Shown piece after piece: positions 1-64,000 of a DNA stretch of 64,000 bases. The notes below the pieces were generated by a model. That model saw only the letters and a list, made by a program, of their open reading frames with translations, was not told the origin of the DNA and ran no database searches. The stretch spans positions 1-64,000 of the forward strand of contig JAJXUE010000009.1 in NCBI GenBank assembly GCA_021783135.1. Reading direction: 5' to 3'. This stretch comes from Bacillota bacterium. GTDB lineage: Bacteria > Bacillota > Desulfitobacteriia > Desulfitobacteriales > JAJXUE01. Position 1 is the stretch's first letter; every line of letters begins with the position of its first letter. The position numbers and the translations under genes are program-made.

Positions 1-100
1 CCTAGCTTGTGGGCTCAAAACCTTAATTGATAGAGAAATGCTTAGTGTGCAGTTTTGAGGGAGCAACACAAGTTGCTTGCTTCAAAGTAAAGCTTAGGAT

Positions 101-191
101 TCGAACTTCGAATTCCATGCATCGAACTTCGAACTTCGAACTTCGAACATCGAACATCGAACATCGAACATTGAACTTTGAACTTTGAACC
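101..191. repeat. Heptanucleotide tandem array in the rRNA operon spacer
   Basis: Ten perfect 7-bp units run head to tail from 122 to 191: three TCGAACT, four TCGAACA, then TTGAACT, TTGAACT and TTGAACC. An isolated TTCGAACTTCGAA copy lies at 100-112. Variants occur in blocks, as expected from slippage or unit duplication. Because 7 is not a multiple of 3, all frames stay open and give spurious F-E/D-V-R-S/C-type peptides. The array ends about ten bases before the 5S rRNA, in the region where the 5' flank of pre-5S would be processed. It is far too short-period for CRISPR. Confidence 0.9.
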
Positions 192-200
192 TCGAGCAGT

Positions 201-318
201 ATCTGGTGATGATTCCGGAGGGGTTCCACCCGTTCCCATCCCGAACACGGCAGTTAAGCCCTCCAGGGCCGATAATACTTGGACCACAGGGTCCTGGGAA
301 GGTAGGTCGTTGCCAGGT
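201..318 (+). rRNA. rrf: 5S ribosomal RNA
   Basis: The stretch from about 201 to 318 has the conserved 5S core, including CCCATCCCGAACACGG and GTTAAGCCCTCCAG, and the closing helix in which CTGGTGAT at the 5' end pairs with GTTGCCAG at the 3' end. It is followed immediately by an intrinsic terminator, so it is the last gene of an rRNA operon whose 16S and 23S genes lie outside the window. Exact mature ends are uncertain by a few bases. The 5' flank is the heptamer array. Confidence 0.95.
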
Positions 319-320
319 AA

Positions 321-358
321 AAAAGTCCGGTACTTCTTGTGAGTACCGGACTTTTTTT
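321..358 (+). terminator. Intrinsic terminator of the rRNA operon
   Basis: AAGTCCGGTACT (323-334) pairs perfectly with AGTACCGGACTT (342-353) around a 7-nt loop, followed by a run of T. It begins directly after the 5S gene. Confidence 0.92.
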
Positions 359-428
359 AATTGGAGAAGCCAGATTTTGACCCAAGAGCTGCAGCTCATA
401 CTAAAAACAATATTTAACACTATTTAGC

Positions 429-481
429 TTGACTACACCATATGTAGTACATTAAAATAATTATGGTACTATATTTAGGGA
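429..481 (+). promoter_or_regulatory. nrdR promoter with two predicted NrdR boxes
   Basis: A sigma-A type promoter is visible: TTGACT (429-434), 18 bp, TAAAAT (453-458). Two sites resemble the NrdR box consensus (core CwATATaTwG): CCATATGTAG (438-447, within a perfect ACTACA/TGTAGT inverted repeat at 432-448) and CTATATTTAG (469-478). Their cores begin exactly 31 bp apart, the three-helical-turn spacing typical of paired NrdR sites. The first covers the promoter spacer and the second lies between the -10 and the start codon. This predicts autorepression of nrdR-nrdJ. Confidence 0.75.
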
Positions 482-490
482 AGGTGATTT

Positions 491-949
491 ATGCGTTGTC
501 CGTTTTGTGGGCACTTAGAGACTAAGGTTTTGGACTCAAGACAGGTGGAAGAGGGCGCAGCCATTCGGCGACGCCGTGAATGCGATGAGTGTACGCGTAG
601 GTTCACTACATATGAAAAGTATGATGAAATTCCGTTAATAGTTGTAAAGAAGGATGGCCGAAGAGAGCCATTTGAGCGAACCAAAATTTTAAATGGTATG
701 ATTCGGGCGTGTGAAAAAAGGCCCATTTCGGTGGAGATTTTAGAGGAGTCAACTAGTGAGATAGAGAAACAATTGCGCAATACCATGGATCGCGAAGTTA
801 CAAGTAAAGCAATTGGCGAACTTATTATGGATAAACTGGCAGAAATTGATGAGGTTGCATATATTCGTTTTGCTTCCGTTTATCGTCAATTCAAAGACAT
901 CAATCGCTTTATCGAAGAACTTAACGAATTATTGCAACGCAAGAGTTAG
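491..949 (+). CDS. nrdR: Transcriptional repressor NrdR
   Basis: NrdR represses ribonucleotide reductase genes when dATP/ATP-type effectors bind its ATP-cone. The 152-aa product has the usual length and architecture: a zinc ribbon with C3, C6, C31 and C34 (MRCPFCG and CDEC), the basic segment after it, and an ATP-cone domain from about residue 46 to 136 ([12 protein letters not shown]). An AAGGTGAT SD precedes the ATG by about 4 nt. It is followed after 27 bp by nrdJ, the only reductase gene in the window, and the promoter carries a pair of NrdR boxes, so it probably controls its own operon. Confidence 0.97.
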
Positions 950-976
950 GCTTGTACGTATGGAGGGCAAAAATTA

Positions 977-3274
977 ATGAATGAAAATGAAGTTCCGAGT
1001 GATTGGCCCAAGGTTGAGTTAACCAAAAATGCCCTAAAGGTGTTGGGAAAACGCTACTTAAAACAAATCGACGGAGAAGTTTGCGAAACCCCTGAAGACA
1101 TGTTTTATAGGGTAGCTCGATTTATAGCAGATGTGGAGCGCACCCTATATGCCAAGTCTAAGTCCGAAGTTACTAAATTAACTAAGGAATTTTATACGGT
1201 AATGACCGAGCTTGATTTTATGCCTAATTCGCCTACTTTAATGAATGCCGGCCGTGAATTGGGTCAATTAAGCGCCTGTTTTGTTTTACCAATTGAAGAT
1301 AGCATGGACAAAATCTTTGATGCAATTAAGAATGCTGCAATTATCCACAAATCAGGTGGAGGAACAGGATTCAGTTTTTCGCGCTTAAGACCGAAAAACT
1401 CCTCAGTGAGGTCCACCGGAGGGGTTGCTTCAGGACCTGTATCATTCATGAAAGTGTTTAATGCGGCGACAGAAGCTGTTAAACAGGGCGGCACGCGTCG
1501 TGGAGCCAATATGGGGATTCTCAGAGTTGACCACCCTGATATTTTGGAGTTTATAAGTTGCAAGATTAATAATAATGACATTACTAATTTTAATATATCG
1601 GTTGGTATTACTGAAAAATTTATGGCAGCAGTAGAGCATGATCAACCGTATGATCTGATTGATCCTCATAACAATGAAGTGGTGGGTAACCTTCAAGCTC
1701 GGGAGGTATTCTCAACTATTGTTAAACATGCGTGGAAGAATGGGGAACCGGGCATAATTTTTCTGGATCGTCTTAATTCGGATAATCCCACACCTTTACA
1801 AGGCAATATTGAAGCGACTAATCCTTGTGGAGAACAACCTTTACTACCTAATGAGGCCTGTAATTTAGGTTCTATTAATTTGAAAAATTTTGTCAGCAAT
1901 GAAAGCGAAGGCCCGATAGTTGATTGGAAGCGTTTGTCTAAGGTTACGCATACTGCAGTAAGATTTTTGGACGACGTTATTGATATTAACCAATATCCTC
2001 TAGAAGTTATTGATCAGGTCGTAAAATCTAACCGTAAGATTGGCCTGGGAGTTATGGGATTTGCTGACCTTCTGATTAAACTCCGTATTCCTTACTGCTC
2101 GGAACAGGCAGAACAGTTGGCTACTAAACTCATGAATTTTATTAGAAATGAAGCTCGGAAAGAATCACACCGCTTGGCGCAAGAACGTGGGCTGTTTCCC
2201 AATTTTACCGGTAGCATTTATGATGGCGTAATGGAATTGCGCAATGCTACTATAACCACTATTGCACCGACTGGAACAATTTCGATGCTGTGCACTAGTT
2301 CAAGTGGAGTGGAACCATTGTTTGCTATTGCGTATACTAAAACCGTAATGGATGGGACTGAGCTTGTTGAAGTTAATCCTCTATTCGAAATAGTGGCGAA
2401 AAAAGAAGGATTTTACTCCGAAAAATTGATGAAGGAAGTGGCTAAATCAGGTTCACTGCATAAGATAGAGGGTATCCCCCAATGGGTTAAAGACGTATTT
2501 GTAACAGCTCATGAAATTTCGCCGGAATGGCATATAAGAATCCAGGCAGCTTTCCAAACGTACACGGATAATGCCGTGTCCAAGACAATTAATTTTGCCA
2601 AGGAAGCTACCGAAGAAGATATAGCCCAATCCTACCGTTTGGCATACCAGCTTGGTTGTAAAGGGTTGACCGTATACCGTGACGGCAGTCGTGAATCGCA
2701 AGTTCTTTCGGCTGGAACGCAAAAAAGCGACACGCAATCAGTAAATCAAGGTGTTGAGAACGTGAAGATGCCTATTGTGCCTCGACCGCGACCGGAGATT
2801 ACGACAGGGATAACGGAAAAGGTAAAAATAGGCTGCGGTAACTTATATGTAAGCGTTAACTCAGACGGACAAGGAATATGCGAGGTGTTTACAAATACCG
2901 GCAGGGCAGGAGGCTGTTCATCCCAATCAGAAGCTACGGCACGGTTAGTTTCGATCGCCCTTAGGGCAGGACTTTCGACAGACGCTATCGTGGAACAATT
3001 AAAAGGAATACGTTGTTCTGCTTGTATAAGGCGAGATGGAATTAATGTAACATCGTGTCCCGATGCTATCGCAAAGGTTATTAAAAAGTATAATAATGCT
3101 GATTCAGCCCAGAGTTCAAAAGAACTAGCTGCCGGCTTTGAAAGTTCGCAACAAATTACTGAGGCGAGCTTACGTGGTGATGGAAAAAATAGCTGTCCGG
3201 AATGTGGCGCCGCAATTAATCATGAAGGCGGCTGTGTTGTTTGTGTTTCTTGTGGTTATTCCAAATGCGGTTAA
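977..3274 (+). CDS. nrdJ: Adenosylcobalamin-dependent (class II) ribonucleoside-diphosphate reductase
   Basis: This enzyme reduces ribonucleotides to deoxyribonucleotides using a thiyl radical generated from adenosylcobalamin, in the cytoplasm and without oxygen. The 765-aa protein shows the class II signatures: GGGTGFSFSRLRP, GTRRGANMG near residue 172, the active-site NPCGEQPL (N282, C284, E286), and APTGTISM. A C-terminal cysteine-rich tail (CSAC, then a zinc-ribbon-like CPECG with CVSCGYSKCG near residues 740-764) fits the thioredoxin-accessible region. No intein or insertion is apparent. SD GGAGGG lies 9 nt before the ATG. It is cotranscribed with nrdR. Confidence 0.97.
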   Translation: MNENEVPSDWPKVELTKNALKVLGKRYLKQIDGEVCETPEDMFYRVARFIADVERTLYAKSKSEVTKLTKEFYTVMTELDFMPNSPTLMNAGRELGQLSACFVLPIEDSMDKIFDAIKNAAIIHKSGGGTGFSFSRLRPKNSSVRSTGGVASGPVSFMKVFNAATEAVKQGGTRRGANMGILRVDHPDILEFISCKINNNDITNFNISVGITEKFMAAVEHDQPYDLIDPHNNEVVGNLQAREVFSTIVKHAWKNGEPGIIFLDRLNSDNPTPLQGNIEATNPCGEQPLLPNEACNLGSINLKNFVSNESEGPIVDWKRLSKVTHTAVRFLDDVIDINQYPLEVIDQVVKSNRKIGLGVMGFADLLIKLRIPYCSEQAEQLATKLMNFIRNEARKESHRLAQERGLFPNFTGSIYDGVMELRNATITTIAPTGTISMLCTSSSGVEPLFAIAYTKTVMDGTELVEVNPLFEIVAKKEGFYSEKLMKEVAKSGSLHKIEGIPQWVKDVFVTAHEISPEWHIRIQAAFQTYTDNAVSKTINFAKEATEEDIAQSYRLAYQLGCKGLTVYRDGSRESQVLSAGTQKSDTQSVNQGVENVKMPIVPRPRPEITTGITEKVKIGCGNLYVSVNSDGQGICEVFTNTGRAGGCSSQSEATARLVSIALRAGLSTDAIVEQLKGIRCSACIRRDGINVTSCPDAIAKVIKKYNNADSAQSSKELAAGFESSQQITEASLRGDGKNSCPECGAAINHEGGCVVCVSCGYSKCG

Positions 3275-3323
3275 TCAATTACAGGTAATAAAGCCACATT
3301 TTTAAGTTGAACTGTAAAATTAA

Positions 3324-3446
3324 CTGTGTGGCCAGGCTTTTGACGCCCAGACACAGGCACAGGTAGTTAAGGCAGCGCTTTTAGCGTTGACAGATATACA
3401 GACACTGGGAGAAATCAAAAAATTACCATTTGAGTGGCAAGACTAA
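3324..3446 (+). pseudogene. Possible C-terminal gene remnant, unidentified
   Basis: After an in-frame TAA at 3321 there is an open frame of 40 codons ending in TAA at 3444. It reads like the well-behaved tail of a cytoplasmic protein (for example AFDAQTQAQVVKAALL and LGEIKKLPFEWQD). It has no ATG/GTG/TTG start with an SD, so it cannot be a normal gene as it stands. It may be the decayed end of a gene deleted between nrdJ and the ABC operon. I do not recognise the family, and chance openness over 40 codons is possible. Confidence 0.25.
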
Positions 3447-3465
3447 TGACCGGTGTTGCTATGCT

Positions 3466-3493
3466 AAAAAAGATGCCTAAGGGCATCTTTTTT
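3466..3493. terminator. Bidirectional terminator between nrdJ and the ABC operon
   Basis: GATGCC (3472-3477) pairs with GGCATC (3482-3487), flanked by A6 and T6 that extend the stem and give a T-tract on either strand. It can end both the plus-strand nrdJ transcript and the convergent minus-strand exporter transcript. Confidence 0.88.
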
Positions 3494-3544
3494 AGTGAAA
3501 TCAATTGTTACCTTATTCTAGGGCCATGGCTGCAAACATTTTAG

Positions 3545-5443
3545 TTAAACTACTGCTAATATATCATCTTCTGTATCAGGTACATTGGCACTAAACTGGC
3601 TGTTATAAAGTTCGGCATAAAAACCTTGTTGAGCCAAAAGTTCAACGTGTGTGCCTTTTTCAATTATGCTACCATGGTTCATTACCAGTATTAAGTCAGC
3701 ATCACGGATTGTGGAGAGCCGATGCGCGATAACAAAGCTGGTGCGCCCTTGCATGAGCGCAATCATCGCCTTTTGGATCAAAAGTTCCGTCCGCGTGTCT
3801 ACGCTACTTGTCGCTTCATCAAGAATCAAGATTGCGGGGTCAGCAAGGATAGCTCTGGCAATTGTCAAGAGCTGCTTTTGACCTTGGGAGATATTCGATG
3901 CTTCTTCATTTAGCACGGTGTCGTAGCCCTCGGGCAGAGTTCGAATAAAGTGATCGGCGTGCGCGGCTTTTGCGGCTTGGACAATTTCCGCTTCCGTGGG
4001 TTGAATACGCCCATACGCGATATTTTCCCGGATCGTTCCGTTAAAAAGCCAAGTGTCCTGAAGGACCATCCCAAACATAGTGCGCAAGTCGCCTCGTTTT
4101 AGGTTTTCTATTGGCACGCCGTCAATTGTAATCTTGCCGTCGGCAATTTCATAGAAACGCATTAAAAGGTTGACGAGAGTAGTTTTGCCTGCACCGGTTG
4201 GGCCGACGATAGCGATGGTCTGGCCTTGTTGAACATCAATGTTCATATCCTCAATAAGGATAGCGTCTTCTTTATAACCGAACCTGACATGCTCAAATTT
4301 AACTTCACCACGGGGAAATTCGATGATATTCGCATCGATACGGTCAGGTGCTTCTTCGGTCTCGTCTAATAGTTCGAAAACACGTTCAGCCGATGCGACA
4401 GTTGACTGAATTATATTGGCAATATTAGCAGTTTGCACAATAGGTTGGGTGAATTGGTTAATATATTGGATAAAGGCCTGAATATCTCCTATCTGGAGAG
4501 ATCTTGTTGTGACCATGATTCCTCCGACAACACATATTAGCACATAGCCAATGTTGTTGATAAAGTTCATCAAAGGCATGATCACACCTGAAATGAATTG
4601 TGCTTTCCAACCTACATCATAGAGTCTGGTATTAATTACATTAAATTGGTCGATGGAATTTGCTTCGCGCCCAAACGCTTTGATAATTTTATGAGCGGTA
4701 TACATCTCTTCAACATGCCCGTTTAGTATCCCTATTTCTTCTTGTTGGTCGGCGAAGTACACTTGTGATCGTTTCGCAATTTGTGCCGTAACTAAAAAGG
4801 ATAAAGGCAGTGTCACTAAAGCGATTAAAGTTAATAGCGGGCTGATGCTCAACATCATTACTATAATCCCGACTATAGTAATAACGGAAGTTATTAACTG
4901 GGTTAAGCTTTGCTGGAGGGTGGTTGCAATATTGTCTATATCATTGATTACACGGCTTAGGATTTCACCGTGCGTACGTGAATCGAAAAATTTTAAGGGG
5001 AGGCGAGTTAGTTTCGTATTAATGTCATTGCGCATGGCAAATACTGTTTTTTGGGCAACACTTGCCATGATAAATTGCTGAATATAGCTAAAAATTGCGC
5101 TAAGTAGATAGAGACCGATGAGTGTCAAAATTATATTACCAATATATTGGAAGTTAACTTTCGCGCCTGGGACGTGCATGAATTTTTGCATCATACCCTG
5201 AAATAGCTTTGTCGTTGCCTCTCCCAATATCTTAGGGCCTACAATACTAAATAACGTGCTAAGAATCGCGGTGAAAAATATTACGAGCAAGGCAAGTTTA
5301 TGTGGCTTTAGGTAGACGACAAGTCTCTTTAGCGTACCTTTAAAATTCTTTGCTTTTTGGACCGGCATCCCCATAAAAGGTCCACCCATGGGACCTCTGC
5401 CAGGCCCTGAAGCGGGAGGATTGTCTTTTCTTATCTCACTCAT
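3545..5443 (-). CDS. Heterodimeric ABC exporter, subunit 2 (permease/ATPase fusion)
   Basis: A 632-aa half-transporter of the LmrA/BmrCD multidrug type: a proline/glycine-rich start, six membrane helices over roughly residues 50-340, then a nucleotide-binding domain with Walker A GPTGAGKTT (Lys near 420), Walker B ILILDEATSS with the catalytic Glu, and the H-loop IAHRLSTI. Its signature is NISQGQKQ rather than LSGGQ. That complements the degenerate Walker B of its partner, as in TM287/288-like heterodimers. ATG with SD GGAGG; it overlaps the upstream partner by 4 bp (ATGA). Substrate unknown, drug or lipid export likely. Confidence 0.9.
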   Translation of the reverse strand: MSEIRKDNPPASGPGRGPMGGPFMGMPVQKAKNFKGTLKRLVVYLKPHKLALLVIFFTAILSTLFSIVGPKILGEATTKLFQGMMQKFMHVPGAKVNFQYIGNIILTLIGLYLLSAIFSYIQQFIMASVAQKTVFAMRNDINTKLTRLPLKFFDSRTHGEILSRVINDIDNIATTLQQSLTQLITSVITIVGIIVMMLSISPLLTLIALVTLPLSFLVTAQIAKRSQVYFADQQEEIGILNGHVEEMYTAHKIIKAFGREANSIDQFNVINTRLYDVGWKAQFISGVIMPLMNFINNIGYVLICVVGGIMVTTRSLQIGDIQAFIQYINQFTQPIVQTANIANIIQSTVASAERVFELLDETEEAPDRIDANIIEFPRGEVKFEHVRFGYKEDAILIEDMNIDVQQGQTIAIVGPTGAGKTTLVNLLMRFYEIADGKITIDGVPIENLKRGDLRTMFGMVLQDTWLFNGTIRENIAYGRIQPTEAEIVQAAKAAHADHFIRTLPEGYDTVLNEEASNISQGQKQLLTIARAILADPAILILDEATSSVDTRTELLIQKAMIALMQGRTSFVIAHRLSTIRDADLILVMNHGSIIEKGTHVELLAQQGFYAELYNSQFSANVPDTEDDILAVV

Positions 5444-7167
5444 GCTATTTCCTCCTCAGACAGTTGTGAGGATACAATTTCGCGGTATACATCACATGTT
5501 TTCATAAGTTCTTTGTGCGTACCTATTCCGGCAACTCTACCTTCATCCAGGCAAATAATTTGGTCGGCATTTATAACTGTGCTAACTCTCTGGGCCACAA
5601 TTAGTACCGTTGAATCTAAGGTCTCATGTATAAGTGCAGCACGTAATTTAGCGTCTGTTTTAAAATCAAGTGCCGAGAAACTATCGTCAAAGATATATAC
5701 TTCCGGTTTTCTAACCAACGCGCGGGCTATGGAAAGCCGCTGTTTCTGTCCGCCGGAAACGTTGGTACCACCTTGAGCGATTATAGAATCAAACCCGTCC
5801 GGCATACTGTCAATAAATTCTGTTGCCTGGGCAATCTTGGCAGCATGCGCAATTTCATCTTTAGTAGCATCGTCTTTACCGTATCTGATGTTTTCCGCTA
5901 TGGTGCCGGTAAACAGTATGGCACTTTGTGGCACGAAGCCTATTTTGGCTCTTAAGTCGGCTTGAGCCATCACGCGTACATCTACACCATCAACAAAGAT
6001 AGCTCCGCTGTCAATGTCGTAAAAACGTGGGATTAGACTAATTAACGTGGATTTGCCTGAACCTGTGCCGCCAATAATTGCGGATACCTGCCCTGGTTTA
6101 GCGAAGAATGAAATATTGTTGATGGCAGGTTGTTCAGCCCCTGGGTAACTAAAAGTAACGTTCCTAAACTCAACAAAACCATGTTTGTGGTCGGCGAGCT
6201 TAAGTTCAGCGGCGTCTGTAATTTCAGGCATCATTTCGAATACTTCATTGATTCTTACTGCCGAAGCTTCCGCCCGTGGGATCAAAATAAACATAAACGA
6301 AAACATGATCAGTGAAAACATAATTTGCATAGCATATTGGATAAATGCCATCATATCCCCTACCTGCATATCCCCCTGGTTAACCCTGATGCTGCCAAAC
6401 CATACTATTGCGATTGTAGTAAAGTTCATTACCAACATCATAATGGGCATCAGGGCAGCCATGATTTTATTTACTTTTATTGCAGTACTAGTAAGCTCTA
6501 AGTTGGCCGAGTTAAACCTTACACGCTCATGTTCCTGACGATTGAAGGCGCGAATTACTCTGATACCTGTGAGGTTTTCCCGCATAACCAGATTTACCTT
6601 GTCGAGTTTAGTTTGCATTATTTTAAAAAGTCGAATACCTTTACTAGCTACAATATAAATTGTGCCCGCAAGGATGGGAATTACCACTACGAGGACTAGG
6701 GAAAGAGTTGCATCTTTGGATACCGCCATGATAATTCCGCCAATTGCCATCATCGGAGCACTGATCATCAGCCGCAATATCATTACGAGAACTTGCTGTA
6801 CTTGTGTAATATCGTTAGTTGTCCGAGTGATAAGTGAGGCGGGGCCAATTTTGTTAAACTCATGTAGTGAATAACTTTCAACGCGTGAGAAAACAGCGCT
6901 ACGGATATCTCTGCCGACGCCTACAGCTGTCTTGGAAGATATAAAACTGGATAAAATTGTACACAGACCTCCGATACCTGCCACAAGCAGCATAAGTCCG
7001 CCTATTCGCCATATATAGGTGGTGTTGCCTTTAACTATGCCGATGTCGACGATGTTCGACATTAGGGTAGGTAGGTATAATTGGGCGAGTGATTGAAGAA
7101 ACATTAGGATTAAAATGAAGACCACTGAAATCCTATATGGTTTTAGGAATCTTAATATCTTGTACAT
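5440..7167 (-). CDS. Heterodimeric ABC exporter, subunit 1 (degenerate ATPase site)
   Basis: A 575-aa half-transporter with six membrane helices and an ATPase domain: Walker A GGTGSGKST (Lys near 372) and an intact NVSGGQKQR signature. Walker B is VYIFDDS, with Asp in place of the catalytic Glu, and the H-loop is IVAQRVSTV, with Gln for His. This is the usual non-catalytic half of heterodimeric multidrug exporters. The chosen ATG at 7167 has a strong AGGAGG SD; an in-frame TTG at 7212 would add 15 residues but lacks one. It lies downstream of a marR gene and is coupled to the second subunit by ATGA. Confidence 0.9.
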   Translation of the reverse strand: MYKILRFLKPYRISVVFILILMFLQSLAQLYLPTLMSNIVDIGIVKGNTTYIWRIGGLMLLVAGIGGLCTILSSFISSKTAVGVGRDIRSAVFSRVESYSLHEFNKIGPASLITRTTNDITQVQQVLVMILRLMISAPMMAIGGIIMAVSKDATLSLVLVVVIPILAGTIYIVASKGIRLFKIMQTKLDKVNLVMRENLTGIRVIRAFNRQEHERVRFNSANLELTSTAIKVNKIMAALMPIMMLVMNFTTIAIVWFGSIRVNQGDMQVGDMMAFIQYAMQIMFSLIMFSFMFILIPRAEASAVRINEVFEMMPEITDAAELKLADHKHGFVEFRNVTFSYPGAEQPAINNISFFAKPGQVSAIIGGTGSGKSTLISLIPRFYDIDSGAIFVDGVDVRVMAQADLRAKIGFVPQSAILFTGTIAENIRYGKDDATKDEIAHAAKIAQATEFIDSMPDGFDSIIAQGGTNVSGGQKQRLSIARALVRKPEVYIFDDSFSALDFKTDAKLRAALIHETLDSTVLIVAQRVSTVINADQIICLDEGRVAGIGTHKELMKTCDVYREIVSSQLSEEEIA

Positions 7168-7215
7168 AGAGCTTCCTCCTGACTTGATTGAACTTAAATT
7201 GGGGGCAGACAATTG

Positions 7216-7683
7216 TTAGTGTTTGGCCTTTGAATCTTGGTTTGACTCAGCATAAACTAGGGATAAGCTTAGGAGTCGAATTAACTCTTTGCTGTCGTGC
7301 TCGCCGAGAAAATCAACTAATCCTCTGAGATAGTTTTGCCGCTCTTCTGTCGCTTGGTTAATTAGAGTTCGACCGGCGCTGGTCGGTTTAATTAAAACGA
7401 CTCTCCGATCCGCTGGGTCAGATTGGCGTTCAACCAAATTGCCCTTTTCCAGTGCATTGACCATATGAGTTACACCGGCTGAGGTAATATTAAGCCGGGA
7501 ACTCAAATCGGATACTCGGATGCCGTCGGAGGTAGGTGTTATCGCATGGCTTAATGTAATTAGTAACATGAACTCGCTTTGTTTAATGCCTTGATAAGAG
7601 CTATTTCTTCTTCCAACACGCCAAAACTGGGAGATTGTACGAGCCAGCTCCTGTGCTAGGATTGTCTTTTCATCTAAAAGCAA
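7216..7683 (-). CDS. MarR-family transcriptional regulator of the ABC exporter
   Basis: A winged-helix regulator of about 155 aa. It shows the MarR core: SQFWRVGRR, the recognition region SDLSSRLNITSAGVTHMVNALEKGNLVERQSDPADRRVVLIKPT, then a C-terminal dimer helix. It is the first gene of a minus-strand operon with the two exporter subunits, so it probably represses them and is released by a ligand such as an exported drug. The start is ambiguous: TTG at 7683 has GAGGTG 6 nt upstream, whereas GTG at 7692 overlaps that SD. An operator-like palindrome sits in its promoter. Confidence 0.9.
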   Translation of the reverse strand: MLLDEKTILAQELARTISQFWRVGRRNSSYQGIKQSEFMLLITLSHAITPTSDGIRVSDLSSRLNITSAGVTHMVNALEKGNLVERQSDPADRRVVLIKPTSAGRTLINQATEERQNYLRGLVDFLGEHDSKELIRLLSLSLVYAESNQDSKAKH

Positions 7684-7712
7684 TACATTCACCTCATCAA
7701 ACAGGACATAGA

Positions 7713-7752
7713 TTACTTTATAAATTATTTACTAAGTAACCTAATTTGTCAA
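7713..7752 (-). promoter_or_regulatory. marR-ABC promoter with overlapping palindromic operator
   Basis: Read on the minus strand: -35 TTGACA (7752-7747), 17 bp, -10 AATAAT (7729-7724). A perfect palindrome TTACTAAGTAA (7729-7739) lies inside the spacer, and a second half-site TTACTT at 7713-7718 makes a wider TTACTT-N15-AAGTAA inverted repeat. Position and symmetry fit a MarR-type operator that would block RNA polymerase. Confidence 0.7.
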
Positions 7753-7831
7753 GTTAAAAAACTATGCAGATGCATATACAGGTGCTTAATAGATAATTGT
7801 AATTGGGGAGACAATTTTACGACATCGCCAC

Positions 7832-7887
7832 TTGCAAAATTTGCATTTTAGGGTATTATAATATATATAAGGTCAAAGATAGTCAGG
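7832..7887 (+). promoter_or_regulatory. ctsR promoter and CtsR operator
   Basis: TTGCAA (7832-7837), 16 bp, TATTAT (7854-7859, overlapping a TATAAT at 7857) forms a sigma-A promoter. Directly downstream is GGTCAAA-GAT-AGTCAGG (7871-7887), matching the CtsR heptad direct repeat (GGTCAAA-NAN-GGTCAAA) with a perfect first and a degenerate second half. The second half also supplies the SD region of ctsR. Confidence 0.82.
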
Positions 7888-7896
7888 ATGATAAAA

Positions 7897-8364
7897 ATGA
7901 GTAGTTTAGTTGAAAAAATTGAACGGTATATTAAACAGGTCCTGAATGAAAATCCCCATGGTTTTATAATAATACAACGGAGTGATTTGGCATCTCAGTT
8001 CGAGTGTGCCCCTTCACAAATTAACTATGTGCTAAGTACCAGGTTCTCAGTGGAACAAGGTTATGTGATAGAAAGTCGCAGGGGTGGCGGCGGGTATTTG
8101 CGCATTATAAAACTTGGCATCGACATCAGAGATTATTTGGATAATATGTTAGGACAGTTGATTGGGGCACAGTTGTCGCAGCCGGCGGCAGAAGGCCTGC
8201 TAAAAAGACTGCACGAAGAGGATTTGCTCAGTAGGCGGGAGGTAATGCTGCTGCGAGCAATGCTTGACAAGGAGACCATTGAGTTGGCTGTTCCAGAACG
8301 GGATCAGTTACGAGCTAGATTGATGGCAGCACTACTGCGAACTCTAGCCAGGAAGGATTTTTAA
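7897..8364 (+). CDS. ctsR: Transcriptional repressor CtsR (class III heat-shock)
   Basis: CtsR represses clp genes until heat or protein stress inactivates it, in part through the McsA/McsB pair encoded next door. The protein (about 155 aa) has the family's winged-helix start (EKIERYIKQVL, LASQFECAPSQINYVLSTRF) and the glycine-rich wing ESRRGGGGYLRI, with a C-terminal helical domain. The ATG at 7897 is preferred because AGGATG lies 7 nt upstream; an in-frame ATG at 7888 overlaps the operator and has no SD. It is the first gene of ctsR-mcsA-mcsB-clpC. Confidence 0.96.
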   Translation: MSSLVEKIERYIKQVLNENPHGFIIIQRSDLASQFECAPSQINYVLSTRFSVEQGYVIESRRGGGGYLRIIKLGIDIRDYLDNMLGQLIGAQLSQPAAEGLLKRLHEEDLLSRREVMLLRAMLDKETIELAVPERDQLRARLMAALLRTLARKDF

Positions 8365-8379
8365 AGGGGGGGTTACCAC

Positions 8380-8892
8380 ATGTATTGTGAAGAATGCAAA
8401 CGCAAACCGGCAACGGTACACGTTACTAAAATTATTGACGGCAAGAAACACGAAAGTCACCTGTGCGCAACATGTGCGCAAAAGGATCAGATGGATGTAG
8501 GTGTTCAGCCTAGCTTTGCCATACCAAATTTTTTGGCTGCCCTTTTTAATTTAAATCCAGAAATTGCAGCCCCGTTTGTTCCAGATAATGCGGATGACAC
8601 TTGTAAAAAATGCGGTGTTAGTTTTAACAAGATCACGCAGACCGGACGTTTGGGGTGTAATCAGTGTTATCAAGAATTTTCGGATAGACTTGAACCGTTA
8701 TTGCGGAGAATTCACGGTAGTGGACAACATCTTGGTAAAGTGCCGCAGAGACGAGGCGGACTAATTCGGCAAAAACATGAAATTTCTCAGCTGCGCGTAA
8801 ATTTGCAGCAATTTGTTGCACGTGAGGAATTTGAACAGGCCGCAGTAATTCGCGATGAAATTCGTAAGCTGGAACAGGGCTTGGAGGGTTAG
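8380..8892 (+). CDS. mcsA: McsA, zinc-binding activator of protein arginine kinase
   Basis: McsA binds McsB, activates its arginine kinase activity and protects CtsR. The 170-aa protein carries two zinc-finger pairs, C3/C6 with C29/C32 and a second CKKC...CNQC set near the middle, followed by a C-terminal UVR motif (LQQFVAREEFEQAAVIRDEIRKLE split over residues about 140-165). SD AAGGGGGGG precedes the ATG. It lies 15 bp after ctsR and 2 bp before mcsB. Confidence 0.96.
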   Translation: MYCEECKRKPATVHVTKIIDGKKHESHLCATCAQKDQMDVGVQPSFAIPNFLAALFNLNPEIAAPFVPDNADDTCKKCGVSFNKITQTGRLGCNQCYQEFSDRLEPLLRRIHGSGQHLGKVPQRRGGLIRQKHEISQLRVNLQQFVAREEFEQAAVIRDEIRKLEQGLEG

Positions 8893-8894
8893 CC

Positions 8895-9968
8895 ATGAGC
8901 ATTGAATCGATTATCCAAAAAACTGTCAGCCATTGGATGCAAGCTAGTGGACGCCTTAATGATGTCGTAATAAGCAGCCGTATCCGTTTGGCCCGCAATT
9001 TGGAGGGCTATCCCTTTCCGCTAGAGTTGTCAGAGAGCCAGGCACTCGAGTTAATCAATCAAGTCAAGGAAGCAGTAGCAAAGGCTCCTGACGGACCATT
9101 CGAGTATGTTTCTTTGAGTGAAATTTCCCCGTTGGAACGCCACGTGTTAGTTGAAAAGCATTTAGTTAGTCCGCAATATGTGGAAAATCCGATGGGGCGC
9201 GGAGTTGCAATCAATGACGATCAGTCCATAAGCATTATGGTTAATGAAGAAGATCATTTGCGTATTCAGTGTTTCCTGCCCGGGTTTAATTTGGAAGAAG
9301 CCTGGGATTGTGCTGCCAAGGTAGATGATCTATTGGAAGCAAGTCTGGATATTGCCTTTGACGAAAAAATAGGTTTTCTTACGGCTTGTCCAACAAATGT
9401 GGGTACTGGGCTTAGGGCATCAGCGATGGTGCATTTACCTGCGCTAGTAATGACCAATCAGGTGAATAGGGTCCTTGGTTCCCTGCCCCAGTTAGGCTTA
9501 ACGGTCAGGGGTCTTTTCGGCGAAGGTTCAGATGCAATGGGAAACTTATTTCAAATTTCGAACCAGGTAACTTTAGGTAAGACAGAAGAGGATATTCTGG
9601 CGAATTTGTCCGCAGTAACGAGCCAAATTGTCGATAAAGAACGTGAGGCTAGGCAATCTCTTAGTGAAGGTGCTAAAGAGCAACTTGAAGATAGGGTGTG
9701 GCGGGCTTACGGGTTATTAACTAATGCTAGGCTTATTCCTGGGCAAGAGGCCCTAAAGTTATTGTCTGACGTGCGTTTAGGTGCAGATTTAGGTTTTATA
9801 TCTAATCTTGAACTTGAAGTTTTTAATGAATTAATTGTTAGTACCGGACCTGCTCATCTCCAGTATTTTGCAGGTCAAGAAATAAACTCAATGGCTCGAG
9901 CCGGGCAGCGGGCGATATTAATACGTTCGCGCTTAATCAATGCTGATAGGGAGGAACAACGATGTTAG
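8895..9968 (+). CDS. mcsB: Protein arginine kinase McsB
   Basis: McsB phosphorylates arginine residues on misfolded proteins and CtsR, tagging substrates for ClpC-ClpP. The 357-aa sequence is of phosphagen-kinase type: the ATP-site motif [16 protein letters not shown] near residue 28, the region [18 protein letters not shown] near 162-180, and the LGKTEEDI segment. Length equals the family norm. The ATG lies 2 bp after mcsA; the 3' end overlaps clpC by 7 bp, indicating tight translational coupling. Confidence 0.96.
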
Positions 9969-12391
9969 GGAGATTTACGGAAAAGGCACAAAAAGTATTA
10001 TTGCTGGCTAAAGAGGAGGCGCTAGCCTTAAACCACCCTGCTGTAGGTACAGAACACCTATTGTTGGGGCTGATACGTGAAGGAGAAGGTATCGCTGCTA
10101 AAGCCTTACAAGGATTGGGAATAGATTTAGACAGTGTGCGAAGTCAGGTGGAAAACATTCTCGGTAAAGGCTCAGATCAAGTTGGGGGCGAGGTTGGGTT
10201 CACACCACGAGCTAAGAAAGTACTGGAGTTAGCCAATGAAGAAGGGCGACGCCAAGGTGTTAATTATGTCGGTACGGAGCATATCCTACTTGGATTAATT
10301 CGTGAAGGCGAAGGTGTAGCCGCGCGTGTTTTAGCTAACATGAATGTAAATGCAGATAAAGTTATCCGTCAGGTGATGTTTTTGCTGGGAGAAGGTACAA
10401 GTATGCCTGGCGGAACAGGCAGTGAAGCTAAACAAACCAGTGCTTCTAAAACACCTACTTTAAATGAATTTGGACGTGATTTAACAAAATTTGCGCGTGA
10501 GGGCAAGCTGGACCCTGTAATCGGTCGAGCAAATGAAATTGAACGGGTAATTCAAATTCTGAGTCGCAGAACCAAAAACAACCCTGTATTAATTGGAGAG
10601 CCCGGAGTCGGTAAAACTGCTATAGCTGAAGGTTTGGCCCAACGTATCGTAGAAAATAAGGTTCCGGAAACTTTAACGGAAAAAAGGGTAATTACTCTGG
10701 ACATATCTTCCGTCCTGGCTGGGTCAAAATACAGGGGAGAGTTTGAAGAAAGGCTTAAAAAGGTTCTGGAAGAGATTAGGGCAAGTGGTAATATCATCTT
10801 GTTCATTGATGAGCTGCATACTCTGATAGGGGCCGGTGCGGCGGAAGGGGCAATTGATGCAGCTAACATCCTCAAGCCTGCTTTAGCCAGGGGGGAACTA
10901 CAATGTGTAGGTGCCACCACTTTGGATGAGTACCGCAAATATATCGAACGAGACGCAGCCTTGGAACGACGCTTTCAACCGATTAATGTGGGTGAACCAA
11001 CAATTGAAGAGGCCGTTGCAATTCTAAAAGGCTTGCGAGACCGCTATGAAGCGCATCATAGAGTCAAGATTACCGATGAGGCGATTAAAGCGGCAGTGAC
11101 CTTATCAGATCGATACATTTCAGATCGCTTTATGCCGGACAAGGCCATTGACTTGATCGATGAGGCTGCTTCCCGCGTGCGACTCCAGTCCTTCACAGCA
11201 CCACCAAACCTTAAGGAACTTGAAGCCGAAATGGAGAATCAGCGTAAGGAAAAAGAGGCTGCTGTACTAAGTCAAGATTTTGAAACTGCAGCACATTTTC
11301 GAGATGAAGAACATAAAATCAAATTGCGTTTGGAAGAGCTAAAGTCAGAATGGCAAAATGAGCGTAGGCTAGAAAACTCAGTAGTGACGGAGGAAGATAT
11401 AGCCCACATCGTTGCCAGTTGGACCGGTATTCCTGTTAAAAAGTTAGCAGAGGAGGAGAGCGAGCGCCTGCTCAACATGGAAGAAGTATTGCATCGCCGG
11501 GTTATTGGACAAAGTGATGCTGTTACTGCTGTTGCTAAGGCCGTCCGCAGGGCCAGAGCGGGCCTGAAGGATCCCAAACGCCCAATCGGTTCCTTTATCT
11601 TTATGGGGCCAACGGGGGTTGGCAAAACAGAATTGGCGCGCGCTTTGGCAGAGGCCTTATTTGGTGATGAGGATGCTACAATTCGTATTGACATGTCAGA
11701 GTATATGGAAAAACACGCAGTTTCGCGTTTGGTAGGAGCCCCTCCAGGCTATATCGGGCATGATGAGGGTGGACAGTTGACTGAAGCGGTGCGCAGAAAA
11801 CCATATGCTGTAGTGTTGCTGGATGAGATTGAAAAGGCTCATCCGGAGGTGTTTAACATCCTACTGCAGGTACTTGAGGACGGTCGTCTTACAGATACCA
11901 AAGGACGCACCGTGGACTTCCGTAATACCGTAATCATTATGACATCCAATGTAGGCGCTAATTTAATCAAAAAAGAAGCGTCAATGGGATTCATCAAAAA
12001 AGATTCGGCTGAAGACGATTATCAAGCAATGAAACAACGTGTAATGGAAGAACTCAAGAAATCTTTTCGACCCGAGTTCCTTAATCGGGTTGATGAATTG
12101 ATTGTGTTTCATTCGCTGAATAAGGAGCATATGCAAGAGATAGTTACCCTTATGCTGGACTCCTTGGCCAAGCGAGTAAGAGAACAGGATTTAATTTTAC
12201 AAGTAACTGATGCTGCCAAAGGTTTGATTGCAGACAAGGGATATGACCAGGTGTACGGCGCTAGACCACTGCGTAGGGCTATCCAGAACCTTATCGAAGA
12301 CCCTTTGGCGGAAGAAATGCTTAAAGGCCGCTTTAAATCGGGCGGAGATGTTACAGTGGATGTAGACGAAGGTAAAATAGTTTTAAAATAA
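9962..12391 (+). CDS. clpC: ATP-dependent Clp protease ATP-binding subunit ClpC
   Basis: ClpC is the Hsp100 unfoldase that feeds arginine-phosphorylated or adaptor-bound proteins to ClpP. In 809 residues it shows two N-terminal Clp repeats ([15 protein letters not shown] and [15 protein letters not shown]), AAA-1 Walker [10 protein letters not shown] near 213, a central UVR/coiled-coil segment near 415-460, AAA-2 Walker [10 protein letters not shown] near 549 and the C-terminal D2 small domain. It starts with ATG inside the mcsB end and closes the operon before a strong hairpin. Confidence 0.98.
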
Positions 12392-12428
12392 GTAAAGCAG
12401 GCTGCTCAGGCAGCCTGCTTTACTTATT
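12387..12428. terminator. Terminator after clpC
   Basis: A perfect 19-bp stem (12387-12405 with 12410-12428) around a TCAG loop. It contains the clpC stop codon in its 5' arm. The downstream side is T-rich inside the stem rather than after it. Confidence 0.85.
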
Positions 12429-12463
12429 CGATTCAAAACCTCGGAAACCATTGTTCCTGCTTA

Positions 12464-12472
12464 TGGTATAAT
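12464..12472 (+). promoter_or_regulatory. Extended -10 promoter of radA
   Basis: TGGTATAAT at 12464-12472 is a perfect extended -10 (TGn plus TATAAT). No good -35 is visible, which is common for extended -10 promoters. It lies about 37 bp before the radA start. Confidence 0.6.
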
Positions 12473-12508
12473 TATTGACGTAAAGTTATAGTCTTAGAGG
12501 AGAAATCG

Positions 12509-13858
12509 ATGGCAAAAACTAAGAGTCATTTTATTTGCCAACATTGTGGCCAGGAGTCACTTAAATGGTTGGGTCGTTGTCCGGGGTGTGAAAGTTGGAA
12601 TAGTTTTGTTGAAGAAATTGTGCGCGAGGCTGTTCAATCAAGTGGTGTAGCGAACAGCCCGGTTTTGTTAAATTCTATCGCACTGACAGACGAAGCCAGA
12701 ACTTCCACCGGGAGTTTTGAGCTGGATCGTGTTCTCGGGGGAGGTATAGTAAAGGGGTCCTTAGTTCTTATTGGTGGTGACCCCGGTATTGGTAAATCGA
12801 CCTTATTGCTCCAGATGGTTGATAGTGCCAGTAGGAATGATTTAGTGCTTTACGTATCGGGTGAGGAGTCAGTTAATCAAATTAAGCTGAGGGCAGATCG
12901 ATTAAACATTAGTGGCGGCAAACTATTTTTGCTTTCCGAGACAAATCTTACGCACATAGCAGACATAATAAATCAAATTAAACCTAAACTGGTAATAGTT
13001 GATTCGATTCAAACTGTGTACTGTGAAGATGTACAATCAGCCCCTGGAAGTGTTTCACAGGTAAGGGAATGCGCATCACGCCTAATGCGTATGGCTAAAG
13101 AAAGTGAAATCCCGGTATTTTTAGTCGGACATGTAACCAAGGAGGGTGCATTGGCAGGACCACGGGTTTTGGAACATATGGTAGATACAGTTTTGTACTT
13201 CGAAGGAGACAGAAATCATACTTATCGAATATTACGCAGCGTAAAAAATAGGTTTGGAGCGACTAACGAGATAGGAGTATTCGCGATGGGGGGGAACGGA
13301 TTAAAAGAGATTGCGAACCCCTCAGAACTGTTCATGTCAATGCGTTCAGGCGGTACAGCAGGTGCAGTGTCAACTTGCACCATGGAGGGCACTCGTCCCC
13401 TGGTGGTAGAGGTTCAATCGCTAGTGAGTTCGGCGACATTCGGTACGCCGCGGAGGATGGCGACGGGAGTGGATTACAATCGGGTATCCATGTTGTTGGC
13501 CGTATTGGACAAAAGGGTAGGTTTGCATCTTAGTCAGCATGATGTTTTCGCCAATCTAGCGGGTGGTTTTAGAGTTGAGGAACCAGCTATCGACCTGGCA
13601 CTGATCGCCGCAATCGCCTCCAGTTTTCGGGACAAATCCATTCTGCCGGGCAAAATTCTTATTGGTGAAATAGGTTTGACGGGAGAGGTAAGAGGAGTAT
13701 CGCAAATCGAAACCAGGGTTAAAGAGGCGTTTAAATTGGGGTTTACGCAATGTATAGTGCCTAAATCTAATCTTGAGCAATTGAGTAGCATACCGAAACA
13801 TGCCTTAATTGGAGTCACTAATGTACAGCAGGCTTTAGCAACAGCGCTGGAGGGTTAA
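12509..13858 (+). CDS. radA: DNA repair protein RadA
   Basis: RadA is a RecA-like ATPase that aids branch migration in recombinational repair. The 449-aa protein begins with a C4 zinc finger (C10, C13, C24, C27), then the ATPase core with Walker A GGDPGIGKST near residue 89, the RadA-specific KNRFG motif near 246, and a C-terminal Lon-protease-like domain (GGFRVEEPAIDLALIAA, ending near 440). SD AGAGGAG lies before the ATG. It is followed after 2 bp by disA, the common Firmicute arrangement for genome-integrity functions. Confidence 0.97.
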   Translation: MAKTKSHFICQHCGQESLKWLGRCPGCESWNSFVEEIVREAVQSSGVANSPVLLNSIALTDEARTSTGSFELDRVLGGGIVKGSLVLIGGDPGIGKSTLLLQMVDSASRNDLVLYVSGEESVNQIKLRADRLNISGGKLFLLSETNLTHIADIINQIKPKLVIVDSIQTVYCEDVQSAPGSVSQVRECASRLMRMAKESEIPVFLVGHVTKEGALAGPRVLEHMVDTVLYFEGDRNHTYRILRSVKNRFGATNEIGVFAMGGNGLKEIANPSELFMSMRSGGTAGAVSTCTMEGTRPLVVEVQSLVSSATFGTPRRMATGVDYNRVSMLLAVLDKRVGLHLSQHDVFANLAGGFRVEEPAIDLALIAAIASSFRDKSILPGKILIGEIGLTGEVRGVSQIETRVKEAFKLGFTQCIVPKSNLEQLSSIPKHALIGVTNVQQALATALEG

Positions 13859-13860
13859 GC

Positions 13861-14928
13861 GTGAAGGATTTTAGAGAAAAATTTAACAACTGCTTACGGA
13901 TGGTTGCGCCGGGTACTCCCTTGCGGGAGGGCCTGGAAAATATTTTGCGTGCCAAAACCGGGGCCTTAATTGTACTGGCGACCACGCCTGAGGTGATGGA
14001 GTTGGTAGAGGGAGGGTTCAATTTGGACTCAGAATACAGCCCTTCGGCTCTTTATGAATTAGCCAAAATGGACGGTGCCATTGTTTTATCGGCTAACGGT
14101 AAAAAAATTGTTAAAGCCAATGCACAATTAATACCAAGTTCGACCATGCAGTCTTCGGAAACCGGCATAAGACACCGTACGGCGGAGCGGGTTGCTAAGC
14201 AGACCGGAGAAATGGTAATAAGCATTTCTCAACGTCGCAATGTAATAACTTTGTATTTAGGTGTCTATAAATACCTATTACGAGATCTTGGCGTGATTTT
14301 GAATAAAGCCAACCAGGCCCTACAGACTTTAGAAAAATATAAAACCGTTTTGGATAAAGCTATTGAGCAGCTTAATGCGCTGGAGTTCCAAGGTATTGTC
14401 ACTGTTTTCGACGTTGCGCGGGCAATCCAACGCACGGAAATGGTCATGCGCGTTAGCGGCGAAATAGAGGAATATATTTTGGAGTTGGGGTGTGAAGGAC
14501 GGTTAGTTAGTATGCAACTGGAAGAACTTGTCGCGGGTGTGGAAAACGAAGGTCTGTTGATACTGCAGGACTATCACGCCTTAGACTTGGAAAAGGCGGT
14601 AAATGACATATCTGAATCGATTAAGGAATGGTTCAACGAGGAGTTTCTTGATCTTCTCAATATTAGCCGTGTACTTGGGTACGGAACGACCTTAAGCGTA
14701 CTGGATTTACTGATTCCGCCGCGCGGGTACCGGCTATTGCAAAAAATTCCGCGGTTGCCGCTTCCGGTAATTGATAATCTTGTTAAGACATTTGGCGGGT
14801 TAGAAAAGATTCTCACAGCAAGCATGGAAGAACTTGATGAGGTCGAGGGTATTGGTGAGGTCAGAGCTAGAACTATTAAAGACGGATTACGCCGACTGCG
14901 TGAGCAAACTTTTCTCAGCGGCAGTTAA
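13861..14928 (+). CDS. disA: DNA integrity scanning diadenylate cyclase DisA
   Basis: DisA makes cyclic di-AMP from two ATP and is inhibited by branched DNA. The 355-aa protein has the DAC-domain motifs DGA (residues 71-73, MDGAIVLS) and RHRTAE (near 103-108), a long coiled linker around 150-280 and a C-terminal helix-hairpin-helix domain (EELDEVEGIGEVRARTI). GTG start 2 bp after radA. It converges on a minus-strand gene across a shared hairpin. Confidence 0.97.
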   Translation: MKDFREKFNNCLRMVAPGTPLREGLENILRAKTGALIVLATTPEVMELVEGGFNLDSEYSPSALYELAKMDGAIVLSANGKKIVKANAQLIPSSTMQSSETGIRHRTAERVAKQTGEMVISISQRRNVITLYLGVYKYLLRDLGVILNKANQALQTLEKYKTVLDKAIEQLNALEFQGIVTVFDVARAIQRTEMVMRVSGEIEEYILELGCEGRLVSMQLEELVAGVENEGLLILQDYHALDLEKAVNDISESIKEWFNEEFLDLLNISRVLGYGTTLSVLDLLIPPRGYRLLQKIPRLPLPVIDNLVKTFGGLEKILTASMEELDEVEGIGEVRARTIKDGLRRLREQTFLSGS

Positions 14929-14957
14929 AAAATGCTTGAGTTAGTGATATCAAGAAA

Positions 14958-14984
14958 AAAAGCAAGTCTCAACGACTTGCTTTT
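14958..14984. terminator. Bidirectional terminator between disA and the MazG-like gene
   Basis: AAAAGCAAGTC (14958-14968) pairs with GACTTGCTTTT (14974-14984). Flanking A and T runs make it usable on both strands, for disA and for the convergent gene ending at 14998. Confidence 0.87.
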
Positions 14985-14997
14985 AACAATCATGACT

Positions 14998-15393
14998 TTA
15001 GGTGAAATTGAATAACCTTAAGGTAGAGATCTTTTTGTGCTCTTTCAAAAGTACATCATACATATTTATATCAAGAGCATTACATAAAGCTGCAAGGTAG
15101 AAAAGGCTTTTACCCAATTCTTCCTCCGTAGTTTCCTTGCAATTTTGGCAAAGGTGTCCGGACAAATGGGTGTTGAGTAACTGCTTTAGGTCTTGTAGTT
15201 CGGCTTCTTCCGGTATTTCCTGCTTGGAGGCATTAATTTGTACACACCCACATCTAGTTACGGCCTTTGCCACCGCGCGGTTTACCCTCGCGGCACTCTC
15301 CTGAGATTTGGAAAGGATATCTAAAATGCTTTGATGGCGGATTAATAATTCGCCAACCGTGTTCTGAAACTCATCACAGAGTAAATCTTTCAT
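14998..15393 (-). CDS. Conserved hypothetical protein, MazG-like C-terminal helix
   Basis: A 131-aa predicted helical, soluble protein with no signal peptide or membrane segment. Its C-terminal part, EEELGKSLFYLAALCNALDI followed by a KKISTL tail, resembles the second metal-site helix of MazG-type nucleotide pyrophosphohydrolases, with Lys where the metal-binding Asp would be expected. Cysteines are prominent: C6, a CGC pair near residue 49 and CQNC near 82-85. It has its own strong promoter and convergent neighbours, so it is a stand-alone gene. Function unknown; a role beside DisA and nucleotide housekeeping is only a guess. Confidence 0.75.
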   Translation of the reverse strand: MKDLLCDEFQNTVGELLIRHQSILDILSKSQESAARVNRAVAKAVTRCGCVQINASKQEIPEEAELQDLKQLLNTHLSGHLCQNCKETTEEELGKSLFYLAALCNALDINMYDVLLKEHKKISTLRLFNFT

Positions 15394-15429
15394 GTGCAGG
15401 AGTCACCCTTTCACCCAGAAGTTGCCCTT

Positions 15430-15459
15430 ATTATATCTATTGGCAAGCCTGGTTGTCAA
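15430..15459 (-). promoter_or_regulatory. Promoter of the MazG-like gene
   Basis: Minus strand: TTGACA (15459-15454), 18 bp, TATAAT (15435-15430). Both hexamers are perfect. It lies about 35 bp upstream of the ATG at 15393. Confidence 0.8.
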
Positions 15460-15500
15460 TCAAAGCCTATGAGGCAGTTGCGCCTGAACGGAGGAATAAG

Positions 15501-15977
15501 ATGTTCAAGGTAGGGGACAAGGTTGTTTATCCCATGCATGGTGCGGGGGTAATAGAGGCGATTGAAGAGAAAGAAGTCCTGGGACAAAACAGAAAGTATT
15601 ATGTTTTGCGCCTCCCTTTAGGGGATATGAAGATTATGGTTCCGATAGCCAGTGTCCACGAGATTGGGCTGCGACAGGTGATTGACGGTTGTAGTGTGGA
15701 ACGAGTCTTATCTATACTCGGTGACCGGTCCAATACTATGACCGCGAGTTGGAACAGGCGCTACCGAGCAAACTTGGAAAAAATGCGCAGCGGCAATATT
15801 TTTGAAGTAGCGGAAGTTGTAAAAAATTTAGTGCTGCGGGAACGCGAGAAGGGTCTTTCCACAGGGGAAAGAAAAATGTTGGAGAGCGCCAGGCAGATAT
15901 TAGTTAGTGAACTGGTTTTGGCAGGGAACCGACTGGAAGAAGACGTGGTTAATTTAATTCAAGGCATATTAGTTTAA
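15501..15977 (+). CDS. CarD/CdnL-type RNA polymerase-binding regulator
   Basis: The 158-aa protein begins MFKVGDKVVYPMHGAGVIEA, the RNA-polymerase-interacting domain shared by CarD/CdnL and the Mfd RID. A helical C-terminal DNA-binding half (about 75-158) follows. Such proteins stabilise open complexes at rRNA and other promoters. The ATG at 15501 has a strong GGAGG SD; the frame stays open upstream to 15267 over the divergent gene but those codons look non-coding. A hairpin terminator follows. Confidence 0.93.
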   Translation: MFKVGDKVVYPMHGAGVIEAIEEKEVLGQNRKYYVLRLPLGDMKIMVPIASVHEIGLRQVIDGCSVERVLSILGDRSNTMTASWNRRYRANLEKMRSGNIFEVAEVVKNLVLREREKGLSTGERKMLESARQILVSELVLAGNRLEEDVVNLIQGILV

Positions 15978-15978
15978 G

Positions 15979-16001
15979 AAGCCATAAAGGCTTTTTTTTT
16001 T
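15979..16001 (+). terminator. Terminator after the CarD-type gene
   Basis: A short stem AAGCC/GGCTT (15979-15983 with 15989-15993) is followed by a run of about nine T. Short stem, strong T-tract. Confidence 0.75.
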
Positions 16002-16017
16002 GCCAATGTCGGCTTCC

Positions 16018-16047
16018 TTGAAAAAATATAATATGGTATCGTATAAT
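16018..16047 (+). promoter_or_regulatory. Promoter of the PIN/TRAM gene and isoprenoid genes
   Basis: TTGAAA (16018-16023), 18 bp, TATAAT (16042-16047), about 44 bp before the start codon at 16091. Confidence 0.75.
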
Positions 16048-16090
16048 GTACGAGTAAGCAAGTAAAAATATAGGCAAAGGGGGTGAAGAG

Positions 16091-17233
16091 ATGATACGCA
16101 GGGTTGTTCGCGGAATCATCACAGTATTGTTTGTTGCGGCTGGATTTTCGTTAGCCTATATTATCCTTCAGGCTATGTCTGCGGCAAACTTCAGCTACAA
16201 TTTTATTAGCTGGCCTTATACTCAAAAACTTTATGTTGTTGGTTCGGGTGTGGCTGCGGGAGCTATCGGGTTTATATTGGCACCGTTGTTGATGAACCTG
16301 TCTTTGAAAATTACCCGCTGGTTTGAAGCCAGACTACAAAAAATGCCTACGAATGACTTGGTCAGCGGGGCAATCGGTCTTATTATTGCACTAATTATTT
16401 CTACTTTGGTGAGCACAGTGCTTTCTAAAGTACCGGCCGTAGGGACATTGTTATCTATACTGTTGATTATTTTCATGGGTTATCTGGGAGTTAGTCTTGG
16501 CACGAAGCGAAAGGAAGATGTCTTTGCAATATTTGCGCTTCTGCCACGTTTTGGTAAAGAACGTACCGGCAAAGCAGAACCTAAAGGCAGTAGTTTTAAA
16601 GTGCTAGATACCAGTGTCATAATTGACGGAAGAATTGCCGACATTGTCAATACAGGCTTTGTTGAAGGCACGTTATTAATTCCGGGGTTTGTGTTAGAAG
16701 AATTACGTCACATTGCTGACTCCTCCGATTTGTCAAAACGCAACCGTGGTCGCAGGGGTTTGGATATACTCAACAAAATTTCCAAGGAATCACAAATCAA
16801 GGTACAAATTCATGAACAGGATTTTGAGGATATTGCCGAGGTAGACAGTAAATTGGTGCGTTTAGCTCAGGTAATGGGGGCTATGATTCTCACCAATGAC
16901 TATAATTTAAACAAGGTTGCTGAATTTCAGGGTGTCAAGGTCCTTAACATTAATGAACTGGCAAATGCAGTTAAGCCTGTTGTGCTGCCGGGTGAGGAAA
17001 TGATAGTTCAGGTGTTAAAGGACGGCAAAGAGATGGGACAAGGTGTCGCTTATCTTGATGATGGTACTATGATCGTGGTTGACGGAGGTAAGCGATATAT
17101 AGGTCAAACCCTAACTGTTCTGGTAACCAGTGTTTTGCAGACTGCCGCAGGAAGAATGATTTTTGCTAAACCTAAAAATGCCGAAAAAAAGTTGGGACCG
17201 CACCAGTTGAGTGAGGTGAACATTATTGGATAG
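16091..17233 (+). CDS. PIN/TRAM-domain membrane protein (YacL family)
   Basis: The 380-aa protein has about four N-terminal membrane helices (residues 5-140), then a PIN ribonuclease-like domain starting at [17 protein letters not shown] near 172 with conserved acidic residues, and a C-terminal TRAM RNA-binding domain (about 300-365, [16 protein letters not shown]). The family's role is not settled; a membrane-tethered nuclease is suggested by its domains. SD GGGGGTGAAG. It precedes ispD and overlaps it by 8 bp, as in many Firmicutes. Confidence 0.93.
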
Positions 17234-17930
17234 GGTTGCGGCAATAGTGCCAGCTGCCGGACAGGGCAAACGCATGGGGCTTGAGGGCAATAAACTTTTT
17301 TTATCCCTTTTGGACAAGCCTGTGTTGGCGCATACATTAGCAATCCTGCAGGATTGTGATCTGCTGGACGAAGTGGTTGTTGTTGCAGCTATAGACGAAG
17401 TTTCGGTTATACGGGACCAGATAGTTAATCGGTATAAATTTTCCAAAGTCAGTCAGATCGTTCAGGGAGGCAAAGAACGTCAGGACTCTGTGAGAGCAGG
17501 ATTGGCAGTTTTAGATGACTCCTGTAAATGGGTGGTCGTGCACGATGGTGCCCGACCTCTTTTACTTTCGTCTGAACTGGTAAAAATTATTAAAAAAGCT
17601 CAGTCTTTGGGAAATGTCATTGCGGCAGTTCCTGTCAAAGATACGATTAAACAAATTAATGCGCAGGGTCGCGTTGAGACAACTCTACTAAGGGATTCTC
17701 TTTGGGCCGTCCAAACTCCGCAGGTATTCTCTTATGCAAAGTTGCAAGAGGCTCATATGAAAGCCCATGCAGAAGGTTTTGCCGGGACTGATGATGCCTC
17801 GCTCATGGAGTGGATGGGATTCCCGGTATATGTAGTTAATGGTAACTACGACAATCTGAAGATAACGACTATGGACGATGTGGATGTGGCATGTGCTATC
17901 CTAAAAAGGAGAGAAACCATTTGCGAATAG
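17226..17930 (+). CDS. ispD: 2-C-methyl-D-erythritol 4-phosphate cytidylyltransferase
   Basis: IspD joins CTP to MEP to form CDP-ME, the third step of the non-mevalonate isoprenoid pathway. The 234-aa product has the nucleotidyltransferase loop [13 protein letters not shown] at its start, VHDGARPLL near 104, and the AVPVKDTIK segment near 135. TTG start with GAGGTG upstream. It overlaps the PIN/TRAM gene by 8 bp and ispF by 10 bp, so the pathway genes are translationally coupled. Confidence 0.96.
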
Positions 17931-18421
17931 GGTTTGGATATGATGTGCACCGCTTAGTCAGCGGGCGAGAACTAATTCTAGGCGGTGTTAAAGTCAATTA
18001 CAGCAAAGGTTTGTTAGGACATTCGGATGCAGATGTACTTATACACGCTATCATGGACTCCTTGCTTGGAGCAGCCGGCTTAGGGGATATCGGGCGACAT
18101 TTTCCTGATAGCGATGAAGAATATCGCGGTATATCCAGCACTGCTCTTATCCAGCGCGTTGCGACCTTACTGCATGGTGCAGGCTTTGCGGTGGGTAATA
18201 TTGATGCTACAATTGTCGCCCAACAACCAAGGCTAGCGCCGTACATCCCGGAAATGGAGCATTGTATCGCGACTGCCATCTCTGTCTCGCAAGGACAAAT
18301 CAACATTAAAGCAACTACAACAGAAGGTTTAGGGTTTACAGGCTGTGGCGAAGGGATTGCTGCCTATGCGGTAGCAAGTATTGTTGAAACTAAGGTGGAA
18401 CAGACGGTTACACCTGACTAA
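17921..18421 (+). CDS. ispF: 2-C-methyl-D-erythritol 2,4-cyclodiphosphate synthase
   Basis: IspF cyclises CDP-ME 2-phosphate, two steps after IspD. Starting at TTG 17921 (AAGGAGAG 7 nt upstream) the protein is 166 aa, the family length, beginning [12 protein letters not shown] with metal ligands D8 and H10. HSDADVLIHAIMDSLLGAAG carries the third ligand, and TTEGLGFTG the nucleotide site. An upstream in-frame ATG at 17891 would lie inside ispD and lacks an SD. Confidence 0.96.
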   Translation: MRIGFGYDVHRLVSGRELILGGVKVNYSKGLLGHSDADVLIHAIMDSLLGAAGLGDIGRHFPDSDEEYRGISSTALIQRVATLLHGAGFAVGNIDATIVAQQPRLAPYIPEMEHCIATAISVSQGQINIKATTTEGLGFTGCGEGIAAYAVASIVETKVEQTVTPD

Positions 18422-18453
18422 CGGCTGGCATGGAATGTAAGGAGGTTTATGAA

Positions 18454-19920
18454 TTGACAGTTAGAGTTCGATATGCGCCTAGTCCAACTGGTCCTCTCCA
18501 TATAGGCGGAGCTCGCTCGGCCTTATTCGATTTTCTTTATGCGCGGGCTAAAGGTGGCAAATTTATTGTACGCGTTGAAGATACTGATTTAGAGCGTTCC
18601 AGTCGGGAATCGGAGGATCATATTTTAGAAGCTTTACAATGGCTGGGCATTACCTGGGATGAAGGCGTAGATGTGGGAGGGGAGTATGGTCCCTACAGGC
18701 AGACAGAGCGTCTGAGTATATATCAATCATTTACGCAACGACTGCTAGAACAAGGAAACGCCTATTATTGCTATTGCAGTGAAGAGGAATTGGAAGCTGA
18801 AAGGCAAGGCTTGATTGCACAAGGTGAAACGCCACGATATTTAGGAAAATGCCGCTGCTTGAGTGAAGAACAAATTCAAAACCACATAGCCCAAGGTCGC
18901 AACCCCGTTGTCAGATTCCGCGTACCTGAAAATCAGGCTATCAAGATAAATGACCTGGTTAGGGGCGAAGTAGTGTTTGATTCCAATGGTGTGGGCGACT
19001 TTGTAATTGTGAAATCAGACGGTATTCCAACCTATAATTTTGCGGTAGTTATTGACGACTCGACCATGCAGATTACCCATGTAATTCGGGGTGAGGAGCA
19101 TCTTTCCAATACCCCGCGCCAAGTGCTGATTTATCAGGCTCTAGGACTAGCTGAACCCAGCTTTGGACATGTTTCCTTAATCTTAGGTAAAGACAGAAGT
19201 AAAATGAGCAAGCGTCACGGCTCAACTTCAGTTCTGCATTATCGGGATAAGGGCTATCTGCCGGAGGCAATTGTTAATTTTATAGCTTTGCTTGGTTGGG
19301 CACCGACGGGCGAAGAAGAATTTTTTAGTATGTCAGAATTGATTTCTGTTTTCGATTTGGATCGCGTGGCAAAGAGTCCGGCCGTTTTTGATATGGACAA
19401 GCTCAATTATATTAACGGTCATTATATTCGCAAGAGTTCGCCCGAGACCATTGCCAAATTGGCAATTCCTCACCTGCAAGAGGCAGGATTTTTGCCGGAT
19501 ATAATTACAACAGAAGGTTTTCAATGGCTCACTAATATGGCAGCGGCCATTCAAGAGCATTTGGCGTATGTCGCACAGGTAGTTGAATTTGCCGGTCTTT
19601 TCTTCGGAGAAGAGGTTACGATTGAGGATGAAGAGGCACGGTCGGTGTTGCAGGGTGAGCATGTGCATACGGTAATCGATTTATTCTTAACTAAATTAGC
19701 TGGGGTCGAAGTTTTAACGCCTGAGTCTGTCAAGATTATTCTTAAGTCTATCGGAAAAGAGTTAAAATTAGGCGGAAAGCACGTTTTTATGCCGGTTAGG
19801 GTAGCGATTACTGGTCAAGTTCATGGTCCGGAGCTCGATAATATTATTCCGCTTTTAGGCAAACAAAATGTCCAAAATAGAATTAGGTTGGCGATGGCCC
19901 AGTTAGTTGACGGGCAATAG
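18454..19920 (+). CDS. gltX: Glutamate--tRNA ligase
   Basis: Charges tRNA-Glu (and, in many Firmicutes, tRNA-Gln, which is then amidated). The 488-aa class I synthetase has the HIGH-type motif PSPTGPLHIGG near residue 9, a CYC...CRC cysteine cluster near 107-137 that may bind zinc, and KMSKRHG near 251. TTG 18454 has GGAGG 8 nt upstream. A frame extension to 18430 would put the SD inside the gene. The last codons hold the -35 of the cysE promoter. Confidence 0.96.
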   Translation: MTVRVRYAPSPTGPLHIGGARSALFDFLYARAKGGKFIVRVEDTDLERSSRESEDHILEALQWLGITWDEGVDVGGEYGPYRQTERLSIYQSFTQRLLEQGNAYYCYCSEEELEAERQGLIAQGETPRYLGKCRCLSEEQIQNHIAQGRNPVVRFRVPENQAIKINDLVRGEVVFDSNGVGDFVIVKSDGIPTYNFAVVIDDSTMQITHVIRGEEHLSNTPRQVLIYQALGLAEPSFGHVSLILGKDRSKMSKRHGSTSVLHYRDKGYLPEAIVNFIALLGWAPTGEEEFFSMSELISVFDLDRVAKSPAVFDMDKLNYINGHYIRKSSPETIAKLAIPHLQEAGFLPDIITTEGFQWLTNMAAAIQEHLAYVAQVVEFAGLFFGEEVTIEDEEARSVLQGEHVHTVIDLFLTKLAGVEVLTPESVKIILKSIGKELKLGGKHVFMPVRVAITGQVHGPELDNIIPLLGKQNVQNRIRLAMAQLVDGQ

Positions 19921-19935
19921 TCTAGCGCGTATAAT
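19907..19935 (+). promoter_or_regulatory. Promoter of the cysE-cysS T-box transcript
   Basis: TTGACG (19907-19912), 17 bp, TATAAT (19930-19935). The -35 is inside the last codons of gltX. Confidence 0.85.
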
Positions 19936-19941
19936 ACATGT

Positions 19942-20197
19942 AAATTAAGCACACTTAAATGCGATGAATGGGAAGTCAGATAGCATTGTCCTTGATAGAG
20001 AGGGGTCGCCATAGGCTGCGAGTGACCTAAGGTTAGCTATTGAAGTGCGCCCGGGAGCAGTTTTGCTGAAAATATGTAGGCAAATCCGGCAGCCGCCGTT
20101 ATCGGTCGCTCCTTTAGGAGTGGTGAGGGGGGTCTTTGACCCAAACAGAGTGGAAACGCGAGTCTTCTTCGTCTCTGTCGAGAGGAAGAGGACTTTT
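19942..20197 (+). ncRNA. T-box riboswitch, cysteine-specific
   Basis: A roughly 250-nt leader with T-box landmarks: an AGAGAGGGG distal-loop element near 19998 followed by GGCTGCGAG, a specifier region TGAAGTGCGCC in which UGC at 20046-20048 encodes Cys, and the T-box AGAGTGGAAACGCG at 20147-20160. The UGGA bulge predicts pairing with a U73 discriminator (UCCA end), as expected of tRNA-Cys. It ends in an intrinsic terminator and precedes cysE-cysS. Uncharged tRNA-Cys should favour read-through. Apparent short frames within it are not genes. Confidence 0.9.
20161..20197 (+). terminator. T-box-controlled intrinsic terminator
   Basis: AGTC plus TTCTTC and CTCT (20161-20176) pair with AGAGGAAGAGGACT (20181-20194), with a GTCG loop region and a run of seven T. 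It overlaps the 3' side of the T-box, as needed for an antiterminator switch. Confidence 0.85.
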
Positions 20198-20259
20198 TTT
20201 ATGTTTTTGATTAGGTGCTCAATAGTGTATATCGATAGAATTGCAGGGGAGGGCATAAC

Positions 20260-20934
20260 GTGTTTAACCGTGTACGCAAGGACATAAAGGTTATCTTTGA
20301 ACGTGATCCAGCTGCAAAAAGCGTATTGGAAGTAGTCCTCTGTTATCCTGGTCTGCATGCCATCCTTATGCACAGAATTGCGCATAAACTTTATGGCCAA
20401 GGTTGGGTTATTTTACCGCGTTTGATTTCTCAGTTTGCCCGCTTTTTGACCGGTATCGAAATTCATCCTGGGGCAACCATCGGCGAAGGACTTTTTATCG
20501 ATCATGGCACCGGGGTGGTTATTGGTGAAACCGCCGAGGTAGGTAATAATGTTACTATTTATCAGGGAGTGACCTTGGGTGGGACAGGCAAGGAAAAAGG
20601 CAAACGGCACCCGACTATTGGCAACAATGTTGTTATAGGCTCCGGGGCTCGAATTCTAGGATCTTTTACCGTTGGCGACAATGTAAAAATAGGTGCAGGT
20701 TCGGTAGTAACTAAGGCCGTTCCTCCTAATACTACTGTCGTTGGGGTACCTGGTCGAGTGGTAGCGCGTGGAGGGGTGAACATTGCAGATGTCAATTCAG
20801 TAATTGACTTGCACCACGAGAACTTGCCGGATCCAGTGGCAGAAATGCTGATTTGCATGCAACAACACGTCCAACGCTTGGAACACAGAATAAGTATATT
20901 GGAGGGGAAAGCCAGTGAGTCTGAAACTCTATAA
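20260..20934 (+). CDS. cysE: Serine O-acetyltransferase
   Basis: CysE makes O-acetyl-L-serine from serine and acetyl-CoA, the carbon skeleton for cysteine. The 224-aa protein has the N-terminal helical domain ([15 protein letters not shown]) and a left-handed beta helix of hexapeptide repeats from about residue 68 to 170 ([31 protein letters not shown]). GTG start with GGGGAGGG SD. It follows the Cys T-box and overlaps cysS by 20 bp, so cysteine synthesis and charging are controlled together. Confidence 0.96.
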
Positions 20935-22348
20935 CACGATGACTCGAAAAAAGGAAGATTTTATACCGCGAGAACAGGGAAAGGTAGCCATATATGCCTG
21001 CGGGCCAACTACGTATAATTTTTTCCACTTGGGTAATGCCAGGATGTTTGTGGTATTTGATACGGTACGGCGGTACCTACAATATAAAGGTTATAAGGTT
21101 ACCTACGTGCAAAACTTTACTGATATTGACGATAAGATCATTAATCGGGCCAAGGAAGAGGGTATGGATGCGTTAGCCTTGGCTGAAAAATATATTCAGG
21201 AATACTTTAAAGATGCTGATGCACTTAATATTCAGAGGGCAGACATTCATCCTAAAGCTACAGAGCACATTTCGTTGATGATTGAGATGATTGAAACTTT
21301 GGTCGCTAAGGGTCTGGCGTACGCGGTTGACGGCGATGTTTATTTTGAAGTGCGCAAGTTCGCCGAATACGGTAAATTGTCCGGGCGTGACCCAGATGAT
21401 TTGCGATCCGGGGCAAGGGTCGAAGTAGATACTAGGAAAAAGGATCCGTTAGATTTTGCTTTATGGAAGGGTGCTAAAGAGGGGGAACCATCTTGGGAGA
21501 GCCCATGGGGAAAAGGTCGGCCGGGCTGGCACATCGAGTGCTCCGCCATGGCCTTAAAGTATCTTGGTCCGGGCTTTGATATCCACGGTGGAGGCGGGGA
21601 TCTGACGTTTCCGCACCATGAAAATGAGATTGCTCAAGCTGAAGGGTATCTTTCGGCGCAGCCATTTGCACATTATTGGATGCATAATGGATTTATTACC
21701 GTAAACCAAGAAAAAATGTCAAAGTCGCTCGGAAATTTTTTCACGGTTCGGGATATTTTAGCTAAGTTTCCTGCTTCGGTGGTGCGGTTTTACTTAATCG
21801 GCACCCAGTATCGCAGTCCGCTCGATTTTGATGATCAAAAGTTGGCAATGAGTAAAAAGGCACTGGATAGGCTTATAAACACCTGTGCCTTAAGCAAAGA
21901 AGCATTGGCACGGTCGGTTGAGGATGCGTCTTGTGCGAAGGCGGAATCTATAATTGCTCAAGCGCAACAAGCGGAGAAGGCTTTTATCGAAGCTATGGAT
22001 GATGACTTTAACACTGCCCTTGCTCTTGCTGCGTTATTTGACCTGAGCAAAGATACTAACAATTTTTTGGCGGACTATGTACCTTGTACTGAGGGACAGC
22101 GTGCGTTGGAATTCGTCTTAGGTACCTTTGACAAATTGAGTGGGATTTTGGGTATTGATTTGGAAAATATGGAAAATGTTCAGGATGATCATTTGGTGGA
22201 TGGACTGATGCAGTTGATTATCAGTATCCGTGCCCAAGCTCGTCAGAACAAGGACTGGCCTACTGCTGACAAAATTCGAGATGGTATTAAGGAGTTAGGG
22301 ATTGTCTTGGAGGATACACCTCAAGGTGTGCGTTGGAAGCGTCAATAG
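20915..22348 (+). CDS. cysS: Cysteine--tRNA ligase
   Basis: Charges tRNA-Cys. The 477-aa class I synthetase has the zinc ligand C29 within the HIGH-type motif [24 protein letters not shown] and HHENEIAQ zinc/substrate elements near 207-240, and KMSKSLGNF near 268. The GTG start lies within cysE and is preceded by TTGGAGGGG. Product of the T-box transcript, closing a feedback loop in which low Cys-tRNA raises both synthesis and charging. Confidence 0.97.
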
Positions 22349-22377
22349 CGGGGCTAAAATGAGAAGTTGGTGAGTAA

Positions 22378-22770
22378 ATGGATTATTCTCAGTTGAATTC
22401 ACTGGCACTGGCCTATTTGGGAGATGCAGTATTTGAACTTGAAGCCCGCAAGATGCTACTGAATCAAGGTCTTAGTAAGGTGAACGATTTGCATAAGGCT
22501 GCGGTCCGCATGGTAAAGGCTACGACTCAAGCTAAAGCTATGCACTGCATACTCCCGGAACTGGACGAGCTTGAGGCTGGAGTAGTCAGGCGTGGTCGTA
22601 ATGCTAAGTCAGGTATGGTGCCTAAGAACACTGGCGTGACTGAGTATAGATACGCAACTGCGTTGGAGGCTTTAGTAGGATATTGGTACTTAACTGGGAA
22701 CCAAGCCAGAATAAGAAGGGTCTTTGAGGTAGTTACGCAACTGTTGCAGCAGGAAACCCAAGCAAACTAA
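22378..22770 (+). CDS. mrnC: Mini-ribonuclease III
   Basis: Mini-III matures 23S rRNA in Firmicutes. The 130-aa protein is a lone RNase III catalytic domain without a dsRNA-binding domain. It has the catalytic helix LAYLGDAVFELEARKML near residue 11 and EYRYATALEALVGYWYL near 86, which carries the second acidic site. SD is weak (GTTGGTGAG), 29 bp after cysS. Its neighbour rlmB also acts on 23S rRNA. Confidence 0.93.
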   Translation: MDYSQLNSLALAYLGDAVFELEARKMLLNQGLSKVNDLHKAAVRMVKATTQAKAMHCILPELDELEAGVVRRGRNAKSGMVPKNTGVTEYRYATALEALVGYWYLTGNQARIRRVFEVVTQLLQQETQAN

Positions 22771-22772
22771 AA

Positions 22773-23537
22773 ATGTTCGGACGGGATGGGATGACCTTGG
22801 ATGATTTAATTTACGGACGCAATTCGGTTTTGGAAGTTTTAAAGAGTGGCAGGCCTGCTAACAAGCTGATGTTGGCGAAAGGTCTACTTACCGGTTCGGC
22901 TAAGGAGATTGTTGCACTAGCCAGGGATAAGAAGTTGCCGATACAAGAGGTGGATCGTAAGGTTTTAGATGGTGTAGTTGAAAACGCCAATCATCAGGGC
23001 GTTGTACTCTACCTTGCGGCCAAAGAATACGTAGAATTAGAAGATATCCTGGAGCGGGCTACACAAAGGAAAGAAGTTCCCTTTATTCTGGCCCTTGATG
23101 AAGTGGCCGATCCACATAATCTGGGGGCCTTGATTAGAACGGCTGAAGCTGCAGGGGCCCACGGTGTAATAATTCCCAAACGGCGTGCCGTTGGACTTAC
23201 CGGTGCAGTTGCCAAAGCTGCAGCAGGCGCAGTGGAATATGTCCCAGTAGCGCGTGTAGCCAATCTTAGCCAAGCTTTGGCAAAATTAAAGGACGCCGGC
23301 TGCTGGGTGGTAGGTGCTGACATGCAAGGCGAGAAGTATCCGTACGATGTTGATCTGCAAGGTCCCCTGGTATTAGTGATTGGTGGCGAACATAAGGGTC
23401 TAGGCAGATTATTACGCGAAAATTGCGATTTCGTAGTCAAAATACCTATGTTCGGTCAAATTTCCTCGCTGAATGCGGGGGTGGCAGGGTCGGTATTAAT
23501 GTACGAAGCGGTACGGCAAAGATTACAAAAACAGTGA
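22773..23537 (+). CDS. rlmB: 23S rRNA (guanosine-2'-O-)-methyltransferase RlmB
   Basis: A SPOUT/TrmH-family methyltransferase of 254 aa: an N-terminal substrate-binding domain (DDLIYGRNSVLEVL), then the knotted SAM domain with DEVADPHNLGALIRTAEAAG near 108, VIGGEHKGL near 206 and SSLNAGVAGSVLMYE near 229. G2251 of 23S rRNA is the usual target. The start is uncertain: ATG 22773 lies 2 bp after mrnC without a clear SD, and ATG 22791 is an alternative. Confidence 0.92.
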   Translation: MFGRDGMTLDDLIYGRNSVLEVLKSGRPANKLMLAKGLLTGSAKEIVALARDKKLPIQEVDRKVLDGVVENANHQGVVLYLAAKEYVELEDILERATQRKEVPFILALDEVADPHNLGALIRTAEAAGAHGVIIPKRRAVGLTGAVAKAAAGAVEYVPVARVANLSQALAKLKDAGCWVVGADMQGEKYPYDVDLQGPLVLVIGGEHKGLGRLLRENCDFVVKIPMFGQISSLNAGVAGSVLMYEAVRQRLQKQ

Positions 23538-23565
23538 GCAATTGGCTGGCGATGAAAACTTGACC

Positions 23566-23595
23566 TTGACTGTCTTCTTTTATTTCAGTTATAAT
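23566..23595 (+). promoter_or_regulatory. sigH promoter
   Basis: TTGACT (23566-23571), 18 bp, TATAAT (23590-23595). Transcription would start near 23602, giving a leader of about 105 nt before the TTG start codon. Confidence 0.8.
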
Positions 23596-23623
23596 GGAAT
23601 TGTCTGTATCGACTAACGATAAC

Positions 23624-23700
23624 CGCCTCCGTTGCTGGATTGCAGAGACGTAAAGCGATACTATGGTTCAAAAACTAATCTTAATTCTAAAACGGAGGCG
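23624..23700 (+). promoter_or_regulatory. SD-sequestering leader helix of sigH
   Basis: CGCCTCCGTT (23624-23633) is the exact reverse complement of AACGGAGGCG (23691-23700), which contains the sigH Shine-Dalgarno sequence. The 10-bp GC-rich helix would enclose 57 nt and hide the ribosome-binding site. This suggests control of SigH translation by a ligand, protein, RNA or transcription-translation timing. It is inferred from sequence only. Confidence 0.5.
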
Positions 23701-23707
23701 ATAAACT

Positions 23708-24355
23708 TTGAGTGTTAGCGCCCCAAAAGATTTACCCGAATCTCTCGTTGACGCGCTAATTGATGAAGAGGTTGTGGAACTGGCTAAAGAGGGCGATGAC
23801 GCTGCTCTAGAATACCTAATCAATAAATACAGGAATTTTGTGCGAGCTAAAGCTAGGTCCTATTTTTTAATCGGAGCAGATCGCGAGGATATTATCCAAG
23901 AAGGAATGATTGGCTTATATAAAGCCATTCGCGATTTCCGTGGGGACAAGCTGTCATCGTTTCGGGCATTTGCTGAATTATGCATAACTCGACAAATTAT
24001 TACTGCTATTAAGACTGCAACAAGGCAAAAGCATATTCCGCTTAATTCCTATGTTTCGCTCAATAAACCTATATATGATGAAGACTCTGACCGAACGCTA
24101 CTGGATGTAATTTCGGGAACTAAGATAACGGATCCCGAGGAGTTAATCATCAGTCGCGAAGAGTTTGATGATATAGAAGAAAAAATGGGTGAAATTCTTA
24201 GCTCGTTGGAATGGAAAGTTCTGATGTCTTATCTGGAGGGTAAGTCCTACCAAGAAATTGCTGTAGACCTTAGAAGGCATGTGAAGTCGATTGACAACGC
24301 CTTGCAACGGGTTAAACGCAAATTGGAGAGATACCTGGAAAAAAGGGATAAATAG
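23708..24355 (+). CDS. sigH: RNA polymerase sporulation sigma factor SigH
   Basis: Sigma-H (Spo0H) directs early sporulation and stationary-phase genes. The 215-aa sigma-70 family protein has region 2 (YLINKYRNFVRAKARSYF, EDIIQEGMIGLYKAIRDF, the -10 helix ITRQIITAIKTATRQK) and region 4 (LEWKVLMSYLEGKSYQEIA, RHVKSIDNALQRVKRKL). TTG start with CGGAGGCG SD 7 nt upstream; that SD is complementary to an upstream leader segment. Its position after rlmB and before the tRNA and rpmG-secE-nusG genes is the standard Firmicute context. Confidence 0.96.
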   Translation: MSVSAPKDLPESLVDALIDEEVVELAKEGDDAALEYLINKYRNFVRAKARSYFLIGADREDIIQEGMIGLYKAIRDFRGDKLSSFRAFAELCITRQIITAIKTATRQKHIPLNSYVSLNKPIYDEDSDRTLLDVISGTKITDPEELIISREEFDDIEEKMGEILSSLEWKVLMSYLEGKSYQEIAVDLRRHVKSIDNALQRVKRKLERYLEKRDK

Positions 24356-24371
24356 ACTACATAGCATAGAT

Positions 24372-24398
24372 AAGGGCCAAAGGGGTCCTTTTATTTTT
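24372..24398 (+). terminator. Terminator after sigH
   Basis: AAGGGCC (24372-24378) pairs with GGTCCTT (24384-24390, one G-U), followed by TTATTTTT. Nothing gene-like was found between here and the tRNA cluster; a 13-bp palindrome CTAGTTATACTAG lies at 24461-24473. Confidence 0.7.
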
Positions 24399-24597
24399 AA
24401 CTTAGGCAAGGATAAACACGTCAACTTTAGCTGAGTATATCTAATACGTGCTCAAACACACTAGTTATACTAGAGTTATCCAAGGAAAACGAAGCGAGTG
24501 CTGTTTGTGCCCTATAAAGGCAAAAAATTACAAGTAAATATTGTTCTTGCAAAAGTAATAGTGCTATGATACTATAATTTCTGCGGTCAAAAAGCAA

Positions 24598-24673
24598 GCC
24601 GACGTAGCTCAATTGGCAGAGCAGCTGATTTGTAATCAGCAGGTTGCGGGTTCGAGTCCCATCGTCGGCTCCA
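24598..24673 (+). tRNA. tRNA-Thr (anticodon UGU)
   Basis: Cloverleaf with acceptor GCCGACG/CGTCGGC, D-arm TAGCTCAATTGGCAGAGCA, anticodon stem-loop CTGATTTGTAATCAG (TGT) and T-loop GGTTCGAGTCC. CCA is encoded. First of three clustered tRNAs. Confidence 0.95.
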
Positions 24674-24694
24674 TTTTTGTCTAATCCAAACCAT

Positions 24695-24781
24695 GGGTAG
24701 GTGGCCGAGTTGGTCGAAGGCGCCTGACTGTAAATCAGGTACGGGGAAACATCGGTGGTTCGAATCCATCCCTGCCCACCA
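24695..24781 (+). tRNA. tRNA-Tyr (anticodon GUA)
   Basis: A class II tRNA with a long variable arm. Acceptor GGGTAGG/CCTGCCC, anticodon stem-loop CTGACTGTAAATCAG (GTA), T-loop GGTTCGAATCC, encoded CCA. Confidence 0.95.
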
Positions 24782-24836
24782 TTACGCTATGCGAAGCGTG
24801 GAATCTGAAGTTCGAGCGTATAGCTAAATGACCGTT

Positions 24837-24912
24837 GCCGTTATAGCTCAGTAGGTAGAGCGTATCCTTGGTAAGGATAAGGTCACCGGTTCAAATCCGG
24901 TTAACGGCTCCA
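24837..24912 (+). tRNA. tRNA-Thr (anticodon GGU)
   Basis: Acceptor GCCGTTA/TAACGGC, anticodon stem TATCC/GGATA around TTGGTAA (GGT), T-loop GGTTCAAATCC, encoded CCA. A terminator hairpin follows 11 bp later. Confidence 0.95.
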
Positions 24913-24922
24913 ATGATTTTTC

Positions 24923-24950
24923 AACAGAGGGACGAGCTCTCTGTTTTTTA
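24923..24950 (+). terminator. Terminator of the tRNA cluster
   Basis: AACAGAG (24923-24929) pairs with CTCTGTT (24939-24945), then a T-run to 24949. Confidence 0.8.
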
Positions 24951-24979
24951 GACTGTGCTAAATGGGAAAATTATGCTTG

Positions 24980-25007
24980 TTGACAATAAATTTACATATG
25001 ATAAAAT
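24980..25007 (+). promoter_or_regulatory. Upstream promoter of rpmG-secE-nusG
   Basis: TTGACA (24980-24985), 16 bp, TAAAAT (25002-25007). First of two tandem promoters in the 229-bp gap between the tRNA cluster and rpmG. Confidence 0.65.
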
Positions 25008-25061
25008 TTCAAATAAGTACATGAATTGTCCGAAATAATCTGCGATTACTGTTTAGGTTTC

Positions 25062-25090
25062 TTGACAGCAAAACTAAACTGTGATAAATT
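25062..25090 (+). promoter_or_regulatory. Proximal promoter of rpmG-secE-nusG
   Basis: TTGACA (25062-25067), 17 bp, TAAATT (25085-25090), with TGA directly before the -10 (extended -10). About 50 bp before the rpmG start. Confidence 0.75.
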
Positions 25091-25141
25091 AGTTTGGGTA
25101 ATCAACTATCATGCTGTACTATGGCTCGGGAGGTGCTAAAA

Positions 25142-25291
25142 ATGCGAGTTGGAATTACTCTAGCTTGTACGGATTGCAAAAATCGTAATTATGCTACGCT
25201 TAAGAATAAGAAAAATAACCCTGACCGCTTGGAAATGAAAAAATATTGCAGTACGTGCAAGACACATACTGTACACAAAGAAACCAAGTAA
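25142..25291 (+). CDS. rpmG: 50S ribosomal protein L33 (zinc form)
   Basis: A 49-aa large-subunit protein of the C+ type, with CTDC near residue 10 and CSTC near 39 forming a zinc ribbon. ATG 25142 has GGGAGGTG upstream and gives the family's [12 protein letters not shown] start; an extension to 25094 would cover the SD. A tuf copy and tRNA-Trp, often found beside this gene in Firmicutes, are absent here. Confidence 0.96.
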
Positions 25292-25362
25292 CGATTGTAC
25301 GCCAGGAAGCGTTGTTATACTGCTGCGAATGTGGGAGAATTAAGCGCAAGGATGTGAGATAA

Positions 25363-25581
25363 ATGAGCGCTGTGAAAAAACCTAATCAAGCCAACCAGAC
25401 GGTAGAAAACACTGGGAAATTTTTCCGGGGAGTATGGGCCGAGCTGAAAAAGGTTCATTGGCCTAATCGATCGGAATTAATAACCTACACGTCAGTCGTA
25501 TTTATCTCCGTAGCAATTGTCGCCTTCCTTATTTGGATTGTAGATAGCGCCCTAACTTTGGCGCTGGCGAAGATCCTGTAG
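25363..25581 (+). CDS. secE: Preprotein translocase subunit SecE
   Basis: A 72-aa single-span component of the SecYEG channel. A cytoplasmic amphipathic helix (FFRGVWAELKKVHWPNRSEL) precedes one membrane helix at about residues 43-68. SD AAGGATGTGAG before the ATG. It sits between rpmG and nusG as in most bacteria; its partner secY is at 49920. Confidence 0.96.
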   Translation: MSAVKKPNQANQTVENTGKFFRGVWAELKKVHWPNRSELITYTSVVFISVAIVAFLIWIVDSALTLALAKIL

Positions 25582-25636
25582 TAATACCGCGGGGGGTGAA
25601 AAGGGGATTCCGTATTAGGAGTGTCCCTTTTGTGTT

Positions 25637-26161
25637 ATGGAGAAAAATTGGTATGTAATTCATACTTATTCTGGCTATGAAAACAAAGTCAAAACGAATC
25701 TGGAAAAACGGGTAGAGTCAATGAACATGGAAGATAACATCTTCCGTGTTCTGGTGCCTATGGAAGACGAAGTTGAAATCAAGAATGGGAAGAAGAAGGT
25801 CGCTAAGCGCAAGGTCTTCCCAGGCTACGTTATTGTGGAAATGATTATGACTGATGACTCCTGGTATGTAGTGCGCAACACTCCCGGTGTAACAGGTTTT
25901 GTGGGTACAGGGACTAAACCCATTCCTTTGCATGAAAATGAAGTCAAGACTATATTAAAGCAAATGGGTATGGATGAAGCCAGAGCCCGCGTCGATTTTG
26001 AATTAAAACAAAGCGTCAGAGTGGCAACTGGTCCATTTGAAAACTTCATTGGGAGTGTCGAAGAGATTCATCCCGATAAAGGCAAGTTGAAAGTCTTGGT
26101 GTCCATGTTTGGTCGGGAAACACCGGTCGAATTGGATTTTTCCCAAGTTGAAAAACTTTAG
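25637..26161 (+). CDS. nusG: Transcription termination/antitermination protein NusG
   Basis: NusG binds RNA polymerase, controls pausing and links it to ribosomes or Rho. The 174-aa protein has the NGN domain (KNWYVIHTYSGYENKV, FPGYVIVEM, VRNTPGVTGFVG) and a C-terminal KOW domain (GPFENFIGSVEEIHPDKGKL) split across residues about 120-172. Length is standard. Confidence 0.97.
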   Translation: MEKNWYVIHTYSGYENKVKTNLEKRVESMNMEDNIFRVLVPMEDEVEIKNGKKKVAKRKVFPGYVIVEMIMTDDSWYVVRNTPGVTGFVGTGTKPIPLHENEVKTILKQMGMDEARARVDFELKQSVRVATGPFENFIGSVEEIHPDKGKLKVLVSMFGRETPVELDFSQVEKL

Positions 26162-26189
26162 TTATCTGCCTGGTTAGGAGGTGTAAATT

Positions 26190-26618
26190 GTGGCTAAAAA
26201 AGTGGTCGGTTTAGTCAAATTGGCTATCACAGCCGGTAAAGCAACCCCTGCTCCGCCGGTAGGTCCTGCATTGGGTCAACATGGTGTTAACATCATGGCC
26301 TTTTGTAAGGAATACAATGAACGGACAAAGGATCAAGCCGGATTAATTATCCCGGTTGAAATTACTGTCTACGAGGATAGGTCTTTCACATTTGTGTTAA
26401 AGACTCCGCCTGCTTCTGTTTTGTTGAAGAAGGCTGCTAATATTTCTTCCGGTTCGGCAACGCCTAACAGTAAGAAAGTAGCAAAAGTAGATCGCAGCAA
26501 AGTGCGTGAAATTGCCGAGATGAAAATGAAAGACCTTAATGCCGCTAGTATTGAGGCTGCCATGCGTATGGTCGAGGGAACCGCTCGCAGCATGGGCATT
26601 GACGTTATTGAAGGTTAG
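26190..26618 (+). CDS. rplK: 50S ribosomal protein L11
   Basis: A 142-aa stalk-base protein that binds 23S rRNA with L10, at the GTPase centre. The proline-rich segment [18 protein letters not shown] and the C-terminal rRNA-binding domain are intact. GTG start after GGAGGTG. It follows nusG by 28 bp and precedes rplA. Confidence 0.98.
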
Positions 26619-26670
26619 GCTTTAAATCAGTGGGAGGGTTTATCCCGCAGTACCACAAGGAGGTTAAGAC

Positions 26671-27366
26671 ATGTCCAAAGTAGGAAAACGTTATCTGGAA
26701 GTAGCCAAGGCTTATGACCGCAATGCGCAGTATGAGCCCGCAGAAGCCCTGGAAATTGTCAAATCGGGTGCCAAAGCCAAGTTTGATGAGACCGTGGAAG
26801 TAGCTTTTAAATTGGGTGTGGATCCACGTCATGCCGATCAACAGATTCGCGGCGCCTTAGTATTGCCGCACGGCACGGGTAAGACCCGTTCCGTATTGGT
26901 TTTTGCCAAGGGTGATAAAGCTAAGGAAGCTGAAGCAGCAGGTGCTGACTTTGTTGGTGCAGAAGACATGATTGCCAAAATTGAGCAAGGCTGGTTTGGT
27001 TTTGACGTTGTAATCGCTACTCCTGATATGATGGGTATGGTTGGTAAGCTTGGTCGGGTTTTAGGACCTAAAGGCTTAATGCCAAACCCCAAAACAGGCA
27101 CAGTTAGTCTGGATGTGACCAGAGCGGTTAGGGATGTTAAGGCCGGTAAAATTGAGTACCGGGTAGATAAAGCCGGGATTATTCATGCGCCAATCGGTAA
27201 AGCATCGTTTGATACGGAAAAACTTCTGGAAAACTATAAAGCAATTGCTGAGACTATGGTAAAAGCTAAACCGGCTGCGGCCAAAGGACAGTATATGAAA
27301 AGCGTTACTGTCAGCTCTACTATGGGACCTGGGGTTAAAATTAATCCGTTGAAGGCCCAGGGATAG
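26671..27366 (+). CDS. rplA: 50S ribosomal protein L1
   Basis: A 231-aa protein of the L1 stalk, which handles E-site tRNA and commonly represses its own mRNA. Signatures include [35 protein letters not shown] and the C-terminal [20 protein letters not shown]. Confidence 0.98.
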
Positions 27367-27378
27367 GATAGACTAGGA

Positions 27379-27408
27379 TTGACAAGCTGCTCAACCAAAT
27401 GGTATGCT
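27379..27408 (+). promoter_or_regulatory. Internal promoter before rplJ
   Basis: TTGACA (27379-27384), 18 bp, TATGCT (27403-27408). It would start a transcript just ahead of the L10 leader. Confidence 0.5.
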
Positions 27409-27409
27409 T

Positions 27410-27541
27410 GCACCACAGGTGAATAGGTATGCTGACTGTAGAAAGTAGGTGCCGTAAGGCTTAATTGATGCCTACCGAGGTTGGGTAAAGCTATGTTTGA
27501 TATGGACATTCTTGACCTCTGCAGTTTGCAGAGGTCTATAT
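27410..27541 (+). ncRNA. Ribosomal protein L10 leader with attenuator
   Basis: The 205-bp gap between rplA and rplJ holds GTAGGTGCC near 27446, paired with the complementary GATGCCTAC near 27468 and followed by CGAGGTTGGG, features of the L10(L12)4-binding leader of Firmicutes. It ends in a perfect 10-bp hairpin GACCTCTGCA/TGCAGAGGTC (27514-27536) and TATATTTTT, an attenuator-type terminator. L10-L12 binding would favour termination. Confidence 0.75.
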
Positions 27542-27571
27542 TTTTGAGTATGAGTCAAAGGAGGTGGACAA

Positions 27572-28096
27572 ATGGCTGACTTGGAATTAAAGGGCCAGGT
27601 AGTTGCTGAAGTCAAGGAAAAGCTGAGCCAATCTAAAGGTGTAGTTTTGACAGACTACAGGGGTCTTACGGTGGCACAAGTTACCACTTTGCGCGCTCAA
27701 TTGCGTGAAGCCGGGGTAGAATTCAAAGTGCTTAAAAACACCATGGTAAGGCGAGCTGCGAATGAGATAGGTATTACCGGTTTAGATCCATTTTTGGAAG
27801 GGCCGACTGCATTAGCTTTTGGATTTACGGATCCCGTTGCTCCTGCGAAAGTGCTTATGGAGTTTGCTAAACAGAATAAGCAATTAGAGATAAAGGCCGG
27901 AGTATTAGAAGGCGCCGTCATCAGTGTTGACGGAGTTAAAGCACTTGCAGACCTGCCGCCACGTGAAGTGTTGCTGGCTCAAGTGTTAGGTGCAATGCAA
28001 AGTCCGTTGGTTGGTATGGCCAATGTACTGCAAGGGCCTATCCGCAAAATGGGATATGCTTTGGAAGAGGTTCGCAAACTTAAAGCCGCGCAATAA
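27572..28096 (+). CDS. rplJ: 50S ribosomal protein L10
   Basis: A 174-aa protein that anchors L7/L12 dimers to the ribosome. It has the N-terminal rRNA-binding domain (VVLTDYRGLTVAQV) and the C-terminal helix that binds L7/L12. SD AAAGGAGGTGG. Preceded by its own leader. Confidence 0.98.
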   Translation: MADLELKGQVVAEVKEKLSQSKGVVLTDYRGLTVAQVTTLRAQLREAGVEFKVLKNTMVRRAANEIGITGLDPFLEGPTALAFGFTDPVAPAKVLMEFAKQNKQLEIKAGVLEGAVISVDGVKALADLPPREVLLAQVLGAMQSPLVGMANVLQGPIRKMGYALEEVRKLKAAQ

Positions 28097-28130
28097 ATTT
28101 ATTTTCAATTAAAATTTAGGAGGAAACAAA

Positions 28131-28508
28131 ATGTCTAAAATTAATGAAATTCTTGAGGCCGTAAAGGGCCTGACCGTACTCGAACTGTCTGAACTGGTAA
28201 AGGCTTTTGAAGAAGAGTTTGGCGTAAGCGCAGCTGCTCCTGTTGCTGTAGCTGCTGCACCTGCTGCCGGTGCTGCTGCACCTGTAGTCGAAGAACAAAC
28301 TGAATTCGACGTTATCCTGGCCGAAGCCGGCGAGAAGAAAATTAATGTTATTAAAGTTGTACGCGAAGTTACCGCTTTAGGCTTAAAAGAAGCGAAGGAT
28401 TTAGTTGACGGAGCTCCGAAACCTGTTAAAGAAAAGGTTACCAAGGAAGAGGCCGAAGCCATTAAAGCAAAATTGGTGGAAGCTGGCGCTAAAGTCGAAG
28501 TTAAATAA
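28131..28508 (+). CDS. rplL: 50S ribosomal protein L7/L12
   Basis: A 125-aa stalk protein that recruits translational GTPases. It has an N-terminal dimerisation domain, an Ala-rich hinge near residues 36-56, and the conserved C-terminal domain [18 protein letters not shown] with [20 protein letters not shown]. Confidence 0.98.
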
Positions 28509-28542
28509 GGTAAATACACTTTTTTGTAACAATATGCAAATA

Positions 28543-28587
28543 GGGAAAGGCACTCTAGAGGGTGTCTTTTCCTGTCCCTGTTTTTTG
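28543..28587 (+). terminator. Partial terminator between rplL and rpoB
   Basis: GGAAAGGCACTC (28544-28555) pairs imperfectly with GGGTGTCTTTTCC (28560-28572), followed after eight bases by T6. It may lower RNA polymerase synthesis relative to L7/L12. Confidence 0.6.
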
Positions 28588-28598
28588 GCTTGCTTTGC

Positions 28599-28627
28599 TT
28601 GACAATATTATGTCAAAATGCTAAGAT
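28599..28627 (+). promoter_or_regulatory. rpoBC promoter with inverted repeat over the -35
   Basis: TTGACA (28599-28604), 17 bp, TAAGAT (28622-28627). The -35 is one arm of the inverted repeat TTGACA-ATATTA-TGTCAA (28599-28616). Confidence 0.75.
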
Positions 28628-28633
28628 TATCAA

Positions 28634-28859
28634 ATACTAAGTAATTATAATGGTCACAATAGGCTCTATTTAAGGTGACTCGGGGTTCGGCTGCATAATA
28701 CCAATTAGCCTGGGTAATAATATATGGTTAGTTGAGGACGCTGAAATTTAGGTAACATAAAGGCGAGGTTAACATAAGGGATAACCTTGCTTTTAGCTGT
28801 TGTGCCTGATAGATGCGGCGGTGCGAATCTGTTTCAACATACATAAGGGGTGAGCGGTA
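28634..28859 (+). promoter_or_regulatory. Long structured 5' leader of rpoB
   Basis: No gene is visible here. Two hairpins stand out: CAATTAGCC/GGTTAGTTG (28702-28710 with 28726-28734) and a 13-bp stem with two G-U pairs, AAAGGCGAGGTTA/TAACCTTGCTTTT (28759-28771 with 28782-28794). Their role is unknown; attenuation or stability control is possible. Confidence 0.45.
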
Positions 28860-31800
28860 ATGTTCTATCCTGTCAAGGTGGGTACCAGGGAGCGCTGGAG
28901 TTTTGGTCGCATCCAGGAAGTGCTTGACATGCCAAATCTCATCGAAATTCAACAAAACTCTTACGAGTGGTTTCTTAAAGAGGGACTGCGCGAGATGTTC
29001 CGAGACATTTCGCCAATTCAAGACTTTACGGGAAATTTAATCTTGGAGTTTGTTGATTATGCTTTGGGTGAACCTAAATATGGGGTTGAAGAGTGTAAGG
29101 AACGGGATGTAACTTATGCTGCCCCCTTAAGAGTTAAGGTAAGGTTGATTAACAAGGAAACCGGTGAAGTCAAGGAACAGGAAGTTTTTATGGGAGACTT
29201 CCCGTTAATGACAGACAAGGGAACCTTCATTATAAATGGGGCAGAAAGGGTTATCGTCAGCCAACTTGTCCGGTCGCCGGGAGTATATTATCATGAACAA
29301 ATTGATCCTAGCGGTAAAAAGATTTATGGAGCTACCGTGATTCCAAACCGGGGAGCTTGGTTGGAATTTGAGACGGACATTAATGACAACATTTTTGTTC
29401 GGGTGGACAGAACCCGTAAACTTCCGGCGACAATCTTGATTCGGGCGTTAGGTTATGGTTCTAACGGTCAGATTCTGGAATTGTTTGATGATAATGAAAA
29501 TATTAAGTTAACACTGGAACGCGATAATACCGAATCAGTCGAAGAAGCATTGGTTGAGATCTATAAGCGGTTGCGTCCGGGAGAACCGCCAACCGTGGAT
29601 AGTGCGAGATCTTTGCTGGAGACCTTGTTTTTCGATGCCAAACGTTATGACTTGGCTAAGGTCGGGCGTTATAAATTAAACAAAAAGTTAAAGCTTGATA
29701 TATCTCTCGATATCCGTCATATTACCAGAGACGATATCGTTGCTGCCATGCAAAGGATGCTGAAACTGATGCAAGGCGAAGGAAATGCAGACGATATTGA
29801 CCATCTGGGCAATCGACGGCTGCGTTCAGTGGGAGAACTGCTGCAAAATCAGTTCCGCATTGGTCTTTCTCGTATGGAGCGAGTTGTACGGGAGAGAATG
29901 ACTATTCAAGATGTTGATGTAATTACACCCCAAGTCTTAATCAATATTCGACCAGTAGTAGCGGCCATAAAGGAGTTTTTCGGTAGTAGTCAATTGTCTC
30001 AGTTTATGGACCAGACTAATCCTCTGGCTGAGTTGACACATAAACGTCGTCTTAGTGCGTTGGGTCCTGGTGGTCTTAGCCGAGAAAGAGCTGGTTTCGA
30101 AGTGCGTGACGTACACCATTCCCACTATGGCCGGATGTGTCCTATTGAAACCCCTGAGGGACCTAATATTGGGTTAATCGGTTCGTTAAGTACATTTGCC
30201 AGAATCAATCCGTATGGCTTTATCGAAACCCCGTATCGTCGAATCGACAAAGAAAAGGGCATTGTTAGCAGCCAAATTGATTATTTGACGGCTGACGAAG
30301 AAGATCAATATACTGTGGCTCAGGCTAATGCTCCACTAGATGCTGAAGGGCGATTTGTTGAGGCTAAGGTTAATGCCCGGCACGGACATGATATTTTAGT
30401 TGTAGCGGCCGATCGGGTTGATTATATGGACGTTTCGCCGAAACAGGTTGTTTCAATCGCTACAGCATTGATACCATTTTTGGAGCACGATGACGCTAAC
30501 CGTGCCTTGATGGGATCTAATATGCAACGCCAAGCTGTGCCATTGCTTCGAACTGACTCTCCGTATGTAGGAACCGGAATGGAGTATAAGGCGGCCAAAG
30601 ACTCTGGTGTGGTTGCTATAACTAAAAAACAGGGGACAGTGGAACGAGTCACAGGCAACGAAATTATTATTCGTGGTGATGACGGACAACTGGAAAAGCA
30701 TAAGTTGTTGAAGTTTTCCCGCTCCAACCAGGGGACATGTATCAATCAAAAACCAATTGTAAATAAAAATCAACGCGTCGAACCAGGCCAAATCATAGCT
30801 GACGGTCCGTCGACAGAACAGGGTGAATTGGCGCTGGGTCGCAATGTCCTAATAGCGTTTATGACTTGGGAAGGTTATAACTACGAGGATGCTATCTTAA
30901 TCAGCGAAAAGCTGGTTAAAGAGGATTACTTTACTTCAATTCACATTGAAGAATATGAATGTGATGCCAGAGATACTAAGCTCGGACCGGAAGAAATCAC
31001 GCGCGATATTCCAAATGTAGGCGAAGACGTTCTTAAAGATCTTGATGAGCGCGGCATTATTCGGATTGGCGCTGAAGTCCGACCCGGAGATATTTTAGTC
31101 GGGAAGGTAACACCCAAAGGAGAGACTGAACTTACAGCGGAAGAGCGCTTATTAAGGGCCATCTTCGGGGAAAAGGCTAGAGAAGTACGGGACACGTCTT
31201 TACGGGTGCCGCATGGCGAGGCAGGTAAGATAGTCGACGTAAAAGTGTTTTCCAGGGAAAATGGCGACGAATTGGCGCCGGGTGTAAATCAGTTGGTTAG
31301 AGCATACATTGCCCAGAAACGCAAAATATCTGAAGGCGATAAAATGGCCGGAAGACACGGTAATAAGGGCGTAATTTCGCGCATCATGCCAGAAGAAGAT
31401 ATGCCGTTTATGCCGGATGGAACCCCAATTGAGATAGTACTTAATCCCTTGGGCGTACCATCGCGGATGAATATTGGACAGGTTTTGGAGACCCACCTTG
31501 GTTGGGCTGCGAAAACGCTGGGTAAAAAAGTGGCTACGCCTGTTTTTGACGGAGCTACTGAGAATGATATTTTTGAAACACTGCGCTTAGCAGGGTTACC
31601 AGAAACCGGCAAAACCGTATTGTACGATGGACGAACTGGGATGCCTTTTGACAATCCTATCACTGTCGGAATCATGTATGTCTTGAAGTTAGCTCACTTA
31701 GTTGACGACAAGATCCACGCGCGTTCTACCGGACCATATTCGTTGGTCACGCAGCAACCCCTTGGTGGTAAAGCTCAGTTTGGGGGACAGCGGTTTGGTG

Positions 31801-32192
31801 AAATGGAGGTTTGGGCGCTGGAGGCTTATGGTGCTGCCTATACCTTGCAAGAAATTTTGACGGTTAAGTCCGATGATGTTGTCGGTAGGGTTAAAACCTA
31901 TGAAGCAATTGTCAAAGGCGAAAACATTCCGGAACCAGGCGTGCCAGAATCGTTCAAAGTTCTGATCAAAGAACTACAAAGTCTGTGTCTGGATGTCAAG
32001 GTGTTGTCAGAGGATGACAGGGAAATAGAAATTGGCGAGATTGACGAAGACATAGCGGAAACTGCCAAGGAATTGGGTATTGATATTCAGGGAGATGCCC
32101 CGGTTGAGGACATCGTGGTATCGGAAGATATTGTCGAAGAGTTTTTCGAAGAAGATCTGTTAGATGAGGTCGTCGATGAGGAACTTGAATAG
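28860..32192 (+). CDS. rpoB: DNA-directed RNA polymerase subunit beta
   Basis: The 1110-aa beta subunit. The rifampicin-pocket region near residues 375-420 ([20 protein letters not shown], then [11 protein letters not shown]) has the usual sensitive-type residues. The [12 protein letters not shown] segment and the C-terminal clamp region ([19 protein letters not shown]) are intact. An acidic C-terminal tail, rich in Asp and Glu, follows. Weak GGGGTGAG SD before the ATG. It is preceded by a promoter and a 230-nt leader and followed 27 bp later by rpoC. Confidence 0.98.
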
Positions 32193-32219
32193 TACCGTAG
32201 GCGAAGGGAGCGGGATTCT

Positions 32220-35200
32220 GTGCTAGATGTCAACAATTTCGACCGAATGAAAATAGGTCTAGCTTCTCCTGAGCAAATCCGCGAATGGTCAAGCGGGGAA
32301 GTTAAAAAGCCTGAAACAATCAACTACCGGACGTTAAAACCGGAACGAGACGGACTGTTTTGCGAAAGGATTTTTGGTCCTACACGGGACTGGGAGTGTC
32401 ACTGCGGTAAATATAAACGGGTTCGTTATAAAGGTATAATTTGCGACCGCTGTGGCGTAGAAGTAACCCGCTCTAAAGTAAGACGGGAACGCTTAGGTCA
32501 CATTGAGTTAGCTGCGCCAGTTTCGCATATATGGTATTTTAAAGGCATACCTAGCCGAATGGGGTTGCTTTTAGACATGTCGCCCCGCGCATTGGAAAAG
32601 GTTCTTTATTTTGTTTCCTATATCGTGATTGATGCGGGCGAAACTCCTTTAATGAAGCGGCAACTGCTCACTGAAACGGAGTATCGGGAGTACCGTGAAA
32701 AGTATGGTGCAAAATTCGTAGCCGGAATGGGCGCCGAAGCAGTTAAGGTTTTATTAGAAGAAATAGACCTAGAGTCCTTGACGAAGGAACTGCGGCAAGA
32801 ACTTAAAGAAGTTACTGGGCAGCGCAAGGTAAGGGCTATCCGACGGTTGGAGGTTGTGGAGGCATTTCTCAATTCCGGGAATCGTCCGGATTGGATGATT
32901 GTAGACGTTCTCCCGGTTATTCCGCCCGAGCTTCGGCCGATGGTTCAGTTAGACGGAGGACGCTTTGCCACCTCCGACCTTAATGACTTATATCGACGAG
33001 TTATCAACCGTAACAATCGGTTAAAACGTTTGCTTGATTTAGGTGCACCGGATATTATCGTTCGTAACGAGAAGCGTATGTTGCAAGAAGCAGTTGATGC
33101 TTTGATTGATAATGGTCGCAGAGGCAGACCGGTAACCGGACCCGGCAATCGGCCGTTAAAGTCTTTGAGCGACATGCTTAAAGGCAAGCAAGGTCGTTTC
33201 CGGCAAAACCTTTTAGGTAAGCGCGTAGACTATTCCGGACGCTCGGTTATTGTTGTCGGGCCTGAACTCAAAATGCATCAATGCGGTTTACCTAAAGAAA
33301 TGGCGTTAGAGCTGTTTAAACCTTTTGTCATGAAGCGGTTAGTTAATGACGGGCATGCACATAACATTAAGAGCGCTAAACGCATGGTAGAAAGGGTTAG
33401 ACCGGAAGTTTGGGATGTACTGGAGGATGTGATTAGCCAGCATCCGGTACTGCTCAATCGCGCACCAACTTTGCATAGGTTAGGAATCCAAGCATTTGAA
33501 CCTATTTTGGTAGAAGGACGCGCCTTGCAGATCCACCCGTTAGTATGTACCGCTTATAACGCTGACTTTGACGGCGACCAAATGGCAGTGCATGTGCCAT
33601 TGTCGGCAGAGGCTCAAGCTGAAGCGCGTTTACTGATGTTGTCATCCCATAATATTCTTAATCCCAAAGATGGTCGACCGGTGGCGTCGCCTACTCAAGA
33701 TATGGTGTTGGGCTCATACTACCTTACGATGGCAAAGCCAAACGCCAAGGGAGAAGGCAGTATATTTGCCAACTTCGATGAAGGCTTTATGGCGTATGAA
33801 TCCGGTGATGTTGATCTGCAGGCTACGATTAAGGTGTTTTACAAGGATGAGCTGCGTGAAACTACGATCGGACGGATGGTCTTCAACACTGTTATACCTA
33901 TTGAGATTGGCTATATTAACGAAGTTGCCAGCAAGAAAGTTTTAAATAATATCGTCGCTAAGTGCTTCCAAGTGCTAGGTAATGCAGCAGCTGCGGAAAT
34001 GCTGGATGGAATTAAAAAGCTGGGCTTTACCTATTCTACCAAGGCAGGAATTACAGTTGGTGTATCCGACATTGTGGTGCCTGAGGAAAAACGCAGTTTG
34101 TTGGGCGAAGCAGAAGCTTCTGTTAGTAGGGTTGAACAACAGTTTCGGCGCGGACTGATTACAGATGAAGAGAGATACCAACTCGTAATTGACGTTTGGA
34201 ACAGGACCACAGATGAAGTAACCAAGAGCTTGATGGATACTCTCGATAGATTTAATCCCGTATATATGATGGCTACTTCGGGTGCTAGGGGTAACATTCA
34301 GCAATTAAGACAGTTGGCCGGAATGAGGGGCTTGATGGCCGACCCGTCTGGACGAACGATTGAATTACCTATTAAAGCAAACTTCCGTGAAGGTCTAACT
34401 GTACTGGAGTACTTTATTTCAACTCATGGTGCCAGAAAAGGTTTGGCAGATACTGCGCTGAGGACAGCGGACTCTGGCTATTTGACGCGGCGTTTGGTTG
34501 ATGTTTCGCAGGATGTTATCGTGCGAGAGGAAGATTGCGGTACGACAGTAGGCATCGCCTTGGAGGACATCAAAGACGGGACAGAAGTCATTGAGAAACT
34601 TGAGGAACGTCTGGTCGGACGCTTTGTAATGGATACAATAGTAGATACAAAAACCGGTAAGATATTGGCAACGCCGGATCAAGAAATTTCGGACGAGGCA
34701 GCCAAGGAAATTTCTGCTTTAGATCAAACAATTAAGATTCGTTCTGTGCTCACCTGTAAATCACGCTACGGAGTGTGTAAGAAGTGTTATGGGCGAAATT
34801 TGGCCACAGGTAATCAGGTTGAAATTGGTGAAGCGGTGGGTATCATCGCGGCTCAGTCGATTGGCGAACCAGGTACACAATTGACTATGAGAACGTTTCA
34901 TACCGGTGGCGTCGCGGGGGACGACATCACCCAAGGTTTGCCAAGGGTTGAGGAATTGTTTGAAGCTCGCAAACCAAAGGGACAGGCGATGATCGCCGAG
35001 ATCGACGGGACTGTGTCCATTCACGAGGTTAAAGGCCGACGCGAAATAGTCGTCACGGCGGAAAACGGAGAACAGCAAATTTATCCGGTTCCATTTGGCT
35101 CCAGGATGAAAGTGCGTGAAGGCGACAAGATCGAAGCAGGGGATGAAACCACCGAAGGTTCTGTTAACCCGCATGATATCTTGAAGGTTAAAGGGTTGCG

Positions 35201-35684
35201 TGGAGTTCAAATGTATCTTCTGCGTGAGGTGCAAAGAGTTTATCGATTGCAAGGTGTTGATATTAACGACAAGCATATTGAAGTTATGGTTCGTCAAATG
35301 CTGCGCAAGGTTAAAGTTGAAGACCCCGGTGACACAGGTTTACTCCCTGGCGGACTGATTGATGTATTTGATTTTGAGGAGGAAAATGCTAAAGCTATCA
35401 TGGCAGGGGGCGAACCGGCAACAGCCAGACCCACACTCCTTGGCATTACTAAGGCGTCGCTAGCTACAGATTCATTCCTCTCGGCAGCATCCTTCCAAGA
35501 AACAACCCGGGTTTTGACAGAAGCTGCAATCAAAGGCAAAGTCGATCCATTGCTAGGGCTTAAAGAAAATGTGATCATTGGTAAATTGATACCTGCAGGT
35601 ACGGGTATGTCCCGCTATAGAAACATTAAGGTATCCGTATCCGATGGTGAGACCGCTACTAGTGTGGAGGATATACTCGAATAA
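32220..35684 (+). CDS. rpoC: DNA-directed RNA polymerase subunit beta'
   Basis: The 1154-aa beta' subunit. It has the N-terminal zinc finger [20 protein letters not shown] near residue 59, the catalytic [12 protein letters not shown] near 447, the trigger loop region ([11 protein letters not shown] near 890) and the second zinc cluster [13 protein letters not shown] near 845. GTG start after GAAGGGAG. No lineage insertions are obvious. Confidence 0.98.
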
Positions 35685-35721
35685 GCAGTTAGAAATTGAT
35701 CATATGTAGTTATTACTTGCC

Positions 35722-35750
35722 TTGACACTAGAATTGGCAAATGATAAACT
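35722..35750 (+). promoter_or_regulatory. Promoter of the L7Ae-family gene and str operon
   Basis: TTGACA (35722-35727), 17 bp, TAAACT (35745-35750), with TGA just before the -10 (extended -10). 31 bp before the start codon. Confidence 0.75.
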
Positions 35751-35780
35751 AATAAAGTGTGATTTTCAGGAGGAGCAAAA

Positions 35781-36032
35781 ATGCAGTTGGCTAGGTTAAA
35801 AGCTGCCAAGCAAAAAACAGTTGGTTTAAAGCAAACTCAAAAGGCTCTGGAAAAAGGGCTGGTCAAGCTTGTGTTTATTGCCGACGATGCGGAACAGCAC
35901 GTGACTAGACCTTTGCTGAAACTCTGCTCTGAGAGAGATGTTCCTGTAGAGCAGGTTACAACGATGGAAGAATTGGGCAAGGCCTGCGGCATCGAGGTAG
36001 GTGCAGCCACAGCGGCCATCGTTGAAGATTAA
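35781..36032 (+). CDS. L7Ae/L30e-family RNA-binding protein (YbxF-like)
   Basis: An 83-aa kink-turn-type RNA-binding protein of the L7Ae/L30e/S12e/Gadd45 family. It shows the fold's signature: GLKQTQKALEKGLVKLVFIA, the central ADDAEQHVTRPLLKLC and the C-terminal CGIEVGAATAAIV. The position between rpoC and rpsL matches YbxF/RplGB of Bacillus. SD CAGGAGG. It may be a k-turn-binding ribosome-associated protein. Confidence 0.93.
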   Translation: MQLARLKAAKQKTVGLKQTQKALEKGLVKLVFIADDAEQHVTRPLLKLCSERDVPVEQVTTMEELGKACGIEVGAATAAIVED

Positions 36033-36047
36033 AACTGTAAAATGGTT

Positions 36048-36088
36048 ACTTACCCGGGTTAATCCCGGGTAAGTGTTCCGCTTTTTAC
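36048..36088 (+). terminator. Hairpin before rpsL (terminator or attenuator)
   Basis: ACTTACCCGGG (36048-36058) pairs perfectly with CCCGGGTAAGT (36064-36074), loop TTAAT, with CTTTTT some 7 bases later. Since no promoter is visible between it and rpsL, it may be a leaky terminator that sets str-operon expression. Confidence 0.6.
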
Positions 36089-36115
36089 CTGAAATTTTGG
36101 AAGGAGGTGTATGTC

Positions 36116-36541
36116 ATGCCTACAATTAATCAATTGATTCGCAAGGGTAGAGAGAGCATTGAGAAGAAATCAACAGCTCCTGCCTTACAATGGGGACTTA
36201 ACTCTTTGAAGCGCCAACAGTTTCCTTCGGGAGGTTCACCCCAAAAAAGAGGAGTATGTACTAGGGTTTACACCACGACCCCTAAAAAACCTAACTCGGC
36301 TTTACGTAAAGTAGCAAGGGTTCGGTTAACAAATGGGATAGAGGTAACTGCGTATATTCCTGGTATTGGTCACAATCTACAAGAGCACTCTGTTGTCCTA
36401 GTACGGGGTGGTAGGGTAAAAGACCTGCCTGGTGTTCGTTACCATATTGTCAGAGGCGCATTGGACACAACCGGTGTGCAAAAGCGTGAACAATCCCGCT
36501 CTAAGTACGGCGCTAAACGCCCGAAAAAGGCAGCGAAATAG
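36116..36541 (+). CDS. rpsL: 30S ribosomal protein S12
   Basis: The decoding-centre protein S12. At 141 aa it is longer than the common ~124 aa, because about 17 residues ([16 protein letters not shown] region, about 28-43) are inserted before [10 protein letters not shown]. Similar insertions occur in other Firmicutes. The [18 protein letters not shown] loop holds the wild-type streptomycin-site lysines. ATG 36116 has AAGGAGGTG upstream. Confidence 0.97.
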
Positions 36542-36581
36542 TTTGACGTCATTATATTGCTAAGTTAAAGGGGGGAAATAG

Positions 36582-37052
<471 letters not shown>

Positions 37053-37094
37053 TTCGCACTTATTTTGTGAACTTTGCTAGAAAGGGGGATTAGC

Positions 37095-39173
37095 GTGGCA
37101 AGAAAGTTTCCACTTGAAAAGACTCGGAATATAGGCATAATGGCTCACATCGATGCTGGTAAAACAACTACTACCGAACGCATACTCTTTTATACGGGAC
37201 GTGTGCACAAAATCGGTGAAGTGCATGATGGTGCAGCAACCATGGACTGGATGGTGCAAGAACAGGAACGCGGAATTACAATTACTTCTGCGGCTACAAC
37301 CTGTCAGTGGAAAGATCATAGGATTAACATTATTGACACACCAGGGCACGTGGACTTTACGGTTGAAGTTGAACGTTCCTTGCGAGTGCTTGACGGAGCT
37401 GTAGCGGTATTTTGTTCTGTTGGCGGTGTAGAACCTCAATCTGAAACTGTATGGCGTCAAGCTGATAAGTACGGCGTGCCTCGAATTGCCTACATCAATA
37501 AAATGGATCGAATGGGAGCTGACTTTTTCCGTGGCGTGGCGATGATTTCTGATCGCCTGGGAGGCAATCCTGTGCCTATTCAATTGCCTATTGGCGTTGA
37601 AGACCGTTTTCGGGGAATCGTGGACTTAGTAGCATTCAAAGCTATAGTTTATACTGACGATTTAGGCACGACTTCCGAGCTTTCCGACATCCCCGAAGAT
37701 TTAATGGACCTCGCTACCGAGTATCGGGAAAAGATGATTGAGGCAGTTGCTGAAACTGATGATAAGCTGATGATGAAGTACCTTGAGGGCGTTGAGTTGA
37801 CCGAAGAAGAAATCAAGCTAGGTCTGCGCAAGGGAACAATCGCAGTTAAATTTACTCCTGTTTTGTGCGGTTCCTCGTTCAAAAATAAAGGAGTACAGCC
37901 ATTACTGGACGCAGTGGTTGATTACATGCCGGCACCTACGGATGTGCCTCCGATTAAAGGAGTTCATCCTGACAGTGGGGAAGAAGATCAGCGCATTTCC
38001 AGTGACTCAGCTCCTTTTGCAGCGTTGGCCTTTAAAATCATGGCTGATCCTTATGTTGGTAAATTAACTTTCTTCAGGGTATATTCCGGTGTTTTGAGCT
38101 CTGGTTCTTATGTCTATAACTCGACCAAAGACAAAAAGGAACGCATTGGCCGAATTCTTCAGATGCATGCTAACCACCGAGAAGAGATAACTGAGGTATA
38201 TACCGGAGATATCGCTTCAGCTGTAGGGTTAAAGGATACAACCACTGGTGACACCTTGTGCGACGAGAAGCAACCGATTATTTTGGAATCTATGGTGTTT
38301 CCAGAACCGGTTATTAACGTAGCTATCGAGCCTGTTACGAAAGCTGACCAAGAGAAAATGGGTGTCGCCCTCCAACGTTTAGCCGAGGAAGATCCAACGT
38401 TTCGGATGTATACTGACCATGAAACAGGTCAGACTATCATCGCCGGAATGGGTGAACTGCATTTGGAGATTATCGTGGACCGCTTAATGCGTGAATTCAA
38501 GGTAAATGCCAATGTTGGTCGTCCTCAAGTGGCCTACAAGGAGACTATCCGCAAAACAATTAAGTCTGAAGGAAAGTTCGTTCGGCAATCAGGTGGTCGT
38601 GGTCAATACGGTCACTGTTGGATTGAACTTGAACCGTTGGAACCAGGGTCCGGCTTCATATTTGAAAGTAAGATTGTTGGCGGAGTTATTCCTAGGGAAT
38701 ACATCAATCCAATTGGCGCGGGTATTGAGGAAGCGATGCAAAACGGTATCCTAGCCGGCTATCCTGCAATCGATATCAAAGCTACAGTTTACGATGGTTC
38801 GTTCCACGATGTGGACTCATCGGAAATGGCGTTTAAAATTGCAGGTTCGATGGCCTTCAAAGCTGGGGCTGCCAAAGCTAGCCCTGCCATCCTCGAACCG
38901 GTAATGAAGGTTGAAGTTACTGTGCCCGAGGAATACATGGGCGATGTAATCGGAGACATGAATGCTAGACGTGGCCGGATTGAAGGCATGGAAGCGCATG
39001 CGGGGGCCCAAGTTGTGCGTGGTTTTGTACCTCTATCCGAAATGTTTGGTTATGCTACAGATTTAAGGTCAAGAACCCAAGGACGCGGTGTCTATTCCAT
39101 GCATTTTGACCATTATGAAGATGTACCGAAAAACATTACTGAAGGAATTGTGGCTAAACGACAAGGGTCATAA
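37095..39173 (+). CDS. fusA: Elongation factor G
   Basis: The translocation GTPase, 692 aa. G1 is [12 protein letters not shown] near residue 17, G3 DTPGHVDFT near 81, G4 NKMDR near 135, and domains II-V follow. GTG 37095 with AAAGGGGG SD gives the usual [15 protein letters not shown] start. Frame extension to 37074 would span the SD. Confidence 0.98.
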
Positions 39174-39212
39174 AAACTAATTGCCCAAATGCAATAGAAG
39201 GAGTGAAATTAA

Positions 39213-40415
39213 ATGGCAAAGCAAAAGTTTGAACGTACGAAACCGCATGTTAACATCGGAACTATCGGTCACGTTGACCACGGCAAAACCACAACTACGG
39301 CAGCCATCACCTATGTATTATCTAAAGCAGGTGGTGCAGTCGCAACCAAATTTGACGAGATTGACAAAGCCCCAGAAGAGAGAGAGCGCGGTATTACCAT
39401 CAACACAGCTCATGTAGAGTATGAAACAAGCAAGCGTCACTATGCACATGTGGACTGTCCTGGACATGCTGACTATGTCAAAAACATGATTACAGGAGCA
39501 GCTCAAATGGACGGAGCTATTCTTGTTGTTTCTGCAGCTGATGGCCCGATGCCCCAAACTCGTGAACACATCTTACTTGCACGTCAGGTTGGCGTACCGA
39601 ACATTGTAGTTTGGTTGAATAAGGCTGACATGGTTGATGATGAAGAACTGATGGAACTGGTAGAAATGGAAATTCGCGAACTGCTGACTGAATACGAATT
39701 CCCAGGTGACGACATTCCTATCGTAGCTGGTTCTGGCTTAAAAGCGCTTGAGTGTGGCTGTGGCCAACGCGACTGCGAGTGGTGCGGCAAGATATGGAAA
39801 TTAATGGATGCTGTTGACGACTACATTCCTACGCCGCAACGGGATACAGACAAGCCTTTCTTGATGCCTGTGGAAGATGTATTCACCATTACCGGCCGTG
39901 GCACGGTTGCTACCGGTAGGGTTGAACGTGGCCAAGTTAAAGTTGGCGAAGAGGTTGAAATTGTTGGTCTGAGTGAAGCCCCGCGGAAGACCGTCGTTAC
40001 AGGTGTAGAGATGTTCCGCAAGCTGCTCGATTTTGCTCAAGCAGGCGACAACATCGGCGCTTTGTTGCGTGGAGTAGAGCGTAAAGATATCGAGCGCGGA
40101 CAAGTATTAGCAAAACCAGGCAGCATTAAGCCGCACACCTCTTTTACAGCAGAAGTTTATGTGTTGTCCAAAGAAGAGGGCGGACGTCATACCCCTTTCT
40201 TTAATGGCTATCGTCCACAGTTTTACTTCCGTACTACGGACGTAACCGGTGTAGTTACCCTGCCTGAGGGTATCGAGATGGTAATGCCCGGTGATAATGT
40301 TAAAGTTACTATTGAACTGATTACTTCGATTGCTATGGAAGAAGGCCTCCGTTTCGCCATTCGCGAAGGCGGTCGTACTGTTGGAGCAGGCGTCGTTACA
40401 GGTATTAGTAAATAA
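39213..40415 (+). CDS. tuf: Elongation factor Tu with cysteine-rich loop
   Basis: Delivers aminoacyl-tRNA to the ribosome. The 400-aa protein has G1 [10 protein letters not shown]3 [10 protein letters not shown]4 NKADM, and complete domains II and III. After GSGLKALE there is a cysteine-rich stretch [11 protein letters not shown] (C181, C183, C188, C191) that is absent from E. coli-type EF-Tu and could bind zinc; I recall similar loops in Peptococcaceae-like clostridia. SD AAGGAGTG. The only tuf in the window. Confidence 0.98.
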
Positions 40416-40429
40416 TCAGGTTTGGTTTA

Positions 40430-40476
40430 CGGGAAAAGTACTACGGGCAATCTGTGGTACTTCTCCCGCTGTTTTT
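40430..40476 (+). terminator. Terminator after tuf
   Basis: CGGGAAAAGTACTAC (from 40430) pairs, with wobble, with GTGGTACTTCTCCCG (to 40468), followed by GCTGTTTTT. A second small hairpin with TCCCC/GGGGA arms and AATTTT after it lies at 40533-40556. No convincing promoter was found before rpsJ. Confidence 0.75.
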
Positions 40477-40604
40477 GTCTTTGGTTAACAGCGATGAGGT
40501 GAAAGGTTGCCGCCTGGCTTAAAAGGTATAACTCCCCAGCCAATCCGGGGAATTTTCACCGAGTAAGTCCGTTAAACGGGCGATTAAGGGAGGGAAAATT
40601 ATTA

Positions 40605-40913
40605 ATGAGTAAGCAAAAGATTCGCATCAGACTTAAAGCTTTCGATCATAAAACATTGGACCAATCGGCTGAGAAGATTGTTGAAACTGCCAAGCGCACT
40701 GGAGCATCAGTATCGGGACCGATTCCGTTGCCTACTGATAAAAGCATTTATACCATTTTACGCTCACCTCATGTAAATAAGGATTCGCGTGAACAATTTG
40801 AAATGCGTACCCACAAGCGGCTTATCGACATCCTTGAGCCAACACCGAAAACGGTGGATGCATTAATGCGGTTAGATTTGCCTGCCGGGGTTGATATAGA
40901 GATTAAACTTTAG
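40605..40913 (+). CDS. rpsJ: 30S ribosomal protein S10
   Basis: A 102-aa 30S protein that also serves in NusB antitermination complexes. It has [20 protein letters not shown] and [31 protein letters not shown], 12 nt before ATG. First gene of the S10-spc-alpha series. Confidence 0.98.
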
Positions 40914-41062
40914 TATAATAAAAAAGTTGGTCTTTTTATGTTGATTCTTTCAATAGGGAACGCCCGGCACTGTGTATATGCCGAAAAAAACTAGTCAATA
41001 TTTCAACGCTATTGTGCATCACATATAAGGTGCACTTCAAAGTCGTTTAGGAGGTGGCATTC

Positions 41063-41692
41063 GTGTCTAAAGGAATTTTAGGTAAAAAAGTGGGAATGAC
41101 TCAAATCTTCGCGGAAGATGGGCATGTAGTCCCGGTAACGGTCATACTTGCGGGTCCATGTACAGTAGTACAGAAAAAAACCACAGCAACAGACGGTTAT
41201 AATGCTGTGCAGGTAGGCTTTGACATAGCCAAAGAAAAGCGGGTCAACAAGCCGTCGAAAGGTCATTTTGCCAAGGTTAATGTGACTCCGGTGCGTTTTC
41301 TGCGTGAATTGAGGCTGGAAAATGTCGATGATTATCAAATTGGTCAAGAAATCAAAGCTGATATTTTCGGCGCCGGTGAGAAAGTTGACGTTGTGGGTAC
41401 TTCCAAAGGAAAAGGGTTTGCAGGTGCAATTAAACGGCATGGTTTCCACCGTGGACCAATGAAGCATGGTTCCAAATATCATCGTAGAACCGGTTCTTTG
41501 GGCGCGAAGGGCCCGGCTAGGGTTTACAAGGGGCGTAAACTTCCCGGAAGAATGGGCGGAGTAAGAGTAACTGTACAAAATCTGGAGATAATCCGTGTAG
41601 ATGCTGAACGCAACCTGCTTCTAATCAAAGGAGCAGTACCAGGCCCGAAAAAAGGCCTTATATTAATTAAGCCCTCGGTCAAAGCCAAGTAG
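41063..41692 (+). CDS. rplC: 50S ribosomal protein L3
   Basis: A 209-aa early-assembly protein near the peptidyl-transferase centre, with [14 protein letters not shown] and the loop [20 protein letters not shown] 41063 lies 7 nt after AGGAGGTG; an earlier in-frame GTG at 41054 is part of that SD. The 149-bp gap upstream has small hairpins (for example CGGCA/TGCCG at 40966-40984) without a clear regulatory identity. Confidence 0.97.
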
Positions 41693-41720
41693 TACGACTT
41701 GAGAGAAAGGAGGAAATATC

Positions 41721-42344
41721 ATGCCTAAAGTAGCGGTTTACAATATGCAAGGAGCCCATGTGGGTGAAATAGAGTTGAACGACGAAGTGTTTGGTATAGA
41801 AGTGAACCAAACAGTCCTCCACTCGGCAGTGTTGTTGCAACTGGCTAGTAGACGCCGGGGCACTCACTCCACTAAGCTGCGCGGAGAGGTTCGCGGAGGC
41901 GGGCGCAAGCCATGGCGCCAAAAGGGAACTGGTAGAGCCAGGGTAGGTTCAATTCGGTCTCCTCTATGGCGGGGCGGAGCGATTACCTTCGGACCTAAAC
42001 CTCGTGACTATGACTTCAAACTTCCCCGCAAGGTGCGTCGTTTGGCTCTGAAGTCGGCTCTATCTTCGAAGGTGGAGGGCGGCAAAGTAATTGTGCTTGA
42101 TCAGCTTGCGTTCGATGCTCCTAAGACAAAGCGCGTAGTGGAGCTTTTGGATAACCTAAAGGTTGCCAATAAGGCTCTCGTCGTGACTGGCGACTTAGAT
42201 GTCACTGTAGAAAAGTCTGCACGCAACATCCCGGGTGTGCATACCTTGGACGCAGCCGGTCTCAATGTTTATGACATCCTCAATCACGATACTTTGGTGA
42301 TTACTAAAGACGCGATTGCAAAGGTAGAGGAGGTGCTGGCTTAA
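41721..42344 (+). CDS. rplD: 50S ribosomal protein L4
   Basis: A 207-aa protein lining the exit tunnel, with the extended loop [29 protein letters not shown]. Ends in TAATG, overlapping the rplW start by one base. Confidence 0.98.
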
Positions 42345-42631
42345 TGCGTAGTCCACACGACATCTTAAGACGCCCGGTTGTATCGGAGAAGTCGCTTGGT
42401 TTGATGGAAGAAAACAAGTATACGTTTCTGGTAGATCCGAAGTCGAATAAGATTGAAATTAAAAAGGCGGTTGAAGAGATTTTTAACGTCAGTGTTGTCG
42501 CGGTACACACTATGAGCGTTAAAGGTAAACTTAAACGTCAAGGCAAGCATCAAGGTTATACCAGTGATAAGAAAAAGGCCATTGTTACCCTCAAACCAGG
42601 CGATAAAATCGCTGTTTATGAGGGATTATAG
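42344..42631 (+). CDS. rplW: 50S ribosomal protein L23
   Basis: A 95-aa protein at the exit tunnel that docks trigger factor and SRP. It begins [17 protein letters not shown] and has the [14 protein letters not shown]-terminus. Translationally coupled to rplD through TAATG, with GGAGGTG inside rplD. Confidence 0.97.
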
Positions 42632-42661
42632 TCAAAACTAGGAGCAAAGGAGGGAAAATTA

Positions 42662-43489
42662 ATGGCGATAAAGTCCTTTAAACCTACATCACCAGGTAGA
42701 AGACAAATGACAGTTTCTACCTTTGAAGAAATTACAACCAACCAGCCTGAGAAGTCACTTACTGCGCCCCTGAAATCTAAAGCAGGACGCAATAATCAAG
42801 GTAAAATCAGTGTACGTCATCAAGGTGGCGGACATAAACGCAAATATCGGATTATTGACTTTAAACGTGATAAGGACGGAGTACCGGGCAAAGTAGCTAC
42901 TGTTGAGTACGATCCCAACCGTTCCGCTAACATTGCACTAATTAATTATTTAGACGGTGAAAAACGCTATATTTTAGCGCCGAACGGTCTAAAGACGGGT
43001 GATGTTATCATTTCCGGTTCGGAAGCCGATATTAAACCGGGCAACGCACTGCAATTAAAGAATATTCCGGTTGGTACGGTAATCCATAACATCGAAATGA
43101 AGCCTGGCAAAGGTGCTCAATTAGTAAGGTCTGCCGGCGCATCCGCCCAATTGATGGCTAAAGAGGGCAACTACGCTACATTGAGAATGCCATCCAGCGA
43201 AATGAGACAGGTTCACATCCTGTGCCGCGCTACGGTTGGCCAAGTTGGCAATCTAGACTATGAAAATATCAACATCGGTAAAGCCGGACGGACACGTTGG
43301 TTGGGCATAAGACCAACTGTGCGTGGTTCCGTAATGAATCCGGTTGATCACCCACATGGTGGTGGCGAAGGGCGCAACCCGATTGGTCGCAATCCTGTTA
43401 CTCCTTGGGGTAAACCAGCTCTGGGCGCAAAAACCCGGAAAAAGAAAAACCCTAGTGATCGTTTTATCGTTAAGCGTCGCACAAAATAA
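42662..43489 (+). CDS. rplB: 50S ribosomal protein L2
   Basis: A 275-aa 23S-binding protein needed for subunit joining. It has [17 protein letters not shown] and the conserved [18 protein letters not shown] near the C-terminus. SD AAAGGAGGG. Confidence 0.98.
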
Positions 43490-43550
43490 GATAGTATAGG
43501 TGGTTAGCCTGGTGGCTAATCACCCCACTAGTTTGAAAGGAGGCCATAGC

Positions 43551-43829
43551 ATGGGCAGATCGCTAAAAAAAGGTCCGTATATCATTGAACGCCTCTTGGA
43601 ACATATCGAAGAGATGAATGCTAAGAATGAAAAGCGAGTTATTAAGACTTGGTCTAGAAGTTCAACGATATTTCCGCAAATGGTTGGACATACCATTGCT
43701 GTGCATGATGGCAGAAAACATGTTCCTGTTTATATAAGTGAGGATATGGTAGGACATAAATTAGGCGAGTTTGCACCTACCCGCCTCTATAAAGGTCATG
43801 CTGGTGATAAGTCCAGCGGCCTGCGCTAA
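43551..43829 (+). CDS. rpsS: 30S ribosomal protein S19
   Basis: A 92-aa 30S head protein starting [11 protein letters not shown] and ending with [20 protein letters not shown] 43551 is 7 nt after AAGGAGG; the frame is open to 43500 but the SD fixes the start. Confidence 0.97.
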
Positions 43830-43849
43830 TAAAGGAGGGAATATAAGCG

Positions 43850-44191
43850 ATGCAAGCTAAAGCTGTTGCCAAGTATATCCGCATTTCCCCCCGCAAAGTA
43901 AGGTTAGTCGTTGACCTAATTCGCGGTAAGGGCGTGGGCGAAGCCTTTGCAGTTTTAAAGTTTACACCTAATGGCTCTACTGAAGCAGTGGAGAAGGTTT
44001 TGAAATCAGCGGTAGCTAATGCCGAACATAATTTTGAAATGGACGCTGATAACCTTATTGTATCTGAGATCTATGTTGACCAAGGACCAACGATGAAGCG
44101 AATTATGCCGCGTGCTATGGGTCGCGCCGACACGATTCGTAAACGTTCAAGCCACATTACCGTTGTAGTCAGCGAGAAAAAGGAGGGATAA
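43850..44191 (+). CDS. rplV: 50S ribosomal protein L22
   Basis: A 113-aa exit-tunnel protein, with [19 protein letters not shown] and the beta-hairpin loop [30 protein letters not shown]. Confidence 0.98.
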
Positions 44192-44194
44192 ACG

Positions 44195-44854
44195 TTGGGA
44201 CAAAAGGTAAACCCTAAAGGACTTAGAGTCGGTATCATTAGAGACTGGGAGAGCCGCTGGTATGCTGATAAAAACTACGTCGAGCTCCTCCATGAAGATA
44301 TCAAATTACGCAAGTTTGTTAAAACTAAATTGTTTGCAGCTGGCGTGCCTAAGGTAGAAATTGAACGTGCTGCCAATCGCATCAAGATTTCCATTCATAC
44401 TGCCAAACCAGGCATTGTTATTGGTAGAGGGGGCGCGGAGGTTGATAACCTGCGCAAGACTCTCGAGAAAATGAGTGGCAAACAAGTTAATGTTAACATC
44501 GTAGAAATTAAAAAGCCTGAACTTGATGCGCAATTGGTCGCTGAAAATATTGCTGCGCAGCTTGAAAAAAGGGTATCTTTCAGACGTGCAATGAAACAGT
44601 CAGTTGGTCGCACCATGCGTTTAGGCGCTAAGGGTATTAAGATTATGTGTGCAGGTCGATTGGGTGGGGCTGAGATAGCTAGGACCGAATGGTATAACGA
44701 AGGCAGTGTACCGCTTCACACACTACGTGCGGACATTGATTATGGCTTTGCCGAGGCTAACACCACTTATGGTAAAATTGGCGTCAAAGTATGGATATAT
44801 AAAGGCGAAGTTCTTCCCGTCCGGAAGACCGTTCAGGCGGAAGGAGGAAAATAA
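44195..44854 (+). CDS. rpsC: 30S ribosomal protein S3
   Basis: A 219-aa mRNA-entry protein with an N-terminal KH domain ([18 protein letters not shown]) and the C-terminal S3 domain. TTG start 4 bp after rplV, with AAAGGAGGG inside the upstream gene. It abuts rplP with no spacer. Confidence 0.98.
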
Positions 44855-45289
44855 ATGCTGCTACCGACAAGAGTTAAGCACCGTAAACAGCGCCGTGGGC
44901 GTATGACCGGTGTGGCAACGCGTGGAAATACAATCACATTTGGTGAATATGGTTTGCAAGCCATGGAACCGGCATGGATTACTAATCGCCAAATCGAAGC
45001 TGCCCGTATTGCGATGACACGTTATATCAAGAGGGGCGGTAAGGTCTGGATTAAGATTTTCCCTGATAAACCTGTAACTGCAAAACCGGCAGAGACACGG
45101 ATGGGAAGCGGCAAAGGTTCACCAGAATACTGGGTTGCCGTAGTGAAACCAGGTCGTATTATGTTTGAACTGGCCGGAGTGCCTGAGGATATTGCGCGTG
45201 AAGCATTGCGCTTGGCCGCGCATAAGCTGCCAATTAAAACTAAATTTATTAAACGTGAGGAAGTAGGAGGTGACGCAAATGAAAACTAA
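44855..45289 (+). CDS. rplP: 50S ribosomal protein L16
   Basis: A 144-aa protein near the A site, with [21 protein letters not shown] split over residues 4-24 and [23 protein letters not shown] directly follows the rpsC stop; GGAGGA lies in the end of rpsC. Overlaps rpmC by 11 bp. Confidence 0.98.
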
Positions 45290-45482
45290 TGACCTCCGTG
45301 ATTTGACCACAGAAGAATTAGCTAACAAGGTTAATGGGTTAAAGGAAGAATTGTTTAATTTGCGTTTCCAATTGGCTACCGGACAACTGGAAAATCCAAT
45401 GCGGATTAGAGAAGTTCGCAAAGGCATAGCTCAAGGTAAGACCGTCCTACGCGAGCGGGAACTTAAAGGCCAGGGCGCTTAG
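45279..45482 (+). CDS. rpmC: 50S ribosomal protein L29
   Basis: A 67-aa two-helix protein at the exit tunnel ([38 protein letters not shown]). ATG 45279 is 6 nt after GTAGGAGGTG, inside the end of rplP. Confidence 0.97.
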
Positions 45483-45504
45483 GAAAGGTAAAGGAGGTCT
45501 GAAA

Positions 45505-45765
45505 GTGGAAAGATCATTACGCAAAACCCGAATTGGACGGGTTGTCAGCGACAAAATGGACAAGACCGTGGTTGTTAGCGTTGAAACGACAATCAGCCAC
45601 CCGATTTACAAGAGAACTGTAAAGCAAACTAAGAAATTTAAGGCGCATGATCAAGAAAACCAGTGCAAAATGGGTGACCGAGTTCGTATTATGGAGACTC
45701 GACCCCTCAGCCGAGACAAGCGTTGGCGCGTGGTTGATATTCTTGACAGAGCGGAAAGCCTCTAA
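45505..45765 (+). CDS. rpsQ: 30S ribosomal protein S17
   Basis: An 86-aa OB-fold 16S rRNA-binding protein with [23 protein letters not shown] start after AAAGGAGG. Confidence 0.98.
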
Positions 45766-45793
45766 TAAGCAACTGAAGGGGGTGTATTAGGCC

Positions 45794-46162
45794 GTGATTC
45801 AAGTACAAACAATGCTCAAAGTTGGCGACAACACCGGAGCGAAGAAACTTATGTGTATCAGAGTATTAGGCGGTTCTTTTAGAAGATATGCCGGTATCGG
45901 TGATGTAATTATCGCTGCCGTTAAAGAAGCAACACCAGGGGGCGTTGTTAAAAAGGGCGATGTAGTTAAGGCTGTAGTCGTGCGCACCAGAAAAGAAGTA
46001 AAGCGTCGTGATGGCTCATACATCCGTTTTAGCGAAAATGCCGCAGTAATAATTAAAGATGATAAAAGCCCGCGTGGCACCCGTATATTTGGTCCAGTGG
46101 CGCGCGAATTAAGGGAAAAGGACTTCATGAAGATTGTTTCGCTTGCTCCTGAAGTTCTTTAA
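45794..46162 (+). CDS. rplN: 50S ribosomal protein L14
   Basis: A 122-aa intersubunit-bridge protein: [20 protein letters not shown] and [20 protein letters not shown] start after GGGGGTG. Confidence 0.98.
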
Positions 46163-46196
46163 GGTATGATGCCATAAATATATGGAGGTGAATAAC

Positions 46197-46529
46197 TTGG
46201 CAACTCCTCGTCAGAAGGTTCACGTCAGAAAAGGTGATGTGGTGATGGTTATTAGCGGCAAAGACGCTGGTAACAAAGGAAAGGTCCTCGAAGTGATTCC
46301 CAAAAAAGGACGGGTTGTGGTAGAGAAGGTTAATAAGGTTAAGAAGCATATGAAGCCTACACAACAACTTCCCCAAGGTGGGATTCAGGAGAAGGAAGCG
46401 CCGATTGCCTCATCCAACGTCATGCTCTTCTGTGAAAAGTGCAATAAACCTACTCGAGTAGGTCATAAACTGCATGACGGCAAATCGGTTAGGATTTGCA
46501 AACATTGTGGAGAGATTCAAGACAAGTAG
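46197..46529 (+). CDS. rplX: 50S ribosomal protein L24
   Basis: A 110-aa assembly initiator with a KOW motif ([19 protein letters not shown]). The C-terminal part holds two cysteine pairs, CEKC and CKHC, suggesting a zinc ribbon. TTG 46197 is 9 nt after GGAGG; a frame extension to 46182 would cover that SD. Confidence 0.96.
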
Positions 46530-46551
46530 CTTAGGAAAGGAGGTATATACC

Positions 46552-47094
46552 TTGGCAAGGTTAAAGGATAAATTCAATAGTGAAGTTGCTCCTGCGATGT
46601 TGCAGAAGTTTAGTTATAAGAACGTTATGCAAGTTCCAAAAATGGAAAAGGTCGTCATTAACATGGGTGTAGGCGAGGCTGTAGGCAATCCTAAGACTAT
46701 GGATGCAGCAGTTACCGACTTAACCAAAATTGCCGGCCAAAAACCTGTGGTCACACGGGCGAAAAAGTCCATTGCAGCCTTTAAATTACGTGAAGGAATG
46801 CCTATCGGTACAAAAGTTACCTTAAGAGGTGACCGGATGTATGAATTCATTGATAAGTTGTTTAGTGTCGCATTGCCTCGTGTCCGAGATTTCCGCGGTG
46901 TGTCCGCAAAGGCTTTCGACGGGCGCGGCAACTATACTCTGGGACTTAAAGAACAGTTAATCTTTCCGGAAATTGAGTATGACAAAATTGATAAATTGCG
47001 CGGCATGGACGTAGTATTTGTTACTACTGCCAAAAGCGACGAGGAAGCTCGGGAACTTTTGAAATTAATGGGTATGCCGTTCCGTGAACAATAA
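46552..47094 (+). CDS. rplE: 50S ribosomal protein L5
   Basis: A 180-aa 5S rRNA-binding protein with [18 protein letters not shown] and [20 protein letters not shown] start (46552) after AAGGAGG; the frame is open upstream into rplX but the SD and homology fix this start. Confidence 0.97.
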
Positions 47095-47106
47095 GGAGGG
47101 TTAGAA

Positions 47107-47289
47107 GTGGCCAAAAAATCTATGATAATTAAGGCCTCCCGTCCCAAGTTTGTAGTACGTACACATAATCGGTGTAGGATTTGTGGCCGCCCCCACGCCT
47201 ACATGAGAAAGTTTGGCATGTGTCGTGTATGCTTCCGTAACTTGGCTTACAAGGGAGAAATTCCCGGGGTAACGAAAGCTAGCTGGTAG
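47107..47289 (+). CDS. rpsZ: 30S ribosomal protein S14, zinc type
   Basis: A 60-aa C+ S14 with the zinc ligands [20 protein letters not shown] (C24, C27, C40, C43). GTG start after AAGGAGGG, 12 bp after rplE. Confidence 0.97.
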
Positions 47290-47319
47290 AATTAATAATC
47301 GGAAGGGGGATGATTTTGC

Positions 47320-47718
47320 ATGTCTATGACCGATCCAATTGCGGACTTGTTAACGAGGATCAGGAATGCAAATACCGTTTATCATGAGAAAGTTGAAATT
47401 CCGGCTTCTCGTGTTAAGCGTGACCTGGCAGAGATTTTCAAAGCTGAGGGCTTTGTTAAAGATGTAGAATACATCGAGGATGACAAACAAGGTGTTATTC
47501 GCATGTATCTCAAATACGGTCAAAATCGCGAAAAGGTTATCAGCGGAATCAAACGGATTAGTAAGCCTGGTTTAAGGGTTTATGCTAAAAAAGACGAAGT
47601 TCCCAAAGTATTAGGCGGGTTAGGTGTGGCAGTTATTTCAACATCGAAAGGAATCATGACCGACAAGTCCGCGCGTAAAGCAGGCCTTGGCGGAGAAGTG
47701 ATTTGCTACATCTGGTAA
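47320..47718 (+). CDS. rpsH: 30S ribosomal protein S8
   Basis: A 132-aa central-domain 16S-binding protein, often the translational repressor of the spc operon. It has [16 protein letters not shown] and [16 protein letters not shown] second ATG at 47326 is possible; GGAAGGGGG lies upstream of both. Confidence 0.97.
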
Positions 47719-47740
47719 TCCCAGATAGGAGGTGCAGCGA

Positions 47741-48295
47741 ATGTCTAGAATTGGTAAACTACCTGTGGAAATTCCGGCAGGTGTAGATGTTAAACTGGAT
47801 GGCAGTGTACTCACTGTTAAAGGTCCCAAGGGAACTTTGGTCAAAGAGTTTCATCGGGAGATTAACATAGCCGTTGAAGGGAATCAAATATCTGTTACTC
47901 GTCCCAGTGACGCACCTTTGCACCGTTCCTTACACGGTCTCACCAGAACCTTAATTGCAAATATGGTTCAAGGTGTTACTACCGGTTTCAGCAAGGGTCT
48001 GGAGTTGGTTGGAGTTGGCTATAGGGCAGCTAAACAAGGCAATAAACTTGTGTTGACTGTCGGTTATTCTCATCCGGTAGAGATTGAACCCGCAACTGGG
48101 CTCGAAATTGAAGTCCCGGTTCCTACCAAGGTTATCGTAAAAGGCAGTGATAAAGAGGCGGTTGGAGCACTTGCTGCTAATATCCGTTCTGTTCGCGAGC
48201 CGGAGCCTTACAAAGGTAAGGGAATTAAATATGAGGGCGAAGTTGTTCGTCGCAAAGTCGGTAAAACCGGCGGCAAAAAAGGCGGCAAGAAATAA
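47741..48295 (+). CDS. rplF: 50S ribosomal protein L6
   Basis: A 184-aa protein near the sarcin-ricin loop, beginning [15 protein letters not shown], with the lysine-rich tail [14 protein letters not shown] 47741 is 8 nt after AGGAGG. Confidence 0.97.
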
Positions 48296-48362
48296 GTTCG
48301 CATTACTCTCCCGTTAGCAAGGGCAAAATCTCTTGCGATTAATTGAAAGGAGTTGAAGACTG

Positions 48363-48728
48363 TTGATTAAGCGGCAGGACCGTAAAGAAATTCGCCAAAG
48401 AAGACATTTGCGCGTGCGCAAGCATGTGATAGGTACTTTGGAGAGACCGCGTTTGAGCGTATATCGTAGCTTAAAGCACATTTACGCCCAAATCATTGAT
48501 GATGTAAATGGCGTTACTATTGTAGCTGCTTCATCCCTCGAATCGGCTCTCAGAGATCAAGTAGACGGCGGCAATATCGAAGGAGCTCAAAAGGTCGGCG
48601 AGGCGCTGGCCAAAAAGGCTTTGGAAAAAGGCGTAGGAAAAGTTGCCTTTGATCGCGGTGGTAATCTGTACCATGGTCGGGTTGCGGCATTGGCTGAGGC
48701 TGCCAGGGAAGCTGGCTTGGACTTTTAG
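48363..48728 (+). CDS. rplR: 50S ribosomal protein L18
   Basis: A 121-aa 5S rRNA-binding protein ([39 protein letters not shown]). TTG start about 10 nt after AAAGGAG. 67-bp spacer after rplF. Confidence 0.97.
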
Positions 48729-48745
48729 GAAAAGGAGGGAAAAAA

Positions 48746-49246
48746 GTGGCTCATTTTGAGGCAAACAAATCAGACTTGAATGAAACAGTTGTCCATATTA
48801 ACCGCGTGGCTAAAGTTGTCAAAGGCGGACGTCGTTTTAGCTTCAGCGCTCTCGTAGTAGTTGGTGATGGCAAGGGACGTGTTGGTGCTGGCTTAGGCAA
48901 AGCGGCCGAAGTACCGGAAGCAATTCGTAAGGGCATGGAAGATGCTAAGAAGAACATGGTTGCCATACCTTTGGTGGGGACAACTATTCCGCATCAAGTA
49001 ATCGGCTTATTCGGCGCTGGCGAAGTTCTCCTCAAACCCGCTGCGCGTGGTACCGGAGTTATCGCCGGTGGCGCAGTGCGTGCTATCCTTGAGGCTGCCG
49101 GAGTTCAAGATATCTTAACGAAATCGTTAGGTTCAGCTAACCCTCACAATATGGTCAATGCAACAATGGCTGGCTTGCGCTCTCTGAAGCGGGTAGAAGA
49201 TGTAGCTAAATTGCGTGGCAAATCAGTTGAAGAAATCCTTGGATAG
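48746..49246 (+). CDS. rpsE: 30S ribosomal protein S5
   Basis: A 166-aa decoding-fidelity protein with a dsRNA-binding-like domain ([20 protein letters not shown]) and [23 protein letters not shown] start after AAAGGAGGG. Confidence 0.98.
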
Positions 49247-49258
49247 GAGGTAACCGCT

Positions 49259-49441
49259 GTGAAAATTAAAGTAACATTAGTTAAAAGTATTAACGGAACA
49301 AATCAGGACCAGCGGGCAACCGTCCGAACCTTAGGATTGGGCAAATTGAATAGCTCCGCAATCCATGATGATTCGCCAGCTATTCTTGGTATGATCCGTA
49401 AGGTAGAGCACCTGGTTAAATTCGAAGAAGTAAACGCATAA
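49259..49441 (+). CDS. rpmD: 50S ribosomal protein L30
   Basis: A 60-aa protein with the bacterial L30 core VKSINGTNQDQRATVRTLGL. GTG start after AGGAGG. Confidence 0.97.
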   Translation: MKIKVTLVKSINGTNQDQRATVRTLGLGKLNSSAIHDDSPAILGMIRKVEHLVKFEEVNA

Positions 49442-49476
49442 ATATTTTTGCTAGTACAAGGGAGGTGTAATTGTAT

Positions 49477-49917
49477 ATGAGACTGCATGAACTTAAGCCT
49501 GCTGTTGGTTCCCGTAAAGCGCCAAAACGTAAGGGTCGCGGCATCGGCTCCGGTTTAGGCAAGACAGCCGGAAAAGGTCACAAAGGTCAAAAGGCGCGTT
49601 CGGGTGGCGGAGTTCGTCCGGGCTTCGAAGGTGGTCAGCAACCACTGGCACGACGCATGCCTAAACGTGGATTTAGAAATCCGCTGAAAAAGGAATACAC
49701 TATTGTGAACCTGGGCCAACTTGAGATTTTCGAAGCTGGAACAGAAGTAACTCCCGAGACTTTACTGGTGGCCGGAGTAGTCAAGTCATTTAGAGACGGT
49801 ATCAAAATTTTAGGCACAGGAGAATTGACCAAAGCTTTGACGGTAAAGGTGAATGGCATAAGCCAGTCGGCTGCCGAGAAGATTGTTGCGGCCGGCGGAA
49901 AAGTTGAGGTGATCTAA
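49477..49917 (+). CDS. rplO: 50S ribosomal protein L15
   Basis: A 146-aa protein with a glycine/arginine-rich extension ([20 protein letters not shown]). ATG 49477 gives the family start [14 protein letters not shown]; an in-frame TTG at 49471 also fits GGGAGGTG, at 5 nt. Confidence 0.97.
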
Positions 49918-49919
49918 GC

Positions 49920-51209
49920 ATGATCGTAGATTCCTTGAAGAACGCTTGGAATGTCAAAGACCTAAGAAAGAAAATTCTTTTTACCGCCATGATGTTTTTG
50001 GTCTTTCGGATTGGCTCGCATATACCAGTGCCATTTGTTGACCATGCCAAGTTAAAAACAATGCTCGGTACGGGAAGCTTAATTCAGTTTTTTGACACCT
50101 TTTCTGGGGGCGCTTTTAAGAACTTTACTGTTTTTGCTATGAGTATTGCCCCATACATTAACGCATCGATTATTATCCAGTTGCTCACTGTAGTTTTTCC
50201 TAAACTACATGAACTGTCTAAAGAAGGTGCGGAGGGACAGAAAAAGATCACCCAATATACTCGGTATGGCACAGTTTTGCTTGGATTTATCCAAGCAGCC
50301 GGACTCTCCGTAGGACTGCTGTCAAACGTACTTGCCATTCCACCTGGTGCACAGAAGTGGCCGTATTTATTGCTGGTGGCCTTAGTTTTAACTGCAGGAA
50401 CAGCATTCCTGATGTGGCTGGGTGAGATGATCACGGAACGGGGCATCGGTAACGGCATCTCGTTAATCATTTTCGCAGGGATTGTCTCCCGCATACCTGA
50501 TGCACTTAAGTTTATTTTCCAGTCTGTCCAATCCGGACAATCCAGCATTTTATCAGTAATTGCTTTAGTGGTAATTGCAGTATTAGTAATTACGGCCGTT
50601 GTTTTTATCCAAGAAGGCGAACGTCGAATACCGGTACAGTATGCAAAACGCGTTGTTGGCCGTAAGGTTTATGGGGGGCAAAGCAGCCATATTCCTATGA
50701 AGGTCAATCAGGCGGGGGTAATTCCAGTAATTTTTGCAATCTCTTTACTAGCATTTCCGCAACAAATTTCGTCTTGGATGCCTTCCTCCGGTTTTGCTAG
50801 TTTTGTTAATACCTGGTTTTCGCCCAACGGGACGTTGCAGTCAATTCCTTACGAATTGTTCTATGCACTTTTGATTATCGGCTTCACCTACTTTTATACC
50901 GGTATTACCTTTAACCCAGTAGATGTTGCAGATAATATTAAGAAATATGGTGGATTTATTCCCGGGCTTCGCCCCGGAAGACCTACTGCTGAGTACATCA
51001 GTAAGGTTTTGAGTAGAGTTACCATGGCCGGCGCTATCTTCCTTGCTCTAATCGCAGTTTTGCCCACAGTTGTCATTGGACTAACAGGGTTTAAAAACGT
51101 CTACTTTGGTGGTACATCGCTACTCATTGTGGTTGGTGTGGCTCTAGAGACGATGAAGCAACTTGAGTCTCACCTTTTAATGCGCCATTATCAAGGCTTT
51201 ATGAAATAG
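49920..51209 (+). CDS. secY: Preprotein translocase subunit SecY
   Basis: The 429-aa channel of the Sec translocon with ten predicted membrane helices. It has FRIGSHIPVPFVDH near the first helix, the TM2 plug region GGAFKNFTVFAMSIAPYINA, and the FNPVDVADNIKKYGGFIPG and GRPTAEYI loops of the ribosome-docking C-terminal half. ATG 2 bp after rplO. Confidence 0.98.
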   Translation: MIVDSLKNAWNVKDLRKKILFTAMMFLVFRIGSHIPVPFVDHAKLKTMLGTGSLIQFFDTFSGGAFKNFTVFAMSIAPYINASIIIQLLTVVFPKLHELSKEGAEGQKKITQYTRYGTVLLGFIQAAGLSVGLLSNVLAIPPGAQKWPYLLLVALVLTAGTAFLMWLGEMITERGIGNGISLIIFAGIVSRIPDALKFIFQSVQSGQSSILSVIALVVIAVLVITAVVFIQEGERRIPVQYAKRVVGRKVYGGQSSHIPMKVNQAGVIPVIFAISLLAFPQQISSWMPSSGFASFVNTWFSPNGTLQSIPYELFYALLIIGFTYFYTGITFNPVDVADNIKKYGGFIPGLRPGRPTAEYISKVLSRVTMAGAIFLALIAVLPTVVIGLTGFKNVYFGGTSLLIVVGVALETMKQLESHLLMRHYQGFMK

Positions 51210-51223
51210 TTGCCAGAAGATAA

Positions 51224-52628
<1,405 letters not shown>

Positions 52629-52629
<1 letters not shown>

Positions 52630-52757
52630 TGAGAGTCTCAGTATTAGCTGGGGACGCCACAAGCATAGGGTGGTTTTCGACCGAAGATGCTCTCGGCTTG
52701 AGGACCCTACTGGGCATTGCCCATTGCAAAGTGATTCAATTGCTGAGGAGGGTTTAA
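52629..52757 (+). CDS. Possible 42-aa small protein between map and infA
   Basis: A frame of 42 codons opens with ATG overlapping the map stop (TAATG) and closes with TAA 3 bp before the infA start. The peptide starts MRVSVLAGDATSIGWFST and ends VIQLLRRV; its last codons contain the infA SD (GAGGAGG). Many Firmicutes have a KOW-domain gene at this site, but this sequence shows no KOW motif. It may be a coupled micropeptide, a remnant, or structured spacer RNA that is open by chance. Confidence 0.35.
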
Positions 52758-52760
52758 TTC

Positions 52761-52979
52761 ATGTCCAAAACAGACTCAATTGAGGTAGAAGGCAAAGTAG
52801 TAGAACCATTGCCTAATGGGATGTTTCGTGTCGAACTCGAGAATGGGCACAAGGTGTTAGCCCATGTGTCTGGTAAAATACGGATGAACTTTATCCGCAT
52901 TTTACCGGGTGACAGGGTAACCATTGAGCTATCGCCTTATGACTTGTCTCGCGGACGAATCATTTATAGGTTTAAGTAA
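52761..52979 (+). CDS. infA: Translation initiation factor IF-1
   Basis: A 72-aa OB-fold protein that blocks the A site during initiation. It matches the family along its length: [40 protein letters not shown] and the ending [17 protein letters not shown], 8 nt before the ATG. Confidence 0.97.
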
Positions 52980-53000
52980 GCTTTGAAGGAGGATGCCTAA

Positions 53001-53114
<114 letters not shown>

Positions 53115-53118
53115 GGCT

Positions 53119-53193
53119 AAAACTAAAGTTAGTGTTGACCAACAGGGAGCGCGGCTGGTTGGGGAGTTCCCAACATCCCTGAGGTTTAGTTTT
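53119..53193 (+). promoter_or_regulatory. Nested stem-loop leader before rpsM
   Basis: In the 118-bp gap after rpmJ three nested helices can form: outer AAAACTAAA/TTTAGTTTT (53119-53127 with 53185-53193), middle AGGGA/TCCCT (53144-53148 with 53176-53180), inner GTTGGG/CCCAAC (53158-53163 with 53169-53174). There is no T-tract after the structure beyond the outer arm itself. It may be a ribosomal-protein binding site controlling the alpha operon. Confidence 0.5.
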
Positions 53194-53232
53194 CTTGAAA
53201 ATTCAAAAATCCATAGGGGGTGTAAGAATTAG

Positions 53233-53604
53233 ATGGCACGTATTGCTGGAGTGGACCTGCCCCGCGAGAAAAGAGTAGAAATAGGGCTTACCTATATTTT
53301 TGGTGTTGGACATCCTACTGCCCAAAAAATTCTGGCTCAAGCGGGAGTTAATCCCGATACCAGGATCAGAGACTTGACTGAAGAAGAAGTCAACAAAATT
53401 CGTGAAATCATTGATAAGAACTTTACGGTGGAGGGTGACCTACGTCGTACAGTTTCACTAAATATTAAGCGATTGATGGAAATTGGCTGCTATAGAGGTA
53501 TAAGACATCGCCGCGGTCTTCCCGTGCGAGGTCAACGTACTAAGACCAATGCCCGCACACGCAAGGGACCGGCTAAAACAGTCGGCGCTCGCCGTAAAAA
53601 ATAG
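53233..53604 (+). CDS. rpsM: 30S ribosomal protein S13
   Basis: A 123-aa 30S head protein contacting P-site t[43 protein letters not shown] and the basic tail. SD GGGGGTG. First gene of the alpha-operon part. Confidence 0.98.
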
Positions 53605-53625
53605 TAAAGGGGGTTCATCAAGTAC

Positions 53626-54015
53626 ATGGCACGAAAAGTTACCCGTACCAAACGCAGAGAACGTAAAAATGTTGAATCGGGTATAGCCCATATTAGGTCG
53701 ACTTTTAATAATACGATTATTACCATTACGGACAAGACAGGTAATGCACTGTCTTGGGCCAGCTCGGGCGGAATGGGCTTTAAGGGTTCACGTAAAAGTA
53801 CGCCTTATGCTGCGCAAATGGCGGCAGAAACGGCCGCCAAAGAAGCTATGGAACACGGTCTACGCGAAGTAGAGTGTTTTGTCAAAGGACCTGGAGCCGG
53901 ACGGGAAGCAGCTATTCGTTCGTTGCAGGCTGCCGGTCTGGAAGTCAACATGATTAAGGATGTAACCCCCATTCCACATAATGGGTGCCGTCCACCCAAG
54001 CGTAGAAGAGTTTAG
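53626..54015 (+). CDS. rpsK: 30S ribosomal protein S11
   Basis: A 129-aa platform protein with [20 protein letters not shown] and the C-terminal [28 protein letters not shown]. Confidence 0.98.
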
Positions 54016-54026
54016 GAGGTGTTATC

Positions 54027-54653
54027 GTGGCAAGATATACAGGACCTGTATGTAGGCTGTGCCGCCGTGAAGGCTTAAAACTATATCTTAAAGGTGATCG
54101 CTGTTATACCGGAAAATGTGCCATTGATCGTAGGGCATATGCTCCTGGGCAGCATGGACAGTCGCGTAAGAAGCCAACAGAGTTTGCAATTCAGTTGCGC
54201 GAAAAACAAAAAGCCCGCCGTATTTACGGTGTTTTGGAAGGACAATTTAGAGGGTACTTCCATAAAGCGGCCAGACAGAAGGGTATGACAGGGGAGAACC
54301 TGTTGCGCTTACTGGAACGCCGTCTTGACAACGTAGTTTACCGACTGGGATTTGCTACTTCTAGGCCTGAGGCTCGTCAGTTAGTGCGACATGGCCACTT
54401 CAATGTAGATGGGAAACGGGTTGATATCCCATCCTTCCTGGTGAAATTGGGACAAACAATTACGGTTCGCGAAGAAAGCAAAAACTCTCCGAGGATAAAG
54501 GAAATATTGGAAAATAGGGGTTCTAAAACTGCCCCAGCTTGGTTGAGTATTGATGTTACCGCTAATAGTGGTAGTATTATCGCCCTTCCTACGCGTGAGG
54601 ACATTGATGTACCTGTACAAGAACACCTGATTGTAGAGAAATATTCTCGCTAA
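54027..54653 (+). CDS. rpsD: 30S ribosomal protein S4 (zinc form)
   Basis: A 208-aa 30S assembly initiator. The N-terminus has four cysteines (C9, C12, C26, C31) in the C+ zinc arrangement, then the S4 RNA-binding domain [23 protein letters not shown] start after AGGAGGTG. In B. subtilis rpsD lies elsewhere; here it is inside the alpha operon, as in clostridia and E. coli. Confidence 0.98.
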
Positions 54654-54708
54654 TAGTGTCCGGTGCTTGTAGGGTTCATTAGTTTCAATAAGGAGGGTGA
54701 GTTTTTCC

Positions 54709-55656
54709 ATGTTGGAAATTGAGAAACCCAAAATTGATTGTGTTGAGCATAACGATGACAACACATACGGTAAATTTGTAGTGGAACCTTTGGAGAGAGG
54801 GTATGGGATTACCTTAGGGAATTCGCTGAGGCGAATTCTGCTCTCCTCGCTTCCCGGTGCCGCTGTTAGTTCAGTTAAGATTGAAGGAGTACTGCACGAG
54901 TTTTCTACAATACCAGGTGTGATGGAAGACACTACAGATATCATCCTCAATCTTAAACGTCTAGCCCTGAAAATGTATACCGATGAGCCCAGAATTATGC
55001 GCATTGAAGCAGAGGGGCCCGGTATAATTACAGCCGGTGATATCATCACTGACCCTGATATCGAGGTTTTGAATCCTGAGCTCAAGATTGCCACGATGGA
55101 TAACGGCGGTCGTTTATTTGCTGAATTGACTGTCGAAAAAGGTCGTGGTTATCAAATGGCCGACAAAAACAAGCGGCCAGACCATATTATCGGCGTAATC
55201 CCGATTGACTCCATTTTTTCGCCGGTACATAAGGTGAACTACAAGATTCAGGACACCAGGGTTGGGCAAATTACTGATTATGACAAACTGGTACTTGAGG
55301 TATGGACCAACGGCAGCATTTCGCCGGAAGAGGCTACCAGTCTGTCAGCCAAGATTTTAAATGAACATCTCAGACTATTTATTGGCTTAACAGAGAAAAT
55401 CAATAATGTTGAAATAATGGTCGAAAAGGAAGAGGAGTCTAAAAACCGCATCCTAGAAATGACCATTGAAGAACTTGATCTATCTGTTCGTTCGTATAAT
55501 TGTCTCAAACGTGCAGGAATCAACAGTGTTGAAGAACTTGTTCAAAAGACAGAGGAAGACATGATTAAGGTACGTAACCTTGGTCGTAAATCCCTGGAGG
55601 AAGTTGAGCAAAAACTGCACGAATTGGGGCTCTCCTTTAAAAAATCTGACGACTAG
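54709..55656 (+). CDS. rpoA: DNA-directed RNA polymerase subunit alpha
   Basis: The 315-aa alpha subunit: N-terminal assembly domain ([20 protein letters not shown]) to about residue 225, a linker, and the C-terminal domain ([20 protein letters not shown]) that binds UP elements and activators. ATG 54709 gives the family start [11 protein letters not shown]; an in-frame GTG at 54697 overlaps the AGGAGGG SD. Confidence 0.98.
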
Positions 55657-55685
55657 ACGACTAACTGAAGCAAGGAGGGAATAGT

Positions 55686-56024
55686 TTGGCTTACCGTAAA
55701 ATGAGCCGTAATTCCGGTAACCGTAGAGCGATGTTACGCAGCATTGTAACATCTTTGTTTAAACACGGTAGAATTCATACCACTGAAGCTAAGGCTAAGG
55801 AATTGAACCGGATAGCGGAAAAAATGATCTCTTTAGGCAAGCGCGGTGACCTTAGTTCGCGAAGACTTGCTCTTGCTTACCTTATGGACGAAGATACCGT
55901 AACACAATTATTTGAAACTATTGCGCCTAAATACGCTGATCGTCAAGGTGGTTACACCCGGATAATGAAACTGGGCTTACGCCGCGGCGACGCAGCTTCC
56001 ATGGTTATAATAGAACTCGTATAG
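55686..56024 (+). CDS. rplQ: 50S ribosomal protein L17
   Basis: A 112-aa protein starting [20 protein letters not shown], with [22 protein letters not shown] start after AAGGAGGG. Last gene of the alpha operon, followed by a strong terminator. Confidence 0.98.
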
Positions 56025-56050
56025 TAATCGGCAAGTTCTGAGTCCAGCCT

Positions 56051-56102
56051 AAAGGTCAGGCTCCAACCGCTGCGGCCAAGCAGGGTGGAGCCTGACCTTT
56101 TG
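56051..56102 (+). terminator. Terminator after rplQ
   Basis: A perfect 15-bp stem, AAAGGTCAGGCTCCA (56051-56065) with TGGAGCCTGACCTTT (56086-56100), around a 20-nt loop; the 3' arm ends in T. It separates ribosomal genes from the ECF transporter genes, which may depend on read-through. Confidence 0.85.
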
Positions 56103-56121
56103 CTATTGCGGAGTGGGTAAT

Positions 56122-56931
56122 ATGATAAATGTTGAGAATGTTACATACATGTATCCTGGTCAGCAACGCGAAGTACTTACGGCTATTAATTTAATAATTA
56201 AGTCGGCGGAAATTGTGGCAGTACTGGGCCATAATGGTTCAGGCAAGTCGACTTTAGCCCAACTCTTAAATGGCCTCGTTGTGCCGCTAAACGGTCAGGT
56301 TCTGGTCGATGATCTTAATACCCGAGCTGAAAGTAGCATTTGGCAGGTTCGGAGCAAAGTTGGCTTAATTTTACAGAACCCCGATAATCAACTTGTTGCA
56401 CATACGGTAGAGGATGATGTGGCCTTTGGACCGGAAAACCTGGGTGTTGCGGCTGCAGAGATCAAGCAGCGGGTAAGTGCAGCTTTGGCAAGCGTGGAAA
56501 TGAGTGACTATCTTAATTGGCCGCCCTCTCGCCTTTCCGGCGGGCAAAAGCAAAGAGTCGCGATAGCAGGCATACTGGCAATGCAACCAAAGTACCTGGT
56601 CTTGGATGAAGCCACGGCGATGCTCGACCCCAAGGGTCGTAAAGAGTTACTCAACATCACGCTTAAATTACGGAGTGAGGGAATAGGGGTAGTGATGATA
56701 ACCCATCATATGAGTGAGGCAGCCTTGGCAGACCGGGTTGTAGTTTTATATGAGGGAAAGATAGCTGCTATGGGTACGCCGCAGGAAATATTGAGCGATG
56801 TTAATCAGTTGCGGCTATATGGACTTGAGGCACCTCCTATTCAGCAAGTTGTTTTTAAACTACGGCAAGCAGGCATGGACATTCCTCGCACTATTATGCA
56901 TGCAAGTGAACTGGTTGAAGCGCTATGTTGA
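56122..56931 (+). CDS. ecfA1: Energy-coupling factor transporter ATPase EcfA1
   Basis: One of two ATPases of the ECF module that powers several vitamin-binding S components. The 269-aa protein has Walker A GHNGSGKST, the Q-loop region LQNPDNQLVAHTVEDDVAFG, signature LSGGQKQR and Walker B YLVLDEATAML. ATG 56122 has GGAG about 8 nt upstream; a GTG at 56113 is less likely. Overlaps ecfA2 by 7 bp. Confidence 0.96.
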   Translation: MINVENVTYMYPGQQREVLTAINLIIKSAEIVAVLGHNGSGKSTLAQLLNGLVVPLNGQVLVDDLNTRAESSIWQVRSKVGLILQNPDNQLVAHTVEDDVAFGPENLGVAAAEIKQRVSAALASVEMSDYLNWPPSRLSGGQKQRVAIAGILAMQPKYLVLDEATAMLDPKGRKELLNITLKLRSEGIGVVMITHHMSEAALADRVVVLYEGKIAAMGTPQEILSDVNQLRLYGLEAPPIQQVVFKLRQAGMDIPRTIMHASELVEALC

Positions 56932-57764
56932 TAGAATTAAGGGACGTAAGTTTCGAATATCCGGAGCCTGATAGTAAAATCATGGCCTTGCAACACATTA
57001 ATCTCGCCATTAGCGAGGGCGAGTCTATTGGAATTATCGGGTCCTCCGGCTCAGGTAAATCTACTTTACTTTTACATTTAAATGGTCTTTTGCAGCCGGT
57101 AGGCGGCGAGGTAAGGTTTAGGGGACGCAATATCTGGGAGAAGGGCCACAATCTGAGGAATTTGCGCCAGGAAATAGGTTTTCTATTTCAGTTTGCCGAG
57201 GCTAATTTGTTTGGGCAGACAGTTTACGAAGATATCGCTTACGGATTGGTTAATCATAACTGGCCGGAAAAAGATAGAGATGCTCAAGTAGGCCGGGCGC
57301 TGGAATTGGTAGGGCTGGACCCTTCAATTAAAACCCGCTCCCCGTTCACCCTAAGTGGGGGCGAGAAACGTCGGGTGGCGCTTGCAGGTATCTTAGCGGT
57401 TAACCCCAAAATCTTAATTCTTGATGAACCAACTGTAGGGTTGGACCCTGTAACTAGGAATAACTTTTTAGAACTAGTGACAAGCTTTGCTGCGGCAGGA
57501 ATTACGGTCATCGTTGTATCACATGACTTGGACGAAGTGGTGCGTATAGCTAAGCGCGTGATTGTAGTAGCGAATGGTCAGCTTGCGTGTGACGGACCGG
57601 TACGAGAGGTCCTGTCAAATCGAAATCTGTCGAGTTGGGGGTTAGAGCCCTCGGAAATCATTGAACTGGGTAGCAAGCTTGGGCTTGTCTGCGCTGGGCA
57701 ACCCATACTTAATGTAACTGAGGCTGTAGCAGCCATCCTTGCCAGGAGGTGGCGGGATGTTTAA
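56925..57764 (+). CDS. ecfA2: Energy-coupling factor transporter ATPase EcfA2
   Basis: The second ECF ATPase, 279 aa: Walker A GSSGSGKSTLL, LFQFAEANLFGQTVYEDIAYG, signature LSGGEKRRVALAG, Walker B ILILDEPTVGLDP. It overlaps ecfA1 and ecfT, indicating a coupled operon. Substrate specificity comes from S components elsewhere. Confidence 0.96.
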   Translation: MLIELRDVSFEYPEPDSKIMALQHINLAISEGESIGIIGSSGSGKSTLLLHLNGLLQPVGGEVRFRGRNIWEKGHNLRNLRQEIGFLFQFAEANLFGQTVYEDIAYGLVNHNWPEKDRDAQVGRALELVGLDPSIKTRSPFTLSGGEKRRVALAGILAVNPKILILDEPTVGLDPVTRNNFLELVTSFAAAGITVIVVSHDLDEVVRIAKRVIVVANGQLACDGPVREVLSNRNLSSWGLEPSEIIELGSKLGLVCAGQPILNVTEAVAAILARRWRDV

Positions 57765-58560
57765 AGACTTTCGGGTAGGTCAGTATTTTAATGGCCAATC
57801 GATTGTGCATGAACTAGACCCACGCACCAAGTTGTGGGGCTATATTGTCCTCAGTACGCTGGTTTTCGCAAATGGCCAGAGATGGAGTATGCTGTGTACC
57901 GCATTGGCCCTGTTTTGGTTGATGTGGATAACGCAAATACCATGGCGCTATTATCTGTCGAGTATTAAATCCATGTGGCTTATCCTGCTCATAACCATTG
58001 TATTTAACAGTGTTAGATTGCACAGTTCGTCCGGACTCGCTGTGCATTTTGGTGCATTAAGCCTGAATACAAGTGGTATGCTGTTTGGCTTGGTTGTAGG
58101 GGTGAAAATTGTTTTTGTTGTCCTTTTGACCTCGGTTTTTACATTTACAACTTCCCCCATAGCTCTGAGTGACGGTTTGGAGATTATATTTGGTCCTCTC
58201 ACCCAATTTGGCTTCCCTGCCCATGAAATTGCCTTAATGATGTCTATCACTATACGTTTTATTCCTACTATCATGGCAGAAGGAGATCGTTTGGTTAAGG
58301 CGCTGCAAGCTAGAGGGGCGGACATTGGTGGTGGCGGATTGTATAAGAGGGCGCGTAATTTGGCCCCCTTGCTGATTCCTTTGTTCATTGGAGCTTTTCG
58401 CCGCGCGGATGAGTTGGCCTTGGCCATGGAGATCCGTTGTTATAGGGGGAATACCGGTAGAACTCGTTACAGGCAATTGCGGCTTGGTAGGGCCGACTAC
58501 GTTAGCATTGGCGCGTTAACGATAATCCTGTTATTAGAGTTGGGGTTCAAGCTGGCATAG
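57757..58560 (+). CDS. ecfT: Energy-coupling factor transporter transmembrane protein EcfT
   Basis: The 267-aa membrane scaffold linking EcfA1/A2 to S components. It has several hydrophobic helices, HELDPRTKLWGYI at the start, and the coupling-helix motifs ALQARGADI and LAMEIRCYRG with conserved Ala-Arg-Gly. ATG 57757 after AGGAGG; an upstream in-frame GTG/ATG at 57739 would include the SD. Confidence 0.95.
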   Translation: MFKDFRVGQYFNGQSIVHELDPRTKLWGYIVLSTLVFANGQRWSMLCTALALFWLMWITQIPWRYYLSSIKSMWLILLITIVFNSVRLHSSSGLAVHFGALSLNTSGMLFGLVVGVKIVFVVLLTSVFTFTTSPIALSDGLEIIFGPLTQFGFPAHEIALMMSITIRFIPTIMAEGDRLVKALQARGADIGGGGLYKRARNLAPLLIPLFIGAFRRADELALAMEIRCYRGNTGRTRYRQLRLGRADYVSIGALTIILLLELGFKLA

Positions 58561-58575
58561 GCAGGTGGAATATGG

Positions 58576-59316
58576 ATGCAAAACATTAAACTTACACTAG
58601 AATATGACGGCACTTGTTATCACGGTTTTCAACGCCAACCGGATTTTCATGGACCGACTATACAGGGTGTACTTGAGTCTAAGCTAGAGCTAATAACGAA
58701 GACAGAAGTAAGAGTTGCTATGGCCGGGCGCACAGACGCCGGAGTACATGCACGAGGGCAAGTTGTCAATTTTTTTTCGCCTACCAAGATTCCTATGGAT
58801 AAGTTACCTAAAGCAGTGAACAGCGTATTACCATACGATATTCGGGTGAAGCAGGCCGAAATAGTGCCCGATGATTTTCATGCCAGATTTTCCGCGCAAT
58901 GGAAACGCTATATTTATACCATATACAATAATCAGTTTGTCTCTGTGTTCAATCGATTGTTCGTATTCCACGTACCTCAGGCTTTAAATGTACCTGCGAT
59001 GCGTGCTGCGGCACAAGCCATGGTGGGGACGCGGGACTTTACAGCTTTTTGTGCTGCCGGTAGCCCGGTGAAAAATTTTGTGCGTAATTTGATGACCTGT
59101 GAAGTTCGTCAAGCCGGACCGGAAATTTCTATAATCTGTGAGGCCGACGGCTTCCTATATAACATGGTAAGGATAATTAGCGGTACGCTTGTCGATGTGG
59201 GCAAAGGTAGAATCAAACCAGCCGCAATACCGCAGATGATAGAGGCGGGTGACCGTAAAACTTGTGGCATAACCGCACCTCCCCAAGGGTTATGTATGGA
59301 TTATGTTCATTATTAA
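58576..59316 (+). CDS. truA: tRNA pseudouridine(38-40) synthase TruA
   Basis: Modifies uridines in the tRNA anticodon arm. The 246-aa protein has MQNIKLTLEYDGTCYHGFQR, the catalytic AGRTDAGVHARGQV near residue 50, and the C-terminal FLYNMVRIISGTLVDVG. SD GCAGGTGG. The order ecfT-truA-rplM-rpsI is conserved in Firmicutes. Confidence 0.97.
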   Translation: MQNIKLTLEYDGTCYHGFQRQPDFHGPTIQGVLESKLELITKTEVRVAMAGRTDAGVHARGQVVNFFSPTKIPMDKLPKAVNSVLPYDIRVKQAEIVPDDFHARFSAQWKRYIYTIYNNQFVSVFNRLFVFHVPQALNVPAMRAAAQAMVGTRDFTAFCAAGSPVKNFVRNLMTCEVRQAGPEISIICEADGFLYNMVRIISGTLVDVGKGRIKPAAIPQMIEAGDRKTCGITAPPQGLCMDYVHY

Positions 59317-59329
59317 GCACGATTATTGC

Positions 59330-59358
59330 TTGACAGAGTATGCCAAATTTTATAAAAT
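59330..59358 (+). promoter_or_regulatory. rplM-rpsI promoter
   Basis: TTGACA (59330-59335), 17 bp, TAAAAT (59353-59358), starting just after truA. Confidence 0.8.
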
Positions 59359-59379
59359 ATAAATATGAGTCTAAAAATC

Positions 59380-59460
59380 GGAATGAGTGCCTGAGCCCCA
59401 CTCTTCACGGTTACTATAACCCCGCTTGTATTAGTGCCTGAGCCCCACTGTACTGGTTAG
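59380..59460 (+). promoter_or_regulatory. rplM (L13) leader with a duplicated 17-nt hairpin motif
   Basis: The exact sequence AGTGCCTGAGCCCCACT occurs twice, at 59386-59402 and 59433-59449, 47 bp apart. Each copy can close as AGTG/CACT around a CCTGAGCCC loop. The segment lies in the 5' UTR between the promoter and rplM, where an L13-type autoregulatory leader is expected in Firmicutes, so it is a candidate L13 or S9 control site. Confidence 0.55.
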
Positions 59461-59498
59461 GTGTTTTAGAATCCAGCATTAATAGGGAGGGACATTTT

Positions 59499-59927
59499 AT
59501 GTCGACATTTATGGCGTCGCCTCAAAATATAGAACGTAAGTGGTACATTTTAGATGCAAGCGGTAAGCCGCTTGGTCGTCTTGCCACTGAGGCCGCACGT
59601 ATTCTACGCGGAAAGCATAAACCAACATTTACACCCCATGTAGATACCGGAGATCATGTAATTGTTATTAATGCCGAGAAGGTTGTTCTGACTGGTAAAA
59701 AGATAGATCAAAAATATTATTATCATCATTCCAATTATCCCGGCGGTCTGAAAGCCACCAGTTACAAATCGATGATGCAAGACAACCCGGAAAAAGCTGT
59801 TGAGTTAGCTATTAAAGGAATGCTTCCCCACAATAAATTGGGTAGTCAGGTTTATCGCAAACTCAAAGTTTATCGTGGTTCAGAGCATCCGCATCAAGCG
59901 CAAGTACCTGAGGTATGGCAAGGCTAA
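59499..59927 (+). CDS. rplM: 50S ribosomal protein L13
   Basis: A 142-aa early-assembly protein: [20 protein letters not shown] and [29 protein letters not shown], 8 nt before ATG. Cotranscribed with rpsI, 24 bp downstream. Confidence 0.98.
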
Positions 59928-59951
59928 TAGGCCGGAAGGGAGGATTATTTA

Positions 59952-60344
59952 ATGGCACAAGTTCAATTTTACGGCACAGGACGTCGCAAGAATGCCGTCG
60001 CGCGTGTTAGAATGGTAGCGGGTGAAGGTCGTATTCTCGTAAATGATCGAGGTTTGCTGGAATACTTCGGTAAACGTACGCTTGAAATGATCGTTAAGCA
60101 GCCTCTGGAAACTACAGAGACTGAAGGTAAATTTGATATAATTGCTAATGTGTTTGGCGGTGGAACCTCCGGTCAAGCCGGGGCAGTCCGTCTCGGTATT
60201 GCCAGGGCTCTGCTCAAGGCAGACTCCACATTACGCCCAGCACTTAAGCGGGCTGGTTTCCTCACCCGTGACCCACGGGCTAAGGAACGTAGAAAATACG
60301 GCTTGAAGAAAGCGCGTAAAGCTTCACAATTTTCCAAACGTTAG
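59952..60344 (+). CDS. rpsI: 30S ribosomal protein S9
   Basis: A 130-aa protein whose C-terminal tail ([11 protein letters not shown]) touches P-site tRNA; it has [17 protein letters not shown] and [13 protein letters not shown]-type region ([20 protein letters not shown]). SD GGGAGG. Followed by a strong terminator. Confidence 0.98.
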
Positions 60345-60354
60345 AGCAATCCAC

Positions 60355-60387
60355 AAGGAGAAACAGCGATGTTTCTCCTTTTTTTTA
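60355..60387 (+). terminator. Terminator after rpsI
   Basis: AAGGAGAAACA (60355-60365) pairs perfectly with TGTTTCTCCTT (60370-60380), GCGA loop, then T7. Confidence 0.93.
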
Positions 60388-60468
60388 TGTGTTATACGCA
60401 CTTACCTAGTCTACAAACTGACTCTCGTCATATCTTTTTGGTAGTGAGGGTGTAAGGAGGGAGCAGGA

Positions 60469-61197
60469 GTGCGTATTTTTTATGCGGGGATATTACGGCC
60501 ACGCAGATTAATCGGCCAGGTGATAGTGGTTTGTCTGGCTCTGAGTTTAGTAGTGTACGCCGCAAGATTGGGGCGTTCTCACAACACTTTAAGTTGGTCG
60601 GTGGCGGGCAAGGTCATTGTCATCGATGCTGGACATGGTGGGGTGGACCCAGGAGCAGTTGGTCCCAACAAAGTTTTAGAGAAGGATATTAATTTAGCAG
60701 TGGCACAAAGGCTAAAAGCATACATAACTCAAGGCGGCGGTAAAGCCATCATGATACGTGAGGAGGATAAGGATCTTAGTTCACCTGATACACAGGGCTT
60801 GTTGGCCAAAAAAAGGGAGGACTTGGCGCAACGGCTAACAATCGCGGCAGAGGCTAAGGCGGATGTGTACATAAGTATCCATACTAACAGTTTTCCAGGT
60901 AAGGCATTGAGCGGAGCCCAAACTTTTTTCCACAGCAACTCTGCGAGCGGGCGCGCATTAGCACTGGCCATTCAGGCTGAATTGGTCAGCGAATTTCCGG
61001 ATAATAAACGCGCAGCCAAGGCCAATCAGGACTTTTATATCCTGAAGAAAAACAGCGTTCCGGCAGCAACCGTCGAGGTTGGCTTCATTTCTAACCCCGT
61101 TGAAGAAACTAAATTAGTTGACCCACAGGTGCAAACAAAATTGGCCTGGGCAATGTACCGCGGTATAAGTCAGTACCTAAGCGAAGTAAAGAAATAG
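60469..61197 (+). CDS. cwlD: N-acetylmuramoyl-L-alanine amidase CwlD
   Basis: CwlD trims side peptides in the spore cortex as the first step to muramic-delta-lactam, needed for germination. The 242-aa Amidase_3 protein has an N-terminal signal anchor (about residues 12-30), zinc ligands in VIDAGHGGVDPGA, a Glu after VLEKDINLAV, ISIHTNSF, and the catalytic Glu in VEVGFISN. GTG start after AAGGAGGG. A rpsI-cwlD neighbourhood is common in endospore formers. Confidence 0.93.
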   Translation: MRIFYAGILRPRRLIGQVIVVCLALSLVVYAARLGRSHNTLSWSVAGKVIVIDAGHGGVDPGAVGPNKVLEKDINLAVAQRLKAYITQGGGKAIMIREEDKDLSSPDTQGLLAKKREDLAQRLTIAAEAKADVYISIHTNSFPGKALSGAQTFFHSNSASGRALALAIQAELVSEFPDNKRAAKANQDFYILKKNSVPAATVEVGFISNPVEETKLVDPQVQTKLAWAMYRGISQYLSEVKK

Positions 61198-61316
61198 GCA
61201 GGCCATGCACCAGTAATAATAAGCTACATCAAAACTTACTCAACGGGTGAAAATAAGTATGAAAAATCCTAGGTATCAGTGTGCATAATTGATTTTGGCA
61301 GGAAGGAGACATGAGT

Positions 61317-62366
61317 ATGCGCGAGATTACGTTAGTAAACTGGGGTTTGGGGGCAATGGGCAGCGGTATAGCGAAGCTTGTTAGTCGCAAAAGGGGCTTA
61401 GTAAGTGTAGGCGCCTTTGACAGTGACCCCGGCAAATGGGGGCGTAATCTCAGTGAAGTACTGGGGCTTAAGGGCAGCACAGACGTAGTAATACAAGAGC
61501 CACCGCAGTTTGATTTAGGCATTTCAGATGTGGATATCGTATTAATTGCTACAGGCTCCTATACGAGGCAAGTTGTACAACAAATTGAAGTGGCCGTAAA
61601 TGCCGGGAGCAATGTAATCACAATCGCTGAAGAAATGGCCTTCCCGGCGGCGCAACAGCCTGAATTAGCCGAATACTTGGACAAAATTGCCAAAAACAAA
61701 GGGGTAACAATCTTAGGTACAGGAATTAATCCAGGATTTGTTTTGGATACATTGGTCATTGCGCTGACAGGAACGTGTTTGGATGTACAAAAAATTACCG
61801 CAACTCGAGTGAACGACTTAGCGCCCTTTGGTCCGACCGTAATGGCAACCCAGGGTGTCGGGGTGACCGTGCAACAGTTTAGGGATGGGCTGGCGGACGG
61901 AAGTATTGTTGGGCATATTGGCTTTCAAGCATCGATTAACCTAATTGCCAAGAGTTTAGGGTGGAAAATCGATGAAATTAGGGAAACAAGGGAACCAATA
62001 GTGTCCAAAGTACGGCGGCAGACAGAATATGCCACGGTTGAACCGGGAAACGTAGCAGGTTGTAAACATACCGCCCAAGGGATGTTGCATGGTCGAGTAT
62101 TGATTGAACTTATTCATCCACAGCAAGTTTTACCCCAGTTAGAGGGGGTGGCGACAGGAGATTACATCAAAATCGCCGGTGAGCCAGCGCTCAACCTTCA
62201 GATTCAACCCGAAATACCGGGTGGATTAGGAACGATGGCTATGGCTGTAAATATGATTCCGCAGGTAATTGCTGCTAAACCCGGCTTGCTCAGCATGGCC
62301 GATTTACCTATTCCGGCGGCCTTACTAGGGGATGCACGTGAAATATTGGCTATGCGAAGGGGGTAA
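61317..62366 (+). CDS. ord: 2,4-diaminopentanoate dehydrogenase
   Basis: Converts 2,4-diaminopentanoate to 2-amino-4-oxopentanoate and ammonia with NAD(P), in oxidative ornithine fermentation. The protein (349 aa) has an N-terminal Rossmann motif VNWGLGAMGSGIAKL, GTGINPGFVLD near 135, and a DapB-like C-terminal domain. ATG 61317 is preferred because AAGGAG lies 8 nt upstream; ATG 61311 is only 2 nt from it. It is followed after 5 bp by ortA. No strong promoter was found in the 119 bp after cwlD. Confidence 0.9.
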   Translation: MREITLVNWGLGAMGSGIAKLVSRKRGLVSVGAFDSDPGKWGRNLSEVLGLKGSTDVVIQEPPQFDLGISDVDIVLIATGSYTRQVVQQIEVAVNAGSNVITIAEEMAFPAAQQPELAEYLDKIAKNKGVTILGTGINPGFVLDTLVIALTGTCLDVQKITATRVNDLAPFGPTVMATQGVGVTVQQFRDGLADGSIVGHIGFQASINLIAKSLGWKIDEIRETREPIVSKVRRQTEYATVEPGNVAGCKHTAQGMLHGRVLIELIHPQQVLPQLEGVATGDYIKIAGEPALNLQIQPEIPGGLGTMAMAVNMIPQVIAAKPGLLSMADLPIPAALLGDAREILAMRRG

Positions 62367-62371
62367 GCTAG

Positions 62372-62686
62372 TTGTGTGATGCCAAACAGGGTGATTGGGT
62401 CCAGATTTATGACGTAATTTTGCCGGCGGGGGAACGTGCTGCCAAGGTGCCGGAAGACACTCAACGAGTCTCACTTGCGCTGAGAGTGAAGGGTTTTTTG
62501 CTTGATGCAGAGGGTCGCATGGGTAGGCCTGTAACAGTCAAAACAGTCACAGGAAGATCGGTGCAAGGGGAATTGTGCGCTGTCATGCCTGCTTACCGAC
62601 ATGACTTTGGCGAGCCTCAACCGGAATTACTCGCGGTTGGACCTAAACTAAGGGAAATATTGTGGGGGGATGGAAGCATTGTCTAA
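62372..62686 (+). CDS. ortA: 2-amino-4-oxopentanoate thiolase, alpha subunit
   Basis: Small subunit of the enzyme that splits 2-amino-4-oxopentanoate with CoA into acetyl-CoA and D-alanine. The 104-aa protein has the OrtA pattern (GDWVQIYDVILPAGERA, DTQRVSLALRVKGFL, PAYRHDFGEPQPELLAVG). TTG start with AAGGGGG about 8 nt upstream. Overlaps ortB by 17 bp, consistent with a fixed subunit ratio. Confidence 0.9.
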   Translation: MCDAKQGDWVQIYDVILPAGERAAKVPEDTQRVSLALRVKGFLLDAEGRMGRPVTVKTVTGRSVQGELCAVMPAYRHDFGEPQPELLAVGPKLREILWGDGSIV

Positions 62687-64000
62687 AGACAATTCCTACG
62701 CCGCCGTCATGGCCCGCAAACAGGAGATCGTTAAAGCTGCGGTAGGTGTTGACTATGCCCGGTTTGAGCGCAGTGCGCTATGTTTTGACTATGAAGCCAT
62801 GATGGACGACGTTGCGTACAGTATGGAGCAAATGATAGCAATTCAAAAGAATTCCGGTGTGGGCCAAACGCCCTTGCTAGAACTGGGCAACTTGACAACC
62901 TTGGTGCGCAAATTAGCACCAAAGGGCAAGGGGGCGAGAATATTTGTCAAAGATGAGGCTGCCAATCCCTCTGGCAGCTTTAAAGCTAGGCGGGCTTCGC
63001 TTGCTATCCATCATGCCAAAAGGCTGGGTTATCCGGGAGTAGTTGCTGCAACGAGTGGCAATTACGGAGCTGCCGTGGCTTCACAAGCGGCAATGCATGG
63101 TCTTAAGTGCATCATTGTCCAAGAGGCATTTGACAGTCATGGCCAAGGGCAACCCGAGATAATGGAAAAGGGCAGAGCGTGTGAGGCTTATGGAGCGGAA
63201 GTGGTGCAACTTACCGTTGGACCGGAGCTTTTCTACTATTTCCTCATTTTATTAGAGCAAACAGGTTATTTCAACGCATCATTATATACACCGTTTGGCA
63301 TTGCGGGTGTAGAGACGCTCGGGTATGAATTAGCGCAGCAGGTACATAGACGTACCGGACGCCAACCCGACGCTGTGGTGATAACCCATGCCGGCGGGGG
63401 TAATGTAACCGGCACCGCGCGTGGTCTGATCAAAGCGGGCTGTGCAGAGACTAAGATAATTGGTGCCAGTGTTGATCTGAGCGGGTTGCATATGGCTAGT
63501 GACAATGACTTTAATCGCAAATCGTTTACCACCGGACATACGGGTTTTGGCTTGCCGTTTGCTACTTGGCCAGACCGGACCGATGTACCGCGCAATGCAG
63601 CACGGCCCTTGCGTTACTTGGATCGGTATGTCACCGTTTCGCAAGGAGAAGTATTTTATATGACAGAGGCGTTAGCCTGTATCGAAGGATTAGAAAGGGG
63701 GCCGTCCGGTAACACCTCGCTTGCCGCAGCTTTTGCCATTGCGCAGGAAATGGATGAGGACCAGGTGCTTGTAGTTCAGGAAACCGAATATACTGGCGCG
63801 GGAAAACACCCTAATGCCCAGTTGAGTTTTGCACGCCAAAACGGCATTGAGGTATGCCAAGGCAATCCCCAAGACAGTGTACCGGGTAAGAGTATCGTAA
63901 TCCCAGAGCATCCGGACCAGATTATGGTTCAGGACGTGGAATTAGAGCGGATGAGACGATCGTACCTTAAGCATGCAGCTGCTTTGTTGCAGGAGCGGCA
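62670..64000 (+). CDS. ortB: 2-amino-4-oxopentanoate thiolase, beta subunit (3' end missing)
   Basis: The PLP-dependent subunit of the OrtAB thiolase. The frame from ATG 62670 (GGGGGG just upstream) is uninterrupted for 443 codons to the window edge. It is of threonine-synthase/cysteine-synthase fold type: PSGSFKARRA with the PLP lysine K105, ATSGNYGAAVASQAA, and the phosphate loop THAGGGNVTGTARG. The family's usual length is about 470 aa, so only the end is missing. Next genes may be oraS/oraE (D-ornithine aminomutase), outside this window. Confidence 0.9.
   Translation, partial: MEALSKDNSYAAVMARKQEIVKAAVGVDYARFERSALCFDYEAMMDDVAYSMEQMIAIQKNSGVGQTPLLELGNLTTLVRKLAPKGKGARIFVKDEAANPSGSFKARRASLAIHHAKRLGYPGVVAATSGNYGAAVASQAAMHGLKCIIVQEAFDSHGQGQPEIMEKGRACEAYGAEVVQLTVGPELFYYFLILLEQTGYFNASLYTPFGIAGVETLGYELAQQVHRRTGRQPDAVVITHAGGGNVTGTARGLIKAGCAETKIIGASVDLSGLHMASDNDFNRKSFTTGHTGFGLPFATWPDRTDVPRNAARPLRYLDRYVTVSQGEVFYMTEALACIEGLERGPSGNTSLAAAFAIAQEMDEDQVLVVQETEYTGAGKHPNAQLSFARQNGIEVCQGNPQDSVPGKSIVIPEHPDQIMVQDVELERMRRSYLKHAAALLQER

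Follow-up and report, generated by a model that had tools for sequence, protein, structure and literature searches.

A leader arm complementary to the Shine-Dalgarno sequence of sigH, its recurrence across a phylum and its possible role in masking translation

SigH is an early sporulation sigma factor, and the leader of its gene in the stretch of Bacillota DNA analysed here (64,000 nucleotides, hereafter the window) raises the question of whether this messenger can hide its own ribosome-binding site. The initial annotation had claimed that an exact 10-bp complement of the Shine-Dalgarno (SD) sequence lies 57 nt upstream in the same leader and near the predicted 5' end, and both statements are borne out. 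The upstream arm is located at about +23 to +32 of a transcript whose start, near 23602, is placed by promoter prediction only, and its exact complement overlies the SD of a TTG-initiated sigH gene. The features of the locus are as follows.

23566..23595 (+): predicted sigma-A promoter, TTGACT-18-TATAAT, 11/12 positions, start ~23602
23607..23621 (+): small 5' hairpin UAUCG/CGAUA directly 5' of the arm in the predicted fold of the window leader
23624..23633 (+): anti-SD arm CGCCTCCGTT, first eight bases invariant across three family genomes
23634..23690 (+): 57-nt loop separating the arms, without conservation across the family's two genera
23663..23704 (+): 13-codon upstream reading frame (MVQKLILILKRRR), in the sigH frame, stop 3 nt 5' of the TTG
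23691..23700 (+): SD arm AACGGAGGCG, exact complement of the anti-SD arm, core GGAGG at 23694-23698, 9-nt spacing to the TTG
23708..24355 (+): sigH, TTG start, 215 aa, SigH profile match

Translation from the TTG at 23708 yields a protein that matches the SigH equivalog profiles NF006148 (415.7 bits) and TIGR02859 (379.7 bits). Promoters comparable to the one predicted here precede sigH in 128 of 138 rows, compiled from two overlapping genome sets (58 + 80). When the segment 23602-23730 is folded, both arms are fully paired, and the leader possesses the inverted repeat with one arm over the SD that characterizes ribosome-binding-site-sequestering sigH leaders of the Staphylococcus aureus type. 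No matches other than these two arms are present in the 64-kb window (shuffled windows contained 0.14 on average, with two matches also in 2/100 shuffles).

Chance had been considered an unlikely source of such a match at the SD, a judgement that the comparisons within this genome uphold. Dinucleotide shuffles of the window leader produced an SD-covering complement of at least 10 in 60 of 200,000 cases (~3 in 10,000). Moreover, among 318 genes with an SD of at least 5, sampled from the window and 20 stretches of the same genome (G000), sigH ranks first, having the longest SD-overlapping complement (10, followed by 9, three of 7 and the rest at 6 or below). The energy predicted for opening its SD, 13.3 kcal/mol, is likewise the highest of the 318 (median 2.7); in the equivalent sample from a second genome of the family (G001), sigH occupies the fourth place of 229. 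Complements of at least 6 to the SD are generally scarce among genes with a GGAGG-type SD, being found in 4/144 sampled genes of G000 (sigH included) and in 3/117 of G001, while GCCTCC and GGAGGC spaced by 40-70 nt are found at three sites genome-wide, two of them besides sigH. Another signalling gene whose SD is masked was noted on contig C3 of this genome (L160:1198-2460): it codes for a histidine kinase of PAS/HisKA/HATPase organization, its SD (AGGAG) lies within a 9-bp upstream complement, and its SD opening energy is the third of the 318.

The arm is retained among near relatives. All three genomes of the family (f1; G000, G001 and G002) carry CGCCTCCG together with GGAGGCG in the sigH leader, with the CCTCC and GGAGG cores set 61-63 nt apart. 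In the remainder of the leader, all three genomes agree at 36 of 92 columns, and the longest invariant run is the arm itself (8; next 4). Since a run of this kind alone has a probability of 3-5% by chance, conservation within the family is by itself modest evidence. The helix, 10 bp long in the window, is shorter in the relatives, with 8 Watson-Crick bp in G002 and 7 in G001, and complements as long as those of the two relatives appeared in 533/200,000 (G002) and 1451/200,000 (G001) shuffles of their own leaders. RNAalifold, applied to the three leaders, pairs the eight shared positions. Ranked by leader opening energy among the 138 sigH rows, the four f1 rows, one of which is a duplicate genome, take the 1st, 2nd, 4th and 5th places. 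The arm is absent from the two best-sampled sister families, f2 (Desulfosporosinus and kin) and f3, in which the SD is mostly of the GGGGGG type and mostly GGGAGGG, respectively. CU-rich stretches preceding the SD in these two families (UCUUC, UCCUUC) were considered as candidate arms and are not claimed as such, because their consensus fold energies are near zero. A separate feature of the sigH SD is the occurrence of GGAGGCGA instead of the usual GGAGGTGA in 35 of the 138 rows, distant arm-less relatives included.

Since GCCTCC was also seen in Moorella-type leaders once these were re-read as predicted transcripts, we widened the search to the phylum. SigH was detected at an E-value of 1e-60 or better in 357 of 398 genomes, with leaders drawn from the best-scoring part only; of the resulting 262 loci, 37 were dropped for want of a usable predicted promoter, leaving 225, and removal of 37 duplicates left 188 unique leaders. 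Transcript starts in all leader counts are predicted from promoters, and the significance values ignore relatedness. An SD-covering complement of at least 6 is present in 21 of the 97 leaders that have GGAGG and do not exceed 140 nt, versus 1.1 expected. Similarly, when leaders of up to 150 nt are admitted, 24 of the 101 unique ones with a GGAGG SD contain CCTCC versus 3.45 expected, and in all 24 it is part of GCCTCC. Control 5-mers in the same 101 leaders were observed, relative to expectation, 6 versus 3.0 times (CCACC), 9 versus 3.4 (CTCCC), 3 versus 3.4 (CCCTC), 3 versus 4.4 (TCCCC), 1 versus 3.6 (GGAGG) and 5 versus 2.5 (CCGCC); a further control, CCTTC, was found 13 times versus 4.6 expected, with 9 of the 13 being f3 rows. 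At the loci themselves, a complement of at least 6 covers the SD of 15/54 sigH genes versus 6/161 other genes with a GGAGG SD, and one of these six (L126, start near 2997) may itself be sigH.

Counted by family, GCCTCC, the complement of an SD reading GGAGGC, occurs in 33/98 rows and 14/40 families, whereas no more than 4 families were reached in 300 shuffled sets; when only the first row per family is considered, the count is 12/40. The rows concerned are f1 3/3, f16 12/13, f36 3/3, f37 2/2, f50 2/2, f81 2/2, f34 2/3, f45 1/3 and f31 1/3, with f6, f20, f68, f77 and f120 contributing 1/1 each. Arm-bearing leaders among the named records, which lie outside this family count, include those of Moorella thermoacetica DSM 21394 (L085) and a Thermanaeromonas MAG (L086). 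For the two f81 arms (L275, L287), the true transcript start is probably further downstream, because on reading TATAAT follows them; they were retained, and without them the counts become 31/96 rows and 13/39 families. What can be read directly from the sequences is that the two arms exist, that such a pair is rare, that the family conserves it and that GCCTCC recurs in other families. The proposal that the leader can mask the sigH SD is thus sustained both in the family (3/3 genomes) and in the wider survey (14/40 families), and masking of the SD by the leader's own arm is, as a prediction, well supported.

Several leaders fall outside these counts. In L206, as judged by reading, the arm is GCTCC and the helix is shifted inward (CTCCATTT/AAATGGAG); L072 likewise has GCTCC, in a shifted helix of 10 pairs with one G-U, and neither enters the 14/40-family figure. 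L091 (Desulforudis J_13) contains a 19-bp stretch perfectly complementary to its SD region, with the upstream arm preceding the predicted promoter and close to a contig end; this is probably an assembly fold-back and was excluded through the use of predicted transcripts.

A second motif was encountered near the 5' ends of these leaders. Of the 188 unique sigH leaders, 75 have GGACAA in the first 32 nt downstream of the predicted start, versus 1.4 in base shuffles, at positions +4 to +17 and mostly at +8 or +9 (for example in L085, L205, L219 and f2 leaders such as L007). CCTCC is also present in 26 of the 75, and the three f1 leaders do not contain GGACAA. The complement of GGACAA is reminiscent of a Spo0A box.

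Could GCCTCC, then, be a site just 3' of the promoter for a protein that binds DNA or RNA, conserved in its own right and matching the SD only incidentally? Such a site would account for a core that never varies and for its rather constant position relative to the predicted start (in most rows between +17 and +41) versus a spacing to the SD that, in arm-bearing leaders, spans 25 to 122 nt, and the presence of GGACAA near +8 in many leaders would be in keeping with it. However, GCCTCC is exactly complementary to the SD together with the base that follows it, and this base, a C after GGAGG, is present in 24/24 arm-bearing leaders versus 49/77 arm-less ones of up to 150 nt (Fisher 1.5e-4, relatedness ignored). 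Furthermore, the window match spans 10 bases, CGCCTCCGTT is not over-represented genome-wide (5 matches versus 10 for the reversed control) and the gap between GGACAA and the arm varies. The 25-122 nt spread is also easier to reconcile with RNA pairing than with a DNA operator of fixed phasing, and we consider the protein-site explanation unlikely.

Less probable still is a chance complement in the window, with sigH translated constitutively in the ordinary way. The figure of ~3 in 10,000 leader shuffles has to be set against the many genes that a reader may scan, and the fold of the whole window leader is only mildly unusual (z-score -1.78; 7/200 shuffles equally stable), yet this is countered by an arm that all three family genomes retain and that recurs in 14 of 40 families.

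Ribosomes might alternatively open the helix themselves by translating the upstream frame across the SD arm, with sigH being translated by coupling. The window frame does exist in the appropriate register and ends just before the TTG, and in G001 and G002 a 20-codon frame spans the SD and the sigH start. Nevertheless, the start, reading frame and sequence of these frames differ between the genera and, by eye, no clear SD precedes them; the frame at 23663-23704 is probably incidental, and control by a leader peptide appears very unlikely. Finally, a riboswitch, thermometer or terminator-type attenuator, of all of which SD masking is a usual output stage, is highly improbable here, as the loop differs between the two genera of the family, no Rfam match was obtained in the leaders checked (with the limited column identity outside the arm noted above), the SD is predicted by the model to have an unpaired fraction of 0.004 at 75 C, the sole terminator-like site in 23400-24600 lies after sigH (24372-24390), and no such site was detected in the G001 sigH leader (L003 1300-1560).

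Pairing between the arm and the SD is therefore the reading that we pursue, and its helix is predicted with a probability of at least 0.80 in 25 of 29 arm-bearing leaders, while it is not the favoured fold in the remaining 4. Covariation among relatives, which had been named as a check on the masking proposal, gives a divided answer: the arm is conserved, whereas compensatory change between the arms is weak. The GCCTCC 6-mer is invariant across rows because it served as the selection criterion, so that only the flanks, which are poorly conserved, are informative. The first inner flanking pair is standard (G-C, A-U or G-U) in 16 of the 19 rows outside f16, with 186 of 5000 permutations as good; in f16, the Moorella family, it is standard in just 1/10 rows, and the three flanking pairs taken jointly are not significant (569/5000 permutations as good). 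Occlusion of the SD by folding energy was also considered as a general property of sigH leaders and rejected, the mean z being 0.24 over 118 leaders, and 49 leaders combine GGAGGC with the absence of an arm, a further point against the pairing reading.

We place at roughly two in three the probability that the 5'-proximal anti-SD arm pairs with the SD, holds sigH translation low and is opened by some factor. The arm would be transcribed early and be ready when the SD emerges. According to the model, until the SD is made the arm is partly free or held in a weak hairpin at 23624-23657 (-8.7 kcal/mol), after which it is fully paired. The suggestion that the intervening bases could form an alternative structure holds to the extent that this hairpin is present in the model; however, the masked state is favoured by ~13 kcal/mol, and the corresponding hairpin of G001 is different. 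With the SD transcribed, the arm would pair with it over 10 bp in the window and, in relatives, over a core of 6 bp that in some cases grows to 7-9 bp, and the paired arm would keep sigH translation low. That cells form the helix, and that it lowers translation and is regulated, is our inference. Given the ~13 kcal/mol preference for the masked state, opening would presumably require an RNA or protein binder or a ribosome that wins the race: most likely, the arm or loop would be captured by an RNA or an RNA-binding protein, or else a ribosome would load before the helix closes. Hfq, CsrA and Spo0A are encoded by 3/3, 2/3 and 3/3 family genomes, respectively, and nothing was found in these genomes that links any of them to this sigH leader. 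As sigH has its own predicted sigma-A promoter, masking would add a translational threshold to sporulation entry.

The recurrence of this stretch before sigH in many relatives suggests that translation may be a further point at which entry into sporulation is controlled. We further offer, tentatively and at somewhat short of even odds, a generalization to this phylum of mostly spore-forming anaerobes: an undescribed translational gate on sigH would operate through a 5'-proximal GCCUCC arm, often behind a GGACAA near +8 that might act as receptor for the opener, and commitment to sporulation would be set by release of sigH translation together with Spo0A.

Control of this general kind is already known. 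Staphylococcus aureus does not sporulate, and its sigH leader resembles the present one in gene and in having an inverted repeat with one arm over the ribosome-binding site. In the available part of the original report, a 13-base inverted repeat in the leader is proposed to sequester the ribosome-binding site and to limit SigH at translation, and removal of one half of it freed SigH expression in every cell at similar mRNA amounts (PMC3486894); a later paper, seen in excerpt, states that the leader is thought to suppress translation (PMC9072672). The likeness is drawn from these partial descriptions, by which the staphylococcal repeat lies just upstream of the start codon and its sigH output is competence, whereas here 10 bases are separated by a 57-nt loop and the upstream arm is near the 5' end. 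A second precedent comes from the spo0A leader of Clostridioides difficile, on which, according to the accessible text, the sRNAs SpoX and SpoY act with opposite effects, SpoX being proposed to open the leader structure and make the ribosome site accessible (PMC10267692). As far as that text goes, this too is a sporulation-entry gene controlled at translation, although the gene is spo0A rather than sigH and the opener is known there. In Bacillus subtilis, spo0H is reportedly, judging from the title of Healy et al. 1991, under post-transcriptional control, which would concern the same gene. The open-access literature, represented mostly by titles and abstract beginnings, yielded no account of a GCCUCC arm in the sigH leaders of clostridia, nor of the 5'-proximal placement, the loop size or the recurrence across families; with coverage of that sort, a missing description is not proof of absence.

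If the masking helix does hold off SigH translation in many families, it would constitute a second checkpoint for sporulation entry, the 1991 title on spo0H would gain a candidate mechanism outside Bacillus, and the staphylococcal sigH gate would be no mere curiosity. Beyond sporulation, the portion of a study on Sporomusa available to us proposes that SigH acts on acetogenesis genes as well and mentions SigH-type motifs also in Moorella thermoacetica and Thermacetogenium (PMC12456013).

Two other leaders in the window score above the Rfam thresholds, namely a T-box leader at 19955-20179, which precedes the frame at 20260, and a ribosomal protein L10 leader at 27418-27551.
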